From Spirosoma fluviale (GTDB lineage: Bacteria > Bacteroidota > Bacteroidia > Cytophagales > Spirosomataceae), in assembly GCF_900230225.1 (NCBI RefSeq), contig NZ_OCNH01000001.1, positions 2,418,001 through 2,482,000 on the forward strand: a stretch of 64,000 nucleotides of DNA. Reading direction: 5' to 3'. The notes beneath the pieces are model-generated. The model did not search any database, had not been told where the DNA came from, and worked only from the letters and a program-made list of their open reading frames with translations. The translations under genes and the position numbers were made by a program. Of this stretch, positions 1 through 64,000 are shown one piece after another. The stretch's first letter is position 1, and the number at the start of each line of letters is the position of its first letter.

Positions 1-95
1 GAAACGAGGTTGGTTGCATGGTGTTACGCTTTATGGAGTTGATGCAGCAAAAGTGCGCTCCTAAAGCCCTCAATACCCTATTTCCCGGCAAGTAA
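1..95 (+). CDS. Possible C-terminal end of a truncated gene
   Basis: One plus-strand frame is open from the window edge to a TAA at 93-95, about 30 codons ending in LNTLFPGK. It could be the tail of a gene that starts to the left of the window. Nothing in the residues identifies a family, and 30 open codons could arise by chance. It would converge with the AraC-type gene, which ends at 139. Confidence 0.2.
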   Translation, partial: NEVGCMVLRFMELMQQKCAPKALNTLFPGK

Positions 96-138
96 GCACT
101 TCGCGCCTATCGGGATGAATAAAGAACGGCATATTCGG

Positions 139-1383
139 CTATCGCTCGGCCCCTTGCCCAAGCCCCCTTGCCCGAAACTGCGCCGGAGTCACGCTTGTCA
201 ACCGTTTAAAGGCCGTATGAAAAGAAGAGGGTGAATTATACCCCACCCGTTCGGCAATTTCGTCGATTTTCAGGTGACTGGTGGCCGAATCGCTGAGTAA
301 GTGCTGAGCCTCGGCAATTCGGTACGTTGCCAGCCAGTCGAAAAACGTTTGCCCAAGCCGGTCGTTGAGTAATTGCGATAAATGATGCGGACTGGTATCC
401 AGCCGGGCGGCCAGTTTCGGCAATGACAATTCACTGTCGAGGTAAGGTTTCTCCGTTTCGAGCAAACGGGTGAGTTTACTTAAAACGGCATCTTCAACTT
501 CTCCTGACAACGCCGATTTTCCGTATTTCTTTTTCGGTTCTGCCAGAGGTTCCGCTGCAACCACTGTTGGTTCAGGCGGTGGCGTGTCGAGAAAAAAATC
601 CGAACCCCGCATGACCAAAAAACTGGTGGCATAAATGGTAGCAGCCATGTAGGTAGCCAGCAGATAATCGCCCACGTCGTGGTAAAATTGGGGTTTTACC
701 ACGACGATCAAAAACGGCACCAACGCGAAGAGCAAACTTAACAGGCGTAATGACGTACGGATTGCGGATTCCTTTTTCCCCTCTTCTCCGCGATTGGCCC
801 TTCGAATGGTCAGAAAGGCTAGTACGGCATACACCATGCAGCTGAGCAATGTCATCTCATCAATAAAGTCCCGAAGCCCGGTAAAGTCATCCTGCCAATA
901 CGGTTTCTGGTGAATAAACGGCAACTCAGGATGCTGTGCGTTTACATAGGCATTGTACCTGACTTCTATAGGCTGATAATGCCAGGTTATTGAGTTAACC
1001 AGCCAGATAGCGAATGGGAACAAATGCCAGCCCCAGAAACGGGGCAATCGCTGTCGGATTCGCCCATAAACAAAGAAGTAAAACAACGGCCCAATGGCAA
1101 AATTGAAGGGTTCCGCAAAATCACTCGTCCACAGTACCCTGAACGTGTAGTTGGTGTAATTCAGAAAGATCTCGCCACTTATGGCGGACAAAGCCAGCAT
1201 GAAGAAGCCCAGACAGCGATTTGCTACCTGTTTGGACCGATCGCCGGTCAGAAAGAAAACGCCCAGAAAAATTCCCTGTGCCACGCCCAGAAGGATGATA
1301 AGGGCAAAGAGGTCAAGACGAACAGGAAGGATCTGCATCAGGATAACGTTGCTGATTGCAAGGTAAAAAAAAGACCTATACAC
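139..1383 (-). CDS. AraC-family transcriptional regulator with membrane N-terminus
   Basis: Likely a membrane-bound DNA-binding regulator. The first 270 or so residues hold about seven hydrophobic segments (for example LFALIILLGVAQG and the run around FALVPFLIVVV). The last 110 residues form an AraC helix-turn-helix pair: LPKLAARLDTSPHHLSQLLN is the first HTH and IDEIAERVGYNSPSSFHTAF the second, followed by the usual LTSVTPAQFR ending. Two starts are possible, 1383 or a Met at 1338 that begins MQILPVRLDL; the shorter form puts the first membrane helix nearer the N-terminus. It lies 54 bp downstream of sppA on the same strand. The signal sensed is unknown, and the position next to housekeeping genes does not reveal its targets. 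Confidence 0.85.
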   Translation of the reverse strand: MYRSFFYLAISNVILMQILPVRLDLFALIILLGVAQGIFLGVFFLTGDRSKQVANRCLGFFMLALSAISGEIFLNYTNYTFRVLWTSDFAEPFNFAIGPLFYFFVYGRIRQRLPRFWGWHLFPFAIWLVNSITWHYQPIEVRYNAYVNAQHPELPFIHQKPYWQDDFTGLRDFIDEMTLLSCMVYAVLAFLTIRRANRGEEGKKESAIRTSLRLLSLLFALVPFLIVVVKPQFYHDVGDYLLATYMAATIYATSFLVMRGSDFFLDTPPPEPTVVAAEPLAEPKKKYGKSALSGEVEDAVLSKLTRLLETEKPYLDSELSLPKLAARLDTSPHHLSQLLNDRLGQTFFDWLATYRIAEAQHLLSDSATSHLKIDEIAERVGYNSPSSFHTAFKRLTSVTPAQFRARGLGQGAER

Positions 1384-1437
1384 CGGGCCACTGCTGGCTT
1401 TAACGCGTATAGGTCTGAATCAGGTAAACCAGAGTAG

Positions 1438-3207
1438 TTATCGAATCTCTACTTCGAAGGGCAATCGCATTTGCATGCCCTGCATCGTTTTTAGCTTTTT
1501 CATGTACTTCACATACGGGGCTAGTTCGCCAAGCTGTGCCTGAATTTTGGCCTCCTCGTCATTACCGAACGACATCATCAGTTGCTCGAAGAATTCTTTT
1601 TTCCGGGGCTGATACTTCAGTCTGTAATCACCCTCTTTTAGTTTAGCCGTCTGAGCCGCCAGTTTTATGGCGTCGTCGAGGCCACCAAGCTGGTCGACAA
1701 GGCCAATGGCTTTCCCTTGCGAACCCGTCCAGACCCGGCCACCGGCAATGGCCCGAAGGCTATCGATCGGCAGTTTCCGACCGGCTGCGGCTTTGCCCGT
1801 AAACTCGGCATAGATCCGCTCGGTTGCACGCTGCATGGTCTGCTTCTGAAACGGCGTCATTTCGTGCGTGCCTGTTGGGAAGTCGGCATTGGTGTTGGTT
1901 TTCACCCGGTCGTAGGTGATACCAAGTTTGTCTTTAAAGAAATTTTCGGTGTTGAACAGCAGCGAAAAAACGCCGATTGATCCCGTAATTGTGTTTGGCT
2001 GGGCCACAATTTTGTCGCAACCCATGAGCATATAATACCCGCCCGAAGCCGCATAGTCGGACATGGAGCCGATAACAGGTTTGCTTTTCCGGGCCAGCTG
2101 CACTTCGCGGTACATCACATCCGACGCCAGGGCGCTGCCTCCACCGGAGTTAACCCGCAGCACAATCGCTTTCACTTTGTCGTCGAGACGAGCTTTGCGA
2201 ATCTCCTCCACAATCGTTTCCGAACCAATGCTGTTATCTCCGCTTTTACCCGACTGAATATCGCCCGAAGCGATAATGACGGCAATCCGGTTCGAACCCG
2301 TTCCTTCCGAATCCGTTTCGATTTTCTCCGAATCTTCGTATTTGCTCAGGGATACGTAGTTGATTTTCTTCTTCTCGTCGACGCCCAACTGCTTTTTGAT
2401 CACACTTTCCAGTTCATCCTGGTAGCCTATGTTGGTAACCAGTTTGGTACGAAGCGCATCGGCAGGTTTCTGGATAGTCAAATTATCGGCATAGCGTTTG
2501 AGCGAATCGACCCGCAGGTTTCGGCTTTGCGCCACCCGAACCAGCATGTGGTCGTTCACGGAGTTGAGGAACGAGTTCACCTGTTTGCGGTTGGGGTCGC
2601 TCATATCCTCCCGAATAAACGGTTCTACGGCGCTTTTAAACTCGCCCACTTTGAAAATTTCGGCTTTAACGCCCAGCTTATCAAGTGTTCCTTTAAAAAA
2701 GGACAGCTCCGCATTCAGGCCATTCCATTCCAGATCGCCGGCCGGATTCAGGTAAATTTTATCGGCAACGGAAGCCAGGTAATATCCTTTTTCGGTCATC
2801 GTTTCGCCGTAAGCATACACGAACTTCTTCGATTGCCGGAAATCAACCAGCGCATCACGAACTTCTTCGAGCGATGCCCATCCAGCCTGTGGGCTTTCGG
2901 TTTGGAGGTAGATCCCTTTGATGTTATCATCGTCTTTCGCTTCTTTCAGCGCTTTTTTCAGTTCGATGAGGCCAATGGCATCACCTCCGCCACTTATTGG
3001 CCCAAACCCCTTAAACGGATTTTCGACACTCCGTTCTTCAATCGGTTTATCCAGGTCTAATTTTAAAACGGTGTTTTCCTTAACGGTTGTTTTTTTATCC
3101 GAAGACGACAAGGCCGCTCCTATCCCAATGAGGAGTAGAAAGCCTACAAAGGAAAACAACAGCAGGCCGACGATTGTGGCCAGTACATATTTAAGAAACT
3201 GTCGCAT
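1438..3207 (-). CDS. sppA: Signal peptide peptidase SppA, long (67K) form
   Basis: Membrane-anchored serine protease that degrades cleaved signal peptides. At 589 residues it has the length of the long, two-domain form. Residues 1-35 are one transmembrane anchor (FLKYVLATIVGLLLFSFVGF). Two S49 peptidase repeats follow. The general-base lysine is in GEFKSAVEPFIREDMS in the first repeat and the nucleophilic serine is in DYAASGGYYM in the second, as in the Ser/Lys dyad of the family. ITGSIGVFSLLF is the usual motif after the serine. A hairpin at 3254-3283 lies between this gene and the upstream pyrophosphatase gene, so it is probably transcribed separately. Confidence 0.95.
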   Translation of the reverse strand: MRQFLKYVLATIVGLLLFSFVGFLLLIGIGAALSSSDKKTTVKENTVLKLDLDKPIEERSVENPFKGFGPISGGGDAIGLIELKKALKEAKDDDNIKGIYLQTESPQAGWASLEEVRDALVDFRQSKKFVYAYGETMTEKGYYLASVADKIYLNPAGDLEWNGLNAELSFFKGTLDKLGVKAEIFKVGEFKSAVEPFIREDMSDPNRKQVNSFLNSVNDHMLVRVAQSRNLRVDSLKRYADNLTIQKPADALRTKLVTNIGYQDELESVIKKQLGVDEKKKINYVSLSKYEDSEKIETDSEGTGSNRIAVIIASGDIQSGKSGDNSIGSETIVEEIRKARLDDKVKAIVLRVNSGGGSALASDVMYREVQLARKSKPVIGSMSDYAASGGYYMLMGCDKIVAQPNTITGSIGVFSLLFNTENFFKDKLGITYDRVKTNTNADFPTGTHEMTPFQKQTMQRATERIYAEFTGKAAAGRKLPIDSLRAIAGGRVWTGSQGKAIGLVDQLGGLDDAIKLAAQTAKLKEGDYRLKYQPRKKEFFEQLMMSFGNDEEAKIQAQLGELAPYVKYMKKLKTMQGMQMRLPFEVEIR

Positions 3208-3253
3208 GAATTAGTATTAATGTAAAGCCTTTACAAATCGGGCTATATACAAA

Positions 3254-3283
3254 TATAGCCCGGAAGTAAGTTTCCGGGCTATA
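3254..3283 (-). terminator. Hairpin between ppa and sppA
   Basis: Perfect 12-bp arms (TATAGCCCGGAA and its complement) around a 6-nt loop, just past the end of the pyrophosphatase gene. The following minus-strand sequence is T-rich (ATTTGTAT) but not a clean T-run. The adjacent 3250-3257, read on the minus strand, is TATATTTG, which also matches the Bacteroidota -7 box and could start sppA transcription. Confidence 0.5.
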
Positions 3284-3326
3284 AAAGTGTTAAGTACGCG
3301 AAAATAGCGGACGAATGGCGTAAACC

Positions 3327-3929
3327 TTACATCAGCTTATAATCGTTGATTGAGGTCTGGATTACCTCCCAGGCTTCTTCCTGGCCATAGATGTTGGCTA
3401 ACTCCATTACTGCCGGTTCGTCGGGCAGATTTTTGTAAGTCATGAAATAGTGGCGAAGCCGCTTTACAACGGCCTCGGGCAGTTGAGCCAGTTCGGTATA
3501 TTGGCCGTACATGGCATCTCCTTTCAGCACAGCGATAATTTTATCGTCTGCTTCTCCTTTATCGATCAGGCGGAAACCGCCGATGGGGATAGCCTGTAAA
3601 ATAAGGTCACCGTGTGTGATTTCTCGCTCGGTCAACACACAAATATCGAGGGGATCACCATCGCCCAGTTCAACCGTCCGGCCCGACTTTTCACTGGCCA
3701 GACGGGCAATCTGTTCACCGCAAAAGGTTTGTGGAATAAAGCCGTATAAAGCTGGCAGTACGTTGGAGTATTGTTGAGGCCGGTCAATTTTGAGGTAGCC
3801 AGTGGTTTTATCAATTTCGTACTTAACGGTGTCCGTCGGTACGATTTCGATAAAGCACGTTACTTGTTTGGGCGCTAAGTCGCCAATTGAAATGCCGTGC
3901 CAGGGATGGGCTTTAAAATTACTCTTCAT
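3327..3929 (-). CDS. ppa: Inorganic pyrophosphatase, family I
   Basis: Soluble Mg-dependent enzyme that hydrolyses pyrophosphate to two phosphates and so pulls biosynthetic reactions forward. The family I signature DGDPLDIC lies around residue 90, and further family residues follow (KGEADDKIIAV, then YKNLPDE). The length of 200 residues fits the bacterial family, which is usually 175-200. Start ATG at 3927-3929. It is followed on the same strand by a hairpin and sppA, with the glycosyltransferase gene upstream. Confidence 0.95.
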   Translation of the reverse strand: MKSNFKAHPWHGISIGDLAPKQVTCFIEIVPTDTVKYEIDKTTGYLKIDRPQQYSNVLPALYGFIPQTFCGEQIARLASEKSGRTVELGDGDPLDICVLTEREITHGDLILQAIPIGGFRLIDKGEADDKIIAVLKGDAMYGQYTELAQLPEAVVKRLRHYFMTYKNLPDEPAVMELANIYGQEEAWEVIQTSINDYKLM

Positions 3930-3978
3930 GGTTGGTTGTATTACTAATTTATGCTATTGATTGATAAAGAAAAGCCGT

Positions 3979-4974
3979 TTATACCGGCACGTTTTGGTCA
4001 GTAAATCCTATTTTTTCGGCTACCAGTTGATCCGTTGAGCGATTCAGGCTCTGGCGAACGAGCATTTCGCCCAGAAAGCCCGCCAGAAACAGTTGTACGC
4101 CAAGAATGATCGCCACAAGGCCGAAAAAGAACAGCGGGTTATCAGTCACATTACGAAACTTCTCCCCTCTTGAAATATTAATGAGCTTCTCGACAATGAG
4201 CCAAATGGCCAGTAGCGAGCCGATGAAAAACGACAGCGTCCCGAAGGTTCCGAAGAAGTGCATTGGCCGTTTGCTGAACCGGTGGACAAACCCGATAACG
4301 AGTACATCCAGAAAGCCGTTCACGAAACGTTCCAAACCAAATTTGGTGGTACCGTATTTTCGGGCCCGATGTTGCACAACTTTCTCGCCAATTCGGCTGA
4401 ACCCGTCCCAATTGGCAACAATGGGCAAATTTCGGTGCATATCGCCGTAGAGAGATGGGGCAATGGTTTTCACCACTTTTTGCCGGTACGCTTTCAGGCC
4501 ACAGTTGAAATCGTGTAACTGAACCCCGGATATCCAGCGCGAAACCGCATTGAACAGCTTGGTCGGCAACGTTTTGGTGATCGGGTCGTATCGCTTCTGT
4601 TTCCAGCCCGAAACGAGGTCGTACTTCTCCTTCGTGATCATGCGGTACAGCTCCGGTATTTCGTCCGGACTGTCCTGAAGATCGGCGTCCATCGTAATGA
4701 CCACCTGCCCCCGAACGGCCAGAAAACCAGTTTGCAGGGCGGCCGTTTTACCATAATTCCGGTTGAATCGAATGCCCCGTACATTCGGGTTTCGAGCTGC
4801 CAGCTGTTCAACAACAGCCCATGAATTATCCGTGCTACCGTCGTCAACGAACAGGATCTCGTATGTGTACTGGTGTTCCGTTACGACCCTTACAATCCAG
4901 TCGTGCAGTTCGGGCAGCGACTCATCTTCGTTGTAAAGCGGAATCAAAACGGTTAGTTGAAGCGGTTCTGGCAT
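3979..4974 (-). CDS. Family 2 glycosyltransferase with two C-terminal membrane helices
   Basis: Probably transfers a sugar from a nucleotide donor to a polyprenyl phosphate, like DPM1/ArnC/GtrB enzymes. The GT-A domain occupies residues 1-230: VLIPLYNEDESLPEL at the start, FVDDGSTDNSW, then the metal-binding MDADLQDSPDEIPEL. HRARKYGTTKFG is the late conserved motif of this subgroup. Two hydrophobic helices follow (FFIGSLLAIWLIV and FFFGLVAIILGVQLFLAG). The start at 4974 (MPEPLQL) is preferred, because the longer frame begins with a TTG codon. It is co-directional with ppa. Confidence 0.9.
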   Translation of the reverse strand: MPEPLQLTVLIPLYNEDESLPELHDWIVRVVTEHQYTYEILFVDDGSTDNSWAVVEQLAARNPNVRGIRFNRNYGKTAALQTGFLAVRGQVVITMDADLQDSPDEIPELYRMITKEKYDLVSGWKQKRYDPITKTLPTKLFNAVSRWISGVQLHDFNCGLKAYRQKVVKTIAPSLYGDMHRNLPIVANWDGFSRIGEKVVQHRARKYGTTKFGLERFVNGFLDVLVIGFVHRFSKRPMHFFGTFGTLSFFIGSLLAIWLIVEKLINISRGEKFRNVTDNPLFFFGLVAIILGVQLFLAGFLGEMLVRQSLNRSTDQLVAEKIGFTDQNVPV

Positions 4975-5059
4975 ATATTTTTCTAAACGCAAGGTCGAAC
5001 CGCACGGGCGGCCCTACGCCGAAACGGGCGCAAAGATTTCTGCAAAGGTCGCAGACTTT

Positions 5060-5815
5060 TCAGAATATCAGGTAAAAATCCCGGAGTAATGACCGAAAAT
5101 CTGACGTATATATCTCTTTTGACTGCGTTTTCGTCTGATCGGATACATTCGTACGCTCATAAATGGTCAGCGTTTCCTGCTCAGGACTCCTTTCCGTATA
5201 CGAATACCCACTCACAACCCGAAAAGCGGGCTTTTGCGCATTGTGCCGCAGAAATAGGCGTTTAAAGGCGTGCAGGCCTGCTTTTTGGGCCAGTTCATCG
5301 AGCAAGTCTGTTTCATAAGGCGGCAGTAAAACCCACCACTGCCCGGTAAGCTGCATCAGCCGGGTAACAGCTTCTACCAGTTCCGGAAACGGTAAGTAGT
5401 CGGTATGAAGGGCCCGGTTAACGGCCGCATCCGGCGAACGAAGGTGGTTGGTATAGAAAGGCGGATTGGTCAGGATTCGATCGTAGCGAATGGCGGGTTG
5501 GTAATCCTGTATCCGACCCTGTGTTACCCGAATCCGGTCAGCGAACGGACTGGCCGCTACGTTTTCGATAGCCTGACTAAAGGCCGCGTCATCTACCTCA
5601 ACTGCATCGACTACCGCCCTTGGATTTCGTTGCGCTGCCATAAGCGCCAGTAAGCCGGTGCCGGTGCCAATGTCCAGAATCCGCGACACCTCCGTAGTAG
5701 GCTCGACGCGCTCCCCCGCATCCTGATTAGCATACGCCCCAAGCACGCAGGCATCCGTACACACTTTCATGGCCGTACGATTCTGCTGAATGGTGAATTG
5801 CTTGAACGAAAACAT
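5060..5815 (-). CDS. trmN6: tRNA1(Val) A37 N6-methyltransferase (TrmN6/YfiC-like)
   Basis: SAM-dependent methyltransferase, predicted to make m6A37 in tRNA-Val. Motif I is DIGTGTGLLALMAAQR (residues about 47-62) and the amino-methyltransferase motif IV is NPPFY, followed by HLRSPD. The N-terminal FSFKQFTIQQNRTAMKVCTD is typical of the YfiC group, and length (251) fits. The short C-terminal extension after TIYER is less conserved. Start ATG at 5813-5815. It is the last of the leftward genes, and the region to its right is the PUL1 control region. Confidence 0.9.
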   Translation of the reverse strand: MFSFKQFTIQQNRTAMKVCTDACVLGAYANQDAGERVEPTTEVSRILDIGTGTGLLALMAAQRNPRAVVDAVEVDDAAFSQAIENVAASPFADRIRVTQGRIQDYQPAIRYDRILTNPPFYTNHLRSPDAAVNRALHTDYLPFPELVEAVTRLMQLTGQWWVLLPPYETDLLDELAQKAGLHAFKRLFLRHNAQKPAFRVVSGYSYTERSPEQETLTIYERTNVSDQTKTQSKEIYTSDFRSLLRDFYLIF

Positions 5816-6254
5816 AATCTAGTTACGGGAATTTGCTCAGGAAAGTGCCCCTTAAATACACAACTTAGTGAAACGGCAAAAAACGTGATTTAGGCGCATA
5901 CAACAAACTGGTATTCAATTGGAGCATTCCAGAATCAGAGCCCGATTATATTGTAATAAATAAAGAATAGCTCAAAAGTTTATCCATATTTTAAAAGCCG
6001 CACTTTGGGAACGTTCCCAAAAAATGGGAGCGTTCCCAACGAAAAATAATGCCAACTAAAAGAATTTATTGTACTATACTTTTTAAGTTTTGTGCTGTGA
6101 AAAGACAGCAAGCAAAATACCGGCACTTACTTAATCATTCGCATTAACATTTTCCAAGTGAGTTAAGCTGACGGTAAATAGCAAGTCGACTCAACAGCGC
6201 ATTACCTATATTGTATTTTTCCACTAAAACCCTTTAAACTCCTACCTATTATAT
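5816..6254. other. Intergenic control region upstream of PUL1
   Basis: 439 bp without a gene, more A+T-rich than the flanking genes, between the divergent trmN6 and susC genes. It contains the two operator-like palindromes at 6005-6038. I could not place a convincing TAnnTTTG promoter for susC; TACTTTTT near 6076 and the TATATTG near 6211 are only partial matches. No open frame of note. Confidence 0.6.
6005..6038. promoter_or_regulatory. Tandem LacI-type operator-like palindromes upstream of susC
   Basis: 6005-6020 is a perfect 16-bp palindrome, TTGGGAACGTTCCCAA. 6025-6038, TGGGAGCGTTCCCA, is the same motif with one asymmetric base. The central CG dinucleotides are 19 bp apart. Palindromes with a central CG are typical of LacI-family repressor sites, so this is probably where a sugar-responsive repressor binds. 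No LacI gene lies in the window. A related GGGAACG site lies upstream of the second susC at 61326-61373. Confidence 0.55.
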
Positions 6255-9200
6255 ATGCCATTTTCTACGATAAGTAAAGTCCAACCTAAAATCGGGTGGC
6301 TCGTCGGCCTGCTGCTCGTACTGGGATTGCCCGCGCTGGCCCAATCGAACCGAACGAGCACCGTCAGTGGTCTGGTTACATCGGCTGAAAGCAGCCAGGG
6401 AATCCCCGGAGCCAATGTTATGGCTAAGAACACGCAACTGGGTACTACGACCAACGCCAACGGTGAATTTACGCTCTCAGCCCCCGCCGGGCCTTTGGTG
6501 CTTATCGTCTCGTCGATAGGCTATCAAACACAGGAAGTGCCAGTTTCGGGCCAGAGCAAGCTAACCATCACCCTGCAACCCGATAATCGTTCCCTGAACG
6601 AAGTGGTCGTTGTGGGGTACGGTACCGTTAAAAAGAGCGACCTGACCGGCTCGGTATCGTCGGTGAAAGCCGCTGAACTACGGCAAACGCCCATTGCCAA
6701 CTTTGTACAGGGCTTACAGGCACGGGCTTCGGGGGTGCAGGTTACCCAGAACTCCGGCGCGCCGGGTGGGAGTGTGAGCGTCAGGATCAGGGGAAATAAC
6801 TCGATTAGCGGCAGCAGCGAACCGCTCTATGTAGTCGACGGATTTCCCATTGCCGGGGGCGACAACCCGGTAGCGGGGGGCGGCAGCGGACTCGGGAACG
6901 ACAATGGCAACCGGCTGTCGGTGCTGTCGACGCTCAATCCCAATGATATTGAGTCGATGGAAGTACTGAAAGATGCCTCAGCCACCGCCATTTACGGTAC
7001 ACGCGGGGCCAATGGTGTGGTGCTGATCACAACCAAACGGGGAAAAGCCGGTAAAACCCGCGTGAGCTACGACGGCTATTACGGGGAACAGCAAATCCGA
7101 AAAACGCTGGATGTGATGAATGCCGCGCAGTTTGCCAAATACGAAAACGAGATTGCCGGTACAACACTCTACCCAAACCCCGATCAGTTGGGGCAGGGTA
7201 CCGACTGGCAGTCGCTCATTTTCCGTAAAGCCCCCATGCAGAGCCACCAGCTCTCCGTATCGGGCGGCAACGAGCGCTCGCAGTTTGCGCTGTCGATGAA
7301 TTACTTTGATCAGGACGGAATCATCATAAACTCCAACTTCAAGCGGGGGTCGGTGCGAGTCAATCTGGACAATACCGTCAGTAAAAACCTTAAAATAGGT
7401 ACGAGCCTGACGTATACGTACTCCGTGAATAATGGAGCCATTACCGCCACGCTGGGCGACGGCGGTCCTTCGGGAGGAATTATCCTGTCGGCTCTAACCG
7501 CTCCGCCCGTCTTTTCACCTTATAACGCAGACGGTACGCCCGCCATTTTCACGAACCGCTACCTGGATCTCAACAACCCTATTGCTATGGCTACGGAGGT
7601 ACTGAACCGAAATACAACCCGCCGGTTTCTGGGCAACATCTTTGCCGATTGGACCATTGCCAGTGGCTTAACCTACCGCGCTTCGTTTGGGGGTGACCTC
7701 GTTACCGATACCCGCGACTCGTACGTTACCCGCAACATTCGGGCGGGTTCGCAGGTGAACGGCATTGGTGGCAAAGGGAATGCCAACACCAATACGGTAC
7801 TGCACGAGAGTCTGCTGAATTACCATCGCCTGTTTGGTACCCACGATGTAAACCTGACCGGCGTGTTTTCGACCCAGGGGCAGCTACAAACCGCCGATGC
7901 CATGACCGGCCAGCAGTTTCCCAACGACCTTGTATTGAACAATAACCTGTCGCAGGCATCCATTTTAACCATTTCCAGTAACAAACAGGCCTGGCGCTTA
8001 GACTCATACACGGGCCGGATCAACTACAACTACAAGAGTAAATACCTGCTCACGCTGACCGGCCGGGTAGATGGCTCCAGCCGGTTCGGCACCAATAACA
8101 AATATGGCTTTTTCCCCTCGGTGGCGGGGGCATGGCGGGTATCGGAAGAAGCCTTTATGCAGGGGCAGCAGGTGCTAAGCGACCTGAAGCTCCGGGCCAG
8201 TTATGGCATGACCGGCAACGCCGATATTCCGCTCTACAACTCCTTGTCGCGCCTGAATTCGGTTGGTAATTACAACTTCAACAACGTGCGTACCATCGGT
8301 ATTGCCGCAGCCAACATCAGCAACCCCGACCTTAAATGGGAGAAAAGTGCGCAGGCTGACATTGGCCTGGATTTCGGCCTGCTCAACAACCGGATTCAGG
8401 TAACGGCCGATGTGTATTACAAGAAAACGACCGATCTGCTGCTGTCGCGCACTATTCCGCTCTCGTCGGGTTTCGGGTCGGTATTCGGCAATTTTGGTTC
8501 GGTCGAGAACCGGGGCATCGAAGTAACCGTCAACGCGGGCGTGCTGAATGGTCCGCTGAAGTGGGACATCAACGCCAACGTTTCGGCCAACCGGAACAAG
8601 CTCACGCTGATCGACGGAACCCGCACCGAAATTATCCCCGGTGGTGGTGATGGCTCCATTGGCGCTTTCACCAACAACAGCATTCTGCGGGTGGGCGCGC
8701 CCATCGGCTCGTTCTACGGGTACGTCTTCGATGGAATTTACCAAACCGGCGACAACATCCCGACGGGGCGTATTCCGGGCAACATCCGGTACCGTGACCT
8801 GACTGGCGATGGCGTCATTTCGGGGGCCGACCAGACCATTATCGGCAATCCGAACCCAAGCTATATTTTCGGGATCAACAACACGCTGAAGTACAAAGGC
8901 TTCGACTTGAGCCTGTTTGTGCAGGGTGTGCAAGGCAACCAGATCTTTGCCGTTTCGAGAGTCCGGCTGGAGGCTGGGGCGGGTATGATCAATCAGTACG
9001 CCAGCTATGTAAACCGCTGGACACCCACCAACCCCTCCAACGAGTACCTGAAAGCCTCGACGGGGCAGCGGGTCAACCAGTCGGACATTCACATTGAAGA
9101 TGGTTCGTTTGTCCGCTTCAAGAACATAACCCTCGGTTATACGATCCCTGCCGTTGGTAAACTGGCCTGGCTGGCAAATTCGCGGGTGTATGTGAGTGCC

Positions 9201-9344
9201 AACAATTTCGCTACCCTGACCAACTATTCGGGCTATGACCCGGAAGTGAATACCGCCGGGCAGAATAACCTCAATTTGGGCGTGGACAATATCGGCTTCC
9301 CGGTGGCCAAGTCGTTCATTGCTGGTCTTCAACTCAACTTCTAA
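6255..9344 (+). CDS. SusC/RagA-family TonB-dependent outer-membrane transporter (PUL1)
   Basis: Outer-membrane pore that imports oligosaccharide captured by its SusD partner, energised by TonB. Residues 1-30 are a signal peptide ending PALAQ. Residues 34-110 are a carboxypeptidase-regulatory-like domain (VSGLVTSAESSQGIPGANV). NEVVVVGYGTVKKSDLTGSV at about 115-134 is the start of the SusC plug domain, with PLYVVDGFPI and DASATAIYGTRGANGVVLI further on. The remaining 750 or so residues are a beta-barrel ending in the aromatic AGLQLNF. The length of 1029 residues is normal. It is the first gene of an eight-gene plus-strand cluster, with susD 18 bp downstream. Confidence 0.97.
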   Translation: MPFSTISKVQPKIGWLVGLLLVLGLPALAQSNRTSTVSGLVTSAESSQGIPGANVMAKNTQLGTTTNANGEFTLSAPAGPLVLIVSSIGYQTQEVPVSGQSKLTITLQPDNRSLNEVVVVGYGTVKKSDLTGSVSSVKAAELRQTPIANFVQGLQARASGVQVTQNSGAPGGSVSVRIRGNNSISGSSEPLYVVDGFPIAGGDNPVAGGGSGLGNDNGNRLSVLSTLNPNDIESMEVLKDASATAIYGTRGANGVVLITTKRGKAGKTRVSYDGYYGEQQIRKTLDVMNAAQFAKYENEIAGTTLYPNPDQLGQGTDWQSLIFRKAPMQSHQLSVSGGNERSQFALSMNYFDQDGIIINSNFKRGSVRVNLDNTVSKNLKIGTSLTYTYSVNNGAITATLGDGGPSGGIILSALTAPPVFSPYNADGTPAIFTNRYLDLNNPIAMATEVLNRNTTRRFLGNIFADWTIASGLTYRASFGGDLVTDTRDSYVTRNIRAGSQVNGIGGKGNANTNTVLHESLLNYHRLFGTHDVNLTGVFSTQGQLQTADAMTGQQFPNDLVLNNNLSQASILTISSNKQAWRLDSYTGRINYNYKSKYLLTLTGRVDGSSRFGTNNKYGFFPSVAGAWRVSEEAFMQGQQVLSDLKLRASYGMTGNADIPLYNSLSRLNSVGNYNFNNVRTIGIAAANISNPDLKWEKSAQADIGLDFGLLNNRIQVTADVYYKKTTDLLLSRTIPLSSGFGSVFGNFGSVENRGIEVTVNAGVLNGPLKWDINANVSANRNKLTLIDGTRTEIIPGGGDGSIGAFTNNSILRVGAPIGSFYGYVFDGIYQTGDNIPTGRIPGNIRYRDLTGDGVISGADQTIIGNPNPSYIFGINNTLKYKGFDLSLFVQGVQGNQIFAVSRVRLEAGAGMINQYASYVNRWTPTNPSNEYLKASTGQRVNQSDIHIEDGSFVRFKNITLGYTIPAVGKLAWLANSRVYVSANNFATLTNYSGYDPEVNTAGQNNLNLGVDNIGFPVAKSFIAGLQLNF

Positions 9345-9362
9345 CCGTAGCCAACTCCTACC

Positions 9363-10805
9363 ATGAAATTTACCCGAATTCGTTCATTCCTGGGACTGAC
9401 CTTTATGCTGGCTCAGCTCAGTGCGTGTCAGTTAACCGAAACGCCCTATTCCTTCGTTTCGCCCCAACAGTTTTATACCTCGGCTTCCGATGCCGAAGCA
9501 GCTCTCACGGCCGCCTATACACCCGTTACCGATCTGTATGGCCGGGTGGGTACACAGTTGCCCGACTATTCTGCCGATCAGTCATTTCCGAGGGCCGTCG
9601 TAGGCCGCGACCAGCTGACGGTTTTCTCGTATGATGCCACCATGGATCTGATTGGCGGGTACTGGCAGCATTGCTTTAACGGGATTAACCGGGCTAATCA
9701 GGTACTCGAAAATGTCCCGAAGATTACGATGGACGACACCCGGAAAAAGCAGGTTCTGGCCGAAGCGTATTTCTTGCGGGGGCTGTACTATTTCCACCTC
9801 GTGAAGACCTTTGGTGAAGTCCCCATCAAACAGGCTAGTACCAAAGACATTGCCTCAACAGAAGCCGCCAAGAGCAAAGTCGAAGAAGTGTACGCACTCA
9901 TTGTCAAGGATTTCGAACAGGCGGTAAAAGACCTGCCCGCAACACCCAAAGACCGGGGCAGGGCGGCAATCGGTGCCGCTCAGGGCCTGCTGGCAAAAAC
10001 ACACCTGTATGCCGGAAACTGGGCTAAAGCGGCCGAAAATGCACAGGCCGTTATTCAGTCGAACCGCTACAGCCTGATGCCCAACGTGCTGGATTTGTAC
10101 AATCCCCTCCGGGAAGATGCCGCTCGGACGGAGCAGATTTTTGCGGCTGAATTTTCGGCGCTGAGCGGCCTGAACGGGTCCGATCTGGTGGGTTTCTATG
10201 CCCCGGCCAACTCGCCCCCGGTTTTCTCGAAAACGGCTTTTGGGTCAGCCTTCGGCTACATGTCGTTCTATAATTCATTCAATCCAATCGATAAACGTCG
10301 GCAACTGCTCGATACAGCCTACGTAAATTCGGCCGGTAAGCTGATTGGTCAGGCCGACGCAACGCTGAAAGACCGCGTTATTATCAAGAAGTTTCTTGAC
10401 CCCAACTCCAACGGAGCCAACGGCGAAAATAACTTCCCGATTCTGAGACTGGCCGACGTGTATCTCATTGCTGCCGAGGCCGAAGCCCGGCAAAATGGCC
10501 CGACAGCCGTAGCCTATACCGCCATCAATACCGTTCGTCGGCGGGCGGGCATCCCCGACCTGACACCGGGCCTGGGCAAAGATGCTTTTATCGAAGCTGT
10601 CTTACAGGAACGCTCGTGGGAGTTGTTTGTAGAAGCCGACCGCTGGTATGATCTCACCCGTACGGGTAAATTCAAGATGGTGGCCAATGTGCTGAACTCG
10701 TACTATCCATCGAGGCCGGTCCAGGATAAGCACCGATTCTTTCCCATTCCGAACGTCGAAGTGCTGACCAACTCAAAGCTGGAGCAAAACCCGGCCTGGA
10801 AATAA
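9363..10805 (+). CDS. SusD/RagB-family glycan-binding lipoprotein (PUL1)
   Basis: Surface lipoprotein that caps the SusC pore and binds the substrate. A lipobox LSAC puts the lipidated cysteine at residue 22. The SusD-like N-terminal TPR region follows (FLRGLYYFHLVKTFGEVPI), and the C-terminal RagB signature is present (RLADVYLIAAEAEAR, ERSWELFVEADRWYDLTR, then FPIPNVEV and the final NPAWK). The length of 480 residues is typical. It is separated from susC by 18 bp and from the next gene by 35 bp, so probably co-transcribed. The bound sugar cannot be read from sequence. Confidence 0.96.
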   Translation: MKFTRIRSFLGLTFMLAQLSACQLTETPYSFVSPQQFYTSASDAEAALTAAYTPVTDLYGRVGTQLPDYSADQSFPRAVVGRDQLTVFSYDATMDLIGGYWQHCFNGINRANQVLENVPKITMDDTRKKQVLAEAYFLRGLYYFHLVKTFGEVPIKQASTKDIASTEAAKSKVEEVYALIVKDFEQAVKDLPATPKDRGRAAIGAAQGLLAKTHLYAGNWAKAAENAQAVIQSNRYSLMPNVLDLYNPLREDAARTEQIFAAEFSALSGLNGSDLVGFYAPANSPPVFSKTAFGSAFGYMSFYNSFNPIDKRRQLLDTAYVNSAGKLIGQADATLKDRVIIKKFLDPNSNGANGENNFPILRLADVYLIAAEAEARQNGPTAVAYTAINTVRRRAGIPDLTPGLGKDAFIEAVLQERSWELFVEADRWYDLTRTGKFKMVANVLNSYYPSRPVQDKHRFFPIPNVEVLTNSKLEQNPAWK

Positions 10806-10840
10806 CAGCCAACGCTTTACCCTATCACCCTTTCTCAACA

Positions 10841-11983
10841 ATGACAGACCGACGCACCTTTCTGGCCTCAGCCGCCGGGTTATTCCTGACGGGCTCTGCT
10901 ATGGGGTCACTTCGGCAAAGTTCGCCCGACCCAACCAGTAGTCTCCCCGATAGTCTTAACCTGAATGCGCTGATGCAGCCCGTACAGCCCCGCTCCGTAC
11001 TGCGCGACCCCAACTGGTTTATCTGGGGGGGCGGCATGGTGCGCACTTCCGATGGCGTTTGTCATATGCTATTTGCCCGATGGCCGCGTAAAGAAGGGTT
11101 CAATGCCTGGGTGACACACTCCGAAATTGCCCACGCCACCAGCAACGACCCGCTTGGCCCCTGGACCGTGACGGGGCCGATTTTTGAGCGCCGACCGGGT
11201 TTCTGGGATGCGGATAACCTGCACAACCCGCTGATTCAGGAATTCGACGGCAAGTATTACCTCTATTACTCGGGCAATTTCGGACCACGCAACGGCACCA
11301 AAGATGGCTGGTGGATTCACCGCAACAACCAGCGACTGGGAGTAGCCGTTGCTGACCATCCGGCCGGACCCTGGAAACGCTTCGATAAGCCCCTGCTCGA
11401 CAGAACACCCGGCTCCTTCGATGGGTTGCTGGTCAATAGCCCTACCGTAGCCCGCAACCAGGCCGGGCAATACGTGATGGTTTACAAAGGCGTGAGCGAG
11501 GGGCCGATGCCGTTTGGCGGCAAGGTCAGAATGGGGCTGGCAACAGCAACGAACCCGCTTGGTCCCTGGAAAAAGGAAAACATTACCCTCTTCGATCATC
11601 CGACGGAGCCATTTCCGACCGACGATAACTTCATCTGGTATCAGCCAACCGGAAACGGTGCGGGCCGCTTTTATGCCATCGTGAAAGACTACCGGGGCTT
11701 TTACACCAAACAGGCCCGACCGGATTCAGTAGAAAAAGAGTCGCTGGTGCTGTTTACGTCGGAAACCGGGCGCGACTGGACATTGGCCGCTCATCCTTTT
11801 GTGTCGGATTTTCACCTTCGCTGGGCCAACGGGTCCGTCAGCGACCGGCTCCACCGGCTCGATCAGCCGCAGGTATGGCTCGAAAATGGCAAACCGTCGG
11901 TGCTGTTTCTGGCAGTAAAAGCCAAAGACGACGCGGATGATTCGGACTTGTCGTACAACATCCAGATAAAGCTAAAGGCTTAA
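10841..11983 (+). CDS. Tat-exported GH43-like five-bladed-propeller glycosidase
   Basis: Predicted glycoside hydrolase. The N-terminus MTDRRTFLASAAGLFLTG has a twin-arginine export motif (RRTFL) and a hydrophobic stretch, so it folds before export to the periplasm. The body has repeated propeller-like motifs: ATSNDPLGPWTVTGPIF, DADNLHNPLIQEFDGKYYLY, VADHPAGPWKRF and LVNSPTVARNQAGQYVMVY. These resemble GH43/GH117-type and related beta-propeller enzymes. The acidic catalytic residues are likely in DADNLHNP and in the later blades, but I cannot assign them firmly. The length of 380 residues fits a single-domain propeller. Confidence 0.75.
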   Translation: MTDRRTFLASAAGLFLTGSAMGSLRQSSPDPTSSLPDSLNLNALMQPVQPRSVLRDPNWFIWGGGMVRTSDGVCHMLFARWPRKEGFNAWVTHSEIAHATSNDPLGPWTVTGPIFERRPGFWDADNLHNPLIQEFDGKYYLYYSGNFGPRNGTKDGWWIHRNNQRLGVAVADHPAGPWKRFDKPLLDRTPGSFDGLLVNSPTVARNQAGQYVMVYKGVSEGPMPFGGKVRMGLATATNPLGPWKKENITLFDHPTEPFPTDDNFIWYQPTGNGAGRFYAIVKDYRGFYTKQARPDSVEKESLVLFTSETGRDWTLAAHPFVSDFHLRWANGSVSDRLHRLDQPQVWLENGKPSVLFLAVKAKDDADDSDLSYNIQIKLKA

Positions 11984-12043
11984 TTTTCAACACTTACCCT
12001 ACTTACCAAACTCAAACTGAAGCATAACCCGGCCTGAAAGTAA

Positions 12044-12118
12044 CGTACCCATGGGCTTTAGCCCGTGTTTTCTTTAGTACTATTTAATACGAAACACGGA
12101 CTGAAGTCCGTGGGTACG
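12044..12118. repeat. REP-like double hairpin within PUL1
   Basis: Two 27-nt arms (12044-12070 and 12092-12118) are complementary at 23 of 27 positions around a 21-nt centre. Each arm is itself palindromic: GGGCTTTAGCCC on the left and CGGACTGAAGTCCG on the right. This is the architecture of a repetitive extragenic palindrome pair. It sits in the 152-bp gap between the propeller hydrolase and the toroid protein and might attenuate expression of the downstream genes. Confidence 0.7.
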
Positions 12119-12135
12119 ATTAAACCACTCACTCA

Positions 12136-14709
12136 ATGCGTTTTATCTGGAAAATATCACTTTTAAGTATTGGCTGGCTCACGGTGCGGGCCCAATCGAC
12201 CCAGCCCGTATCGCTGGCGAACGACCGCGTCAGGATCGTCTGGAAAAATACCCCGACCGGCTGGACTATTGGTCAGCTGGCCGTGCGGAAAGGCGCGAGC
12301 TGGGTGAACCTGCCAGCGCCCTCTGGTGAGAATACGCTGCTGTATGCCGCCGAGAAGCCTTCAGAGAAGCCCGACACGACCTTTACGGATATTACGGGAC
12401 AGCCGTTTCCCTCCGAAAAATACCATTACCAGCAGAAACAGTGGGCCGAAAGTACCAATCCTGTTTCGCTGAATAAGGCCGGAAAATCGATGTATTTTTT
12501 TCCGAAAGAAGCGAAACAGACGAGCCCGAATAGCCTGTCGTTTCGGCAGGAGACAGACGCAGCCACGGTTAGCACGGTCTGGACATTCGATCCTAAGTTT
12601 CCGTCCGACATTATTGTAAAACAGACCGTCACCGCAAAAAAGGCAGGGTACTTCTCACTGGCCAGTCCGACCCTGTTCCAAGTTTCTGAGCAGAATCTAT
12701 CCTGGGCAACCATTCCGGGCTATTTCCAAGGCAATAAACTCCAGCCGAATTTCGCGCTGGCCTACGCCTATGGGCACGGCATTCCGACGATTCCGGCCGT
12801 TTATCGCGAGCGATGCGCCAGTACGCTTTGCCCCATGGTGACCACGAAGAACGGCGTTACCATCTCGGTTATACCGGAGCCGGGCCTCTCCCGCGACCCC
12901 TGGGCCGTGGATAAAAGCACCCAGACGGACTGGGAAATTGGGTTGTCGCACATGAACCGAAAGGCCCAATTGTCGCCAACGTTGTATTACCCCGTTCTGG
13001 GTGAGCCAAAATCCAGCCTGCAAACCGGCGGAAGCATTCAGTATACGTTTCGGTACAGCCTGACGGATGGCGACTGGTTCAAAGCGCTCAACCATGCCGT
13101 GTACGATATCTATCAATTCCGGCAAACGCTCGCGTTGCGGCAGTCGACCCAATCGCTCACCAACCGTATCCAGAAGATGCACCACTACCTCACCGACCCC
13201 AAAACGTCGCTGTGGAACATCGAGGAGTTTGAGGGTAAAAAGCTTGGCGCGCAGTCGTATCTGGGTGGCGTTGTCGGCTCCGATAAAGATGCCATGAAAA
13301 ACTCCGACTACGGGGCCATGTGGATGCTCGCCAACGCCACCAACGACCCGTTACTGACCGAAAACGTGTTACCCTACGCCGAAAACTTCAAGCTGGCCCA
13401 GCAGGAAACCGGCAGCAGTTTCTTCAAAGGTGCACCCGAGGGACAGTATTATCTGGCGAAGTCAAAGAAGTTCGTGGAGGAGTGGGGCTCCGTCGTGGAA
13501 CCCATTGGCCTGACGTACTACACCACACTCGACATGGGCAACATGCTCCTTTTCGACCCGGCTAATACAGAACTCAAAGCGCGGCTGCGAATGGGTGCCG
13601 ACCGATTGCTGACCTGGCAGAAACCGGATGGACGCTGGGCGGTGGCCTACGACCGGAACACTGAACAGGAGATCTTTACCGATGTTCAGGATGTGCGTCC
13701 CACGTTCTACGGCCTGATTGTTGCCTACCGAATCCTGAAAGACCCGAAATACCTGACTGCCGCCCGGAAAGGAGCCGATTGGTTCATCAAAAACGCGGTC
13801 GAAACGGGTAACTTTCTGGGTGTGTGTGGCGATGCCCGATACGCCCCCGATTTTGCAACGGGGCAGTCGGCGCAGGCCTTGCTGGATCTCTATGACCTGA
13901 CAAACGACATTCGCTATCAGCGGGCGGCCATTACGGCAGCTAAAATATACACGACCTCAATCTACACGCACCCCATTGCCAGTCATACCCAAAAAACGGC
14001 GAACGGTATCCCACGTGAGGATTGGGAAATTAGTCAGACAGGCTTAAGTTTTGAACATGGCGGCATTTTCGGCTCGGCCACGCGGCTGGGACCCATTCAG
14101 TTGTGTAGCCACGCGGGTTTGTTCATTCGCATGTATCAACTCACGAAAGAACCAATTTTTGCGGACATGGCACGCGCGGGAGCCATCGGCCGGGATGCGT
14201 TTGTCGACCCGAAAACGAGTGTGGCGTCGTATTACTGGGAACGGATGAATAAAGGCTCGGGGCCGTACCCGCACCACGCCTGGTGGCAGATTGGCTGGCT
14301 CACCGACTACCTGATGGCCGAAGCCGAACTACGCTCGGCGGGGAAGGTGACCTTTCCGCGTGGGTTCGTTACGCCGAAGGTTGGCCCGCACCAGACGTAC
14401 GGCTTCAGGGCAGGCTCTGTGTATGGTCAACCGGCCAGTCTGCTCATTCAGGAAGGGCTGGTGCAGCCCGACAGCCCGGTTATCGACTACATCCTGGCTC
14501 GCTCTGCCGATCAGAAAAAGCTGTACATCGTTTTGCAGAACAATCGGGCGCAGGCCACAAAGACAACGGTAAAACTGAACCCGGCCGTTATTCAGAAGAC
14601 CATCACAACGGCCCACTGGCTACCCACAAAGCAGGCTGTTCCTACGGGAGACATCCTGCTCGACCTGCCGGGTTTTGGGCAGCAAGTGCTTGAAGTAGCG
14701 TTAAACTAA
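12136..14709 (+). CDS. Secreted (alpha/alpha) toroid protein, probable glycan-active enzyme
   Basis: Function not established. A short signal peptide (SLLSIGWLTVRAQS) implies export. Residues 20-330 are beta-rich, like the N-terminal domain of many polysaccharide-active toroid enzymes. Residues about 340-740 are helical repeats with (alpha/alpha) toroid features: YGLIVAYRILKDPKYLTAAR, TGQSAQALLDLYDLTNDIRY, then HAGLFIRMYQLTKEPIF and HHAWWQIGWLTDYLMAEAEL. The last 110 residues form a small beta domain. Aromatic and acidic residues such as EEFEGKKLG and PREDWEISQTG may line the active site. It may be a glycosidase, lyase or epimerase; context in a PUL supports a carbohydrate role but not a specific reaction. 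Confidence 0.65.
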   Translation: MRFIWKISLLSIGWLTVRAQSTQPVSLANDRVRIVWKNTPTGWTIGQLAVRKGASWVNLPAPSGENTLLYAAEKPSEKPDTTFTDITGQPFPSEKYHYQQKQWAESTNPVSLNKAGKSMYFFPKEAKQTSPNSLSFRQETDAATVSTVWTFDPKFPSDIIVKQTVTAKKAGYFSLASPTLFQVSEQNLSWATIPGYFQGNKLQPNFALAYAYGHGIPTIPAVYRERCASTLCPMVTTKNGVTISVIPEPGLSRDPWAVDKSTQTDWEIGLSHMNRKAQLSPTLYYPVLGEPKSSLQTGGSIQYTFRYSLTDGDWFKALNHAVYDIYQFRQTLALRQSTQSLTNRIQKMHHYLTDPKTSLWNIEEFEGKKLGAQSYLGGVVGSDKDAMKNSDYGAMWMLANATNDPLLTENVLPYAENFKLAQQETGSSFFKGAPEGQYYLAKSKKFVEEWGSVVEPIGLTYYTTLDMGNMLLFDPANTELKARLRMGADRLLTWQKPDGRWAVAYDRNTEQEIFTDVQDVRPTFYGLIVAYRILKDPKYLTAARKGADWFIKNAVETGNFLGVCGDARYAPDFATGQSAQALLDLYDLTNDIRYQRAAITAAKIYTTSIYTHPIASHTQKTANGIPREDWEISQTGLSFEHGGIFGSATRLGPIQLCSHAGLFIRMYQLTKEPIFADMARAGAIGRDAFVDPKTSVASYYWERMNKGSGPYPHHAWWQIGWLTDYLMAEAELRSAGKVTFPRGFVTPKVGPHQTYGFRAGSVYGQPASLLIQEGLVQPDSPVIDYILARSADQKKLYIVLQNNRAQATKTTVKLNPAVIQKTITTAHWLPTKQAVPTGDILLDLPGFGQQVLEVALN

Positions 14710-14737
14710 AGGATATTTTTTTGACAGGGTTTCAGTT

Positions 14738-16459
14738 ATGAATACAACCATCGATACGGCCGTTATTGTTATTTTTTCGGCCTTTGTGCTGGTCATCGGC
14801 ATGTTGTTTGCCCGTACCGGTCGTAACCTCAAATCGTTCTTTGCCGGGGGCGAAGCGGTGCCCTGGTTTATTGGCGGTCTCTCGCTGTTCATGAGCTTTT
14901 TCTCGGCGGGTACGTTCGTGGCCTGGGGAAGCATTGCCTACAAATACGGCTGGGTAGCCATTACCATCCAGTGGACCATGTGCATTGGGGCCATTTTTAC
15001 CGGCCTTTGGCTGGCTCCCCGCTGGAAAAAAACGGGTGCTCTTACGGCCGCCGAGTTCATTCGCAAACGCCTGGGCCTACCCGTCCAGAAAACTTATATT
15101 TTTATTTTTACCCTCGTCAGCATCTTCATCAAAGGGTCGGTGCTGTATCCGGTGGCCAAACTGGTGAGCGTGTCGCTCAACCTGCCGCTGGTACCCACCA
15201 CCATTGGCCTGGGTATTTTCATGATTGCTTACACCGCCGTTGGCGGGTTGTGGGCGGTTATGGTGACCGACATTCTCCAGTTTGTGGTGCTATCAGCAGC
15301 GGTGTTTATCCTGATGCCGCTGGCGTTTGATAAAGTGGGTGGATTTGAAGCGTTTACCCAGAAAGTACCCGCTACCTTTTTTGAACCGCTTAATGGTGAG
15401 TACACCTTCGGGTTCGTGCTGGCATTTATCTTTTACCACATCGCCTACATTGGCGGAAACTGGACCTTTGTGCAGCGGTACACCAGCGTCGACAGCCCAA
15501 AGTCGGCCCGGAAAGTAGCGTTTCTGTTTGCCGGACTCTACCTCGTCAGCCCGATTATCTGGATGATGCCGCCCATGATCTACAAGGCCATTAACCCGTC
15601 GCTGGTGGGGCTCGACACGGAGAATGCGTACCTCGAAATCTGCCGACTGGTGTTACCCCCCGGACTGCTCGGGTTGATGCTCACGGGCATGTACTTCTCT
15701 ACGTCGGCCAGTGCCAACACCGCCCTTAATGTGGTGTCGGCGGTCTTTACGAACGATATTTATAAAGGCATCATCAACCCCGGAGCCACCGACCGGCAGC
15801 TTATTCGGGTAGCCCGGCTGTCGTCATGGGGGTTCGGTCTGGGCATGATTGGCATTGCGCTGCTGGTGCCTTATGTGGGTGGAATTGTCGAAGTGGTGCT
15901 CAGTATTGGGGCCGTAACCGGTGGCCCCCTGTTGGCACCGGCGATCTGGGCACTGTTTTCCAAGCGACAAACGGGCCGCACCACCTTATGGATAACCTGT
16001 TCGACACTTGGCCTGAATCTGGTTTTTAAACTAATTCTTCCGGTACTGGCCGGTATCAAACTGAGCCGGGCCGAAGAAATGGTGATGGGTATGGGCGTAC
16101 CTATCTTACTGCTGGCGCTGGCAGAATGGCTGGCCTCGCGCCAGGGCACCGTCAGTGCTGATTACCTCCGGTATGTGCAGGAAAAAGCCGATACGCCCGT
16201 GATTTCCTCAGAAGAGGCCGCTTCGGAGGCACTGGAAACCCGGCGGCAAAACCGATTTGGCCTGAAAGTGATTGCGGGTGCGCTGGCCTTCACGGCGCTC
16301 ATGCTGCTGGGACTCAGCCTGCTCACGGCGCAGGGGGCGGGCGTAACGGCGATCATTGCCATCTTTATTTTGGGCGGGGCTGCCTTTTCGTGGGTTGCCG
16401 CCCTCCGCATTCAGGTACAGCCCGAACCTGCACTGATCCGGGAAGTTAATCACCCCTAA
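14738..16459 (+). CDS. Sodium:solute symporter (SSS family)
   Basis: Inner-membrane transporter, predicted to import a sugar, uronate or similar monomer with sodium. About 13-14 hydrophobic segments are visible in 573 residues. Family features include FFAGGEAVPWFIGGLSLFMS in the first loop, AYTAVGGLWAVMVTDILQF in the fifth helix region and the YFSTSASANTALNVVSAVF motif, which contains the serines that bind sodium in this family. The C-terminal extension after the core holds a soluble loop (SADYLRYVQEKADT) and two more helices. Located 28 bp after the toroid gene and 18 bp before the GH2 gene, it provides the inner-membrane step of PUL1. Confidence 0.92.
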   Translation: MNTTIDTAVIVIFSAFVLVIGMLFARTGRNLKSFFAGGEAVPWFIGGLSLFMSFFSAGTFVAWGSIAYKYGWVAITIQWTMCIGAIFTGLWLAPRWKKTGALTAAEFIRKRLGLPVQKTYIFIFTLVSIFIKGSVLYPVAKLVSVSLNLPLVPTTIGLGIFMIAYTAVGGLWAVMVTDILQFVVLSAAVFILMPLAFDKVGGFEAFTQKVPATFFEPLNGEYTFGFVLAFIFYHIAYIGGNWTFVQRYTSVDSPKSARKVAFLFAGLYLVSPIIWMMPPMIYKAINPSLVGLDTENAYLEICRLVLPPGLLGLMLTGMYFSTSASANTALNVVSAVFTNDIYKGIINPGATDRQLIRVARLSSWGFGLGMIGIALLVPYVGGIVEVVLSIGAVTGGPLLAPAIWALFSKRQTGRTTLWITCSTLGLNLVFKLILPVLAGIKLSRAEEMVMGMGVPILLLALAEWLASRQGTVSADYLRYVQEKADTPVISSEEAASEALETRRQNRFGLKVIAGALAFTALMLLGLSLLTAQGAGVTAIIAIFILGGAAFSWVAALRIQVQPEPALIREVNHP

Positions 16460-16477
16460 ACTTAGCTTAACCCACTT

Positions 16478-18529
16478 ATGCATCAACGACTTCTTCTTGT
16501 ACTGCTCACGCTCTGTACACTCCCCGGCTTTGCCCAATACACCATCCGCGACCCGAACGCTATTCCGTTGCATGGCGAGTGGCGGTTTACCCTCGACCCC
16601 GTCGACGCGGGCCAGCGGGGCAACTGGTACCGTGACGATGCGTCCCTCAATCGGTGGGAAAAGGTTACGGTACCGCACTGTTTCTCGGTCGATCCCCGCT
16701 TTCAGTTTTACACCGGAACGGCCTGGTACCGCCGGACATTCCCCTTTCAACCCACCACTGGCAAACGCGTTATTCTTCATTTCGACGCGGCTTACTACGA
16801 AACGTCGGTCTGGATAAACAACCGGAAAGTCGGGACGCATGAAGGTGGCTACACGCCGTTTCACTTTGACATTACTGACTTCCTTCAACCGGAATCGGCC
16901 AATGGCGCGTTGAACACCATCGCTATTTCGGTTAACAACAATACCTGGAAAACAACGACCATACCGGGTGCTAAGGACAATAACCTGCCCGAATCGTTTC
17001 CGGGCTGGCTCAACTACGGGGGCCTGATCCGGCCCGTTTACCTGACCGTTGAGCCGGAGGTATACGTAGAGAACATGAAGGTAGAAGCCATGCCCGATCT
17101 AACGAAAGGCACCGCAACCCTGACGCTAAAAACACGCATTCGGAATGCAGGAAAGCAGGCCATTACGCCAAAACTGGCCTTCCGGGTAGAGCAGAATGGC
17201 AAACCCATTGGCTTGACCTGGAAGCAGTCGACGGGTTCTGTTGCCGCTGGCCAAACGGTTGTGCTGGAAGCGGAAACAATCCTCAAGCCCGCCGATGTGA
17301 AGCTCTGGAGCATCGACCAGCCTACCTTGTACGACCTTCAGGTAATTGCCGCCACCGACACCGTTCGGACACATTTCGGGATTCGGAAAGTAGAAGTTCG
17401 CAACGCCCAACTGCTGCTGAACGGGCAACCGATTAAGGTAGCGGGTGGCAATCGTGTTGTTGACCACGCAGGACTGGGCTCACTGGAACCCGACTGGCTG
17501 GTGGAGAAAGACATGCGCCTGATGAAAGAAGCGGGCATGGAGCTGCATCGGCTCACCCACTACACGCCGTCCGAAACCGTATACGACTGGGCCGACCGCA
17601 ACGGGATGCTGATTATCAGCGAAGCGGGCAACTGGCAGCTTACGCCCCGGCAAATGGACAACGACACCATGCGCACCAAATTCCGGCAGCAGTTTCGCGA
17701 GATGGCCGAGCGCGACTGGAATCATCCCAGCGTGATTGCCTACAGCGTGGGCAACGAATACCTGTCCGAGCAACCAGCGGGCCAGCGATGGACCAAAGAT
17801 ATGATTGCCTACGCTCGCGAACTCGACCCTACCCGTCTGTACACCTTCGCATCCATGCGATTAAATGCCCTGCCCAAAAAACCGGAAGATGAAGCCAGCC
17901 AGTACTGCGACTTCATCTCGACCAACACCTATGGCAACCACGCCAATATCCTGAAACACATTCACTCGCTCTACCCCGACAAGCCGATTTTCGTGAGTGA
18001 ATACGGCACGCGGGCCGATGGAAGAGAGGGCGAAGCCGGTCAGGTAACGCACATCGAGAAATTCCTGGCCGACATTCGACCGCTGCCCTATGTGGTGGGT
18101 GCGTCGTGGTGGTCGTTCAACGATTACCTGAGTCGGCACGACGGCACCAACCCGGACGGCACCCGCCCGTGGGGGCTGGTTCGGGGTGACCGCTCGAAAC
18201 GGTTGCTTTACAAGGCACACCAGACCGGCATGGCACCTGTTACCGTTGAAAAAGTGAGCTGGACAAAAGGCACTGAGGGCGTCCATACCGTCACCCTCCG
18301 GGTTACCGCCCGTGCCGACTTCCCTGCCTACGCCCTTAAAAAGTACCATCTGAAAGTGGATAAGACGCTGCTGTCTATTCCCGATTTACAGCCGGGTCAA
18401 CAGGCCAACTTCACGTTCCCGGTACGTGGTTTCGACAAGACCCTGACGGTAGAGGTCATCAAACCAACCGGCTTTTCAATTCTTACCCAAACGATTGATC
18501 CAACGAATGATACGCGAGCAAGCAACTGA
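16478..18529 (+). CDS. GH2 glycoside hydrolase (beta-glucuronidase/beta-galactosidase type)
   Basis: Retaining exo-glycosidase of family GH2, exported by a signal peptide (LLLVLLTLCTLPGFAQ). Domains in order: jelly-roll sugar-binding domain (residues 20-190, with FTGTAWYRRTF-like strands and HEGGYTPFHFDIT), immunoglobulin-like domain (195-310), then the TIM barrel. The acid/base is Glu427 in SVGNEYLS and the nucleophile Glu508 in FVSEYGTR. WWSFNDYLSRHDGTNPDG and WGLVRGDRSKR near the barrel end resemble beta-glucuronidases. The substrate cannot be fixed from sequence. Its 3' end overlaps the next gene by 23 bp, suggesting translational coupling. Confidence 0.88.
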   Translation: MHQRLLLVLLTLCTLPGFAQYTIRDPNAIPLHGEWRFTLDPVDAGQRGNWYRDDASLNRWEKVTVPHCFSVDPRFQFYTGTAWYRRTFPFQPTTGKRVILHFDAAYYETSVWINNRKVGTHEGGYTPFHFDITDFLQPESANGALNTIAISVNNNTWKTTTIPGAKDNNLPESFPGWLNYGGLIRPVYLTVEPEVYVENMKVEAMPDLTKGTATLTLKTRIRNAGKQAITPKLAFRVEQNGKPIGLTWKQSTGSVAAGQTVVLEAETILKPADVKLWSIDQPTLYDLQVIAATDTVRTHFGIRKVEVRNAQLLLNGQPIKVAGGNRVVDHAGLGSLEPDWLVEKDMRLMKEAGMELHRLTHYTPSETVYDWADRNGMLIISEAGNWQLTPRQMDNDTMRTKFRQQFREMAERDWNHPSVIAYSVGNEYLSEQPAGQRWTKDMIAYARELDPTRLYTFASMRLNALPKKPEDEASQYCDFISTNTYGNHANILKHIHSLYPDKPIFVSEYGTRADGREGEAGQVTHIEKFLADIRPLPYVVGASWWSFNDYLSRHDGTNPDGTRPWGLVRGDRSKRLLYKAHQTGMAPVTVEKVSWTKGTEGVHTVTLRVTARADFPAYALKKYHLKVDKTLLSIPDLQPGQQANFTFPVRGFDKTLTVEVIKPTGFSILTQTIDPTNDTRASN

Positions 18530-20801
18530 TAAACGAACACTTAAAAGTATTCGCCACGAAGCCGATCTGCTGGTTGTTGGCGGGGGGCTATCCGGCGTCT
18601 GCTGTGCGCTGACAGCGGCCCGGGCGGGCACTCGGGTGCTGCTGGTGCAGGACCGGCCGGTGCTGGGCGGCAACTCCTCCAGCGAAGTGCGGCTCTGGGT
18701 GCTGGGTGCCACCTCCCACATGGGCAACAACAACCGCTGGGCCCGAGAAGGGGGTGCCATCGACGAAATCCTGCTCGAAAATCTGTACCGCAACCCCGAA
18801 GGCAACGCCCTCATTTACGATACCATTCTGCTCGAAAAAGTCGTTTCCGAACCCAATATTACCCTGCTGCTGAACACGGCCGTTTATTCGGTAGAGATGG
18901 ACTCGGACAGCGGGGCAGAAACCAGTAACCGCATCAAATCGGTGAGCGCTTTCTGCTCGCAAAACAGTACGACCTATGAATTGACCGCCCCCCTTTTCTG
19001 CGATGCCTCCGGCGATGGCATCATGGCTTTTCAGGCGGGTGCGGCTTTCCGAATGGGGGCCGAATCGAGGGAAGAGTTCGGCGAGAAATTCGCCCCCTCC
19101 GCTGATTACGGCGAATTGCTGGGCCACTCCATGTATTTCTACTCGAAAGATACTGGGAAGCCGGTTCGGTTTGTGCCACCCGCCTATGCCTTGCAGGACA
19201 TCACCAAAATACCCCGTTTTCGCTCGTTCAACGTCAACGACTACGGATGTCGGCTGTGGTGGATCGAATATGGCGGACGCTTGGACACCGTTCATGATAC
19301 CGAAACCATCAAGTGGGAACTCTGGAAAGTGGTTTATGGCGTCTGGAACCACATCAAAAATTCGGGGCAGTTTCCCGAGGCCCAAAACCTGACCCTCGAA
19401 TGGGTCGGGCAGATTCCCGGTAAACGCGAGAGCCGCCGGTTTGAGGGCGATTACATGCTGACCCAGGCTGATATTGTAGAGCAGCGCACCCACGCCGACG
19501 CGGTGGCGTATGGCGGCTGGTCGATTGATCTGCACCCGGCCGATGGGGTGTTCAGCGAAAAGCCGGGCTGCAATCAGTGGCACAGCAAAGGCATTTACCA
19601 GATTCCGTACCGGTGCCTGTACAGCCGAAATGTCGGGAACCTCTTTCTGGCGGGTCGCATCATCAGCGCGTCGCACGTGGCTTTTGGCTCGTCGCGGGTG
19701 ATGGGCACGAGCGCCTACGTGGGGCAGGCCGTGGGCATGGCCGCAGCCGTTTGTACCCGGCAGCAGGTACGTCCGGCAGACCTCACCGGCGAGAAGCTAA
19801 AAACGCTGCAAACGGAATTGATGAAGACAGGCCACCACATTCCCGGCCTTCGGTTACACGACGAACAGAATCTGGTTCACCAGGGTCGCCTGTCAGCATC
19901 CAGCAAACTGACGCTAAGCGAATTACCGCCCGATGGCCCACTCATTCCCCTGCGTCATTCGGCGGCACAAATGCTGCCGCTTACACCCGGACCTGTTCCT
20001 GAACTGACGTTTTGGGCCACGGCCACTCACGACACCAGCCTTACCGTTGAACTCCGTCGAAGCAGCCGCCCCGAGAATCACACGCCCGATATAACGCTGG
20101 AAACCAAACAAATTGCCCTGCATAGCGGTCAACAGTCCGTCAGTCTGCATTTCGATGCGTTAATGACCGACACGACTTATGCCTTTATCTGTTTTGGGGA
20201 AAATGAAGCTGTTTCCGTGCAGGGAAGCCAGTTGCGCGTAACAGGACTGTTATCCGTGTTCAACAAAACCAACCCGGCGGTATCGAACTACGGCAGGCAG
20301 GAACCTACCAACGATATTGGTGTCGATGCATTTGAATTCTGGACACCCGAACGCCGTCCGGATGGGCATAATATTGCCCTCCTGATCGAGCCGGCACTAC
20401 GCCCGTTTGCGGTAGAAAATATCCGTAACGGCATTCAGCGGCCTACCCATCAGCCGAATGCGTGGGTAGCTGACCCTTGGGATACGAATCCGACCCTTAC
20501 CATACAGTGGGATAGTCTCAAACTGATTCGGGAAGTCGTGTTGCACTTTGATGCCGATTTCGACCACCCGCTGGAGTCGGTGCTGATGACCCACCCCGAA
20601 ACAGCGATGCCGTTCTGTGTCCGGGACTTTGTCCTGTGCAACGACCGCAACGAGCGCATTTACGAGCAGACGGGCAACTACCTCAGCCAGCAGATTATCC
20701 GGTTTAACAAACCGGTGGAGACCAGAAGCCTGAGCCTACACCTCAGCGCCATGAATGGACTGGCCCCCGCTTCGTTGCTGGAAATCCGGTGCTATGAATG
20801 A
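18507..20801 (+). CDS. FAD-dependent oxidoreductase within PUL1
   Basis: Predicted flavoenzyme of the FAD_oxidored type. The dinucleotide-binding motif VVGGGLSGVCCALTAARAG begins about 15 residues from the ATG start at 18507, and PVLGGNSSSEVRLWVLGA follows as the second FAD-contact region. CDASGDGIMAFQAGAAFRMG and FLAGRIISASHVAFGSSRVM are further family motifs. The last 250 residues are beta-rich, perhaps a galactose-binding-like domain, and may contact glycan. No signal peptide is seen. A longer frame from 18495 would use a TTG start. It overlaps the GH2 gene and is followed closely by the GH9-like gene. Role inferred from context: oxidation of a sugar or a glycan modification; not proven. 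Confidence 0.8.
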   Translation: MIREQATDKRTLKSIRHEADLLVVGGGLSGVCCALTAARAGTRVLLVQDRPVLGGNSSSEVRLWVLGATSHMGNNNRWAREGGAIDEILLENLYRNPEGNALIYDTILLEKVVSEPNITLLLNTAVYSVEMDSDSGAETSNRIKSVSAFCSQNSTTYELTAPLFCDASGDGIMAFQAGAAFRMGAESREEFGEKFAPSADYGELLGHSMYFYSKDTGKPVRFVPPAYALQDITKIPRFRSFNVNDYGCRLWWIEYGGRLDTVHDTETIKWELWKVVYGVWNHIKNSGQFPEAQNLTLEWVGQIPGKRESRRFEGDYMLTQADIVEQRTHADAVAYGGWSIDLHPADGVFSEKPGCNQWHSKGIYQIPYRCLYSRNVGNLFLAGRIISASHVAFGSSRVMGTSAYVGQAVGMAAAVCTRQQVRPADLTGEKLKTLQTELMKTGHHIPGLRLHDEQNLVHQGRLSASSKLTLSELPPDGPLIPLRHSAAQMLPLTPGPVPELTFWATATHDTSLTVELRRSSRPENHTPDITLETKQIALHSGQQSVSLHFDALMTDTTYAFICFGENEAVSVQGSQLRVTGLLSVFNKTNPAVSNYGRQEPTNDIGVDAFEFWTPERRPDGHNIALLIEPALRPFAVENIRNGIQRPTHQPNAWVADPWDTNPTLTIQWDSLKLIREVVLHFDADFDHPLESVLMTHPETAMPFCVRDFVLCNDRNERIYEQTGNYLSQQIIRFNKPVETRSLSLHLSAMNGLAPASLLEIRCYE

Positions 20802-20826
20802 GCCGCTCGATAGACCCCTCTCCCCT

Positions 20827-22767
20827 ATGATAAACATCAGAACAACGTTGCTGCTCCTCTGCTTTTTCCTGGGCCACAGGTCGATGGCTCAGACTAATCC
20901 GCTGGCGGTGCCGCTGGTCAATCAGGCGGGTTATAACCGAGGGGAAGCCAAACGGTTTGTCTGCTACGAAGCCCCCGATGGCAGCCCGTTCCAGCTCATC
21001 CGGCAATCGGATAAAGCCATTGTCTTTAACGGGAAAATTATGAACCGCGCGGGCGACTTTTCCAGTTTCAACCCCAAAGACGCCCGCGTAGAGTACGTAG
21101 TAACCCTAAAAGGCCGGAAACCGAGTGTGCCGTTTCGTATTGCCGACCACCTGATCGAAGGGATTTCCTCGAAACTGGCCTATGATTTTTTTGTGGATGT
21201 TCGCGGCTCCGAAGACCCGGTACATTCGAACGAAGCAAAGGTATACGGTGGTGGACCCTCCCGCGATCAGGGCTCATATGGACTGGAAACAACCTTCGAA
21301 ACGCTCTTCTACGCATCTAACCCGGCGCTGTTCGAGCGCTGGACAACGGAACTCGGCGACAAAAAAACCGCCGACCTGATCGACCTTATTCTCTGGCATG
21401 GCGAGTTTGCTTACCATCATGTGGACTACAACGGCCCGGTAGCCAATCGGCACGGCACCCTCGGCTACGAAGGTCAGCCCCGGATGAACTACGACTACTG
21501 GAACACGCTCGACCAACTGGCGGCCGTATGTGCAGGCTACCACAGTTTTCTAAAACCCTACCTACCCCGGCAAACCTACCTGAACTACCGCAACGAGTGC
21601 CGGAAACGCTGGCAGGCCTACGACCGGCATAAAGTCGTTCGGCACTGGACACAAAGTACGAAATGGGTGGATGAAGGCTTTCAGGAGTTCAACGAAATGG
21701 GTAACGCCTTCGGGCAGTCGGTGTTCAGCAACCTGTTCATGTACCTTGCTGAGAAAGAAGACGCCGACGGCCAGCCCGACCAGTACCTCCGCTGGGCGCA
21801 GGAAAGCGCCGAAGACATCATCAAAAACTGGGATTTTAACAATCCCCGTCACATGTGGTGGATTCGGAACGCCGAGCACATTACCCCGCAGGCACTGGCG
21901 TTCTTTCTACTCGTTGCGCCCGACAAAGCTCCCGAAGGTACCCGCGAAAAACTCATGGCCTGGCGCGACCATATGAAGCAGAAAACCGCCAATTTCTGGC
22001 AGTACCGGGTTCACAGCGAAACCGAATGGGCACATCCCCGCACCAAAGAGTTGGGCGGTGCTCCGGCCCTGGGTGGTTCGATGTTTGCCGTGGCGCATCT
22101 GCTGGGCGACCGCGAGTTACGCAACATTGGCTGGTCGCAGGTGAACTTTGTATTTGGCCTCAATCCCATCGGGGCACACCTGAGCAACAAAAGTCCGGAA
22201 CGGCTGGCTATCAATGGCTACTGGGCAGGGGTCGAAAATGGCTGGCCCAGGGCGCACCCTAATGGTTACGGCATGCTCGGCAAGGTGCGCGGCACACTCG
22301 ACGGTACACCACTCGATGCCCAGTTTCCCCGGCCAGGCAAGTTGATGACAGCGAACGAATCGACGGCCGGACAAGGCGACCACATTGGTCAGAATGCCTA
22401 TGCTACCGAAGGCTGGGCAATCTCGAATCGAGGCTGGATGGCCACCCTCACGTTTGCCCCTTTGGGTACGCAGAAAATCCGGGTACTGGATGCCGCCGGG
22501 AAGAAGCCGTTACGCAACGGGAAAGCCGGGCAGTCCGTCACTCTCGAACTAACCGCAGCCCTGAATCAGGACCCTGCCAAAGCCGAAGCAGGCTGGGTAT
22601 TGGTGAGCCTCGATGGTAACGCTCCCTTTCAGGTACCCGTTCAGGAAACCGCCCCCGATTCGGGTGTTTTCACGGCGCGTTACAAGCTCCCAGCTGGTTC
22701 AAAGCAGGCTACGGTGTCCTATGGGTATTGGGGGTTGGGTGTAAACGACACCATTCAAATCCGTTAA
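20827..22767 (+). CDS. GH9-like protein with N-terminal cellulase Ig-like domain
   Basis: Exported protein of GH9 type. The start at 20827 is chosen because it gives a signal peptide (TTLLLLCFFLGHRSMAQ); Met codons at 20755 and 20794 would add a non-signal leader and overlap the flavoenzyme gene. Residues 24-115 match the cellulase N-terminal Ig domain (VPLVNQAGYNRGEAKRFVCY). The toroid follows. Late GH9 motifs are recognisable: VNFVFGLNPIGAHLSN, and ATEGWAISNRGWMA, whose Glu matches the proton donor. The usual DAGD motif that holds the catalytic aspartates is not apparent; DYNGPVANRHGTLGYE occupies a comparable place. It may be inactive or have altered specificity. A C-terminal beta domain of about 100 residues ends the protein. 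Confidence 0.78.
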   Translation: MINIRTTLLLLCFFLGHRSMAQTNPLAVPLVNQAGYNRGEAKRFVCYEAPDGSPFQLIRQSDKAIVFNGKIMNRAGDFSSFNPKDARVEYVVTLKGRKPSVPFRIADHLIEGISSKLAYDFFVDVRGSEDPVHSNEAKVYGGGPSRDQGSYGLETTFETLFYASNPALFERWTTELGDKKTADLIDLILWHGEFAYHHVDYNGPVANRHGTLGYEGQPRMNYDYWNTLDQLAAVCAGYHSFLKPYLPRQTYLNYRNECRKRWQAYDRHKVVRHWTQSTKWVDEGFQEFNEMGNAFGQSVFSNLFMYLAEKEDADGQPDQYLRWAQESAEDIIKNWDFNNPRHMWWIRNAEHITPQALAFFLLVAPDKAPEGTREKLMAWRDHMKQKTANFWQYRVHSETEWAHPRTKELGGAPALGGSMFAVAHLLGDRELRNIGWSQVNFVFGLNPIGAHLSNKSPERLAINGYWAGVENGWPRAHPNGYGMLGKVRGTLDGTPLDAQFPRPGKLMTANESTAGQGDHIGQNAYATEGWAISNRGWMATLTFAPLGTQKIRVLDAAGKKPLRNGKAGQSVTLELTAALNQDPAKAEAGWVLVSLDGNAPFQVPVQETAPDSGVFTARYKLPAGSKQATVSYGYWGLGVNDTIQIR

Positions 22768-22768
22768 G

Positions 22769-23161
22769 TAACGTGAATAACGGATTAACGTGACTAAATT
22801 TCAGGCCTTTAAGTGCTGTAGGCACGAGATGTTTGCAGCAACATGAGTCATCCCGAATTTTAGTCTGGGCTGCTGAATATACCTTGCGTTATGGATTTAG
22901 CTAGTGGCTCGGCATAGTCTGTGACTATGTCCGGGTGTTATCCGGTCTCTGACCGGCGTAGATGACCAACCTGATACACCGGTCAGAGACCGGATAACAC
23001 CCGGACATAGTCACAGACTATGCCCAACGACCACCGCATGCCCACCTTTACTAGTCTCCGATGAGGCTGACGACTTAACTCAAAATTCGGGATGACTCAT
23101 GGTTGCTACAAACATCCAACGGCAACGGCCGACCGTCGCTACGCGGCCCTTATTCACGTTA
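22769..23161. repeat. Nested palindromic element, MITE-like
   Basis: Fills most of the gap between PUL1 and rnhA. Three nested inverted repeats share one centre. The outer ends TAACGTGAATAA (22769-22780) and its complement (23150-23161) are perfect. Middle arms of 35 nt (22828-22861 and 23082-23116) differ by one base and one indel. Inner arms of 46 nt (22911-22956 and 22979-23024) are identical. Left inner arm holds two smaller palindromes, CATAGTCTGTGACTATG and CCGGTCTCTGACCGG. No open frame or obvious target duplication is seen. It may be a non-autonomous mobile element or a composite of REP sequences. Confidence 0.7.
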
Positions 23162-23240
23162 ACCAGGAAAATTAAACTACTGAGTCCAATACCAATCGGA
23201 TAATCGTGCAAATCGGTCAAATCTTGTTAAAATTCCGGTC

Positions 23241-23879
23241 CTACTTTCGCCCAAAATCGGCCGGATTCTCGCCCCAGACGGTGGTCTCCCACTTCAAAAC
23301 GGGATTGGCGAAACGGTGCGTTTTGAGCCAGGTTTCGGCTCGCTCCAGCAGTTCGAAGAGTTCGGCGTTACGGGAGGTTTCCTCGAGTTTGGTATTGGCT
23401 TTTTTCTTCGTTACCCAGCCAATAGCCGTTCGCGAATCGGAATAAACGGGGATGTTGCTATTCTTTTGATGCAGCAACGCCAACGCATGAACAATGGCCA
23501 GAAACTCGCCGATGTTATTTGTCCCATCTGCGTAAGGACCCATTAAGAAAAGCTTCTGCTTTGTTGCCAGATAAATCCCCTGGTATTCCATATCACCGGT
23601 AGCCGTGTTCCAGGCGGCATCGACCACCAGGCTATCCTGAATCGGTAAGCCCACCAATTCGGTTAATTTCCCCTGCTTACCCGTTACTTTTGGTGCCTGC
23701 CCGATGTGGACATGTGGCTTTTCCTTAAACGCTTTCAGGGCAGCGGGTTTGCTATCGAACGACTTAAACAGGGGTTTGGCAAATCCGTCTGTCTGGGTTT
23801 TGGCTTCGTCCCAGCTGTCGTAAACTCCCGGCTTACGGCCCTGCCAGACAACATAAAATTTAGGCTTTTTCTGAGCCAT
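23241..23879 (-). CDS. rnhA: Ribonuclease HI with N-terminal hybrid-binding domain
   Basis: Degrades the RNA strand of RNA-DNA hybrids. Residues 1-50 are a viroplasmin-like hybrid-binding domain (KFYVVWQGRKPGVYDSWDEA), a form common in this phylum. The catalytic domain shows the acidic residues expected: Asp in VVDAAWNTATG, Glu in NNIGEFLAIVHAL, Asp in VYSDSRTAIGWV and a last Asp in WGENPADFG. Start ATG at 23877-23879. A TACTTTTG box on the minus strand at 23896-23903 is a good promoter candidate, 17 bp upstream. Confidence 0.93.
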   Translation of the reverse strand: MAQKKPKFYVVWQGRKPGVYDSWDEAKTQTDGFAKPLFKSFDSKPAALKAFKEKPHVHIGQAPKVTGKQGKLTELVGLPIQDSLVVDAAWNTATGDMEYQGIYLATKQKLFLMGPYADGTNNIGEFLAIVHALALLHQKNSNIPVYSDSRTAIGWVTKKKANTKLEETSRNAELFELLERAETWLKTHRFANPVLKWETTVWGENPADFGRK

Positions 23880-23895
23880 AGACTATTCTTTTTCT

Positions 23896-23903
23896 CAAAA
23901 GTA
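23896..23903 (-). promoter_or_regulatory. -7 promoter box for rnhA
   Basis: Reads TACTTTTG on the minus strand, a full match to the Bacteroidota TAnnTTTG box, 17 nt before the rnhA start. No clear -33 box stands out. Confidence 0.55.
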
Positions 23904-23952
23904 AGTACACAATGACGTTTGATACATAGCCTGAAGAGCAAAAAGGATTTAA

Positions 23953-23988
23953 AAACAAAAAGCCCTGCATCAGCAAGGCTTTTTGTTT
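23953..23988 (-). terminator. Terminator downstream of the MBL-fold gene
   Basis: Perfect 12-bp arms (AAACAAAAAGCC and complement) around a 12-nt loop. On the minus strand it ends in a T-rich run (GGCTTTTTGTTTTT), as expected for an intrinsic terminator of the MBL-fold gene that stops at 24002. The sequence is symmetrical enough to work in both directions. Confidence 0.8.
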
Positions 23989-24001
23989 CGTGTACTTTCG
24001 G

Positions 24002-24970
24002 TTAGTCGTTCTGTTTCACCACTGACCAAATCGCATAGCCAATCACGCCGGTCAAAATTCCCAGACCGATTGCCCGGGCTACGTGGAAGGAGGTTGGTGC
24101 GGGCATATCCACAATGCCATTTTCATCGGTAATGGCCGCCTGCTTCACGTACCGACCTTCTGACGGAATGGAACGGGCTTCGAATTCGTGCGCCAGCTTA
24201 TTCAGGCCCATACTCAAATCGAGTCCCCGCACCGATACACCATGACCCGTGCCAGCAGCTGCCGGATTCAGGTTGTTCAACTTCTGTACCGACTGTTTGG
24301 CCGCTTGCCAGTCGCAGGTGAAATAGGCCGGTGGACCATGAAACTCCTCGCGTTGGGTAGCTACCGCCGTAATGGCGTTCTGGTTTGTCGTCACAAAGGC
24401 ATCGCCCGCAATGAGCGTTCGGTCTTTGTCCCGAAACAGGGAAATGTGGCCCGGTGCGTGTCCCGGCGTGTGGATCGCCCGCCAATCGGGTAGTTCAGGA
24501 ATCTTCCCATCGTCGGGAAGTGCTTTGATCTGGTCACCAAAATCCATTGGCCCAATGGGAAACACCCACGACATATACGACATGCCACCCCCGCCAATGG
24601 CAGGATCTGGTGGCGGATAGCTCGATTTACCCTGTAAAAACGGCAATTCAAGTTTGTGGGCGTAGACGGGCACATCCCAGTCTTTGAGCAGCGCTTTTAA
24701 TGAGCCGACATGGTCGGCATGGCCGTGCGTCAGGATAATGGCATCTGGCTTGGTACCGGGGCCGAATAACTCTTCTGCCCGCTTTTTTATCTGGCTGGCG
24801 TAGCCCATAAAACCTGCATCCACCAACACCCAATGGTTGCCGTGGCCGGGCGTACCGATAAAAAATACATTGACGAACAGTGTTTTAATGCCCGCTACAT
24901 CGGCAGTAACATCATAGGGCGTTTTACCGCCGGTATCCACCGGCGCATCCAGTTCAAGTTGAGTTTCCAT
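24002..24970 (-). CDS. Metallo-beta-lactamase-fold hydrolase with C-terminal membrane helix
   Basis: Predicted zinc hydrolase of unknown substrate. The zinc motif ILTHGHADHVGSLK lies around residues 82-95, HTPGHAPGHISLF follows, then IAGDAFVTTNQNA and the late histidine in TGHGVSVRG. The start METQLELDAP at 24970 is preferred; a longer frame from 25009 adds 13 residues of low likelihood. No signal peptide is seen, but one hydrophobic helix is at the C-terminus (AIGLGILTGVIGYAIWSVV), so it may be tail-anchored in the inner membrane. Followed by a terminator at 23953-23988. Confidence 0.85.
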   Translation of the reverse strand: METQLELDAPVDTGGKTPYDVTADVAGIKTLFVNVFFIGTPGHGNHWVLVDAGFMGYASQIKKRAEELFGPGTKPDAIILTHGHADHVGSLKALLKDWDVPVYAHKLELPFLQGKSSYPPPDPAIGGGGMSYMSWVFPIGPMDFGDQIKALPDDGKIPELPDWRAIHTPGHAPGHISLFRDKDRTLIAGDAFVTTNQNAITAVATQREEFHGPPAYFTCDWQAAKQSVQKLNNLNPAAAGTGHGVSVRGLDLSMGLNKLAHEFEARSIPSEGRYVKQAAITDENGIVDMPAPTSFHVARAIGLGILTGVIGYAIWSVVKQND

Positions 24971-25045
24971 GTGCGTTGAGTTTAATTCCCCTTTAACCCA
25001 CGGAATCAATGGATTGTTTCTTGATATGTTGGAATGAAAACAGCC

Positions 25046-26308
25046 TTAGCTCCGCTCTTCCCACACCTGGGCCACGTTGACTATCACCTCAACGGCTTTC
25101 TGCATATCCTGCACCGACACCCATTCCTGTCGTGAGTGGAAGGCGTGTTCACCAGCAAAAATGTTCGGGCAGGGCAAGCCCATAAACGACAGTCTCGACC
25201 CATCTGTACCACCCCGAATACTGCGTCGTCGGGCCGAAAGCCCCGCCCGTCGAATGGCTTCCAGTGCATTGTCGACTACCGCCGGGTGCTGGTCCAGCAC
25301 GTCTTTCATGTTGCGGTACTGCTCTTTCACGACAAACTGCGCCGACGAGCCGGGGTAACTGGCCAGCACATCATTCAACTGATTTTGCAGGTAGGTTTCT
25401 TTTTCATGCAAACCCACTTCGGTAAAATCGCGGATGATAAACTCCAGAACGGCGTTGTCCTGATTGCCTTCCAGGCGGGTGGGATGCACGAATCCTTCTT
25501 TTTCGTCCGTCGTTTCGGGCGACAGCGCATCTTTGGGTAAAACAGCCAGCACATCGGCGGCAATCTTCAGTGCGTTTTCGAGTTTGCCTTTGGCAAAGCC
25601 AGGGTGTGTGCTGACGCCCTGAATGGTGATCTTTACGGCATCGGCAGAGAAGGTTTCATCTTCCAGCGTACCCAGCGATTCTCCGTCGATGGTGTAGCCA
25701 AAATCGGCCCCGAGCTTTTGAATATCCACCTTTTCGGTACCGCGCCCTACTTCTTCATCGGGCGTAAACAGCAACCGGATACGGCCGTGTTTTATGTCCG
25801 GATGTGCAACTAAATATTCAGTAGCGGCCATAATTTCGGCTAGTCCGGCTTTATTATCCGCCCCCAGCAGGGTTGTACCACTGGCGGTAATGATGTCGTT
25901 GCCAACCTGACTGGTCAGATCAGGATGATCGGCTACGCGGATAATCTGGGTTGTGTCATCCGGCAGGATAATGTCATTGCCATTCCATTGCCGGTGAATG
26001 ATGGGTTTTACCCCGGCACCGGTCACGTCGGGCGATGTGTCGACGTGCGAGCAGAAGCAAATTGTGGGTATGTTCGGCTTGTCTGAATTGGCCGGAATGG
26101 TGGCGTATACATAGCCCCACTCATCCATTTCGGCATCGGTGATGCCCATATCGAGCAGTTCGTGCACCAATACACGGCTGAGGTCTTTTTGCTTTTCGGT
26201 ACTCGGATTCGTCGCCGACTGCGGGTCCGACTGGGTGTCTATCCGGACGTAGCGCAAAAAACGCTCGACCACACTGGGTTGACGTTCAGAAAGTTGATGA
26301 TTCTCCAT
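25046..26308 (-). CDS. pepT: Peptidase T (tripeptide aminopeptidase)
   Basis: Dizinc M20-family exopeptidase that removes the N-terminal residue of tripeptides in the cytoplasm. Metal ligands are visible in ICFCSHVDTSPD (His-x-Asp), LLGADNKAGLAEIMAA (Asp), FTPDEEVGRGTEK (Glu pair) and FAGEHAFHSRQEW near the end (His). RSIRGGTDGSRLSFMG is a conserved dimerisation/active-site segment. The length of 420 residues matches the family. Start ATG at 26306-26308. Confidence 0.95.
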   Translation of the reverse strand: MENHQLSERQPSVVERFLRYVRIDTQSDPQSATNPSTEKQKDLSRVLVHELLDMGITDAEMDEWGYVYATIPANSDKPNIPTICFCSHVDTSPDVTGAGVKPIIHRQWNGNDIILPDDTTQIIRVADHPDLTSQVGNDIITASGTTLLGADNKAGLAEIMAATEYLVAHPDIKHGRIRLLFTPDEEVGRGTEKVDIQKLGADFGYTIDGESLGTLEDETFSADAVKITIQGVSTHPGFAKGKLENALKIAADVLAVLPKDALSPETTDEKEGFVHPTRLEGNQDNAVLEFIIRDFTEVGLHEKETYLQNQLNDVLASYPGSSAQFVVKEQYRNMKDVLDQHPAVVDNALEAIRRAGLSARRRSIRGGTDGSRLSFMGLPCPNIFAGEHAFHSRQEWVSVQDMQKAVEVIVNVAQVWEERS

Positions 26309-26360
26309 TCAATTCTTTTTGTATTTCGGTTACGGGTTGGCGTTGTGTACTGCAAATCGC

Positions 26361-26834
26361 TTACTGAACGTTCTGGAGTATTCCCTCCAGATCGGCGGGG
26401 GAGTAATTTACACTTTTGAGCGTTTTACGGTCGGCGTCGCGATACACCAGGTATTTACCATCCGATTCGATGTAGTGGCAGGGCACCCCTTTGGCCTGAT
26501 ACTGGGCTACGGTGGCCTCCGCTTCCTCAACGGTCAGGCAGGCTTTGCTCATATTCGACCGTTGTACCTCGTCGAACAGGGCTTTGAACGAATCGCCAAG
26601 CCCGAATTCAAGCACCGCGCCCGACAGCACATACTGTAAATCGCAAAGGGCATCGGCAACGGCTACAATGTCGCCCTCGGCGATGGCCTCACGAAGTTCA
26701 TCCAGTTCTTCGGCAAGCAACGAAACCCGCAGTTGACTACGCGCTTCGGATGGAATCTGGGGAGCGTCTAAAATAGGAGCATGAAAGGTACGGTGGAACT
26801 CCGCAACCTGGTTAAGTGAGTCCGGCTGTTGCAT
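26361..26834 (-). CDS. All-alpha NTP pyrophosphohydrolase (MazG/PRA-PH-like)
   Basis: Probable house-cleaning nucleotide pyrophosphohydrolase. The metal-binding helices are visible as LLAEELDELREAIAEGD (ExxE arrangement) followed by ADALCDLQYVLSGAVLEFG (Asp-rich helix), the signature of the MazG/phosphoribosyl-ATP pyrophosphohydrolase superfamily. The C-terminal 60 residues (KGVPCHYIESDGKYLVYR) are an added domain seen in this subfamily. The substrate is not known. Located 52 bp after pepT on the same strand (pepT stop is to its left; this gene is upstream). Confidence 0.85.
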   Translation of the reverse strand: MQQPDSLNQVAEFHRTFHAPILDAPQIPSEARSQLRVSLLAEELDELREAIAEGDIVAVADALCDLQYVLSGAVLEFGLGDSFKALFDEVQRSNMSKACLTVEEAEATVAQYQAKGVPCHYIESDGKYLVYRDADRKTLKSVNYSPADLEGILQNVQ

Positions 26835-26850
26835 AATTTGGTGGTTAGGA

Positions 26851-26926
26851 GTTAAGCATGTAGCGTGTATAGTAAAGAATACAGGAACGTCCTTCTATTC
26901 TTTACTATACACGCTACATGCTTAAC
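26851..26926. repeat. Long perfect hairpin in a 99-bp intergenic gap
   Basis: Two 31-nt arms (26851-26881 and 26896-26926) are perfectly complementary around a 14-nt loop. The hairpin spans most of the gap between two minus-strand genes: it begins 7 bp after the stop of the upstream gene and ends 16 bp before the next start. No T-run follows, so a simple terminator is unlikely. Similar hairpins of unrelated sequence are at 48303-48397 and 56187-56265. Confidence 0.8.
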
Positions 26927-26933
26927 GAATACG

Positions 26934-27497
26934 TTATTCTTCGTCTTCGGCGCTGGAAAACGAATAAAGGGTGGTATCTAATGAAAGGGTGTTTGCCTGA
27001 AAATGGGCGATAAAGTCTTCGATCACCTCGTCCGTTATTTCTTCAACGTTCAGGCATACGTCGAGCGCAATGCCATAATCGGAATCCATGTCGACTTCAA
27101 CGTGTTCCTGCACCTTAACCGTCTCTGTTTCTTCGATTTCTTCGATAATCTCGGTCAGAGCCGTTTCGGCCTCTTCTTCCAGTTCGGGCGTAATTTTATA
27201 ATTGGGTTTACGCTCTTCGGGCGGCACGTAGGTTGGGAAGGTTTTCTGTACTTCCTCAACGGCCATTTCATAGACCAAGCTGCTATGGTGAAGCCGTAGC
27301 GTGTAGACCAGTGTATCGAAAATAACCTCCTGGCCCTGGTATTTTCCGGGAAACTGAATGTGGCGGCATTCGCCTTCTTCCAGTACGTCCAGATCGTCAT
27401 CTTCTACATAGATAAACGACTTGCCTTCCTGGAGGCACTCTTCTTTGAGCGCGCTGATTTCCTCAGGGTCGAACCCTTCATTCTTATAATTTGCCAT
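26934..27497 (-). CDS. Conserved-looking acidic protein, unknown function
   Basis: I do not recognise a family. The 187-residue protein is strongly acidic, with long Glu/Asp runs (EEEAETALTEIIEEIEETE) and no signal peptide or membrane helix, so it is probably cytosolic. The middle has a beta-strand-like stretch (LVYTLRLHHSSLVYEMAV). An exact -7 promoter box (TAGCTTTG, minus strand) lies only 5 nt before the ATG, implying a very short or absent leader. It is followed by the long hairpin at 26851-26926. Confidence 0.75.
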   Translation of the reverse strand: MANYKNEGFDPEEISALKEECLQEGKSFIYVEDDDLDVLEEGECRHIQFPGKYQGQEVIFDTLVYTLRLHHSSLVYEMAVEEVQKTFPTYVPPEERKPNYKITPELEEEAETALTEIIEEIEETETVKVQEHVEVDMDSDYGIALDVCLNVEEITDEVIEDFIAHFQANTLSLDTTLYSFSSAEDEE

Positions 27498-27501
27498 GGG
27501 A

Positions 27502-27509
27502 CAAAGCTA
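27502..27509 (-). promoter_or_regulatory. -7 promoter box close to the start of the acidic-protein gene
   Basis: TAGCTTTG on the minus strand, ending 5 nt before the ATG at 27497. With usual spacing, transcription would start at or next to the ATG, giving a leaderless mRNA. Confidence 0.5.
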
Positions 27510-27583
27510 CTATTTCTAAATCAGAAACCATATCAGCATACCGTTGATCAGCGACTATCCGAGCACACGGACAGCCTGAGGTA

Positions 27584-28630
27584 TTACCGGAAGGGATCGG
27601 CGTACTTAGGGTCCTGGGTGATGGCGGTATCGGTCAGCGTGTTCAGGAAGGCGATCATGGCCGCCACATCCTGGGGAGGGACGCCATGCGCAGGGACGGG
27701 CTGTGGGCCGGTGAACATGGCATTTAAGTCGGTTATTGTTCCTGCGTGAAATAGAAACTTTCGGGTAGCGATGTTCCGCAATGACCCGCTTTTAAAGCGA
27801 TTTTGTCCATTGATGCCCGATTCCAGTGGAAAAGCAAAGCCTCCGGCGGGTGTCGACGTAATAAACATGGGGGGCGTGTGGCAGCCCGCGCAGGAAATAC
27901 CCCCTCCTCCCGGACCCGCATTGGGCGCGGTCAGGAAAATCTGCTCTCCACGCGCTTCAGCGGCCGTGAAAGTTTCCAAACCCTGTTTTACCTTGTCGTA
28001 TTTCGATTGATAGGAAACAATGGACCGCTCAAACTGCGCCAGTGCTTTGGCAATCCGTACCGAGTCAATTACCGGGCTACCAAACGCCTTTTGAAATAAA
28101 TCCGGATAGTAGGTGAGTGACTTGACCCGGCTTTCGAGCTCGGTCAGCGTCAGGCCCATTTCCAGCGAATTCTGAATGGGCTGAAGGGCTTGCTTCTCAA
28201 CGGTAGGCACGCGTTCATCCCAGAACATTCGCCCCGATTTGTAAAAACGTAAATTCAGCAGTGACATTGAGTTACGCGTTGTTCGGGCGTTGGCAAACCC
28301 TTTACTCAAGGCAACGTCATCATCAAAAGCACTGGCTTGCTTGTGACAGCTACCGCAGCTAACTGTCCGATTCAGCGACAGGTTTTTATCATAAAAAAGC
28401 ACCCGTCCCAAAGTAGCGCCATCATTCGTTATGGGGTTATTGGCCGGACTGTTGTCCGTAGCCACCAGCGCCTGTTGAATGTGCGCTGGCAGTTCAACCA
28501 GGTAATTGTACGAGGCCAGTTCGGGCCGGGCAGAACCAGCGGCCACGGCTGCCTCTACAGACTCACTTGGTTGAGTACAACCTTGCAGGGTCAGTACGGA
28601 TATGGCGAGAATGAATAGTAGCTTTTTCAT
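27584..28630 (-). CDS. Di-haem cytochrome c peroxidase (lipoprotein)
   Basis: Periplasmic enzyme of the MauG/CcpA type that reduces hydrogen peroxide with electrons from c-type cytochromes. Haem 1 is bound by CGSCH (Cys92, Cys95, His96) and haem 2 by CAGCH (Cys247, Cys250, His251). The N-terminus LLFILAISVLTLQGC has a lipobox with Cys18, so it is membrane-tethered. Start at 28630 is chosen because it opens the lipoprotein signal; the longer frame from 28660 adds a non-signal leader. Divergent from the outer-membrane protein gene at 28853. Confidence 0.92.
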   Translation of the reverse strand: MKKLLFILAISVLTLQGCTQPSESVEAAVAAGSARPELASYNYLVELPAHIQQALVATDNSPANNPITNDGATLGRVLFYDKNLSLNRTVSCGSCHKQASAFDDDVALSKGFANARTTRNSMSLLNLRFYKSGRMFWDERVPTVEKQALQPIQNSLEMGLTLTELESRVKSLTYYPDLFQKAFGSPVIDSVRIAKALAQFERSIVSYQSKYDKVKQGLETFTAAEARGEQIFLTAPNAGPGGGGISCAGCHTPPMFITSTPAGGFAFPLESGINGQNRFKSGSLRNIATRKFLFHAGTITDLNAMFTGPQPVPAHGVPPQDVAAMIAFLNTLTDTAITQDPKYADPFR

Positions 28631-28814
28631 ATAAGATGGGTTTATATCCTTAAACGACATTCGTTTGAAAACCCTACGGCTAACTATCCTTTATTCAGCA
28701 ATTTATTTAGTTAATCATTCAACCGAGTCTATTTGTAGGTGTAGTCTGCTGCCCTATACAAATGAATTTCAGGGTGCAGCAACATCGGCCGTATCATCTG
28801 CGTATCTGTCCGTA

Positions 28815-28822
28815 TAACTTTG
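28815..28822 (+). promoter_or_regulatory. -7 promoter box for the outer-membrane protein gene
   Basis: TAACTTTG is a full match to TAnnTTTG, 30 nt before the ATG at 28853. It lies in the divergent gap to the peroxidase gene. Confidence 0.5.
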
Positions 28823-28852
28823 TCTAGTTTTCCGTCAAACCATTCACTACCA

Positions 28853-29758
28853 ATGAAACACATCTCGCTTCTTTCTTTTCTGGTCGCCTTATCGGTGTCG
28901 GCGCAGGCTCAGGAGGTTGTGATCGATACAAATTACTACGCCCCACCGCCCGTTGTGCGTCGGCGGGTACTGATGGCAGACGCCGACCAGAACACATCGA
29001 ATGCCGGTCGGCGGGCTGATAAACGGCGCGAATTACTCAAACAGCTCGATGAGGTCCAAACCTGGTATGTCGGGGCCGAGGGTGGCTGGCGCACTGATGG
29101 TAGTATCCTCAGCAACTCCCTCGACCAGTTAGTGACCACGCCTACGCAGACGAAAGTGAACTGGGGCGTTTACCTTGGGTACACCTACCGAAACGCGTGG
29201 ACTTTGGAAACCGGCTACATGCAGTCGCCAACACACCTGAATATCCGGATTGCAAACGGCTCGAACCCACTGGTTTTCAACTATCAAAATACCGGATTTG
29301 GCATTCCGTTCCGGATAAAACGGCGTATCGGCCTAGGGTCCCGGGCAGCTAATGGCACTGGTTTCTGGCTTACCGGAGGAGCCTGGCTTGTTCCCAACGG
29401 CAGCGGCCAGATGGGCGAGTTCAGCCTGATCGGGTACACGTACCGGGGACGCAACCGATCGGATACGATCCGACTGACCAACACCACAACCGTGTCGAAG
29501 AGTATTACAGGGCTTGCAGAATTGGGGGTTGAGTATGCAGCCCGGTTATCTCCGCAACTCGAACTTGGGTTCTATATGCGTAAGTACTGGGGATTGGGCA
29601 ATGCGCTCCGCTCCGACCTGGCGTATACCGTCAATAAAACGTCCTTACAGACTGCAACAGTCGTTGCCAATGGCACTGGCTGGGGCTTTGGTGCTTCGTT
29701 ACGGTATATTTATGGGCGACAGTATGAAATGAAGAAATCAGCAAAATCGATCAACTGA
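28853..29758 (+). CDS. Predicted outer-membrane beta-barrel protein
   Basis: No named family recognised. The start at 28853 gives a signal peptide (MKHISLLSFLVALSVSAQAQ); the earlier Met at 28820 does not. From residue about 70 the sequence alternates aromatic and polar residues in amphipathic strands (TWYVGAEGGWRTDG, KVNWGVYLGYTYRNAWTLET, GLAELGVEYAARLSPQLELG, GWGFGASLRYIYG), consistent with an eight- to ten-stranded barrel. The N-terminal 50 residues are basic and probably disordered. Convergent with the M28 peptidase gene. Confidence 0.75.
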   Translation: MKHISLLSFLVALSVSAQAQEVVIDTNYYAPPPVVRRRVLMADADQNTSNAGRRADKRRELLKQLDEVQTWYVGAEGGWRTDGSILSNSLDQLVTTPTQTKVNWGVYLGYTYRNAWTLETGYMQSPTHLNIRIANGSNPLVFNYQNTGFGIPFRIKRRIGLGSRAANGTGFWLTGGAWLVPNGSGQMGEFSLIGYTYRGRNRSDTIRLTNTTTVSKSITGLAELGVEYAARLSPQLELGFYMRKYWGLGNALRSDLAYTVNKTSLQTATVVANGTGWGFGASLRYIYGRQYEMKKSAKSIN

Positions 29759-29771
29759 TTTTGCTGATTTC
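29734..29771. terminator. Bidirectional hairpin between convergent genes
   Basis: Perfect 15-bp arms (GAAATCAGCAAAATC and complement) with an 8-nt loop, overlapping the last codons and stop of the beta-barrel gene. It lies between that gene and the convergent M28 gene, whose stop is at 29785, so it can serve both directions. Confidence 0.65.
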
Positions 29772-29784
29772 AATAACCAACCGT

Positions 29785-30966
29785 TCAGTTTTGGCCATCC
29801 TGCGCCCATTCCCGGACAACGGCTTCGGCCAGCTCGATAGCGGTGTAAACAGGGGTCAAGTCCACATTGATCAGTGTATCGCTCGGTTGGTGAATACGGG
29901 GCATTTGGCCGCTTTCATCCAAGGCGCAGAGTGCCAGCACGGGAATTTTGTTTCGGACAAACCAGACACTATCGAAGTCGGCGGTATGCCACTCCCCTAC
30001 CTGCGCCCGATCCCGGAAAGCTTCGGTTTTAAGTAGCTGACGGGCTATTCGGGTGGGCGCATTATCATACCGGATCAGTTCGGCGGTGCCGGTTTGTTCT
30101 ACAACGGTGAGCTTACCCGCACCGAGGGTATCGAAGTTTATGGCGATTGTCTGCGACCGGTTCCACTTTTTCCGGTGTGCTTCCACATACTGATAAGCGC
30201 CGATCATACCTACTTCTTCGGCACTGGTCAAGACGACCTCAATACTCATATCGGGCAAATTAGCCTGTCGGAGTTGATCGGCGGTAGCGAGAGCGGCAGC
30301 AACGCCCGTTGCGTTATCGCTGGCCCCGTTCGAATAGCCTTTGAGCCAATAGCCCAGGGTGCTCATTATCGCCTGAACGACAAAGTAGGCCATCAGAGCA
30401 TACCGCAGGTACGAAATATAAGACCGCCCAATTCCCGCAACTTCCAGCAACGAAGTAACTCCGGCCAGCAGCATGAGCCATAACGATACAATAAGTGATA
30501 ATCGGAAGCCAGCCTGTTTTTTGGGGCTATAGAGCCTGGATATCGGCGCGGTATCGTAATGCGCCATTAGAATAATCTTCCGGGCTGTTGCCCCCGCAGC
30601 GGGCCAGCGACCGATTACGTTATAGGCCGTATGCTGCACCGGGAACCGGGTGATGAACGAATACCGCCAGTTGAAGTAGAGCCAGCCCAGCCAGATAAAA
30701 TACCAGACTAACCCGATAGCTACCCCCGTTACCGGAATCAACGCCAGCCCGGTCAACAAGCCCCCAGTAAGCCAATAAACAATGGTAGCATACGTTTTGG
30801 GGGTATCAAATGGCTCTTTTCGAACCACAGCACCCATATCGGAAAGGTAGCCCTGCAATAACTCAGCGGCTTTGCCTTCATTAGCGGTGGCGGCTCCCCG
30901 GTGGGGAAAAGCCGTAAGTTCTTCTAGTATTGTCTGAACCGACGGACGGCCCTGCGGAATTTCCAT
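29785..30966 (-). CDS. Membrane-anchored M28-family zinc peptidase
   Basis: Probable aminopeptidase of family M28. Zinc ligands: LMAHYDTAPISRL (His, Asp), YSNGASDNATGVAAALA (Asp), TSAEEVGMIGAYQYVEAH (Glu), DFDSVWF (Asp) and RIHQPSDTLINV (His). A hydrophobic block at residues 60-90 and another at 155-195 insert around the N-terminal part, so the enzyme is membrane-bound. Start MEIPQGRPS at 30966 is preferred to the longer frame from 30999. It lies downstream of glutamine synthetase III, separated by a hairpin. Confidence 0.85.
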   Translation of the reverse strand: MEIPQGRPSVQTILEELTAFPHRGAATANEGKAAELLQGYLSDMGAVVRKEPFDTPKTYATIVYWLTGGLLTGLALIPVTGVAIGLVWYFIWLGWLYFNWRYSFITRFPVQHTAYNVIGRWPAAGATARKIILMAHYDTAPISRLYSPKKQAGFRLSLIVSLWLMLLAGVTSLLEVAGIGRSYISYLRYALMAYFVVQAIMSTLGYWLKGYSNGASDNATGVAAALATADQLRQANLPDMSIEVVLTSAEEVGMIGAYQYVEAHRKKWNRSQTIAINFDTLGAGKLTVVEQTGTAELIRYDNAPTRIARQLLKTEAFRDRAQVGEWHTADFDSVWFVRNKIPVLALCALDESGQMPRIHQPSDTLINVDLTPVYTAIELAEAVVREWAQDGQN

Positions 30967-31008
30967 TAAGTAATTGATTTTACGGGAAAGGTGATTCAAC
31001 CTTTTATA

Positions 31009-31058
31009 AACACGGGGTTACGAGCTATGCCTGAAGATATAGCCCATAACCCCGTGTT
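31009..31058. terminator. Hairpin between glutamine synthetase III and the M28 gene
   Basis: Perfect 12-bp arms AACACGGGGTTA (31009-31020) and complement (31047-31058), with a smaller stem inside. It follows the stop of the type III glutamine synthetase at 31077. A T-run does not follow directly on the minus strand, so terminator strength is uncertain. Confidence 0.55.
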
Positions 31059-31076
31059 CTCTTAAAAAGTCCTGAT

Positions 31077-33266
31077 TTACTTCACAAAGAGCAATTCCCG
31101 GTACTTCACCAATGGCCAGTCTTCATCATCGACCACTTCTTCGAGTTTGTCCACTTCATAGCGGATCGGATCGAAGTGGTTCTTTACTTCAGTAGCGTAT
31201 AGTTTGGCGCGTTCGCGGGTATCGGTCACATTGTTGGCTTTCTTGCGCGACTCGATCATGGCTTCTACCCCTTTTTTGATGACAATGACGCGGGTCGAAA
31301 TTTCGCGCAGGATATCCTTGATCGGTTCGGCTTCGGCCGTCATGCCCAACTCCACCAGATTGCGGGCCGTTTCGGCCAGCTTGTTCTGGTATTTCAGAGC
31401 GGTCGATACCACGTGATTCATGGCCAGATCGCCCATCACGCGCGACTCGATCTGCACATTTTTGATGTACTTCTCCAGTTCAATTTCGTAGCGTGACTCC
31501 ACTTCGGCATGGTTCATGACGCCCGTCCGTTCGAACAGAGCCAATGATTCGGGCTGTACAAACACGCCCAACGCTTCCGGCGACGACTTGATGTTCGACA
31601 GTCCCCGGTTGGCGGCTTCTTCCACCCACTCATCAGAATATCCGTTTCCTTCGAAGAGAATTCTTTTTGAGTTGGCGTAGTAGTCTTTCAGGATGTCGAC
31701 AATCGCGAGTTCTTTCTTTTCGCCCCGTGCCAGACGGGCATCGAGATCAAATTTGAATTTATGTAGCTGATCGGCCACAATCGCATTCAAAACCGTCATG
31801 GTCGACGCCGAGTTCGCCGAACTCCCTACGGCCCGGAACTCAAATTTATTACCAGTAAAGGCAAATGGCGATGTTCGGTTACGGTCGGTATTGTCGCGCA
31901 TCAGGCTTGGGATCCGGTTCAGGCCCAGTTTGTAATACACATTATCGCCCTTGTTGACCGTTACTTCCGACTTCGTTTCCAGATCATTCAGGGTCTGGGT
32001 CAGTGCTTCGCCCAGGAATACGGACACGATGGCGGGCGGTGCTTCATTTGCCCCAAGGCGGTGCTCATTCCCGGCCGAGGCAATACTGGCCCGCAGTAAA
32101 TCGGCATTGTCGTGAACAGCCTTGACAACATTGACCAGGAACGTCAAAAACCGCAGACTTTCTTTTGGCTTGGTGCTGGGAGCCAGCAGATTCACGCCCG
32201 TATTGGTTCCCATCGACCAGTTGTTGTGCTTACCGGAGCCGTTGACACCGGCGAATGGTTTTTCGTGAAAAAGCACTTTCAGGTTATGCTTCTCGGAAAT
32301 TTTTTCCATCAAATCCATCAGCAGCGCGTTGTGGTCGACGGCCAGGTTGACCTCCTCAAACGTTGGTGCTACTTCAAACTGACCCGGAGCCACTTCGTTA
32401 TGCCGGGTTCGGACGGGCATACCGAGTTTCATGGATTCGAACTCAAAGTCGACCATAAACGCATTGACACGTGGAGGAATCGACCCAAAGTAATGGTCTT
32501 CCAGTTGTTGCCCACGGGCGGGTGCGTGCCCGAATACGGTACGACCCGCCAACACTAAATCAGGCCGGGCATAGAACAACGCCCGGTCAACGACGAAATA
32601 CTCCTGCTCAGGTCCGAGTGTTGGAGTTACTTTGGTAATGTTCCGGTCGAAATACTGACAAACGGCCGTGGCGGCTTTGTCCAGCGCATTCAGGGCTTTG
32701 AGCAGTGGCGTTTTGTAATCCAGTGCTTCGCCGGTATAGGAGATAAAGACGGAGGGAATGCACAGGGTTTTGCCCCCGGCCCCATTGTCCATCAAAAAAG
32801 CGGGCGACGACGGGTCCCAGCCGGTATACCCGCGCGCTTCGAAGGTATTACGAAGACCGCCGTTCGGGAACGACGACGCATCGGGCTCCTGCTGCACGAG
32901 GGCACTTCCTTTAAATTTCTCAACAGCTTTCCCCTCTACTGTGATATCAAAGAAGGCATCGTGTTTTTCGGCAGTTTCGCCGGTCAACGGCTGAAACCAG
33001 TGGGTATAGTGTGTAGCGCCTTTCGACGTGGCCCAAGATTTCATGGCGCCCGCCACTTCATCGGCGATGTTCCGGTCGATCTGACCATTGGTATTAATCG
33101 CTTCCGTAACTTTCAGATACGCTTCGGGCGACAGCAAGGCCCGCATCACTTCACTGTTGAAGGTGTAACTACCAAAAAAATCGCCGACGCGCTCAGTTGG
33201 TGCGGCTACCGGTACGGCGTGGCGAGTTTGAGCAACCTCAAGGGCTTTGAAACGAAAATTAGACAT
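31077..33266 (-). CDS. glnN: Glutamine synthetase type III
   Basis: Makes glutamine from glutamate, ammonia and ATP. At 729 residues it has the length of the GSIII family, which is common in Bacteroidota. Visible motifs: LGPEQEYFVVDRALF with the active-site glutamates, FHEKPFAGVNGSGKHNNWSM (ATP and glutamate site), GANEAPPAIVSVFLG, and RTSPFAFTGNKFEFRAVGSS near the C-terminal half. A TATGTTTG promoter box is 37 nt upstream at 33303-33310 on the minus strand. Upstream of the promoter lies a decayed copy of the type II enzyme gene end. Confidence 0.96.
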   Translation of the reverse strand: MSNFRFKALEVAQTRHAVPVAAPTERVGDFFGSYTFNSEVMRALLSPEAYLKVTEAINTNGQIDRNIADEVAGAMKSWATSKGATHYTHWFQPLTGETAEKHDAFFDITVEGKAVEKFKGSALVQQEPDASSFPNGGLRNTFEARGYTGWDPSSPAFLMDNGAGGKTLCIPSVFISYTGEALDYKTPLLKALNALDKAATAVCQYFDRNITKVTPTLGPEQEYFVVDRALFYARPDLVLAGRTVFGHAPARGQQLEDHYFGSIPPRVNAFMVDFEFESMKLGMPVRTRHNEVAPGQFEVAPTFEEVNLAVDHNALLMDLMEKISEKHNLKVLFHEKPFAGVNGSGKHNNWSMGTNTGVNLLAPSTKPKESLRFLTFLVNVVKAVHDNADLLRASIASAGNEHRLGANEAPPAIVSVFLGEALTQTLNDLETKSEVTVNKGDNVYYKLGLNRIPSLMRDNTDRNRTSPFAFTGNKFEFRAVGSSANSASTMTVLNAIVADQLHKFKFDLDARLARGEKKELAIVDILKDYYANSKRILFEGNGYSDEWVEEAANRGLSNIKSSPEALGVFVQPESLALFERTGVMNHAEVESRYEIELEKYIKNVQIESRVMGDLAMNHVVSTALKYQNKLAETARNLVELGMTAEAEPIKDILREISTRVIVIKKGVEAMIESRKKANNVTDTRERAKLYATEVKNHFDPIRYEVDKLEEVVDDEDWPLVKYRELLFVK

Positions 33267-33302
33267 TGAAAAGGCGTTTCGATTTAGGTTTTAAAATTTA
33301 AC

Positions 33303-33310
33303 CAAACATA
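33303..33310 (-). promoter_or_regulatory. -7 promoter box for glnN
   Basis: TATGTTTG on the minus strand, a full match to TAnnTTTG, 37 nt before the ATG. It lies between the relic terminator at 33349-33374 and the gene. Confidence 0.55.
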
Positions 33311-33340
33311 CACGCCTTATGAACAGATTACAATGGGAGG

Positions 33341-33440
33341 AACAAAAAAGCCCGGCCATACTGGTAGCCGGGCTGATATATATAGGTTCTGATAAAGCTG
33401 TTTCCAGCACTTCAATCTAACGGTATTGATCATCATAGCC
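33341..33440 (-). pseudogene. Decayed 3' end and terminator of a type II glutamine synthetase gene
   Basis: Aligns in the same orientation with 34710-34813, the 3' end of the intact type II gene plus its terminator. The stem AGCCCGGC...GCCGGGCT with its A-run is shared, as are CTGTTTCCAG and TAACGGT.TTGAT.ATCA from the coding part. The gap in the coding part is three bases, one codon, as expected for a decayed coding copy. The reading frame no longer ends in the stop codon. The similarity fades near 33440. It is either a remnant of a tandem glutamine synthetase or a duplication made when the ATPase gene arrived. Confidence 0.65.
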
Positions 33441-33497
33441 TATAAATGCTGAAAGTAATAATTAAGCTGATCTCAATAAATATACTGATAACAAGAA

Positions 33498-33549
33498 ATA
33501 GCTGGTATATTAGCTGTATTAGCGCTAATACAGCTAATATACCAGCTAT
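33498..33549. repeat. Perfect 52-bp palindrome upstream of the ATPase gene
   Basis: Spacerless perfect palindrome with 26-bp arms centred between 33523 and 33524 (core TTAGCGCTAA). It ends 18 bp before the ATG of the ATPase. Each arm holds related words (TAGCTGGTATAT, TAGCTGTATTAG), so it may carry several half-sites for a dimeric regulator, or form a hairpin in the leader. Confidence 0.85.
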
Positions 33550-33567
33550 ATTAACCTTAAGAGCAAT

Positions 33568-34698
33568 ATGATTCCTCGTCTATTAGCAGATAGCCTTCGT
33601 CAACGCATTATTGACTCTAATAAAATTGTAATTTTGTATGGCCCTCGTCAGGTTGGCAAGACTACATTAATCCGAGAGTTGATTAACGAATTGCCTTACA
33701 AATCATTACAGGTTAGTGCTGACGAACTGCTGTATCAAACCGTTTTATCAGCGCGGGATTTAACCCGGATGAAGCTTCTGGTAGAAGGCTACGAACTACT
33801 TTTTATAGATGAGGCCCAACGTATTCCGGATATTGGTATAAACCTCAAGATTTTACACGATGGGCTCCCTAAGCTGAAGATTGTAGCAACAGGCTCCTCT
33901 TCTTTTGAATTGGCAAACCGAACCAAAGAAGCGTTAACAGGACGGACTTGGACGTACGAACTTTTCCCGATTTCGCTGGGCGAACTGCACCTTCAGCAAA
34001 ATGCATTCTCGTTAACGCAGCGCCTTGACGAACTACTTCGTTTTGGGTCTTATCCCGATACGCTTCAATTGCCCAACGCAACAGACAAGGTACGATACCT
34101 ACGCGAGCTATCGTCTGCCTATTTATACAAAGACATTCTGGAAATGGCCGCTATACGTCATGCGGATAAGCTTCGAAAACTTTTGCAACTCTTGTCCTTT
34201 CAGGTTGGCTCCGAAGTATCATTGAGCGAACTGGGAACCACGCTTGGTATGAGTAAAGACACAGTAAACACCTACATCGACCTCTTGGAAAAGGCATTTG
34301 TTGTGTTCCGTTTGTCTGGTTTTAGCCGCAATCTTAGAAAAGAAGTCAGCAAAATGGACAAGATTTATTTCTATGACCTCGGCATCCGCAATGTGCTCAT
34401 TGACAACTTCCAACCGCTCGATCTTCGAACAGATGTTGGAGCCTTATGGGAAAACTTTCTGGTAATTGAGCGTCGTAAGCGAAACGCGTACCAAGGGAAT
34501 TTTGTCAATACTTATTTCTGGCGAACCTACACGGGGGCCGAACTCGATTATATTGAGGAAAGTAATGGACAATTAGCTGGTGTTGAGTTTAAATTTTCGC
34601 GTAAACCATCCAAAGCACCAGCCTCCTGGACGGAGCATTACCCCGGCTCTACATTTCAGGTTATCAACCAGGATAACTACCTCTCTTTTCTATTGTGA
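33568..34698 (+). CDS. AAA-type ATPase with C-terminal DUF4143 domain
   Basis: Predicted P-loop ATPase of unknown role. Walker A is YGPRQVGKTTL (residues 24-34) and Walker B ELLFIDEAQRIPD (about 76-88), followed by the sensor-like IVATGSSSFELANR. From residue about 200 comes a winged-helix-like part (SLSELGTTLGMSKDTVNTYI) and then the DUF4143 region with DKIYFYDLGIRNVLI and WRTYTGAELDYIEE, which includes a nuclease-like acidic/lysine pattern (AGVEFKFSR). The gene is visibly more A+T-rich than its neighbours and reads against them, between direct repeats of a glutamine synthetase gene end. This suggests acquisition. Length (376) fits the family. Confidence 0.9.
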   Translation: MIPRLLADSLRQRIIDSNKIVILYGPRQVGKTTLIRELINELPYKSLQVSADELLYQTVLSARDLTRMKLLVEGYELLFIDEAQRIPDIGINLKILHDGLPKLKIVATGSSSFELANRTKEALTGRTWTYELFPISLGELHLQQNAFSLTQRLDELLRFGSYPDTLQLPNATDKVRYLRELSSAYLYKDILEMAAIRHADKLRKLLQLLSFQVGSEVSLSELGTTLGMSKDTVNTYIDLLEKAFVVFRLSGFSRNLRKEVSKMDKIYFYDLGIRNVLIDNFQPLDLRTDVGALWENFLVIERRKRNAYQGNFVNTYFWRTYTGAELDYIEESNGQLAGVEFKFSRKPSKAPASWTEHYPGSTFQVINQDNYLSFLL

Positions 34699-34712
34699 AC
34701 GAATTCATTAAC

Positions 34713-34743
34713 AAAAAAGCCCGGCCACTTTCGTAGCCGGGCT
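34713..34743 (-). terminator. Terminator of the type II glutamine synthetase gene
   Basis: Stem AGCCCGGC/GCCGGGCT (34718-34725, 34736-34743) followed on the minus strand by six T. It sits 22 bp past the stop at 34765 and also between this gene and the convergent ATPase gene. A near copy is at 33349-33374. Confidence 0.85.
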
Positions 34744-34764
34744 TAGAATATGTAATTGATCTGA

Positions 34765-35799
34765 CTAAACTGTTTCCAGAACGTCAGCAGATTTAACGGT
34801 TTTGATGATCACAGCGGCTACTTTGTAGGGATCAGCCGCCGAGTTTGGCCGGCGATCTTCCAACCAGCCTTTCCAGCCGCGCTCCACCGTTGCGATGGGG
34901 ATACGGATCGAAGCACCGCGGTCGGAGATACCGTACGAGAACTGATCGATCGACTGGGTTTCGTGCTTACCCGTCAGGCGAAGTTCGTTGTCAGCACCGT
35001 ACACGGCGATGTGCGCTTTGATGACATCGGCAGGTGAGAAAGACAAGCAAATTTTGTCGTATACTTCTTTGCTTCCCGATGTACGCAGGGCGGTGTTCGA
35101 GAAGTTAGCGTGCATACCCGAACCATTCCAGTCGGTAGCACCCAGTGGCTTACAATGCCAGTTGATCGAAACAGCGTATTTCTCACCGATACGCTCCAGC
35201 AGATAACGGGCTACCCAGATCTGGTCGCCAGCATCTTTAGCCCCTTTGGCAAAGATCTGGAACTCCCACTGGCCCGTAGCTACCTCAGCATTGATACCTT
35301 CAACATTTAAACCAGCCTCAAGACATACATCAAGGTGTTCTTCAACGATGTTCCGGCCATAGGCATTCTGAGCACCTACCGAGCAGTAATAAGGACCTTG
35401 TGGACGAGTTGGAAAGCCTTCAGCCGGGAAACCAAGTGGCTTGTCAATGGCCATATCCCACAGGAAGTACTCCTGCTCAAAGCCAAACCAGAAATCGTTA
35501 TCATCATCCTCGATCGTAGCCCGGCCATTCGTTACGTGTGGCGTACCATCTGCATTGAGGACTTCACACATAACTAGATAACCGTTCTTACGCTGTGGAT
35601 CAGGGCAGATGAAAACCGGCTTCAGCAAACAGTCGGACGAACCGCCCTCGGCCTGCTCGGTCGATGAACCATCGAACGACCACATAGGGCAATCTTCGAG
35701 ACTACCCGAGAAATCAGCCTCAATTTTAGTTTTGGAACGTAAGCTTTGGGTGGGCTTGTAGCCGTCGAGCCAAATGTATTCTAACTTAGCCTTTGCCAT
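34765..35799 (-). CDS. glnA: Glutamine synthetase type II (eukaryote-like)
   Basis: ATP-dependent glutamate-ammonia ligase. The 345-residue length and motifs fit GSII rather than the 470-residue bacterial GSI: WLDGYKPTQSLRSKT in the beta-grasp, PMWSFDGSSTEQAEGG, FGFEQEYFLWD, LGATDWNGSGMHANFSN, DRGASIRIP and WLEDRRPNSAADPYK. Start MAKAKLEY at 35799; a second Met three codons upstream (35808) is less likely. It has its own terminator at 34713-34743 and a TATATTTG promoter box at 35849-35856. It lies near a GSIII gene, so the organism has at least two types. Confidence 0.95.
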   Translation of the reverse strand: MAKAKLEYIWLDGYKPTQSLRSKTKIEADFSGSLEDCPMWSFDGSSTEQAEGGSSDCLLKPVFICPDPQRKNGYLVMCEVLNADGTPHVTNGRATIEDDDNDFWFGFEQEYFLWDMAIDKPLGFPAEGFPTRPQGPYYCSVGAQNAYGRNIVEEHLDVCLEAGLNVEGINAEVATGQWEFQIFAKGAKDAGDQIWVARYLLERIGEKYAVSINWHCKPLGATDWNGSGMHANFSNTALRTSGSKEVYDKICLSFSPADVIKAHIAVYGADNELRLTGKHETQSIDQFSYGISDRGASIRIPIATVERGWKGWLEDRRPNSAADPYKVAAVIIKTVKSADVLETV

Positions 35800-35848
35800 G
35801 ATGTACAAGTGGATTAATTGAATAGGGTTGTTCTCACAATACTTTCAG

Positions 35849-35856
35849 CAAATATA
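35849..35856 (-). promoter_or_regulatory. -7 promoter box for the type II glutamine synthetase
   Basis: TATATTTG on the minus strand, a full TAnnTTTG match, 50 nt before the start codon. Confidence 0.5.
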
Positions 35857-36009
35857 GTACGCCTTTACAATAAAATATAAATGCCGTTAGTGCCTTTTAC
35901 CGTATTTCTTACTGATTTTATGGAATTATTATAATTAAAGTTTGTTCTGTACAGTATTTTACAACATTTGGCCTCATTTTTTATAAGTTTATCAGATAAA
36001 GCAGCTACC

Positions 36010-36057
36010 AAAAAAAATGCACCTATAAACTTGAAGTTGCTTCAAATTCATAGGTGC
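36010..36057 (-). terminator. Terminator of the marC gene
   Basis: Outer stem GCACCTAT/ATAGGTGC (36019-36026 and 36050-36057) with an inner TTGAA/TTCAA stem, followed on the minus strand by a T-run of seven at 36010-36017. Confidence 0.8.
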
Positions 36058-36131
36058 TAACTAAAAAAATGGTACTATTCCTAACTTTTAGCCTTTTCAG
36101 AAACTTCCGGAATAACTGGGTCTGGTAGCTG

Positions 36132-36707
36132 TTATAATCCCGGTATCAGATTAGTTTTGAAGAGTTTGATGGCGATGGCCAGCAAAATAATTCCGAATAT
36201 TTTACGCAATACCTCCAGTCCGCCCGTCCCAAGTCGGGTTTCGAGCCAGCCCGATGATTTAAGTACCACGTAAATCAGAACGAGGTTGAGCACGATCCCG
36301 ATCACAATGTTCAGCGTCTGGTACTCGGCCCGCAGTGAAATAATTGTCGTTAACGTACCGGCCCCGGCAATCAGTGGAAAGGCAATCGGCACAATGTGTG
36401 TAGCCCCGCCCGAACTCATTTCCGATTTGAAGATGGTTCGCCCCAGAATCATTTCCAGTCCGATCAGAAAAATGATCAGCGCCCCTGCCACAGCGAATGA
36501 CTGAACATCGACCCCAAACAATTTGAGAATCTTCTCCCCAACAAACAGAAAGGAGATCATTAACACACCCGATGCGAATGTGGCCCGCTCGGACTCTATT
36601 TTACCGGCTTTTTTACGCAGATCAATAATTACCGGCAACGACCCAACGACGTCGATAACGGAAAAGAGAATGAGCGTAACCGAAACGATTTCTTTAAGAC
36701 TCAACAT
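36132..36707 (-). CDS. MarC-family integral membrane protein
   Basis: About six membrane helices in 191 residues; role of the MarC/UPF0056 family is not settled. Family features: SVTLILFSVIDVVGSLPVII in the first helix, HIVPIAFPLIAGAGTLTTII in the middle (the conserved PLIAGPG-like motif), and GLEVLRKIFGIILLAIAIK near the end. The ATG at 36707 (MLSLKEIVS) is preferred, since a four-residue-longer frame would begin with TTG. A terminator follows at 36010-36057. Confidence 0.9.
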   Translation of the reverse strand: MLSLKEIVSVTLILFSVIDVVGSLPVIIDLRKKAGKIESERATFASGVLMISFLFVGEKILKLFGVDVQSFAVAGALIIFLIGLEMILGRTIFKSEMSSGGATHIVPIAFPLIAGAGTLTTIISLRAEYQTLNIVIGIVLNLVLIYVVLKSSGWLETRLGTGGLEVLRKIFGIILLAIAIKLFKTNLIPGL

Positions 36708-36779
36708 GACAAGGCACAAACAGGCTTCGGCTGTTATCTAATTAGCTGATACTTATGAATAGCCAGAGCCTATTCATGC

Positions 36780-37790
36780 TTAGTATGACCGAAGAAATTG
36801 CGTTAAGGTTCCAATCTCTTCGTCCGTAATAGCGGGGAAGTTAGCAATTCGGAAAGTTGTGTTTTTCCAGTCGCCATAGCCGTTACCCAACGTAATACCT
36901 TCTTGCTGAGCAGCTTTTTTTAGTTTATTCACTTCCTGCTCGTTACCCTGCACTGCAATAACGGTATCAGACCGGGTCGTGGGGTCGTTGATCAGAACGC
37001 GAAACGGCGAATTCATCATTTCCTGTTCAAAGAAGGCATACCAGTCAGTAGCCCGCTTTTTTGTCAGAGCATCCACCGTGCCGATAGGCGGCACTTGTTG
37101 CAACACCCGCATCAGCAGGTAAATACCTAAACCATTGGGCGTATAAGGCGTTTGAAATTTCGAGAAATTCTCATGAATAAACAGGAGACTATTATAGTGA
37201 GCGTTCTCTCCTATTTCTTCGGCCCGTTTCAGTGCGGCTGGTGAGTAAATAAGCACCGCCAGACCCGCCGGAAGGCCGAAACACTTCTGAACGGATGCAA
37301 ACCAGACGTCGGCCAGCGACCAGTCGAATTGGATACCCGCCATCGACGAAACGGCATCGACGGCAATCAGCGCCGAAAAATCCCGCCGAAATTGAGCCAG
37401 TGTTTCCATACTAACCTGCGTACCGTTAGAGGTCTCATTCTGTACAAGACACAGTACATCGGCATCGCTCAGGCTGACCGGGGGTTTGATTTTATACGCG
37501 TATTCAGCCCATTTTTTACCAAAGGCGCCGTTGTAGGGGTGCAAACTGGATACAGCGGTTAGCGACTGGGCCACAATTTCCCAGCACTCTGTGGCCGATG
37601 ATACCAGAGCAATGTGGTAGTCGGCCGGGATATCAAGTTTGTCGTGAAGCAGCCGAACCGTCTCTTTCACAATATCCATAAACCCGGCACTTCGGTGGTT
37701 CAGGCTTACAATGCCCTCACGTATAGCTTCGGCCGCATAGTCGGCTACCTGCGGATAAACTTTCGACGGACCGGGGTAGAAGGTGATCAT
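36780..37790 (-). CDS. Class V PLP-dependent aminotransferase
   Basis: Aspartate-aminotransferase-fold enzyme of class V, perhaps serine/alanine-glyoxylate or phosphoserine type. The N-terminus MITFYPGPSKVYPQV and LNHRSAGFMDIVKETVRLL resemble SerC and alanine-glyoxylate transaminases. VDAVSSMAGIQFD holds the cofactor aspartate and FASVQKCFGLPAGLAVL the PLP lysine. Length 336. It could supply serine synthesis, but no serA or serB is nearby, so the substrate is open. Upstream of the start is a purine-rich stretch (37800-37875). Confidence 0.85.
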   Translation of the reverse strand: MITFYPGPSKVYPQVADYAAEAIREGIVSLNHRSAGFMDIVKETVRLLHDKLDIPADYHIALVSSATECWEIVAQSLTAVSSLHPYNGAFGKKWAEYAYKIKPPVSLSDADVLCLVQNETSNGTQVSMETLAQFRRDFSALIAVDAVSSMAGIQFDWSLADVWFASVQKCFGLPAGLAVLIYSPAALKRAEEIGENAHYNSLLFIHENFSKFQTPYTPNGLGIYLLMRVLQQVPPIGTVDALTKKRATDWYAFFEQEMMNSPFRVLINDPTTRSDTVIAVQGNEQEVNKLKKAAQQEGITLGNGYGDWKNTTFRIANFPAITDEEIGTLTQFLRSY

Positions 37791-37882
37791 GTTTTAGTAT
37801 TAGGAGTGAGGAGCGAGGAGTTAGTAGATAACAGAGAAGTAGATGCAGGAATAGAAATGAGGAGTTAAGATAATGTCCTACA

Positions 37883-38308
37883 TCATGCATCATTCAATAA
37901 ATACCGCACGGCCATCTCATACCCCAACAACCCTAGACCAACGACGACGCCTTTGCATTTGGCCGACAAATAGCTGTGGTGCCGAAACGACTCGCGGGCA
38001 TGAACATTGGAAATATGCACCTCTACAGCGGGTGCCGTTACAGCCGACAGCGCATCGGCAATGGCGATGGATGTGTGGGTGTAAGCCCCGGCATTAATGA
38101 CGATGCCGTCCACATCGAAGCCCAGTTCGTGAATTTTATCAATCAGTTCGCCTTCGTGATTCGACTGAAAATAGCGAAGTTGCACGTCGGGAAACTGTGC
38201 TTCGAGCGTTTCCAGATACCCAACGAACGAGCGGTTCCCATAAATTGTCGGCTCGCGTTTGCCTAACAGGTTGAGGTTAGGGCCGTTAATGATTAACAGT
38301 TGTTTCAT
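37883..38308 (-). CDS. aroQ: 3-dehydroquinate dehydratase, type II
   Basis: Shikimate-pathway enzyme that converts 3-dehydroquinate to 3-dehydroshikimate. Motifs: IINGPNLNLLGKREPTIYG at the N-terminus (active-site Tyr and Asn region), FFQSNHEGELIDKIH as the related YFQSNHEGE, VINAGAYTHTSIAI and the late EVHISNVHARESFRHHSY. The start MKQLLIINGP at 38308 is used; the upstream extension to 38368 runs into non-coding repeats. Length 141 residues fits the family. Divergent from the Xer gene, with a 100-bp gap. Confidence 0.95.
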   Translation of the reverse strand: MKQLLIINGPNLNLLGKREPTIYGNRSFVGYLETLEAQFPDVQLRYFQSNHEGELIDKIHELGFDVDGIVINAGAYTHTSIAIADALSAVTAPAVEVHISNVHARESFRHHSYLSAKCKGVVVGLGLLGYEMAVRYLLNDA

Positions 38309-38321
38309 ATAATGTATGATG

Positions 38322-38383
38322 GTTAATGAATAATGGTTAATGAACCAGAGGAATAAACAACCACTCAACTATTATTCATTAAC
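38322..38383. repeat. Imperfect inverted repeat between aroQ and the Xer gene
   Basis: GTTAATGAATAAT at 38322-38334 and its perfect complement at 38371-38383, in a very A+T-rich 100-bp gap between divergent genes. The surrounding TTAATG/ATTCATT words repeat several times. May hold both promoters. Confidence 0.5.
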
Positions 38384-38408
38384 AATTATAAATTATTCAT
38401 TCACTCCT

Positions 38409-39326
38409 ATGTGGCAAAGTTATATAAACGCCTTTAAGAACTACCTCAAACTAGAACGGTCGCTGGCCGAAAATTCGGTGGAGGCCTATCTGCATGATGC
38501 CGAAAAACTGTACGAATACATACTGCTGACCGACCCCGCCCGGACGCCCATGCAGGTTACGGAGAAGGAGCTGATGAACTTCCTGAAGTATCTGGGTGAG
38601 TTGGGTTTATCGGCGCACAGCCAGGCCCGGATGCTGTCGGGTATAAAATCGTTTTTCAAATACTTATTGCTAGAAGGGTTAATCCAGCGTGACCCTACTC
38701 AGTTACTGGAATCGCCCAAACTGGGCCGAAAACTTCCCGACACGCTTAGTTTTCCCGAAATTGAAGACATACTGGCCGCCATCGACCTCTCCACCCCCGG
38801 CGGCACCCGCGATCGTGCCATGCTGGAAGTTCTTTACAGTTCAGGACTGCGCGTGTCTGAACTGCTCAATCTCCGCCTGACAAACTGTTTTTTTACCGAA
38901 GGTTTCGTGCGCGTTCTGGGAAAAGGCGACAAAGTACGGCTGGTACCCATTGGCGAAGATGCCATGCATTATACCCGTATTTATGTGGAACACGTTCGGC
39001 AAAAGCTGGATGTACAGAAGGGCGATGAGGACACGATTTTCCTCAATCTACGCGGCAAACAGCTTTCGCGCATTTCGGTCTTTACGACCATCAAAAAACT
39101 GGCATCTGAGGTGGGTATCAAAAAGACGATCAGCCCCCACACCTTCCGGCATTCGTTCGCGACGCACCTTATTGAAGGGGGCGCTGATTTACGGGCCGTC
39201 CAGCAGATGCTTGGCCATGAGTCCATCACAACCACCGAAATCTACACCCACCTGGATCGCGATTATTTACAGCAGACTTTAAAAGAGTATCACCCTAGAG
39301 CAAAGGGACAGCGGGTGCAGCGGTAA
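38409..39326 (+). CDS. xerD: Tyrosine recombinase XerC/XerD type
   Basis: Site-specific recombinase, most likely the chromosome-dimer resolution enzyme. An N-terminal SAM-like core-binding domain (residues 1-100, ENSVEAYLHDAEKLYEYIL) precedes the catalytic domain. Catalytic residues: Arg148 in SSGLRVSELL, Lys172 in GKGDKVR, His244 and Arg247 in HTFRHSFATH, His270 in MLGHESITTT and nucleophile Tyr279 in EIYTHL. Start MWQSYINAFK at 38409 is chosen; the longer frame from 38340 overlaps the divergent gap. XerC and XerD cannot be told apart here, so the symbol is provisional. Confidence 0.9.
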   Translation: MWQSYINAFKNYLKLERSLAENSVEAYLHDAEKLYEYILLTDPARTPMQVTEKELMNFLKYLGELGLSAHSQARMLSGIKSFFKYLLLEGLIQRDPTQLLESPKLGRKLPDTLSFPEIEDILAAIDLSTPGGTRDRAMLEVLYSSGLRVSELLNLRLTNCFFTEGFVRVLGKGDKVRLVPIGEDAMHYTRIYVEHVRQKLDVQKGDEDTIFLNLRGKQLSRISVFTTIKKLASEVGIKKTISPHTFRHSFATHLIEGGADLRAVQQMLGHESITTTEIYTHLDRDYLQQTLKEYHPRAKGQRVQR

Positions 39327-39327
39327 A

Positions 39328-39864
39328 TCAGGCTTCGACAGACGTCTTTTCGCCAACAAATTGCTGATGCTGGTTCTTGAACAAGACATTGAACGAGGTC
39401 AGACTACCGTAAATACGGGTGATGTACTGCTGAATGTTTACCTTTTCCTCATCGTCCATGTTACTGGCATTTACGCGCTGTTCAAGAACCCGAAGGCGGT
39501 CGCGCACCATTACGATTTTATGAAAAAAGGCATCTATTGGTATTTCTTTAGAGGACAGATCAGTCCGACCGGGTTTGAGAATAAGCTTCCCTCCTTTCCA
39601 TTTATCACCCAGTGGGACAACTTCGGTCTGGTCAGCCCAGCGTTGAAGAATGCGCCCCAATGACTGTTCGACATCGAATAAGCTGACCAGATCACTATCC
39701 GGTTCTATAGCCTCTATAATCGTTAGTGGCGCGTCGAATTTAAGTATCTTCACGCCCTGTTCGAGAAAGGTAACGATGTACCCATTCGATTTTAGATTAA
39801 TGACGACTCCGTTACCAAACTCATCGTGCTGAATGCGTGAACCAATGCCCAACAGGGTATTCAT
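39328..39864 (-). CDS. Conserved-looking protein, unknown function
   Basis: I do not recognise a named family. The first 55 residues (GIGSRIQHDEFGNGVVINL, then YIVTFLEQGVKILKF) look like a small SH3/Tudor-like barrel, similar to those seen at the ends of UvrD-type helicases and CarD. The C-terminal half is helical (VRDRLRVLEQRVNASNMDDE) and could form a coiled coil. No signal or membrane helix. It converges with the Xer gene with only one base between the stops. Confidence 0.65.
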   Translation of the reverse strand: MNTLLGIGSRIQHDEFGNGVVINLKSNGYIVTFLEQGVKILKFDAPLTIIEAIEPDSDLVSLFDVEQSLGRILQRWADQTEVVPLGDKWKGGKLILKPGRTDLSSKEIPIDAFFHKIVMVRDRLRVLEQRVNASNMDDEEKVNIQQYITRIYGSLTSFNVLFKNQHQQFVGEKTSVEA

Positions 39865-39942
39865 AATAAGAATTGTTTATACATTTCAGCCTCGTATTTA
39901 CAAACCCCGTGCCAGAATAATTTAACCGATCAGTCTTTCTTT

Positions 39943-41139
39943 ATGCTTACTGTCGCTTCGCCACTAACGACCCAAAAAGATAAATTCTCCCTTCCAGACG
40001 GTATCCACTACCTGAACTGCGCCACCCGCTCGCCCCTCAGCCGAACGGTTGAGCAGGCAGGTCACGATGCCGTTCACCGCGACAGCAATCCCTTTGGCCT
40101 GCGTCCCGACGACTTTTTCAGCGCTGCCATTCGCGTCCGAACGTTATTCTCCGAACTCATTAACAATCCAGACCCCGATCGAATTGCGGTGGTGCCTTCC
40201 GTTTCGTATGGCATGGCGGTGGTGGCCAGAAATCTCCCGAACAAACCCGGCATCAGGGCCGGGCAGCACATTGTGCTTGTCGGCAGTGAATTTCCCAGTG
40301 ATGTTTACGCATGGGACCGCGTTTGTGCAGACCTGGGCCTGACGATTAAAACCGTGCCCATGCCCAATGAATTCCCCAGAGGGCCACGCTGGAATGAGCA
40401 GTTGCTGGACGCTATCGACAGCAATACGGCGCTGGTTATTGCCCCACCCGTTCATTGGATGTACGGTATCCGTTTCGATTTGGAGGCTGTAGGGCACCGG
40501 GCGCGCGAGGTGGGTGCCTGGCTAGCCGTAGATGGCACGCAAGCCATTGGTGCCCTGCCCTTCGACCTCACGGCGATCCAACCCGACGCCGTCATTTGCG
40601 CAGGGTATAAGTGGCTGATGGGTCCCTATTCCCTCGGTTTGGCCTATTATGGTGTAGCCTTTGACGAAGGCATTCCACTGGAAGAAGGCTGGATGAATCG
40701 ACTCGACAGCAATCAGTTTCATAAATTGATGGATTACCAGCCCATTTATCGACCCAAAGCGTACCGGTATAACGTAGGCGAACACACGCATTTTATCCAG
40801 ATGCCCATGCTCGAAGCCTCTCTGGAGCAGCTTCTCGACTGGCAACCGGAACGGATTCAGACCTACACCAGCGAGCTTATGCAGCATGCCTGGCCAGCCC
40901 TGGAGCAACTTGGCTGTCAGGTGGAACCCCTCAATGGAAACCAGGGACGGAGCCACCATTTGGTTGGCTTATGGCTACCCGAACACGTCGATCCAATGAC
41001 CGTTCAACAGGCATTACAAGCCGAAAAAGTGTCTGTTTCGGCCAGAGCGCGAGCCTTACGCATTGCCCCACATGTCTACAACACGCCCGAGGACACCGAC
41101 GCACTGGTACGGGTGCTGACAAAGGTGTTAGCTATGTAG
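39943..41139 (+). CDS. Class V PLP-dependent aminotransferase / cysteine-desulfurase-like
   Basis: NifS-like fold-type I enzyme. Visible features: DGIHYLNCATRSPLS at the N-terminus, VPSVSYGMAVVARNL, APPVHWMYGIRFDLEA, AVDGTQAIGALPFDL (cofactor aspartate) and VICAGYKWLMGPYSLGLAYY with the PLP lysine. VQALQAEKVSVSARARALRI-like C-terminal end fits the kynureninase/isopenicillin-epimerase-like group. The substrate is unknown. Its stop codon TAG at 41137-41139 lies inside the GTAGAGAC end of the repeat element at 41136-41288. Confidence 0.85.
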   Translation: MLTVASPLTTQKDKFSLPDGIHYLNCATRSPLSRTVEQAGHDAVHRDSNPFGLRPDDFFSAAIRVRTLFSELINNPDPDRIAVVPSVSYGMAVVARNLPNKPGIRAGQHIVLVGSEFPSDVYAWDRVCADLGLTIKTVPMPNEFPRGPRWNEQLLDAIDSNTALVIAPPVHWMYGIRFDLEAVGHRAREVGAWLAVDGTQAIGALPFDLTAIQPDAVICAGYKWLMGPYSLGLAYYGVAFDEGIPLEEGWMNRLDSNQFHKLMDYQPIYRPKAYRYNVGEHTHFIQMPMLEASLEQLLDWQPERIQTYTSELMQHAWPALEQLGCQVEPLNGNQGRSHHLVGLWLPEHVDPMTVQQALQAEKVSVSARARALRIAPHVYNTPEDTDALVRVLTKVLAM

Positions 41140-41288
41140 AGACGCAACCCTTTGCGTCTCTCCTCATGCGACAGCAACCCTTTGCGTCTCTCCTCATGCG
41201 ACAGCAACCCTTTGCGTCTCTTTTTTGCGCCAGTTGCTGTCGCACGAGGAGACGCAAGGTATTGCCGGTCCGCCGGTGCGGTCTCTAC
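41136..41288. repeat. GAGACGCAA repeat block with tandem 30-bp copies
   Basis: Begins GTAGAGACGCAA and ends TCTCTAC as inverted termini. Inside, a 30-bp unit starting CAACCCTTTGCGTCTC occurs at 41145-41174 and 41175-41204 and partly again from 41205. A reverse-oriented copy (GGAGACGCAAGGTATTG) is near the right end. The same GAGACGCAA family occurs at 44137-44222. Both flanking genes take their stop codons from the ends of the block. Confidence 0.8.
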
Positions 41289-41674
41289 AATTCATAAAAT
41301 TCTAATGGCAAATCGTCCGGATCGGCGAAGAAGGTAAATCGCTTACTGGTGTGGGCATCCACCCGAACAGGCTCCGTTTCTACTCCATTTTCGTTCAGAT
41401 GCGCAATAGCTGCATCGAGGTCCGGGACGGCAAAGGCTAAATGGCGTAACCCAAGCGCTTCGGGTCGGGAAGGCCGTTTAGGCGGATCTGGAAACGAAAA
41501 CAACTCAATGATATACTGGCCATTTAGAGCCAAATCGAGCTTATACGAGTTTCGCTCGGCCCGAAAGTACTCGCCGAGAATAGAGAGGCCTAGTATTTCG
41601 GTATAAAATCGTTTCGACGTTTCGTAATCCGAGCAAATGAGGGCAATATGATGAACAGCAGCCAGATTGAGCAT
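41285..41674 (-). CDS. VOC-family (glyoxalase-like) protein
   Basis: Small vicinal-oxygen-chelate metalloprotein of 129 residues, similar to the YaeR/GloA2 group. Metal ligands are expected in VHHIALICSDYETSKRFY near the N-terminus, then LRHLAFAVPDLDAAIAHL in the second half and FADPDDLPLEFYEL at the end. The paired beta-alpha-beta-beta-beta motif is visible. The substrate is unknown. The stop codon is TAG at 41285-41287, inside the end of the repeat block. Confidence 0.88.
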   Translation of the reverse strand: MLNLAAVHHIALICSDYETSKRFYTEILGLSILGEYFRAERNSYKLDLALNGQYIIELFSFPDPPKRPSRPEALGLRHLAFAVPDLDAAIAHLNENGVETEPVRVDAHTSKRFTFFADPDDLPLEFYEL

Positions 41675-41679
41675 AAGGA

Positions 41680-41874
41680 CTAGGGCGTAAGTAACGTGTC
41701 TGTTGCCAATGTATCAGTCGCAACGCCATCTTTGGCCGTTGGTAGTGCCCGTTCCACTTCCCGGCGTTTGTTCCAGGGTGCCGTAGTTCGACGGCCCATG
41801 TCGACGGCAATTAGAATGACAATGGATGTGAAAAGAATAAAAACGGTGATAAAAATCTTACGGTTTCGGTTCAT
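41680..41874 (-). CDS. Small single-helix membrane protein, unknown function
   Basis: 64 residues: a basic start (MNRNRKIF), one membrane helix (ITVFILFTSIVILIAVDMG) and a polar tail ending in the repeats ATDTLATDTLLTP. The stop is 5 bp upstream of the VOC gene start on the same strand, suggesting co-transcription. I have no function for it. Confidence 0.6.
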   Translation of the reverse strand: MNRNRKIFITVFILFTSIVILIAVDMGRRTTAPWNKRREVERALPTAKDGVATDTLATDTLLTP

Positions 41875-41929
41875 ACCCTGTTCTGGTTATTAGTGTACTA
41901 CAGCTATTCAGGCACTGTATTACATCAGC

Positions 41930-42433
41930 TTATTCCTGGGGAAGTTGCTTGGGGGCAATCTGAAACACCACGCTTCCCGTCCGACCCGAGACTTCAGCCC
42001 AATTCGTGCCATCAAAGGTAATAGCCACAACGGCTCCTTTGCTCATCGAGCCAATGTTCTGGTGCGTTAAAAACTCAGCCAGATACGACACATCGGGATT
42101 GTGCCCCACAATCATCACCGATTTCAGATCGTTCGGTAATGCATTGATGGCAGCCAGGTACGCTTTGGGTCCGCCATCAAATAGCAGGTCGTTTAACTGA
42201 ATCGTTGCCGGGTCGTAGCCAATTTGCTCCGCAATCACCTTGGCAGTGTCTTTGGCGCGAGGGGCGGTACTGCTGATTAGCGCATCGGGGGCAATGGATT
42301 TCCCATGAAGGTAACGCCCTATCCGGGCGGCTGCCATGATTCCATCGGAAGTTAGTTGACGATCGTGGTCAGACATGAACATCGCACGGTCTTCGGCTTT
42401 CGCATGTCGAACGATATAAAGTGTAATTGGCAT
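41930..42433 (-). CDS. sixA: Histidine phosphatase, SixA type
   Basis: Phosphohistidine phosphatase of the SixA group, which removes phosphate from histidine of phosphotransfer proteins. Phosphohistidine-forming RHG-like motif is LYIVRHAKAEDRAMF near residue 10. IGRYLHGKSIAPDALISSTA with the conserved arginine/serine and VMIVGHNPDVSYLAEFL with the second active-site histidine complete the fold. Length 167 fits. TATTTTTG at 42453-42460 (minus strand) is a promoter candidate. Confidence 0.88.
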   Translation of the reverse strand: MPITLYIVRHAKAEDRAMFMSDHDRQLTSDGIMAAARIGRYLHGKSIAPDALISSTAPRAKDTAKVIAEQIGYDPATIQLNDLLFDGGPKAYLAAINALPNDLKSVMIVGHNPDVSYLAEFLTHQNIGSMSKGAVVAITFDGTNWAEVSGRTGSVVFQIAPKQLPQE

Positions 42434-42452
42434 AATAGAGAGAGGTAGGTTG

Positions 42453-42460
42453 CAAAAATA
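42453..42460 (-). promoter_or_regulatory. -7 promoter box for sixA
   Basis: TATTTTTG on the minus strand, full TAnnTTTG match, 20 nt before the start. Confidence 0.5.
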
Positions 42461-42653
42461 ATAGCCTGGCAGGCTGCTAGCTAACTAACATGTAAGAAGT
42501 TTCCCGTATACCGTTATATTTATTCTGTATGCATATAAAAACAAAGTTAAAGTGAAGTCTATAGCTTTTATTAGTGCATGAGCGTTACAAACCAGATCTA
42601 TCCAACTTTATAGGTGTACGAATCTATTTCTGGGCGTTTCGCGTGACAATCCG

Positions 42654-42661
42654 TACTTTTG
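42654..42661 (+). promoter_or_regulatory. -7 promoter box for asnS
   Basis: TACTTTTG, in the typical context CCGTACTTTTGCGCCC, 34 nt before the ATG at 42695. Confidence 0.65.
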
Positions 42662-42694
42662 CGCCCACAATCACTATCCGGTCGCTGTTTTAGT

Positions 42695-44134
42695 ATGAGT
42701 TATCAATCCATTCAACAATTATTAAAAACCGCCCCAACTGGCACAGAAGTGACCGTTAAGGGCTGGGTCCGTACCAAGCGGGAAAGTAAAAACGCGGTCT
42801 TTATTGCCCTAAATGATGGTTCTACCATTAATACCATTCAGGCGGTGGCCGAGTCGGGTCAGCTTCCCGAAGAAACGCTGAAACTCATCACAACCGGTGC
42901 TTGCCTGGCCGTTACGGGTCAGTTGGTGGAGTCGCAGGGGGCCGGACAGGCGGTTGAAGTTAAAATTGCCAACGTGACCATTTACGGCCCCGCCGACCCG
43001 GACAAATACCCGCTGCAGCCCAAACGGCACTCGCTGGAATTCCTGCGCGAAATTGCCCACCTGCGGCCTCGTACCAATACGTTCAGTGCTATTTTACGCA
43101 TCCGGCACGCCTTGGCCTTCGCCGTTCATAAATACTTCAATGACAACGGATTCTTTTACCTGAACACACCCATCATTACGGCCTCCGATGCCGAAGGTGC
43201 CGGTGAAATGTTCCGGGTAACGACGCTCGATGCCACCAAACCACCGTTAACCGAAGATGGAAAGGTTGATTACAGCCAGGATTTCTTTGGTCGCGAAACC
43301 AACCTGACCGTATCCGGTCAGCTGGAGGGTGAGCTGGGCGCACTGGCGCTGGGTAAGATTTATACATTTGGCCCTACATTCCGGGCCGAAAACTCCAACA
43401 CCACCCGCCACCTCGCCGAGTTCTGGATGATTGAGCCGGAAATGGCCTTCTTCGAACTGGAAGACAACATGAATCTGGCCGAAGATTTCGTTAAAACCGT
43501 TATCCGGTACGCGCTGCAACACTGCGCCGATGACCTTGCCTTCCTGGATACCCGTCTGAAAGACGAAGAAAAAACCAAAAAGAAGGAGGAACAGAGTGAA
43601 TTAGGCTTACTTGAAAAACTTCAGTTTGTGATCAGCAACGAATTCGTTCGGCTGACCTACACCGAAGCCATCGACATCCTGGTGAATTCCAAACCGGCGA
43701 AGAAGGGCCAGTTCCAGTACGAAGTAAGTTGGGGCGTCGATCTACAGTCGGAGCATGAGCGGTATCTGGTGGAAAAACACTTTAAGAAACCAGTAATCCT
43801 GACCAACTACCCCCGCGAAATCAAGGCGTTTTACATGAAACAAGATCCAGATGGTAAAACGGTTAGGGCCATGGACGTTCTGTTTCCCGGCATCGGCGAA
43901 ATCATTGGCGGCTCCCAGCGTGAGGATGACCTCGACAAGCTCACCGCTCGTATGCAGGAGGTTGGCATTGAACCCGAAGCGCTGTGGTGGTATCTGGATA
44001 CGCGTCGTTTCGGGTCGGCACCCCACGCCGGATTTGGCCTTGGCTTCGAGCGACTGGTTCTGTTCGTAACCGGTATGGGCAACATCCGCGATGTGATCCC
44101 CTTCCCACGCGCACCGAAAACGGCTGAGTTTTAA
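42695..44134 (+). CDS. asnS: Asparaginyl-tRNA synthetase
   Basis: Class IIb aminoacyl-tRNA synthetase that charges tRNA-Asn. The OB-fold anticodon-binding domain occupies residues 15-115 ([20 protein letters not shown]). Class II motifs follow: motif 1 around [18 protein letters not shown], motif 2 [20 protein letters not shown], and motif 3 [18 protein letters not shown] near the end. [14 protein letters not shown] is typical of AsnRS. Start at 42695 ([11 protein letters not shown]) is chosen; the longer frame from 42659 would begin upstream of the predicted transcription start. Confidence 0.96.
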
Positions 44135-44136
44135 TC

Positions 44137-44222
44137 GTAGAGACGCAATACCTTGCGTCTTCTGACCGGACGGAATTGTATTTTCTATCCAAGCCTCGGA
44201 GACGCAAGGTATTGCGTCTCTA
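44137..44222. repeat. Inverted pair of GAGACGCAA REP-like units
   Basis: Left unit 44138-44160 and right unit 44200-44222 are reverse complements with about one mismatch. Each unit is itself a hairpin (GAGACGCAA....TTGCGTCTC). The pair lies between asnS and nuoH and belongs to the same family as 41136-41288. A longer nuoH frame running into it is an artefact. Confidence 0.8.
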
Positions 44223-44235
44223 TAAAAGACAACTT

Positions 44236-45318
44236 ATGCTTGCACTCCCCATTTTCCTAGCCCTGGCTTCCGGCTTTGTGGTCGTAGGTGTTTACACCGA
44301 ACGAAAGGTCTCCGCATTCATGCAGGACCGCCTGGGTCCGATGGAAACGGGAAAATGGGGGCTACTTCAGCTTTTTGCTGACTTACTGAAACTCCTTCAG
44401 AAAGAGGACATTGTGCCCACAGCGGCCGACCGTCGGCTTTTCCTGCTGGCACCCGCCATTATTTTCGCTTCGGTCTTTGCGGGTTTTGCGGTGCTTCCTC
44501 TCTCGCCGGATTTGCAGGGTTCAGGAGCATCCGTTGGAGTTTTCTACCTGATGGCTATTGTTTCTTTCGACGTTGTGGGTATTCTGATGGCGGGTTGGGG
44601 CTCCAATAATAAGTACTCGCTGTTTGGCGCCATGCGGTCGGTAGCGCAAATCATTTCCTACGAAATTCCGCTGGGCCTCACCATTCTGTGTGTGGTCATG
44701 ATTTGCCAGACGCTCAACCTACAAACACTGAGTTTTCAACAGGGCATTTACACCCACGAAACAAACTACCTTTTCGGCTTGAAAGCCACAGGTATCGACG
44801 TGACCGGATGGGGTGGTATTTTCTCCTGGAACATCCTCCGGAACCCATTTCTACTCATTGCATACGTCGTCTTTTTCATCTGTACACTGGCCGAAAGTAA
44901 CCGGGCACCCTTCGATCTACCCGAGGGCGAATCCGAAATCGTAGCCGGTTTTCACACCGAATATTCGGGAATGCGCTTTGCGTTGCTTTACTTATCCGAG
45001 TATGCCATGATGCTGCTGGTCTCTTTTCTGGGTGCCGTCCTGTTTCTGGGAAGCTGGAACACGCCCCTTCCCAATATCGGCCCGGTCAAACTGGCCGATT
45101 GGACGAGCGGGGCACCCGGCACACTGTGGGGCAATCTGACGGGCGCATTCTGGCTGCTTTCCAAGGTATTTTTTGCGGTGCTGCTGCAAATGTGGGTGCG
45201 CTGGACGTTCCCCCGCGTTCGAGTCGATCAGATGATGTATTTATGCTGGAAAGTGCTGACACCGGTTGGGCTGGCTCTCCTGCTGATTTCGGGCATCTGG
45301 CGATTGTTAATGGTTTAG
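44236..45318 (+). CDS. nuoH: NADH-quinone oxidoreductase subunit H (complex I membrane subunit)
   Basis: Membrane subunit of complex I that contributes to the quinone site at the join with the peripheral arm. About eight helices are visible. Family motifs: YTERKVSAFMQDRLGP at the N-terminal quinone loop, RSVAQIISYEIPLGL, LAESNRAPFDLPEGESEIVA and WVRWTFPRVRVDQMM. Start MLALPIFLALASG at 44236; upstream frame to 44176 is repeat sequence. No other nuo gene is in the window, so it appears detached from the main complex I cluster. The channel gene starts 21 bp downstream. Confidence 0.93.
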   Translation: MLALPIFLALASGFVVVGVYTERKVSAFMQDRLGPMETGKWGLLQLFADLLKLLQKEDIVPTAADRRLFLLAPAIIFASVFAGFAVLPLSPDLQGSGASVGVFYLMAIVSFDVVGILMAGWGSNNKYSLFGAMRSVAQIISYEIPLGLTILCVVMICQTLNLQTLSFQQGIYTHETNYLFGLKATGIDVTGWGGIFSWNILRNPFLLIAYVVFFICTLAESNRAPFDLPEGESEIVAGFHTEYSGMRFALLYLSEYAMMLLVSFLGAVLFLGSWNTPLPNIGPVKLADWTSGAPGTLWGNLTGAFWLLSKVFFAVLLQMWVRWTFPRVRVDQMMYLCWKVLTPVGLALLLISGIWRLLMV

Positions 45319-45339
45319 GCTCTAAACGAAACCAGTATT

Positions 45340-46155
45340 ATGGAATCTGGATGGCAACGTTTTCGGCACCGATTGCACGAAATAATCTTCGAAGCCGATA
45401 CCTGGGCTGGTCGCGCTTTCGACATTACGCTCCTCTTCCTGATCATGCTGAGTGTACTCGCGGTTATTCTGGAGAGTATACCATCCCTGACCCACTCGTA
45501 TGGGCCTGTTTTCGATAACATTGAGTGGCTGTTTACCGGCCTGTTTACCATTGAATACCTCCTCCGCATTATCAGTATCCGTCAGCCCCTGCGGTACATG
45601 ACCAGCTTTTTCGGGCTCGTCGACCTGCTGGCTATTTTACCGAGTTACCTCGGTTTGTTTCTGTTTGGAGCGCACGAGCTGGCGGCTGTCCGTATTCTTC
45701 GGCTCCTGCGTATTTTTCGAATCCTGAAACTGGGTGAATACACCTCGGCGGCTTCTATACTTGCCTATTCGTTACGGGAAAGCCGGGCCAAGATTACGGT
45801 CTTCTTCGTGGCTATTTTCACATTGGTCATTACGCTTGGCTCCATGATGTATGTAGTGGAAGGGCACGCCAACGGATTTGAAAGTATTCCCCTGAGCATT
45901 TATTGGGCGGTTATCACGATTACCACCGTCGGCTACGGCGATATTGTACCCAGCACGGCCATGGGCAAGTTCATCGCTACCCTAATCATGCTACTCGGGT
46001 ACGTAATCATTGCGGTACCAACCGGAATCGTGGCGGTTAGCCTGACGGCGGCTAGCAAAAAGCATGAGATTTCGACCCAGGCCTGCCCCAATTGCGGGCG
46101 GCAGGGCCACGATCCCGATGCGGTTCATTGCAAATACTGTGGAGCTGCTCTATAA
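45340..46155 (+). CDS. Voltage-gated potassium-channel-like protein with C-terminal zinc ribbon
   Basis: Six-helix cation channel of the bacterial Kv type. The S4 sensor has regularly spaced arginines (VRILRLLRIFRILKLGE, about residues 117-133), and the pore has the selectivity filter TTVGYGDIVP (196-201 for TVGYGD), which predicts potassium selectivity. The C-terminal tail carries a zinc-ribbon-like pattern with Cys249, Cys252, Cys264 and Cys267 (CPNCGRQG and CKYCGAAL). It lies 21 bp after nuoH, so co-transcription is likely. Confidence 0.92.
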   Translation: MESGWQRFRHRLHEIIFEADTWAGRAFDITLLFLIMLSVLAVILESIPSLTHSYGPVFDNIEWLFTGLFTIEYLLRIISIRQPLRYMTSFFGLVDLLAILPSYLGLFLFGAHELAAVRILRLLRIFRILKLGEYTSAASILAYSLRESRAKITVFFVAIFTLVITLGSMMYVVEGHANGFESIPLSIYWAVITITTVGYGDIVPSTAMGKFIATLIMLLGYVIIAVPTGIVAVSLTAASKKHEISTQACPNCGRQGHDPDAVHCKYCGAAL

Positions 46156-46282
46156 GTTACCGAGCGGCATTTTCACCTTCACTAAACTCCACTTTCTATT
46201 TTTAAAGCGTATTGGCCTGTTAACTATTCTCATGTTGTTGAGTTCGATTAGAAGATAAACGGTGATTTTTCCTTCTACTTCG

Positions 46283-46290
46283 TAAATTTG
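46283..46290 (+). promoter_or_regulatory. -7 promoter box for the PAP2-type gene
   Basis: TAAATTTG in the context CGTAAATTTGCGGCC, 20 nt before the ATG. TTTTT at 46266 lies at about -33 distance. Confidence 0.6.
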
Positions 46291-46309
46291 CGGCCTTTTA
46301 CAGGTTTAC

Positions 46310-47002
46310 ATGTCAATTCTAACACCTAATCCAATCGGCGATTTTGTCTGGCAAAAAGCCTGGCAATTTCCGGCCTTTCGCAGGAAATTTATTCTGGGCA
46401 TTATCCTCGTTCTGATTTTATTGCTCACATTCCCGTACTTTTTTCAAACGATTCAGCAGCACTCGGGCCCGGTCTTAAACGACTGGGTTCTTAACCAGAT
46501 ACCCGCGCAGGACGTATCGCTCGGTATTTTTTTATCGATCTGGGCTACAGCTTTATTGTTATTGATCCGCGCCCGGCGAAGTCCCGCCATTTTTATGATG
46601 TTCATTTACAGCTACCTGATTGTCAGTCTGTCCCGTATGATTAGCATCAACCTGGTACCGCTCGATCCACCGGTAGGGCTTATTCCGTTGATCGACCCGC
46701 TGAGTAATGCCTTTTACGGCAAGACCTTCATCACGAAGGATCTGTTTTATTCAGGCCACACATCTACTATCTTTTTGATGTTCTTATGCTTACGCCAACG
46801 GTGGGACCGCCTGTTTGCCTTTATTGGTACTCTCATTGTGGGCAGTTTATTGCTGGTGCAGCACGTCCATTACACCATTGATGTACTGGGAGCCTTTGTT
46901 TTCACCTACCCACTGTACTGGCTCGGAAAGAAGTTCGCCTTGAGGGGCTGGAACACGCTTGCTGTGGAGAGTAATGACGATCAGAACGCTTCGCCTAACT
47001 GA
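46310..47002 (+). CDS. PAP2-superfamily membrane phosphatase (sphingomyelin-synthase-like)
   Basis: Probable lipid phosphatase or phosphotransferase in the inner membrane. Five to six helices are visible in 230 residues. DLFYSGHTSTIFLMFLCLR and HVHYTIDVLGAFVFTYPLYW are the two histidine-containing motifs of the PAP2_C/sphingomyelin-synthase-like subfamily (SGHT and the HYTxDV pattern). The lipid substrate is not known. The gene has its own promoter. Confidence 0.82.
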   Translation: MSILTPNPIGDFVWQKAWQFPAFRRKFILGIILVLILLLTFPYFFQTIQQHSGPVLNDWVLNQIPAQDVSLGIFLSIWATALLLLIRARRSPAIFMMFIYSYLIVSLSRMISINLVPLDPPVGLIPLIDPLSNAFYGKTFITKDLFYSGHTSTIFLMFLCLRQRWDRLFAFIGTLIVGSLLLVQHVHYTIDVLGAFVFTYPLYWLGKKFALRGWNTLAVESNDDQNASPN

Positions 47003-47485
47003 AAATACAGTTAATGGGAATGGCTCCGGCCAATCCCCCATCCATAATCGACGCGGAGGTTGAGTCGCTCTTTACCCTTACTCGGCCAGCCGAAATGTGA
47101 AAGACCCAGCTACCCATTAGACCAATCTGTTTCGATGGAGCGGGAAATTAAGGGTAGAAGTAGGGTATTTCTGGTTTTTAGTCGTTGATTTGGGAGGGGC
47201 TCGAAGGGCAACTTTAAACTATCTGACTGGCTGCATGAGGGCATTAAACCATCTACCAACAGACTGATTAACAGCAAAATCGACCTTTTATACAGTAAGT
47301 TACGGACTAGAACTTGAGTGACCGTTTATTAAAGTCACATTAATTAAATTGCGGCAAAGTAATCCTAAAATTGTAAATTTCGTAGATTTGAGCCTTTAAT
47401 AAACCGTTAAACTTGCGCTCATCCAGTTGGAGCGCGGTCGCCGGTCGGCATCAAGGATGGAACCTCCGAATTGTAAACCACCGAT
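47003..47485. other. Intergenic region upstream of the PhyH gene
   Basis: 483 bp without a gene. TAGATTTG at 47383-47390 matches the -7 box and is about 96 bp from the PhyH start, leaving a long leader. Within that leader, GCGCTC (47415-47420) and GAGCGC (47430-47435) form a 6-bp stem around a 9-nt loop. The first 300 bp show nothing I could assign. Confidence 0.5.
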
Positions 47486-48301
47486 ATGAGCAAATTAAAC
47501 TTGCCGCCCTTTACATTGGGCGAAACGATTACCCCCGAACAACGCCAGTTTTTCAACAAAAATGGCGTCATCGTATTTCGTAATTTTATTCACCCCGAAA
47601 CCGTTAAGTTATTCATCAGCGAGGTTGAACGAATAGAGAAAGAATGGCTGGCCGAAGGGCGTGATAAAGTCAATGGTGTGCCCCTCAAATTCGGTCAGGA
47701 CGAAGAGGGGAATTCAATGATTCAGCGGATGTGCTTTTTGTCCCAGCACAGCAACGTACTCCATGAGTTTTTGCAGGACCCACGCCTACAAGCCGTTGTT
47801 GACCTCCTCCAGCCCTACGAAGGACGCATCGCCGAAATCGAAAAGGATGGCCTGATTCTGAATCACTACGTTCGGACGCCAAACAGTAAGTTTTCGCAGA
47901 TGGGCTGGCATACGGATAGCCCCCGCGATATTTTTCTGGGTCAGCGGATCATGCCGATGCTTAATGTGGGTATTCACCTGAATCCAACTCCCTACGAAAA
48001 CGGCGGGTTACGCGTTATTCCGGGTACGCACAAGCAGGGCCTTTTCAAAATGCTGTTCCGTAAAAAGTATTTTGTCGATAACGACCCCGATAAACACGAA
48101 ATTGGCTTCGACATGAACGCGGGCGATTTGTCGGTTCACGATGGTCGGCTTTGGCACCGGGCGCAGCAGTCGCCTTTCGTTGGAGAGGCCAGCCGTCGGC
48201 GGGTTATGTACGTTCCCGTGGTAACGGGCAAGTACATGCCGAAAAACGAGAACAGCAAAACGCCATTCTACCACCGGTTTATTTCCAAAGTAAACATTTA
48301 A
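47486..48301 (+). CDS. Phytanoyl-CoA dioxygenase family (2-oxoglutarate/Fe(II)) protein
   Basis: Non-haem iron oxygenase of unknown substrate. The iron triad is recognisable: SQMGWHTDSPRDIF supplies His-x-Asp, and the distal histidine is in VHDGRLWHRAQQSP. The downstream arginine that holds 2-oxoglutarate is in ASRRRVMYVPV. ENGGLRVIPGTHKQG is a standard family motif. Length 271. Starts after a long leader, and a 95-bp hairpin fills the gap to the SDR gene. Confidence 0.9.
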   Translation: MSKLNLPPFTLGETITPEQRQFFNKNGVIVFRNFIHPETVKLFISEVERIEKEWLAEGRDKVNGVPLKFGQDEEGNSMIQRMCFLSQHSNVLHEFLQDPRLQAVVDLLQPYEGRIAEIEKDGLILNHYVRTPNSKFSQMGWHTDSPRDIFLGQRIMPMLNVGIHLNPTPYENGGLRVIPGTHKQGLFKMLFRKKYFVDNDPDKHEIGFDMNAGDLSVHDGRLWHRAQQSPFVGEASRRRVMYVPVVTGKYMPKNENSKTPFYHRFISKVNI

Positions 48302-48302
48302 T

Positions 48303-48397
48303 AGTTGTACGTGGTAGGTTCTTAAGCAATAAGTGGCTGACGCATGTTATTAGAACGCGTCAGCCACTTACTGCTTAAGAACCTACCACGTACAACT
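48303..48397. repeat. Long hairpin filling the gap between PhyH and SDR genes
   Basis: Arms of 41 nt (48303-48343 and 48357-48397), one mismatch, 13-nt loop. It starts 1 bp after the PhyH stop and ends 9 bp before the SDR ATG, so nearly the whole 105-bp spacer is stem-loop. There is no terminal T-run. Same architecture as 26851-26926 and 56187-56265, different sequence. Confidence 0.85.
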
Positions 48398-48406
48398 CAA
48401 TACCTT

Positions 48407-49180
48407 ATGGCCTACGCCTTAATTACAGGAGCCAGCAAGGGCATTGGCCTGGCCATTGCCCGGGACCTAGCCCGACGAAAAATTGATCTGCTGCTCATCG
48501 CCCGATCCGAATCGCTGTTACAGCAGGTGGCGGGTCAGTTGGCAAACGAACACGGCATCAAAACCGATTATCTGGCTGTTGATCTGGCCGAAACGGGTGC
48601 CGCCAAGCATGTTTTCGACTGGTGTAGCCAAAAGCAATATTCTGTTCAGATGCTGGTCAACAACGCGGGCTACGGGCTAAGTGGCCCTTTTGAGAAACAT
48701 GCCCTTGCTGAGCACATCAACATGATGAACGTTAACATGACGGCACTCATCGAGTTGACCTATCTGTTCCTGCCCCAGCTTAAGCAGCAGTCCAAAGCCT
48801 ATATCCTTAACATTGGCAGTTCAGCGGCTTATCAGGCGGTACCCAAGTTAAGTCTGTATTCAGCCTCCAAATCGTTCGTTCTTCAGTTTAGCCGGGGGCT
48901 GCATCAGGAGCTGAAACGTACACCGGTTTCGGTTACCTGCGTTTGTCCCGGCTCTACCGACACCAACTTTGTTGACCGGGCGCAGATTGGCGATAAAGGC
49001 CGGAAAGCCGCCGAAAAAGTAAATATGACTCCTGAGGAGGTTGCCCGACAGGCCGTAGAAGCCACGCTGGCGGGAAAAACAGAAGTCGTAACCGGTTTTC
49101 TGAACAAAGCAGGAAAGTTTATGGCCTGGTTACTCCCCAAAGGGTTGGTTGAACAGACCGCCGGAAGTATTTACGAGTAG
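48407..49180 (+). CDS. Short-chain dehydrogenase/reductase
   Basis: NAD(P)-dependent oxidoreductase of the classical SDR family, similar to DltE/YqjQ-like members. Nucleotide motif ITGASKGIGLAIARDL is at residues 6-21, NNAGYGLSGPF gives the central NAG, and the catalytic Tyr and Lys are in YSASKSF. The serine is in NIGSSAAYQ. Start at 48407 (MAYALITG) is used; the longer frame would run through the hairpin. Length 257. It ends with a clear terminator at 49205-49238. Confidence 0.92.
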   Translation: MAYALITGASKGIGLAIARDLARRKIDLLLIARSESLLQQVAGQLANEHGIKTDYLAVDLAETGAAKHVFDWCSQKQYSVQMLVNNAGYGLSGPFEKHALAEHINMMNVNMTALIELTYLFLPQLKQQSKAYILNIGSSAAYQAVPKLSLYSASKSFVLQFSRGLHQELKRTPVSVTCVCPGSTDTNFVDRAQIGDKGRKAAEKVNMTPEEVARQAVEATLAGKTEVVTGFLNKAGKFMAWLLPKGLVEQTAGSIYE

Positions 49181-49204
49181 ACAGCCAAATGACTTACTTA
49201 TCAC

Positions 49205-49238
49205 CGACCGCTTTCATCAGAGGGCGGTCGTTTTTTTT
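49205..49238 (+). terminator. Terminator of the SDR gene
   Basis: Stem CGACCGC/GCGGTCG (49205-49211, 49224-49230) followed by eight T. Confidence 0.88.
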
Positions 49239-49464
49239 CTCTGAATCCCCGAAAAATCAGGACCATACCTACCCGACTAAGATCAGGTTTATGGGTAGCT
49301 AAACAGAAGCAAAAGGGCCAGATCTATAGCAAAATGCCTAAGATGCGCGAAAATGGCACTTTATTTGCCACATGCCCGTTGTACCAATATAACTTTACAA
49401 AGACGTTGGATGCTGGACACTAATCATTACCTTATTCCATTGCCTACCGACGTCCATCCGACAC

Positions 49465-50925
49465 ATGCAATTTTCCGATTTATCATTAATTGACCCCATC
49501 CTGAAGGCACTCGCTGAAGAAGGATATACCAACCCAACTCCTATCCAGGAAAACGCCATACCAATCTTACTGGGCCGCCGGGATTTATTAGGTTGCGCCC
49601 AAACCGGGACCGGTAAAACAGCCGCTTTTGCCATTCCTATTTTACAACTGCTGAGTGAAGAACGAAGCAAAAGTGCTGGCGGTCCCCGTCGGATTAAAAC
49701 CCTCATTCTGACTCCCACCCGTGAATTAGCGATTCAGATCGCCGAAAGTTTCACGGCTTATGGTCGCCATTTAAACATTCGTAATACGGTTATTTTTGGG
49801 GGTGTTTCGCAGCATTCGCAGGTGAACACGCTCAAATCGGGTGTCGATGTGCTGATCGCTACGCCCGGTCGTTTGCTCGACCTTATGAATCAGGGATTTG
49901 TTGGGCTCCGTGATGTGCAGTTCTTTGTCCTTGACGAAGCCGACCGCATGCTCGACATGGGCTTTATTCACGACGTGAAGAAAGTCATTGCCAAATTGCC
50001 CACGCATCGGCAGTCGCTGTTTTTCTCGGCAACGATGCCACCCGATGTCGCTAAACTGGCCGATACGATTTTAAATAACCCCGCCAAAGTCGAAGTGACG
50101 CCCGTATCCTCTACGGCCGACACCATCGAACAGGCGATGTATTTCGTTGGTAAAGAAGATAAGCGTAAACTGCTTGTCCATATTCTCGACGATAAAAACA
50201 TTAAATCGGCGCTGGTTTTTGCCCGTACCAAACACGGTGCGGACAAAGTCGTAAAAGACCTGCTGAAAGCGGGTATTGGTGCCGAAGCCATTCACGGCAA
50301 TAAATCACAAAACGCCCGCCAGCGTGCCCTCTCGAACTTTAAAAGCCGGGAAACGCGGGTGCTGGTCGCTACGGATATTGCCGCCCGGGGCATCGACGTC
50401 GATGAACTGTCGCACGTGATCAACTACGAACTGCCCAACATTCCGGAAACATACGTTCACCGGATTGGCCGGACGGGCCGCGCGGGTCACGATGGCATTG
50501 CACTTTCGTTTTGCGATGCCGAAGAAACCGAGTATCTGCGCGACATTCATAAGTTGATTGGCAAGCGGGTGCCGGTAATCGACAACCACCCGTATGTGCT
50601 CGACATTGCTACTGCAACCGTTACTCCAGCTCCTGCCCGGCAGGGACAAGGCCGCGGTGGAAACGGCGGCAACCGCAACAGTAGCGGTCGCTCGGGAGGT
50701 TCCGGCAATTCCGGTTCGTTCAATCGGAGTGGTAACACTAACAACAGTCGTCGGGCCGAAAACAGCGGTCCAGCCCGGACAACTGAGCAACGACCATCGG
50801 AAGGTAACTTCCGCCGTGACGAAACCAGTGCACCAAAGCGACCTAGCAGCCGTCCGTCGCAGCCCCAAAGTCGGGGCACGGGAAACAGCCGCTTCAGCAA
50901 TTCCAGTTCTGATAAAAATTATTAA
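49465..50925 (+). CDS. DEAD-box RNA helicase
   Basis: ATP-dependent RNA helicase for ribosome or mRNA remodelling. All core motifs are visible: Q motif [14 protein letters not shown], motif [12 protein letters not shown], Ia [35 protein letters not shown], then [11 protein letters not shown] and [13 protein letters not shown]. Residues about 385-486 are a low-complexity tail rich in Gly, Ser, Asn and Arg ([17 protein letters not shown]), which often binds RNA. The homologue could be RhlE-like. Ends with a strong terminator at 50932-50958. Confidence 0.95.
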
Positions 50926-50931
50926 CGATTC

Positions 50932-50958
50932 AGCCCCGGACATTCTCCGGGGCTTTTT
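50932..50958 (+). terminator. Terminator of the DEAD-box helicase gene
   Basis: Perfect stem AGCCCCGGA/TCCGGGGCT with a CATTC loop, followed by TTTTGTTT. Confidence 0.88.
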
Positions 50959-51044
50959 GTTTACGTGCAAATCAGCCTGATTTGCGTAGACAGTACATCG
51001 TTTCTGCTTTTAGTGTAGATTTGTTAGACTACTCCTTTAGCTTC

Positions 51045-53201
51045 ATGAAACGATTTTTTCTTGCGCTCGGTGGGCTGGCTGTACTGGCAGTTGGCTGGTC
51101 TCAGCTAAGCCAGAATACCACCGATACAAAACCGAATGATTACACAAACTGGGGTGAATACCTCGGTGGTCCCGACCGTAGCCATTATTCGGCGCTGACA
51201 CAAATCACGCCGGAAAACGTTCAGAACTTAACCGTTGCCTGGACCTACTCAGCACCCGACAGTGGTCAGATTCAGGCCAACCCCATTATTGTCGATGGCG
51301 TTTTATACAGCGTCACGCCAACCGTGCAGGCCATTGCGCTGGATGCTGCCACGGGTAAAGAAATCTGGAAGTTTGGCAGTCCAACGAAGCAGTCGCTCAG
51401 TACCAGCCGGGGCGTTACCTATTGGCAATCCAGCAAACCAGCCGCTACGGGCGAGCCCGAAGCCCGAATTTTGTACACCGTTGGGTCGTTACTCTATGCG
51501 CTTGATGCCAAAACGGGGAAACCCATTCCGAGTTTCGGTCAGGATGGGCACGTCGACCTGCACGAAGGTTTGGGCGAGCAGGCCAAAGACAAGTTTGTTA
51601 TCTCCAATACACCGGGTACGATTTTTGAAGACCTGATCATTATGCCCGTTCGTTTATCGGAAGGGGCCGATGCGGCACCGGGGCATATTCGCGCCTTTAA
51701 TGTCCGCACGGGAAAACTAGCCTGGATATTTCATACCATTCCGCAACCCGGCGAATATGGCTACGATACCTGGCCCAAAGACACCTACAAAAATACCGAT
51801 GTGGGTGGAGCCAATAACTGGTCGGGCATGTCGGTCGACCGGCCACGTGGTATCCTGTACGTACCAACTGGCTCAGCCGCGTTCGATTTCTACGGCGGCA
51901 ACCGTAAAGGGTCAAATCTGTTTGCCAACTGTTTGCTGGCCCTCGATGCCCGCACCGGCAAACGACTCTGGCATTTTCAGGCCGTTCACCACGACATCTG
52001 GGACCGCGACTTCCCGGCCCCGCCCAACTTGCTGACGGTGACGACCAAAGGTTCCGACGGCCGCCCCCGGCGTGTAGATGCGGTAGCTCAGGTTACCAAA
52101 TCGGGCCATGTGCTGGTATTTGATCGGGTCACGGGCAAGCCGCTTTTCCCGATCAAGGAGATGCCAATGCCTAAATCCGACGTTCCGGGAGAGGAAGCCT
52201 GGCCCACACAGCCCGTTCCAACCCGTCCGGCTCCCTTTGCCCGGCAGAATTTTACCGAAGCCGACCTCAATCCCTACTCTGAAGACCGCGATACGTTACT
52301 GGCTCAGTTCCGGCGGAGTCGCAAGGGAACATTCCAGCCACTAAGCCGACAGGGAACGTTTATTTACCCCGGTCTCGACGGTGGTGCCGAGTGGGGTGGT
52401 GCCGCCACCGACCCTAACGGAATCATGTACGTTAATGCCAACGAAGCGGCCTGGCTCATTGCGCTGAACCAGGCTCCTAAACAGGACGAACTGGCCCATT
52501 TAACGCTCGGGAACCGGCTTTACACTACAACTTGCTCAAGTTGCCACGGTGCCCAACGGAAGGGTAATGCTGCTAGTGGCTACCCTTCGCTGGTGAACAT
52601 TGGACAGCGACGCGACCGGGCTTATGTAAACCAGGTAATCAGTCACGGAAAAGGGATGATGCCGGGTTTCGCCCAACTGTCGACGGCAGAAAAACAGGCG
52701 TTGGTCGGTTTTCTGTTCGATGATGAAAAGATTGAAGCGGGTGGTCAGGCGTCGAAAGGAAGCAAAGCACCGTTTGTGCCTTACAAAATCTCCGGCTACA
52801 CGAAGTTTCTCGATAGCAAAGGTCTGTCGGGCATTTCGCCCCCCTGGGGAACGCTCAACGCCATTGACCTTAATACGGGCGAATACCTGTGGAAAATACC
52901 CCTCGGCGAAGAACCTGAACTGGCTAAAAAGGGAATTCGCAATACAGGTTCTGAAAACTATGGTGGCCCGGTAGTAACCGCCAGTGGCTTGTTGTTCATC
53001 GCGGCTACAAAAGATGGTAAATTCCGGGCTTTCGATAAGAAAACCGGCAAACAACTTTGGGAAACAACGTTACCGGCCGCTGGTTTTGCCACCCCGGCTA
53101 CCTATCAGGTTGGTAACAAACAATACGTTGTCATTGCCTGTGGGGGCGGTAAACTGGGGGCGAAGAAAGGAAATCAATATGTGGCGTTTTCCCTGCCGTA
53201 A
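51045..53201 (+). CDS. PQQ-dependent quinoprotein dehydrogenase with cytochrome c domain
   Basis: Periplasmic sugar- or alcohol-oxidising enzyme. A signal peptide is present from the start at 51045 (FFLALGGLAVLAVGWSQ). Propeller motifs repeat through the protein: VQAIALDAATGKEIWKFGS, IRAFNVRTGKLAWIFH, LLALDARTGKRLWHFQAVHH and LNAIDLNTGEYLWKIPLG. A class I cytochrome c domain is inserted before the last blades, with haem motif CSSCH (Cys497, Cys500, His501) and the axial Met in HGKGMMPGFAQL. Similar to membrane quinoprotein glucose dehydrogenases. Substrate is not shown by sequence. Confidence 0.92.
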   Translation: MKRFFLALGGLAVLAVGWSQLSQNTTDTKPNDYTNWGEYLGGPDRSHYSALTQITPENVQNLTVAWTYSAPDSGQIQANPIIVDGVLYSVTPTVQAIALDAATGKEIWKFGSPTKQSLSTSRGVTYWQSSKPAATGEPEARILYTVGSLLYALDAKTGKPIPSFGQDGHVDLHEGLGEQAKDKFVISNTPGTIFEDLIIMPVRLSEGADAAPGHIRAFNVRTGKLAWIFHTIPQPGEYGYDTWPKDTYKNTDVGGANNWSGMSVDRPRGILYVPTGSAAFDFYGGNRKGSNLFANCLLALDARTGKRLWHFQAVHHDIWDRDFPAPPNLLTVTTKGSDGRPRRVDAVAQVTKSGHVLVFDRVTGKPLFPIKEMPMPKSDVPGEEAWPTQPVPTRPAPFARQNFTEADLNPYSEDRDTLLAQFRRSRKGTFQPLSRQGTFIYPGLDGGAEWGGAATDPNGIMYVNANEAAWLIALNQAPKQDELAHLTLGNRLYTTTCSSCHGAQRKGNAASGYPSLVNIGQRRDRAYVNQVISHGKGMMPGFAQLSTAEKQALVGFLFDDEKIEAGGQASKGSKAPFVPYKISGYTKFLDSKGLSGISPPWGTLNAIDLNTGEYLWKIPLGEEPELAKKGIRNTGSENYGGPVVTASGLLFIAATKDGKFRAFDKKTGKQLWETTLPAAGFATPATYQVGNKQYVVIACGGGKLGAKKGNQYVAFSLP

Positions 53202-53259
53202 TGAATAACGGCCCGCTGGTTTAAAATCAATCGTAAAATCAGCGGGCTATTATTCATTA
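53199..53259. terminator. Hairpin overlapping the dehydrogenase stop codon
   Basis: Arms 53199-53218 and 53240-53259 pair at 18 of 20 positions, with GCCCGCTG as the strongest part. The left arm starts at the stop codon itself. No clear T-run follows. Confidence 0.6.
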
Positions 53260-53412
53260 CATCATAAAAATCATCTTTTAGGTCGGCTTCCGGCTCATCA
53301 GGAATTCTGGCATAGCTGGCAAACCTTTCGTCCGGGAACCAGTCGGTACTAATTTCAAACCTATCAGGCCAGAAAGCACTTATTCAATAAGTGCCTTCTC
53401 AACATCAGCCTG

Positions 53413-54186
53413 ATGCAATTTCGTTACCTTCTTTTCTTTACGCTTCTCTCATTAAGCGGTTTCGGGCAGCAAAACCGAATTATTGACCGTAATGCCATTG
53501 GGTGGTATACGTTTAACGGCGACCATAAACTAAGCAAACGTTGGGAAATTCATACCGAATACCAATGGCGACGGGTGGAGTTGATTCAGTCCTGGCAACA
53601 ATCGTTGGCTCGGCTTGGACTGGCCTATACGCTAACAGATCAGGTTAAACTGGCTGGCGGCTATACGTTTTTTACAACTTTTCCCTACGGCGATTACCCA
53701 GTGGCCGACGCCGGTGTGCCGACCATCGAAAACCGTACCCATCAGGATATTCAGTTGAGCGCTACGGCAGGGGTGATACAATTAAGCCACCGTTTCAGGC
53801 TTGAGCAGCGATGGCTTGGAATCGGTGCCGATGACCAGCCGCGCCATGTTGAGAGCTGGGAGTTTCAGAACCGGGCTCGTTACCAGATTTCAGGGACGAT
53901 TCCCCTCCAGGGGTCAACCATTGACGACGGCGAATTTTACGCAGACTTCTTCGAGGAGATTTTTATTGGATTTGGCCGGAATGTTGGGCAGAACGTCTTC
54001 AACCAGAACCGACTTTCGGGAGGGTTCGGGTATCAGTTCAGCGATGCGTTCAAGATTGAACTGAACTACCTGAACCAGATCACGCAGCACCCGGAGCTGG
54101 AACCGATTACCCAAAAGCCCGTTTTTGAAATCAATAACGGCTTCCGTCTGAACGTAAAGTACGATCTGGACTTCAGTAAGAAGTAA
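53413..54186 (+). CDS. DUF2490-type outer-membrane beta-barrel protein
   Basis: Predicted outer-membrane protein of unknown role. A signal peptide (YLLFFTLLSLSGFGQQ) is followed by amphipathic strands: AIGWYTFNGDHKLSKRWEIH, EYQWRRVELIQSWQQSL, RLGLAYTLTDQVKLAGGYTF and HRFRLEQRWLG. The pattern and 257-residue length fit DUF2490 proteins. Upstream, GCACTTATT..AATAAGTGC (around 53376) is a small hairpin. Convergent with the lyase gene, with a shared terminator. Confidence 0.8.
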   Translation: MQFRYLLFFTLLSLSGFGQQNRIIDRNAIGWYTFNGDHKLSKRWEIHTEYQWRRVELIQSWQQSLARLGLAYTLTDQVKLAGGYTFFTTFPYGDYPVADAGVPTIENRTHQDIQLSATAGVIQLSHRFRLEQRWLGIGADDQPRHVESWEFQNRARYQISGTIPLQGSTIDDGEFYADFFEEIFIGFGRNVGQNVFNQNRLSGGFGYQFSDAFKIELNYLNQITQHPELEPITQKPVFEINNGFRLNVKYDLDFSKK

Positions 54187-54188
54187 GG

Positions 54189-54222
54189 TTTGTGCGGGGC
54201 TATTTTGGTGACCCCGCACAAA
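54189..54222. terminator. Bidirectional terminator between convergent genes
   Basis: Perfect 11-bp arms TTTGTGCGGGG (54189-54199) and complement (54212-54222) fill the 36-bp space between the DUF2490 gene and the lyase gene stop at 54223. Confidence 0.8.
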
Positions 54223-56172
54223 TTACTTGGCCGCGACCTCAAATAGTAGTTTATCGGCTAGTTTAGGCGTGAGTAGCTGGAAGTTGATTCGGTAGATCGT
54301 ATCGCCCCATTTCGTAACGATGCCCCGGTCTTCGGGTGCTTCCAGCTTCACCTTTTCGACAGTTGGCTGCATTTGTTTGGGATTATACTTCACAACAAAC
54401 TTTTTGGCGACCCCGCCTTTCGGGGCGTAGTGGATAATCAGTTCGCCGGGCTTACTTATTTCTGCCGGGTAGCAGGTCATCAGGTGCTGCGTCAGGGAAC
54501 TGGCCTGATTTAAACTAATCACATCCTGCACCTGAACGCCCTTGCCACGAGTTAATTGTATGGTACGCTGCCAGCTTTTGAGGCCCGCTTCTTTCGGATA
54601 AGCCTGGGCAATATCAACCCCAAACTGGGTAGTCATATTATCCTCTTTATAGGATATATTGGTTGCGTTAAACGCCATACCCGGTAGCTGATTGACTCCG
54701 TTCACAGTTGGCAGGTTATGATAATCGGAGCAGTTATACCAGATTTCGTAGCGTTGGGCACTGAACGTTTTGGCGGTATAGGTACCGCGCCCAACGTCAA
54801 TCAGTAACGGCTGTCCATTATAATACACCACATAATTACCAATGTCATTATGGTTATGACTTTCGTCGTTGTGCCCACCTTTGGCGGCAACGTAAAATCC
54901 ATCTGTTGTCCCGGCCTGATCGCGGGCAGCAAACACCTGAAGGTCTGGCAACCACACATTTTTGGGCAATGGTAACCCCTGCTGCGCCTGTTGAAATTCA
55001 TCCTGCATAAACAGGGCGTAGAAATGTCGGAAATAATGAAACCGCCCGATTTCGCCTGCTTCCGGCTTGCGGTAAAAAGCCCCGAACTTCATCATATCCG
55101 GGTCATTAATGGCTTTGCCATATCGGTAGATCATAGTAGCGGCCATAGCGGGCTGAGGATCGGCATCGGCAAAATTCAGGAAATACTTCTCGCTGATTTG
55201 GGCACGATAAATGAACCGGCCCATATTCCTGAATTTTTCATCGGCATAAACGTATTGAAACGCATCATTGCTGGCGGTGTTGAGCATAGCAATATTGTCG
55301 TAAAGCGAAGCAGCTGCGGCTCCCCAGTAACTTGGACCTTCATCGCATCCGCCATCTTGCGGATAGGGATTGAGAAACTCATCCAGCACAGTCAGCAATT
55401 TATGCACAGAGGCCGCTCGTTTGTCGTCATCTTTCTCCAGCAGTAAAACGGCATTTAGCCAGTTCGAGCAAATCCAGGGATTCCAGTTATTGGGCGCTCG
55501 TCCGGCGGCAGTTTTGGTCATCCAGCCGTGCGGTTTTGTCATTAGGGGCTGAAAAATACGGTAGTTGGTTTCGGTATAAATCCGCTTCCGGATTTGAGGT
55601 GAAACGGCATCCAGCTTATCTCCCAGATAATAATCCACCCAGGCCAGATAGGTAGCGGTCTCGGCCGCGAACAGATCGACGAACGGTTTGGATACATCCA
55701 TCAAGCCAGCGTATTCTTTCGACTTTGGCAGATGGGCGGATACCCCCCAGAAAGACTCCTCGCAAATCGACCAGACGCCATCGATGATCTGATCGACAAA
55801 CCGCCCCTTGTTTTCGTAGATTTCGGCAAGCAACAGGGTACCCAGCACTTCGCGTTTTTGGAAACTTACGGCCTGGTACTGGTCACGGTCGCCGGTACGT
55901 TCGATAAGCAGTGACTTTGTGGCGGGTACGTAGGGCCATTGGTAGGTCAAATAGGTTTCTGCTGTTTTGACGTACGCTTTCATCATCGCCTGGTCGGCTT
56001 TGGCCCATCCTGCCCGATCGTCGCGCCGGGGAAACGGAGCCCATTCTGCCTGCGGAATCAGGACGTTTTGCAACGTTTCTTTCGTAAACTTCCCGCTTAA
56101 CAGGTTCTGCCCCTGCGCAAAAATCGAGAGACATACCAGACTGGCAATGGCTAAAAAGACGATTTTTTTCAT
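54223..56172 (-). CDS. Heparinase II/III-family polysaccharide lyase (PUL2)
   Basis: Exported lyase that cleaves a uronate-containing glycan by beta-elimination. Signal peptide: IVFLAIASLVCLSIFAQ. Residues 60-360 form an (alpha/alpha) toroid (DYYLGDKLDAVSPQIRKRIY, NWNPWICSNWLNAVLLLEKD). The C-terminal beta-sheet domain has GHNDESHNHNDIGNYVVYYN with the conserved histidines and LLIDVGRGTYTAKTF with the tyrosine typical of the family. Relatives include alginate, heparin and chondroitin lyases, so the substrate is open. It follows susD across a 96-bp gap filled by a hairpin. Confidence 0.88.
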   Translation of the reverse strand: MKKIVFLAIASLVCLSIFAQGQNLLSGKFTKETLQNVLIPQAEWAPFPRRDDRAGWAKADQAMMKAYVKTAETYLTYQWPYVPATKSLLIERTGDRDQYQAVSFQKREVLGTLLLAEIYENKGRFVDQIIDGVWSICEESFWGVSAHLPKSKEYAGLMDVSKPFVDLFAAETATYLAWVDYYLGDKLDAVSPQIRKRIYTETNYRIFQPLMTKPHGWMTKTAAGRAPNNWNPWICSNWLNAVLLLEKDDDKRAASVHKLLTVLDEFLNPYPQDGGCDEGPSYWGAAAASLYDNIAMLNTASNDAFQYVYADEKFRNMGRFIYRAQISEKYFLNFADADPQPAMAATMIYRYGKAINDPDMMKFGAFYRKPEAGEIGRFHYFRHFYALFMQDEFQQAQQGLPLPKNVWLPDLQVFAARDQAGTTDGFYVAAKGGHNDESHNHNDIGNYVVYYNGQPLLIDVGRGTYTAKTFSAQRYEIWYNCSDYHNLPTVNGVNQLPGMAFNATNISYKEDNMTTQFGVDIAQAYPKEAGLKSWQRTIQLTRGKGVQVQDVISLNQASSLTQHLMTCYPAEISKPGELIIHYAPKGGVAKKFVVKYNPKQMQPTVEKVKLEAPEDRGIVTKWGDTIYRINFQLLTPKLADKLLFEVAAK

Positions 56173-56186
56173 AAGAAAAGTTATTG

Positions 56187-56265
56187 TTGGTTAATGGTTG
56201 TTGAGTCAATGGTTATTAGGCAATCCGCTTGACCAATAACCATTGACTCAATAACCATTAACCAA
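56187..56265. repeat. Long hairpin between susD and the lyase gene
   Basis: Arms 56187-56217 and 56235-56265 (31 nt) with one mismatch and a 17-nt loop. It begins 3 bp past the susD stop (56269) and ends 14 bp before the lyase start. It may change the expression ratio of the two genes. Confidence 0.8.
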
Positions 56266-56268
56266 TCC

Positions 56269-57891
56269 TTACCAGCCGGGATTCTGTTTGAGCGAAGGAT
56301 TAAGGGCTATTTCGTTGATTGGTAATGGCCACAGGTAATCCTTTTGAGCGTCGAACCTCCGGAAACTCGCATCCTGAACCAGGATATAGTTATCGGCGGT
56401 GAGCCGAACCGCAGCTACCGTCCCGAATTCAGTTTTGAAGAAGAAATTTCCCAATACGGGTTTTGGCAATTCAACTTCGGCGGTTTTCCAGCGGATCAAA
56501 TCCCAGTACCGAAGCCCTTCCTGCGCCAGTTCAACCCGGCGTTCCCGACGAATTTCGTCGCGCATAGTCAGGCCATTGGCAGTTGCGAACGCATTGGTTA
56601 GTTTGGCTACTCCACCCCGTTGCCGCAGTCGGTTAACGGTCAGATCGAGGTCGGCGTCGCTAATGGTTCCGTTCAGTTCAAAGAGCGCTTCGGCGTAGGT
56701 TACCAGTACTTCGGCATACCGGATGATGGGCCGGTCGATGGTTGATGCCTGGGTATTCCAGTCGTCGATATTCGCTGTTTTACGGAACATGAAGCCCGTT
56801 TTATTGAATACCAGGGGCGCAATATCAAAAATGGGCTTTGTGGTCATCATTGGATCACCGCGCTTCATGAAGGTATCGCCCATGCGGGTGTCGCGGTCGC
56901 GGAACACATCGACAGAGGCAACCGGCGCTTTGTATAAGGGTGATTTAGTGATGGGTAATCCGTCCTTCATCAGGTATGAATCGGCCAGACTTTTCGTTGG
57001 ATTCATGTTCCCGTTTTCGAGTGAGCCCCGGTAATACGAATGGGTAACAACACGCTCAGTCAATGATACACCAAACTGCTTTACCAGAATATTTTCGGGA
57101 TTCTGGCGACCTTCGCCCGGCATTTGGAACAGATCGAAATACTGCCCTGTATACAGGTTATGCTGCTTGCTGTCGATTACCGCTTTGGCGGCATCCGCAG
57201 CCGCTTTCAGGTGTTTGGTTGGATCGCCATAGGCGTGATATTTTGCCCTTGTCCCCTCAAATAAGGCAACCCTCGCTTTAAACGCCAAGGCAGTGGTATT
57301 GCTGATACGGCCAAAATCGGCCGTCCCCAATGCCGTATGCGTTGGCAGTTTTTGGGCAGCGAAGTCGAGATCCTGATAAATCTGATCGAAGATGGCCTCG
57401 CGCGGACTAGCCGGAGCGGTCAGTTCAGCCGACGATTCATCGAGTGTTTTCAGAATCAGGGGCACCTCACCATAGCGTTGAACCAGTGCAAAATAACCCC
57501 AGGCTCTAAAGAAACGGGCCTCGGCGGAGTACCGGTCAATAACGGTTTGCGAAGCATTGCCCGATGCCCGGGGCGCTTTCTCAACGATGTTGTTAGCCGC
57601 TCGAATCAGGTTGTAGTTGGTGTTATAATTCCCATCCGTTGCGGGGGCCAATCGGGAGCCATCGCTGATGCTGTTAGACGCCAACCCGATGGCATCGTCC
57701 GACCAGACATCATCCGTCGACCAGTTCGGCAAAAACGTGTAGAGGTAATTGGCTGCGGCCTTCAAATCACCTTCCGAGCGCCAGAATGTCTGGTCACTGA
57801 TGGAGGTTTCGGGTAGGCGTTCCACCTCGCAGGCGGGTAAGCCTATGGCCATACCCAATGCAATAATGATGTATCTGAAACTTTTTTTCAT
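56269..57891 (-). CDS. SusD/RagB-family glycan-binding lipoprotein (PUL2)
   Basis: Surface lipoprotein partner of the SusC at 57928. The N-terminus IIALGMAIGLPACE has a lipobox and lipidated Cys around residue 21. The TPR-type region has FFRAWGYFALVQRYGEVPLI, and RYAEVLVTYAEALFELNG, RRERRVELAQEGLRYWDLIR and the final SLKQNPGW are RagB hallmarks. Length 540, longer than the PUL1 partner by 60 residues. The gap to susC is 36 bp. Confidence 0.96.
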   Translation of the reverse strand: MKKSFRYIIIALGMAIGLPACEVERLPETSISDQTFWRSEGDLKAAANYLYTFLPNWSTDDVWSDDAIGLASNSISDGSRLAPATDGNYNTNYNLIRAANNIVEKAPRASGNASQTVIDRYSAEARFFRAWGYFALVQRYGEVPLILKTLDESSAELTAPASPREAIFDQIYQDLDFAAQKLPTHTALGTADFGRISNTTALAFKARVALFEGTRAKYHAYGDPTKHLKAAADAAKAVIDSKQHNLYTGQYFDLFQMPGEGRQNPENILVKQFGVSLTERVVTHSYYRGSLENGNMNPTKSLADSYLMKDGLPITKSPLYKAPVASVDVFRDRDTRMGDTFMKRGDPMMTTKPIFDIAPLVFNKTGFMFRKTANIDDWNTQASTIDRPIIRYAEVLVTYAEALFELNGTISDADLDLTVNRLRQRGGVAKLTNAFATANGLTMRDEIRRERRVELAQEGLRYWDLIRWKTAEVELPKPVLGNFFFKTEFGTVAAVRLTADNYILVQDASFRRFDAQKDYLWPLPINEIALNPSLKQNPGW

Positions 57892-57927
57892 GGCTAACTG
57901 ATGATTCGTTCTACGGAAGTCGGTTCG

Positions 57928-60900
57928 TTAAAAGGAGACGTTCAGCCCCACCGAAGCGGTGGCAAAGAATGGGTAATCATTCTCGACACCATCACGCATT
58001 TCAGGATCGTAATATCCCTGGAATGCCTTCAGCCCGGACACCGTGAACAAGTCCTGCCCGGAGAAGAAGAAACGAGCCTGCGTGATCCGGATTTTCTCCG
58101 TTAACGTGTTTGGCAGGGTATACCCGAATTGCAGGTTTTTCATTCGAACATAACTGGCATTCAGCACCCATTTGTCGGACGAAACATAGTTATGCGTTGC
58201 GCCAACGTAAGGCCTTGGGTAGAGTGCATTAGGATTTTCGGGTGTCCAGTAGTCGTTGTGAATGGCCAGTGCCTGTTTCCAGGTAACCAACAATGGCGCT
58301 ATTGACTCCGTATTGGGTCGGTAACTGCGCTTACCCACACCCTGCATAAAGATGGTGAGGTCGAACCCTTTCCACTGAGCCCCTAACGTGAAGCCAAACT
58401 GAAGGCGTGGCTGGGTCGTGCCTAACAGCACCAGATCACCATGATCGGCAATGGAGCCTTTGCCCACGTTGATTTTACTGTCGCCGTTTAGATCAGTGTA
58501 CTTGATATCCCCGGCACCGGTGCGGTTGTCCTGGAAGGCCCAGCCTTTTACCTCATCTGCCGACTGGAAATAGCCCGCTGTCTGATAACCCCAAATGGTG
58601 TTGATGGGGTAGCCTTCGATCAGGTTGTTCGTGCCGGCACCTACTACAGTCCGACCAACGTAGCTCACCAGTTTGTTGAAGTTATCCGACAGGTTGGCCG
58701 CTATAGAATAGGTAAAATCCTTACCGATCCGGTCGCGGTATTTGATTTCCGTTTCCCAACCCCACGACTTCAGCTCGCCATTATTTTGTCTTGGCGTTCC
58801 AATACCGATGGTTCCGGGTAGTTGCAACGGGGTAAGCATATTGCGGTTGAACTTCACGTAGTAATCGGCGGTAAACTGAAGCCGGTTCTGCAACAAGCCC
58901 AAATCAAGACCTACATCGCTGGTTTCGATGGTTTCCCACGATAGAGCGGCCGACGGAATAGAGCCCTGGAAGATATAAGACGTCCGGGCATCGCCCAGCA
59001 CCAGAGCCGATCCACGGCTTAACTGGCTCAGGTAGTCATAGTTACCGATGTTGTCTCCTAAAGCACCGCCCAGACGGCCCCAGGATGCCCGTAGTTTAAA
59101 TTCCGAGAACAAGGGCAAGGCTTTGGCAAACCAGTTTTCGCGCTGGAGGTTCCAGCCCGCCGAAGCTGATGGGAATATCTTGGTGCGCAGACCGGAAGCC
59201 AGTTTCGAACTTTCATCCTGGCGCAGGGTAGCCTCAACCAGGTATTTCCCATCGTAGTTATAATTAAATCGACCGAATACCGACTGAAATGCCCGGGCGC
59301 GTACGTATTCACTATTGCTTTTCGTACGGTCGTCGCCCAGATTGAGCGTGGGCAAGTCATTACTCACCAGGTTTGATGAAGCGGTGGCAACCCCTTCCTC
59401 GCGGTAGTCTTCCCACTGATAACCACCGAGTATACTGAAATTATGCTTCTCCCCTAACTTATATTCGTAGGTTGCCAGGAACTGGAGGTTCGTATTTCGA
59501 ACCAGTTCATTCGTTACCTGATACGAATTGGGGTTGTTGGCATAACTCAAAATCCGGGATTTGCCCCAGAGCGGTACCGTACGGAAAAATTGCTGCCGAT
59601 TTGACGGGCGGTATTGTACACCAGCCACACTACGCAGAGTGAGGCCTTTTACAAAATTGGCCGCCTGAAGGGTCACGACACCGTCGAACTGGCGTCTATT
59701 CTGGTTGTTATACCCCCCCGATTCGAGTAAGCCGTAAGCTGTAGCTGCCGAACCAGCCCCGTTGTACCGTCCTTCGGGCGTGAAGAAAGGCGTCCGAGTT
59801 CGAAGCCGGTACACCTGATATAACAACCCGCTTCCGTTGGCATCGGCCGAAGACTGTCTGATTCTCTCCAGCGAATACGACAACCGGGTATCCAGCGAGA
59901 TGTGTTTGGTAAGCTGAGCCCCCAGATTAAGCCGGACGTTATACCGTTTCATATTGTCCGGACCGACTTTAAATACCCCCTGTTTCTCGTAATAGCCGCC
60001 CGAGAGCAGGAAATTCACTTTATCACTACCACCCCGCGCCGTAAAGTTGTGGGTCTTCATGGCGGTATACTTGCGCAGCAACTGGTCTGTGAGTGATTGC
60101 TGGTTATAATACAGATACGTTCCCGTATCGGCTGGATTGACCACGTAGGGAACATTATTACGGATGCGCTGTAAATCTTCTTCTGTATACTCCGGCGCAC
60201 TTCCCGAGTTGGCACGGGCCAGATTCGAGAACTGCGCTTCTTCGAGCAAACTCATGCGGCCCGGTACATTGATGGACCAGTCGGTACCATATTGAGCCAG
60301 ATAATCGAAGGTAACTTTACCCGACTTTCCCTTTTTGGTCGTCACCAGCACGACACCGCCCGCTGCCTGGGCGCCATAAATAGCGGCTGCAGCAGCATCT
60401 TTCAGTACGCTGATACTCTCGATATCGTTGGGATTCAGCGTGGTCATGGTGGAAATGGGAACACTTACCCCATCCAGAATAACCAGTGGGTCGACGTTAC
60501 CATTAGCCGATGTAACACCCCGAATCTGAAGTCGGATGGATTCATTACCGGGCTGTCCGCTCTGACGGGTAATGGTCAGTCCGGGGGTAACGCCCTGTAA
60601 GGCATTGGCCAGGTTGGTCGTTGGGCGGTATTGAAGTGATTTGGAATCTACGGTTGATACGGCCCCGGTCAGGTTCACTTTCTTCTGTGTACCGTAACCA
60701 ACCACCACAACTTCTTCCAGCGCTTTATCATCATTCAGCAACTGTACGTTAACGACCGACCGGTTATTGACTTCAACTTCCTGTCGTGTGTACCCCACAA
60801 AACTGATAATCAAGATCGACTTCCCGCTTGAGACACTAATTTTAAACTGCCCGGTTGCATCTGTGGTCGTACCACGCGTTGTGCCTTTAATTACCACACT

Positions 60901-61050
60901 AACGCCGGGTAAACCTTCGCCTTTTTCGTCAGTGATCTTTCCGGATACGGGCTGGTCGGCGGCAGTAGCCGACACCGATAAACTAACGACCATTTGTAGA
61001 ACGAAGAGCCAGACAAGTGCCACCCTTCGGAATAAGTAACTGTGTTGCAT
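57928..61050 (-). CDS. SusC/RagA-family TonB-dependent outer-membrane transporter (PUL2)
   Basis: Outer-membrane importer for the PUL2 glycan. Signal peptide residues 1-30 (ALVWLFVLQMVVSLSVSATA). A carboxypeptidase-regulatory-like domain (VSGKITDEKGEGLPGVSVVI) covers 34-105. LEEVVVVGYGTQKKVNLTGA starts the plug, with DPLVILDGVSVPIS and DAAAAAIYGAQAAGGVVLVT further on. The beta-barrel ends in SVGLNVSF. Length 1040. It is the first gene of the PUL2 operon and has an operator-like palindrome about 276 bp upstream. Confidence 0.97.
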   Translation of the reverse strand: MQHSYLFRRVALVWLFVLQMVVSLSVSATAADQPVSGKITDEKGEGLPGVSVVIKGTTRGTTTDATGQFKISVSSGKSILIISFVGYTRQEVEVNNRSVVNVQLLNDDKALEEVVVVGYGTQKKVNLTGAVSTVDSKSLQYRPTTNLANALQGVTPGLTITRQSGQPGNESIRLQIRGVTSANGNVDPLVILDGVSVPISTMTTLNPNDIESISVLKDAAAAAIYGAQAAGGVVLVTTKKGKSGKVTFDYLAQYGTDWSINVPGRMSLLEEAQFSNLARANSGSAPEYTEEDLQRIRNNVPYVVNPADTGTYLYYNQQSLTDQLLRKYTAMKTHNFTARGGSDKVNFLLSGGYYEKQGVFKVGPDNMKRYNVRLNLGAQLTKHISLDTRLSYSLERIRQSSADANGSGLLYQVYRLRTRTPFFTPEGRYNGAGSAATAYGLLESGGYNNQNRRQFDGVVTLQAANFVKGLTLRSVAGVQYRPSNRQQFFRTVPLWGKSRILSYANNPNSYQVTNELVRNTNLQFLATYEYKLGEKHNFSILGGYQWEDYREEGVATASSNLVSNDLPTLNLGDDRTKSNSEYVRARAFQSVFGRFNYNYDGKYLVEATLRQDESSKLASGLRTKIFPSASAGWNLQRENWFAKALPLFSEFKLRASWGRLGGALGDNIGNYDYLSQLSRGSALVLGDARTSYIFQGSIPSAALSWETIETSDVGLDLGLLQNRLQFTADYYVKFNRNMLTPLQLPGTIGIGTPRQNNGELKSWGWETEIKYRDRIGKDFTYSIAANLSDNFNKLVSYVGRTVVGAGTNNLIEGYPINTIWGYQTAGYFQSADEVKGWAFQDNRTGAGDIKYTDLNGDSKINVGKGSIADHGDLVLLGTTQPRLQFGFTLGAQWKGFDLTIFMQGVGKRSYRPNTESIAPLLVTWKQALAIHNDYWTPENPNALYPRPYVGATHNYVSSDKWVLNASYVRMKNLQFGYTLPNTLTEKIRITQARFFFSGQDLFTVSGLKAFQGYYDPEMRDGVENDYPFFATASVGLNVSF

Positions 61051-61325
61051 AGTTATTTGAACATAAAAGATGAAAATTTGACCAAATTGAATCCTTTTGA
61101 AAAACGCTATTTAAGTACCGAAACATTAATGCATCTACGTTAGTCCAGTTGCCTGATCATCCGCACAACTTGAAAAAGTATTACTTCCGATTGCTCAGCT
61201 TTAATGGTGCGCTACTATTGTTCAAGCTGATGGCTGGCTTATTTACGATACAGTAAAGCCAATTTGAGCCTATTTCTTCATAGAGTTTAACTTACACGAG
61301 CTTTACTCATATACAATCACGGTTT

Positions 61326-61373
61326 TTTTATGCAACCGTTCCCACAAGCGTTTGCGGGAACGGTTGCATAAAA
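61326..61373. promoter_or_regulatory. 48-bp operator-like inverted repeat upstream of PUL2 susC
   Basis: Perfect 18-nt arms (61326-61343 and 61356-61373) around a 12-bp centre that is itself nearly symmetric (ACAAGCGTTTGC). Three CG cores, at 61337-61338, 61349-61350 and 61361-61362, are spaced by exactly 12 bp. TGCAACCGTTCCC and GGGAACGGTTGCA flank the central CAAGCGTTTG. CG-centred palindromes are typical of LacI-family sites. The GGGAACG word is shared with 6005-6038. Confidence 0.5.
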
Positions 61374-61555
61374 TCCTGTTCTTAAAAAGGATTAATAAGC
61401 TTAAGGGCTGGCACTACCAGCCTAGTGACTTGCTACTACTTTATTAATGATCACAATGGACCTACAGATATTATATAATCCAATAATTATCCTATTACAC
61501 AAACCCTGACTTATATACTTGTTGCCTAACCGAACACGTGTTTAGCTGAAACAAA

Positions 61556-61588
61556 AATTGGGTATAGTCTAAGCGACCATACCCAATT
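61556..61588 (-). terminator. Terminator of the second lyase gene
   Basis: Stem AATTGGGTAT/ATACCCAATT (61556-61565, 61579-61588), followed on the minus strand by a T-run (AATTTTTGTTTC). It lies 27 bp past the stop of the lyase gene at 61615. Confidence 0.8.
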
Positions 61589-61614
61589 CGAGAACTTATA
61601 GTCCCTACGTTTGC

Positions 61615-63501
61615 CTAGCGCGGCCACTGAGACAGTGGTTCTACAGGCTTTTTTTTCTGTCCGGCCGACGATCCCGGCGTGAGCGTAACCTGAATAACTG
61701 ATTTAGTATTGGCGGGGAGTTTTACCTCAAATCCAACCAGTGTCGTTCCCGGGTTTGGCGCGTCGAAGTCGTAAACAGGCTCAGTCGGCCAGGTTTTAAA
61801 GTCAATCTGAGCAGGTTCCATGACCTGAATCGTGAGCACCTTGCCATCTTTGGTCAGTTCAGCCTGATTCGCACCGGTTACTTTTACCGTGGCCGACGTG
61901 AGGAGTGTCCAGCGTACGGTGGCCTCAGCAGGTGATGTTTCAATTTCATCCTGGACTACTACATAGGCTTTGTCAACAACGGCAATACCCCGGTTCGCTT
62001 TAGCTATCGATTGTTTATACAGACTGGATAAGTCCACTTGTGCATTCATGAAGTTGGCGGACGATGAATGAGCCGTGAGCGGTGCCTTACCGTCAACCGC
62101 CTGAAGTTCATCGTTAATGCTCAAGGTGTTATGGGCAAAGTTATTATAGCGTAGAATCTGCCAGCGTTGCGAGTTCTGCTTCATATTCCATAAGTCAACT
62201 CCTTTCGACTCCAGCGATTCATATTCCTGCATACCAAAATCCATAGCCCAGCGAACGCCATCGGCCTCCATCACAAATGACCCCACATCCATGTGAGCGT
62301 GGCTCGTGCCAGGACTACCACCTTTCATGCCGACAAAAATTGCCGCCGGATCAGTCCAGGAGGTACGCATGAGCGCAACCGGCGTTTTACCCTCTCCTAC
62401 CCACATAGCTTCTTTCGGTGCGTTCATCTGGGCAACTTTTACGCCATTACTCCAAAGTAAGGCGGCAGGCAGGAGCCGGTTCCGAAGGTGATTTTGGGGG
62501 TTGCTGTTCATCAATCGGCTTCGTTCGACCCAGAGTAGCGAAGGATCGTTCAGCTTTTTGGCAAACCAGAACATAGCGGGCTGTAATTCGCCACTCAGGC
62601 CAGAGTCCGAGTAATTATAAGCATTGCCCGAGGGGGCCGTCATATTTTCCAGGTAACCTGCTGTTTTCAAAAATCCGGGTTGCGCTGATAGCCCGAAGTC
62701 GTTCCCAAAGAGCTTGTCGAGGGCACTAATGAGCATCACATTAAAACTCGTTCCATAGCCCCAATAGCTGTAGCCTTCGGGGTATGCTCCATCCGGTTTG
62801 TAGTCGCCCATGGGTAACACAACGGCTGATACCGCCCGGCTAATTAACGCCTTCGACTGCTCCGGCTGATCTTCGTATACGGCAATGGCCCCGTAGGTAA
62901 TCCCGGCATTACAGACCTGGTTCCAGTTGTTACTACTCCTGAGCCAGCTATTGTATTTCGAATCCATAGAAGGTTCAATACCTTTCTTCAGGATTGCCTC
63001 TTTAATGGTCGACCGGGACTGTTCGGACAAGTCGTTGTACAACCAGTCGTAACCGATTGAAACGGCCATGGTCATTTCGGCTACGTCCAGGAAATGTGTT
63101 GGATTCCAGTCGGAGAAGGCCGCGATGGTCAACAACTCCGTTTCAGCCCGTTGCAGGTAGTTGAGCTGATGGGTCATCCGCCAGGCATACGACAGGTAAA
63201 AGATCCGGCGCAGTGCCTCCCTCGACTTATCGAGCAACCGTCGTCCGATCTGAATTCGCTTTAGCGGCTCAATACCAACCAGTTGATCACATTCCGCTAC
63301 AATAGCCTGGTGGAGCTTTTCCCAGGTTTTGTCGGCGCTAATGGTGCGCTTTAACGCGTCTTCCTCACCGCTGAGCAACAGCAACCTCGGGTGGCCGGGC
63401 ATTGGACCGTTGTTACTTACCTGACTTGGTTGCGCCATGGTCGTTACAGTTACGAACAGCATCAGCGTCACTAACTTCCAGAATGGCTTAAATCGAGTCA
63501 T
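61615..63501 (-). CDS. Second heparinase II/III-type protein (PUL2)
   Basis: Exported lyase-like protein. The start at 63501 is used because it opens a signal peptide (FWKLVTLMLFVTVTTMAQ); a longer frame to 63603 overlaps the SGNH gene. The toroid spans residues 40-350 (NNWNQVCNAGITYGAIAVYE). The C-terminal domain has GGSPGTSHAHMDVGSFVMEA and WAMDFGMQEYESLESK, equivalents of the catalytic histidine and tyrosine region. It differs strongly from the lyase at 54223, so substrate or cleavage site probably differs. Ends with a terminator; transcribed after the SGNH gene with a 37-bp gap. Confidence 0.85.
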   Translation of the reverse strand: MTRFKPFWKLVTLMLFVTVTTMAQPSQVSNNGPMPGHPRLLLLSGEEDALKRTISADKTWEKLHQAIVAECDQLVGIEPLKRIQIGRRLLDKSREALRRIFYLSYAWRMTHQLNYLQRAETELLTIAAFSDWNPTHFLDVAEMTMAVSIGYDWLYNDLSEQSRSTIKEAILKKGIEPSMDSKYNSWLRSSNNWNQVCNAGITYGAIAVYEDQPEQSKALISRAVSAVVLPMGDYKPDGAYPEGYSYWGYGTSFNVMLISALDKLFGNDFGLSAQPGFLKTAGYLENMTAPSGNAYNYSDSGLSGELQPAMFWFAKKLNDPSLLWVERSRLMNSNPQNHLRNRLLPAALLWSNGVKVAQMNAPKEAMWVGEGKTPVALMRTSWTDPAAIFVGMKGGSPGTSHAHMDVGSFVMEADGVRWAMDFGMQEYESLESKGVDLWNMKQNSQRWQILRYNNFAHNTLSINDELQAVDGKAPLTAHSSSANFMNAQVDLSSLYKQSIAKANRGIAVVDKAYVVVQDEIETSPAEATVRWTLLTSATVKVTGANQAELTKDGKVLTIQVMEPAQIDFKTWPTEPVYDFDAPNPGTTLVGFEVKLPANTKSVIQVTLTPGSSAGQKKKPVEPLSQWPR

Positions 63502-63538
63502 GTTGGTAGGAATATAGAAGTAGACCGCCAGAGGGTAA

Positions 63539-64000
63539 TCATTTGGCAGCGCCCATGAGTGCTTTCTGCATTTGCTCGGCCACAAGTTTGTTTCCGGCTT
63601 CATTCAGGTGAACGCGGTCGGTCGTTAAAATTCCTTTCTCTTTGTTTTCAGGATTGTTTTTGAGGTTATAGTCCAGAAATGCTTTCCGTAAATCGACCAG
63701 AGGCAGGTTCTGTCGTTTGGCCAGATCGCGGATCAACTGGCTATACTGATTCAGGTCACCATCCTGCTGGTTGCTAAAGTCGGTTTTTTCGCCAATGGCG
63801 GCTGGCGTGCACAAGATCACGCGGGCGTTGGCCGTTTTCAGTTTTTTCACGACTGCTTCATAGAACTTCACAAACTTATCGGGGTCTGTACCGGTACCGA
63901 ACGATGATTTGTGCCAAACATCATTAACGCCTACCCAAACCACCACGACATCGGGCTGTTTAGCCAGAACATCGTCGTCCATACGCAGGAAAAGGTCATA
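63539..64000 (-). CDS. SGNH/GDSL-family hydrolase, N-terminus cut by window edge
   Basis: Probable carbohydrate esterase or lipase-like hydrolase. The reading frame continues past an internal Met at 63982 to the window edge (residues YDLFLRMDDDV), so the N-terminus and the GDS serine motif are missing. VVVVWVGVNDVWHKSS is block III with the conserved Asn, and TTDRVHLNEAGNKLVAEQM has the catalytic Asp-x-x-His of block V. It could remove acetyl groups from a glycan, in keeping with the neighbouring lyase gene 37 bp downstream. Confidence 0.88.
   Translation of the reverse strand, partial: YDLFLRMDDDVLAKQPDVVVVWVGVNDVWHKSSFGTGTDPDKFVKFYEAVVKKLKTANARVILCTPAAIGEKTDFSNQQDGDLNQYSQLIRDLAKRQNLPLVDLRKAFLDYNLKNNPENKEKGILTTDRVHLNEAGNKLVAEQMQKALMGAAK

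Follow-up and report, generated by a model that had tools for sequence, protein, structure and literature searches.

A unit of about 1.27 kb, made up of a palindromic upstream region and a single AAA_14-DUF4143 ATPase gene, lies between two direct copies of the 3' end of glnA in Spirosoma fluviale, and it probably arrived there by insertion with long target duplication. The window is the 64,000-nt stretch of the S. fluviale genome that was analyzed, and all coordinates are window positions. The features, with the basis for each in parentheses, are as follows:

31077..33266, - strand: glnN, type III glutamine synthetase, in whose upstream region the displaced copy sits (ORF; Pfam GSIII_N and Gln-synt_C-ter)
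33341..33440: left repeat, the displaced and decayed glnA 3' end with terminator, adjoining glnN (direct repeat; terminator-like site 33349-33374)
33441..33567, + strand: upstream part of the unit, 28% G+C, containing the palindrome (no significant glnA match; layout recurs elsewhere)
33498..33549: perfect 52-bp palindrome with 26-nt arms and no loop, present once in the genome (repeat search; palindromes upstream of related ATPases)
33568..34698, + strand: AAA_14-DUF4143 gene (PDC-S01), 376 aa (ORF, Pfam, PADLOC profile, AlphaFold model, conserved motifs)
34699..34709, + strand: right edge of the unit, 11 nt from the ATPase stop codon to the right repeat (sequence)
34710..34815: right repeat, the intact glnA 3' end with its terminator (direct repeat; terminator-like site 34717-34744)
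34765..35808, - strand: glnA, type II glutamine synthetase, the intact target gene (ORF; Pfam Gln-synt_N and Gln-synt_C)

Repeats and empty sites at the glnA 3' end

The direct-repeat search matched 33341-33440 to 34710-34815 in two segments, 34 nt at 88% and 39 nt at 74% identity, and a single alignment of the two copies covered 106 columns at 75% (E 5e-16). An earlier note on this DNA had described a second, decayed copy of the glnA end and terminator in the same orientation and had proposed comparing the alignment with shuffled sequence; the score was 114, none of 200 shuffles scored above 41, and the claim is borne out. The terminator-like stem that it described as kept was found in both copies. 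The gap in the coding part, which it gave as exactly three bases, has to be corrected, since the main gap in our alignment is four bases, so that the left glnA remnant is also frame-shifted. A consensus pattern of the stem with up to two mismatches occurs once in the genome, in the right copy; on this count and the shuffles, we rejected both chance alone and a terminator repeat spread through the genome as the source of the copies. No Rfam family matched the interval at gathering thresholds. We read the glnA-end repeat as the mark of an insertion.

The ATPase gene is the only ORF of at least 80 aa wholly between the copies, and it lies on the strand opposite to glnA with a G+C content of 0.441, where glnA has 0.513 and the window as a whole 0.516, in agreement with the single A+T-rich opposite-strand gene of the earlier note. 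Because the unit has a gene end on both sides, glnA stays intact.

We examined 33 glnN loci in the genus Spirosoma, in comparisons between species. In 17 of them, including those of the two nearest relatives, glnA is followed directly by glnN with no ATPase and with a single copy of the glnA end, and none of these 17 empty intervals has an internal repeat. A comparison of the glnN-glnA interval in relatives, which the earlier note had also suggested, thus yielded close relatives with a single copy and no ATPase. Against the empty allele of one such genome (G027), the noncoding part of the left copy scored 84, and against the right copy 57, with about 55 nt compared.

This ATPase was present at five of the 33 loci. 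The ATPases of G014 and of G001 and G021 differ at 59-60% of 4-fold sites, whereas their glnA genes differ at only 19-23%, a contrast pointing to separate acquisitions or replacement of the ATPase at this site. In G014 the ATPase is flanked by a glnA-end repeat of its own (134 columns at 87%; local score 205, shuffle maximum 52), and by eye the two G014 copies are more like each other than like the G001 and G021 ends. Only a 35-38-nt terminator match remains in G001 and G021, where the full repeat scores about the shuffle maximum (60 vs 61 and 55 vs 56) and falls above or below it with other shuffles; G035 had no significant flanking repeat. Divergence of glnA, compared as a possible sign of end replacement, increases toward the 3' end between G014 and G001/G021, and no excess at the 3' end was seen between G000 and G027.

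The same footprint at other loci and with other cargo

With 400-nt windows, direct repeats were found at 18 of 139 loci of related ATPases and at 1 of 233 ordinary ORFs (Fisher 1e-7); around the ATPases they often duplicate the end of an adjacent gene. A hold-out set of ATPases 41-51% identical to the query had flanking direct repeats at 6 of 27 loci, the comparator being the same 1 of 233 ORFs from the main survey, and one of the six repeats (L344) also takes in the palindrome region. Four of the 18 repeats are of the palindrome itself, four are terminator-like and 33-38 nt long, and ten are 61-185 nt and not palindromic. The repeat was below threshold at 121 of the 139 loci, so either repeats decay or insertion often leaves none. 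The duplicated part may be a 3' or a 5' gene end, and the targets are many unrelated genes. Some copies are nearly identical, as in L162 (98.5% over 136 nt) and L331 (98.8% over 165 nt). A second site lies between a gene for an SNF2-type helicase and one of GFO/IDH/MocA type; G009 has the ATPase there, together with a repeat of the MocA 3' end, and in G027 the site is empty, the two genes being some 53 nt apart. For ten pairs of loci the DNA aligns over the unit and no further: the aligned stretch begins some 40-140 nt upstream of the match and finishes within about 10 nt of the match end (for example, -68 to +5 in L165/L171 and -80 to +10 in L191/L192). Plasmid and phage collections were also searched for strain-level cases, and four plasmid loci were looked at.

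Flanking repeats of the same kind also occur around HicAB, ParDE and PIN-type modules that lack the ATPase. In toxin-antitoxin controls from the same genus, repeats were found at 3 of 28 and 6 of 27 loci, and the combined 9 of 55 (500-nt windows) did not differ in rate from the 18 of 139 ATPase loci (400-nt windows; p 0.65). Toxin-antitoxin-like modules and the ATPase are sometimes stacked serially at one gene end, with four copies of the 5' end of a UDP-GlcNAc 2-epimerase gene in L162 and three copies of the pgk 3' end in L167. Since the footprint is the same around related genes and toxin-antitoxin pairs, modules of this kind seem to spread as inserts complete in themselves. The view that the ATPase by itself drives a single-gene element was lowered to a rival explanation because the toxin-antitoxin control showed the same repeats.

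The ATPase and its palindrome

The palindrome, which was absent from the earlier note, ends 18 nt before the ATPase start codon, and the predicted RNA fold of 33490-33580 has an energy of -37.3 kcal/mol (z -8.5). The same layout, with 90-154 nt from the left repeat to the start codon, is found in L162, L167, L191 and L338, and the distance from the stop codon to the right repeat is 5, 9, 12 and 21 nt in L191, L338, L167 and L162, respectively. Palindromes also lie upstream of related ATPases, many of them with the core AATTNNCGNNAATT, which was picked out by eye in the very loci where it was scored; this core is rare among relatives of 40-50% identity (2 of 35), the class to which the hold-out loci belong. 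The upstream palindrome is a feature specific to the AAA_14-DUF4143 family. Inverted repeats across the unit gave scores that did not beat shuffles in 27 of 30 loci, the other three being L037, L054 and L058.

PADLOC identified the ATPase as PDC-S01 (profile PDLC04789, E 8.3e-150, residues 1-375). An AAA+ ATPase domain is followed by a helical, HTH-like middle and a PD-(D/E)XK-like C-terminus, which in the AlphaFold model (pLDDT 90) has the order alpha-beta-beta-beta-alpha-beta and carries E295, D327 and E340-x-K342, an arrangement that we take to be the PD-(D/E)XK pattern. These residues are conserved among relatives together with Walker A and DEAQ; in 30 sequences E295, D327 and K342 are invariant and E340 nearly so. 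The protein therefore has Walker motifs and a predicted PD-(D/E)XK core, and PMC12988326 likewise describes PDC-S01 as an ATPase fused to PD-(D/E)XK.

A sequence search of solved structures gave distant AAA-type matches only (best E 1.3e-4, among the best 60 of 109), NCBIfam gave RuvB matches only, below cut-off, and PHROGs gave only weak clamp-loader-like matches. With Foldseek, RuvB and the AAA ATPase PABY2304 (2qen, aligned over 362 columns) shared the AAA+ fold, but among the matches listed the TM-scores by query length were 0.24-0.51 and the identity 11-20%; on the model, the resemblance is one of fold and not of family membership. The ATPase is probably an addiction-like or defence module that would bind its own palindrome and autoregulate.

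Routes of insertion and known systems

Insertion with long target duplication fits these data better than an integrase-type element or a lost tandem glnA. We infer that the donor was DNA from a related bacterium carrying the glnA 3' end, the terminator and the ATPase. On one side this DNA would have entered glnA by homologous recombination, and on the other side it would have been joined, with little homology, inside the final ~50 nt of the glnA coding sequence. The resident's old glnA end and terminator would thereby have been pushed beside glnN, where they decayed. The ATPase need not have catalysed its own insertion, because toxin-antitoxin modules insert with the same footprint.

It is fairly unlikely that both copies came from the resident gene end through target-site duplication by staggered breaks. 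The near-identical copies in L162 and L331 and the likeness of the two G014 copies agree with such an origin; however, the noncoding parts of the two copies in the window each resemble the single copy of G027 more closely than they do one another, unless the insertion is older than the G027 split and was lost there. Homing of the kind known from yeast WHO elements, in which the AAA+-PD-(D/E)XK protein would cut an empty allele at its gene end, with repair then copying the unit in, replacing the 3' end and displacing the old one, would fit the nuclease-like gene beside its target, the displaced end, the stacks, the conserved nuclease and ATPase motifs and the likeness of the left copy to the resident allele. 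We nevertheless think it distinctly unlikely, given the many unrelated targets and the modules without an ATPase that show the same repeats at no different rate. It is a comparably long shot that PDC-S01 is a minimal selfish element, an AAA+-PD-(D/E)XK gene with a cognate palindrome that itself opens or cuts gene ends and is inserted with a duplicated gene end, while neighbouring toxin-antitoxin modules use the same break.

The earlier note had offered two other origins, and neither fared well. An integrative element that relies on a tyrosine or serine recombinase would duplicate a gene 3' end and keep the gene intact, and an intact tyrosine recombinase gene (38340-39326; Pfam Phage_integrase, 2.6e-46) does lie about 3.5 kb from the right copy, so that the note's "no integrase" holds for the unit but not for its surroundings. 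That gene is outside the repeats, though, and looks like a housekeeping XerC/D; the ORF list has no recombinase within the unit, the long repeats range in length from 61 to 185 nt, 5' gene ends are used too, and toxin-antitoxin modules behave alike, making such an element very improbable. Tandem duplication and loss are generally common, and a second glnA could have been mostly deleted to leave its 3' end, with the ATPase arriving separately. This is scarcely credible here, as all 17 empty relatives have a single copy, no glnA coding sequence was found in the interval apart from about 50 nt, and the footprint recurs at unrelated genes around related ATPases.

In PMC12988326, PDC-S01 ranks fourth in frequency among the defences of prokaryotes, a role proposed from its genomic neighbours. 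A self-contained insertion footprint common to toxin-antitoxin modules offers another reason for those neighbours, to be weighed before PDC-S01 counts as immunity; if it were a minimal selfish element, its frequent embedding in defence loci would reflect mobility and not immunity. We know of no anti-phage test of PDC-S01. Our search of the open-licence PMC literature found no report on mobility of the PDC-S01/AAA_14-DUF4143 family or on insertion with long target duplication in Bacteroidetes. The bounded units, empty sites, stacks and recurrent palindrome provide direct handles, namely a candidate binding site and insertions to reconstruct, and the long-standing question of how small modules without transposases move can now be addressed in a new set of organisms.

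Citing Nobusato et al. (2000, Gene 259:99), PMC1643837 and PMC3874152 describe insertion with long target duplication for restriction-modification genes, notably of Helicobacter pylori. As there, a module flanked by long target repeats of variable length, on the order of 100 bp, would have moved without a known mobile element, and the empty site has a single copy; the cargo here differs, being the PDC-S01 gene with its palindrome, or toxin-antitoxin modules, sometimes stacked, and the present cases are mostly from Bacteroidota. The ATPase matches the PDC-S01 profile and shares its domain fusion, but where the published account of this PADLOC phage defence candidate concerns immunity, with discovery by embedding in defence loci (PMC12988326), the gene here acts like a compact mobile unit that brings its own palindrome and needs no other gene. 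Yeast WHO elements (PMC7282813) likewise have a gene beside the target, a displaced and decaying gene end and stacked insertions. The WHO proteins are intein-zinc finger fusions for which cleavage was shown, whereas cleavage by the present ATPase would be hypothetical, and unrelated cargo leaves the same footprint here: toxin-antitoxin modules on their own have it too, which speaks indirectly against a need for the nuclease gene in the gene-end replacement.

The insertion between glnA and glnN

The 3' end of glnA (type II glutamine synthetase) and its terminator are present a second time in the window, and the left and right copies align with a score of 114, against a best of 41 among 200 shuffles. 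A terminator-like stem was detected in both copies, and the only ORF of at least 80 aa lying wholly between them encodes an AAA_14-DUF4143 protein, hereafter the ATPase. The earlier note had reported the second gene end, the retained stem and the single intervening gene, and all three are upheld here; its coding gap of exactly three bases is not, the main gap in our alignment being four bases. The unit between the repeats comprises 127 nt, the 1131 nt ORF and 11 nt.

Features of the window around glnA
31077-33266 (-), glnN, type III glutamine synthetase
33341-33440, left copy, glnA 3' end and terminator
33498-33549, perfect 52-bp palindrome, directly upstream of the ATPase ORF
33568-34698 (+), ATPase
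34710-34815, right copy, glnA 3' end and terminator
34765-35808 (-), glnA
38340-39326, tyrosine recombinase gene, intact (Pfam Phage_integrase, 2.6e-46), ~3.5 kb past the right repeat

The palindrome occurs once in the 7.8 Mb genome. We read the tyrosine recombinase as XerC/D-like, and it is probably a housekeeping enzyme. A second DUF4143 gene in this genome (G000:C4:469409-469879) is ~31% identical to the first.

A glnN match of some kind was found in 34 of 36 Spirosoma genomes (G-numbers), and 33 loci, the window and 32 others, were examined. In 17 of these, glnN follows glnA after 131-190 nt; the glnA end is present once in these empty intervals, which gave no internal repeat. They include G027 and G009, the closest relatives by glnN (98%). 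By the earlier note's own check, close relatives that lack the ATPase and one repeat support insertion. Between glnA and glnN, five loci (G000, G035, G001, G021 and G014) carry an ATPase at 82-100% identity, and the G014 locus is identical across 4128 nt to one from the congener Spirosoma panaciterrae (L141). In G029 (L082) a broken, more distant AAA_14-DUF4143 gene is another arrival at this site. Seven loci (G004, G005, G016, G017, G032, G033 and G034) have longer stretches without an ATPase match, and in three (G008, G010 and G030) glnA was not seen adjoining glnN within the stretch examined. In L070 (G004) and L071 (G005), ~4.8 and ~7 kb without this ATPase lie between two hairpins that by eye are terminator-like and near-identical.

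At 4-fold sites, G001 and G021 differ from G014 by 19-23% in glnA and by 59-60% in the ATPase. G014 has its own flanking glnA-end repeat (score 205, shuffle maximum 52); the same test found none above shuffles in G001, G021 or G035, and a terminator match of 35-38 nt is still present in G001 and G021. The divergence contrast and the separate G014 repeat indicate that the site was occupied more than once or that the ATPase there was replaced. When the noncoding part (54-57 nt) is aligned to the empty G027 allele, the score is 84 for the left copy and 74 for the right; the two copies score 57 against each other. On these small numbers the left copy most plausibly represents the displaced glnA end of the resident, although an older insertion later lost in G027 would look alike. 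The insertion at glnA is real and well bounded; its cargo is a PDC-S01 module of one gene, and it came with a long target duplication.

Footprints and unit boundaries at other loci

The family sample consisted of 150 AAA_14-DUF4143 loci (30, 40 and 80 from three search sets; L-numbers), which are the best matches of searches and not a random sample; L037 and L141 represent one locus. Among loci with at least 300 nt on either side, direct repeats (E <=1e-5, within 400 nt) flanked the ATPase in 19 of 140, or 18 of 139 once the double locus was dropped, compared with 1 of the 233 ordinary ORFs of these loci, where the repeat was 47 nt. Ten of the 18 have non-palindromic repeats of 61-185 nt (L033, L037, L058, L140, L142, L161, L162, L166, L167 and L190), four have terminator-like matches of 33-38 nt (L035, L036, L046 and L177), and in four the palindrome itself is repeated on either side of the ORF (L105, L122, L179 and L181), as though it might delimit the unit at each end. 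In the loci with a named source gene, the duplicated ends belong, besides glnA, to a GFO/IDH/MocA gene (L058, by Pfam), pgk (L167) and, at its 5' end, a UDP-GlcNAc 2-epimerase gene (L162). A hold-out of 28 new loci gave repeats of 48-107 nt in 6 of 27, one being the palindrome region.

Ten pairs of loci, 72-83% alike in DNA, align only over the unit, from ~40-140 nt upstream of the match to within ~10 nt of its end; other pairs in the comparison have one or both flanks in common. In one of the ten, L053 and L058, both units lie at one SNF2-type gene, each in its own genome, and the junctions differ. Between the repeats, L162, L167, L191 and L338 have a single ORF with 90-154 nt before it and 5-21 nt after it; L331 is looser, with 319 nt before and 229 nt after the ORF.

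Several side features were seen. In 9 of the 150 loci (L112, L154, L168, L170, L197, L199, L212, L216 and L220) the AAA_14-DUF4143 genes form clusters, with additional matches, partial in some cases, no more than a few kb from the first. In L248 (G022; 3391-5430) an SNF2-type gene end and palindrome recur past the ATPase and two small ORFs, and no ATPase lies between the second palindrome and a MocA-type gene. A REP-like hairpin where the MocA-type gene ends (L058, 1390-1492 and 2858-2934) matches many places in G009, G000 and G027.

Toxin-antitoxin loci of the same genus have such repeats as well: 3 of 28 usable HicA loci and 6 of 27 usable ParE loci (30 fetched for each). Two HicA loci repeat a carbamoyltransferase gene end (L267 and L269, Pfam on L269). 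In the third (L284/L244, G000:C6 ~111,100-111,800) a HicB-HicA-like pair lies between two copies of an SNF2-type gene 3' end; this HicA, from the window's own genome, has an in-frame stop, and the HicB-like ORF has no Pfam match. All six ParE loci have prephenate dehydrogenase gene-end repeats of 25-61 nt (Pfam on L303, the others having its C-terminal residues). Since these nine loci represent only three places, they are few events; repeat rates did not differ from those of ATPase loci (p 0.65, with windows of 400 nt for ATPases and 500 nt for toxin-antitoxin loci). Modules are also stacked. L162 has four copies of the epimerase gene 5' end. Between them lie the ATPase and two further modules, one containing an ORF that by eye is PIN-like (without a Pfam match), the other containing a Pfam PIN domain. 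L167 has three pgk-end copies with the ATPase and a PIN-type pair, of which one ORF matches PIN_3 and the other has no Pfam match. Because the same repeats accompany HicA and ParE genes and these stacks, the footprint is not the product of the ATPase alone.

The upstream palindrome

Unlike the repeats, the upstream palindrome is specific to the ATPase family. Of 145 ATPase loci, 34 have a palindrome scoring at least 16 within 150 nt upstream; none of the 175 control ORFs and none of the 145 shuffles has one. In the hold-out the counts are 5 of 28 ATPase loci versus 0 of 16 controls. When 500 nt on each side were searched, palindromes were found at 41 of 137 ATPase loci versus 4 of 55 toxin-antitoxin loci. 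The arms differ in sequence yet remain complementary, with one compensated pair between L053 and L058. A core taken by eye from these palindromes, AATTNNCGNNAATT, occurs exactly upstream in 23 of 146 loci, downstream in 1 of 147 and in 0 of 177 control ORFs (shuffle expectation 0.05). Allowing one mismatch, it was found upstream in 57 of 146 versus 4 of 177 control ORFs. Nearly all of the 57 belong to ATPases that share 50% or more identity with a query (54 of 96), and the palindrome of the window is absent from this set. The median palindrome edge lies 16.5 nt ahead of the start codon (34 loci), a position which suggests that the ATPase gene may be controlled by its own product.

The protein and comparison with known systems

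Pfam assigns AAA_14 and DUF4143 domains to the ATPase, and PADLOC assigns it to PDC-S01. The structure model (pLDDT 90) has a C-terminal alpha-beta-beta-beta-alpha-beta core in which E295, D327, E340 and K342 are conserved. Such a core with such residues is the expectation for PD-(D/E)XK enzymes. The interest of the insertion lies in the family-wide pattern, in the palindrome and in the doubt cast on taking genomic neighbours as proof of defence.

In its anatomy the unit is like the yeast WHO elements (PMC7282813); it probably does not belong among them, because other cargo leaves the same footprint. "Insertion with long target duplication" is a description made for restriction-modification genes (Nobusato 2000, as cited in PMC1643837 and PMC3874152; see also PMC4978471 and PMC3031569), and that description fits the present insertion, in which the cargo is new.
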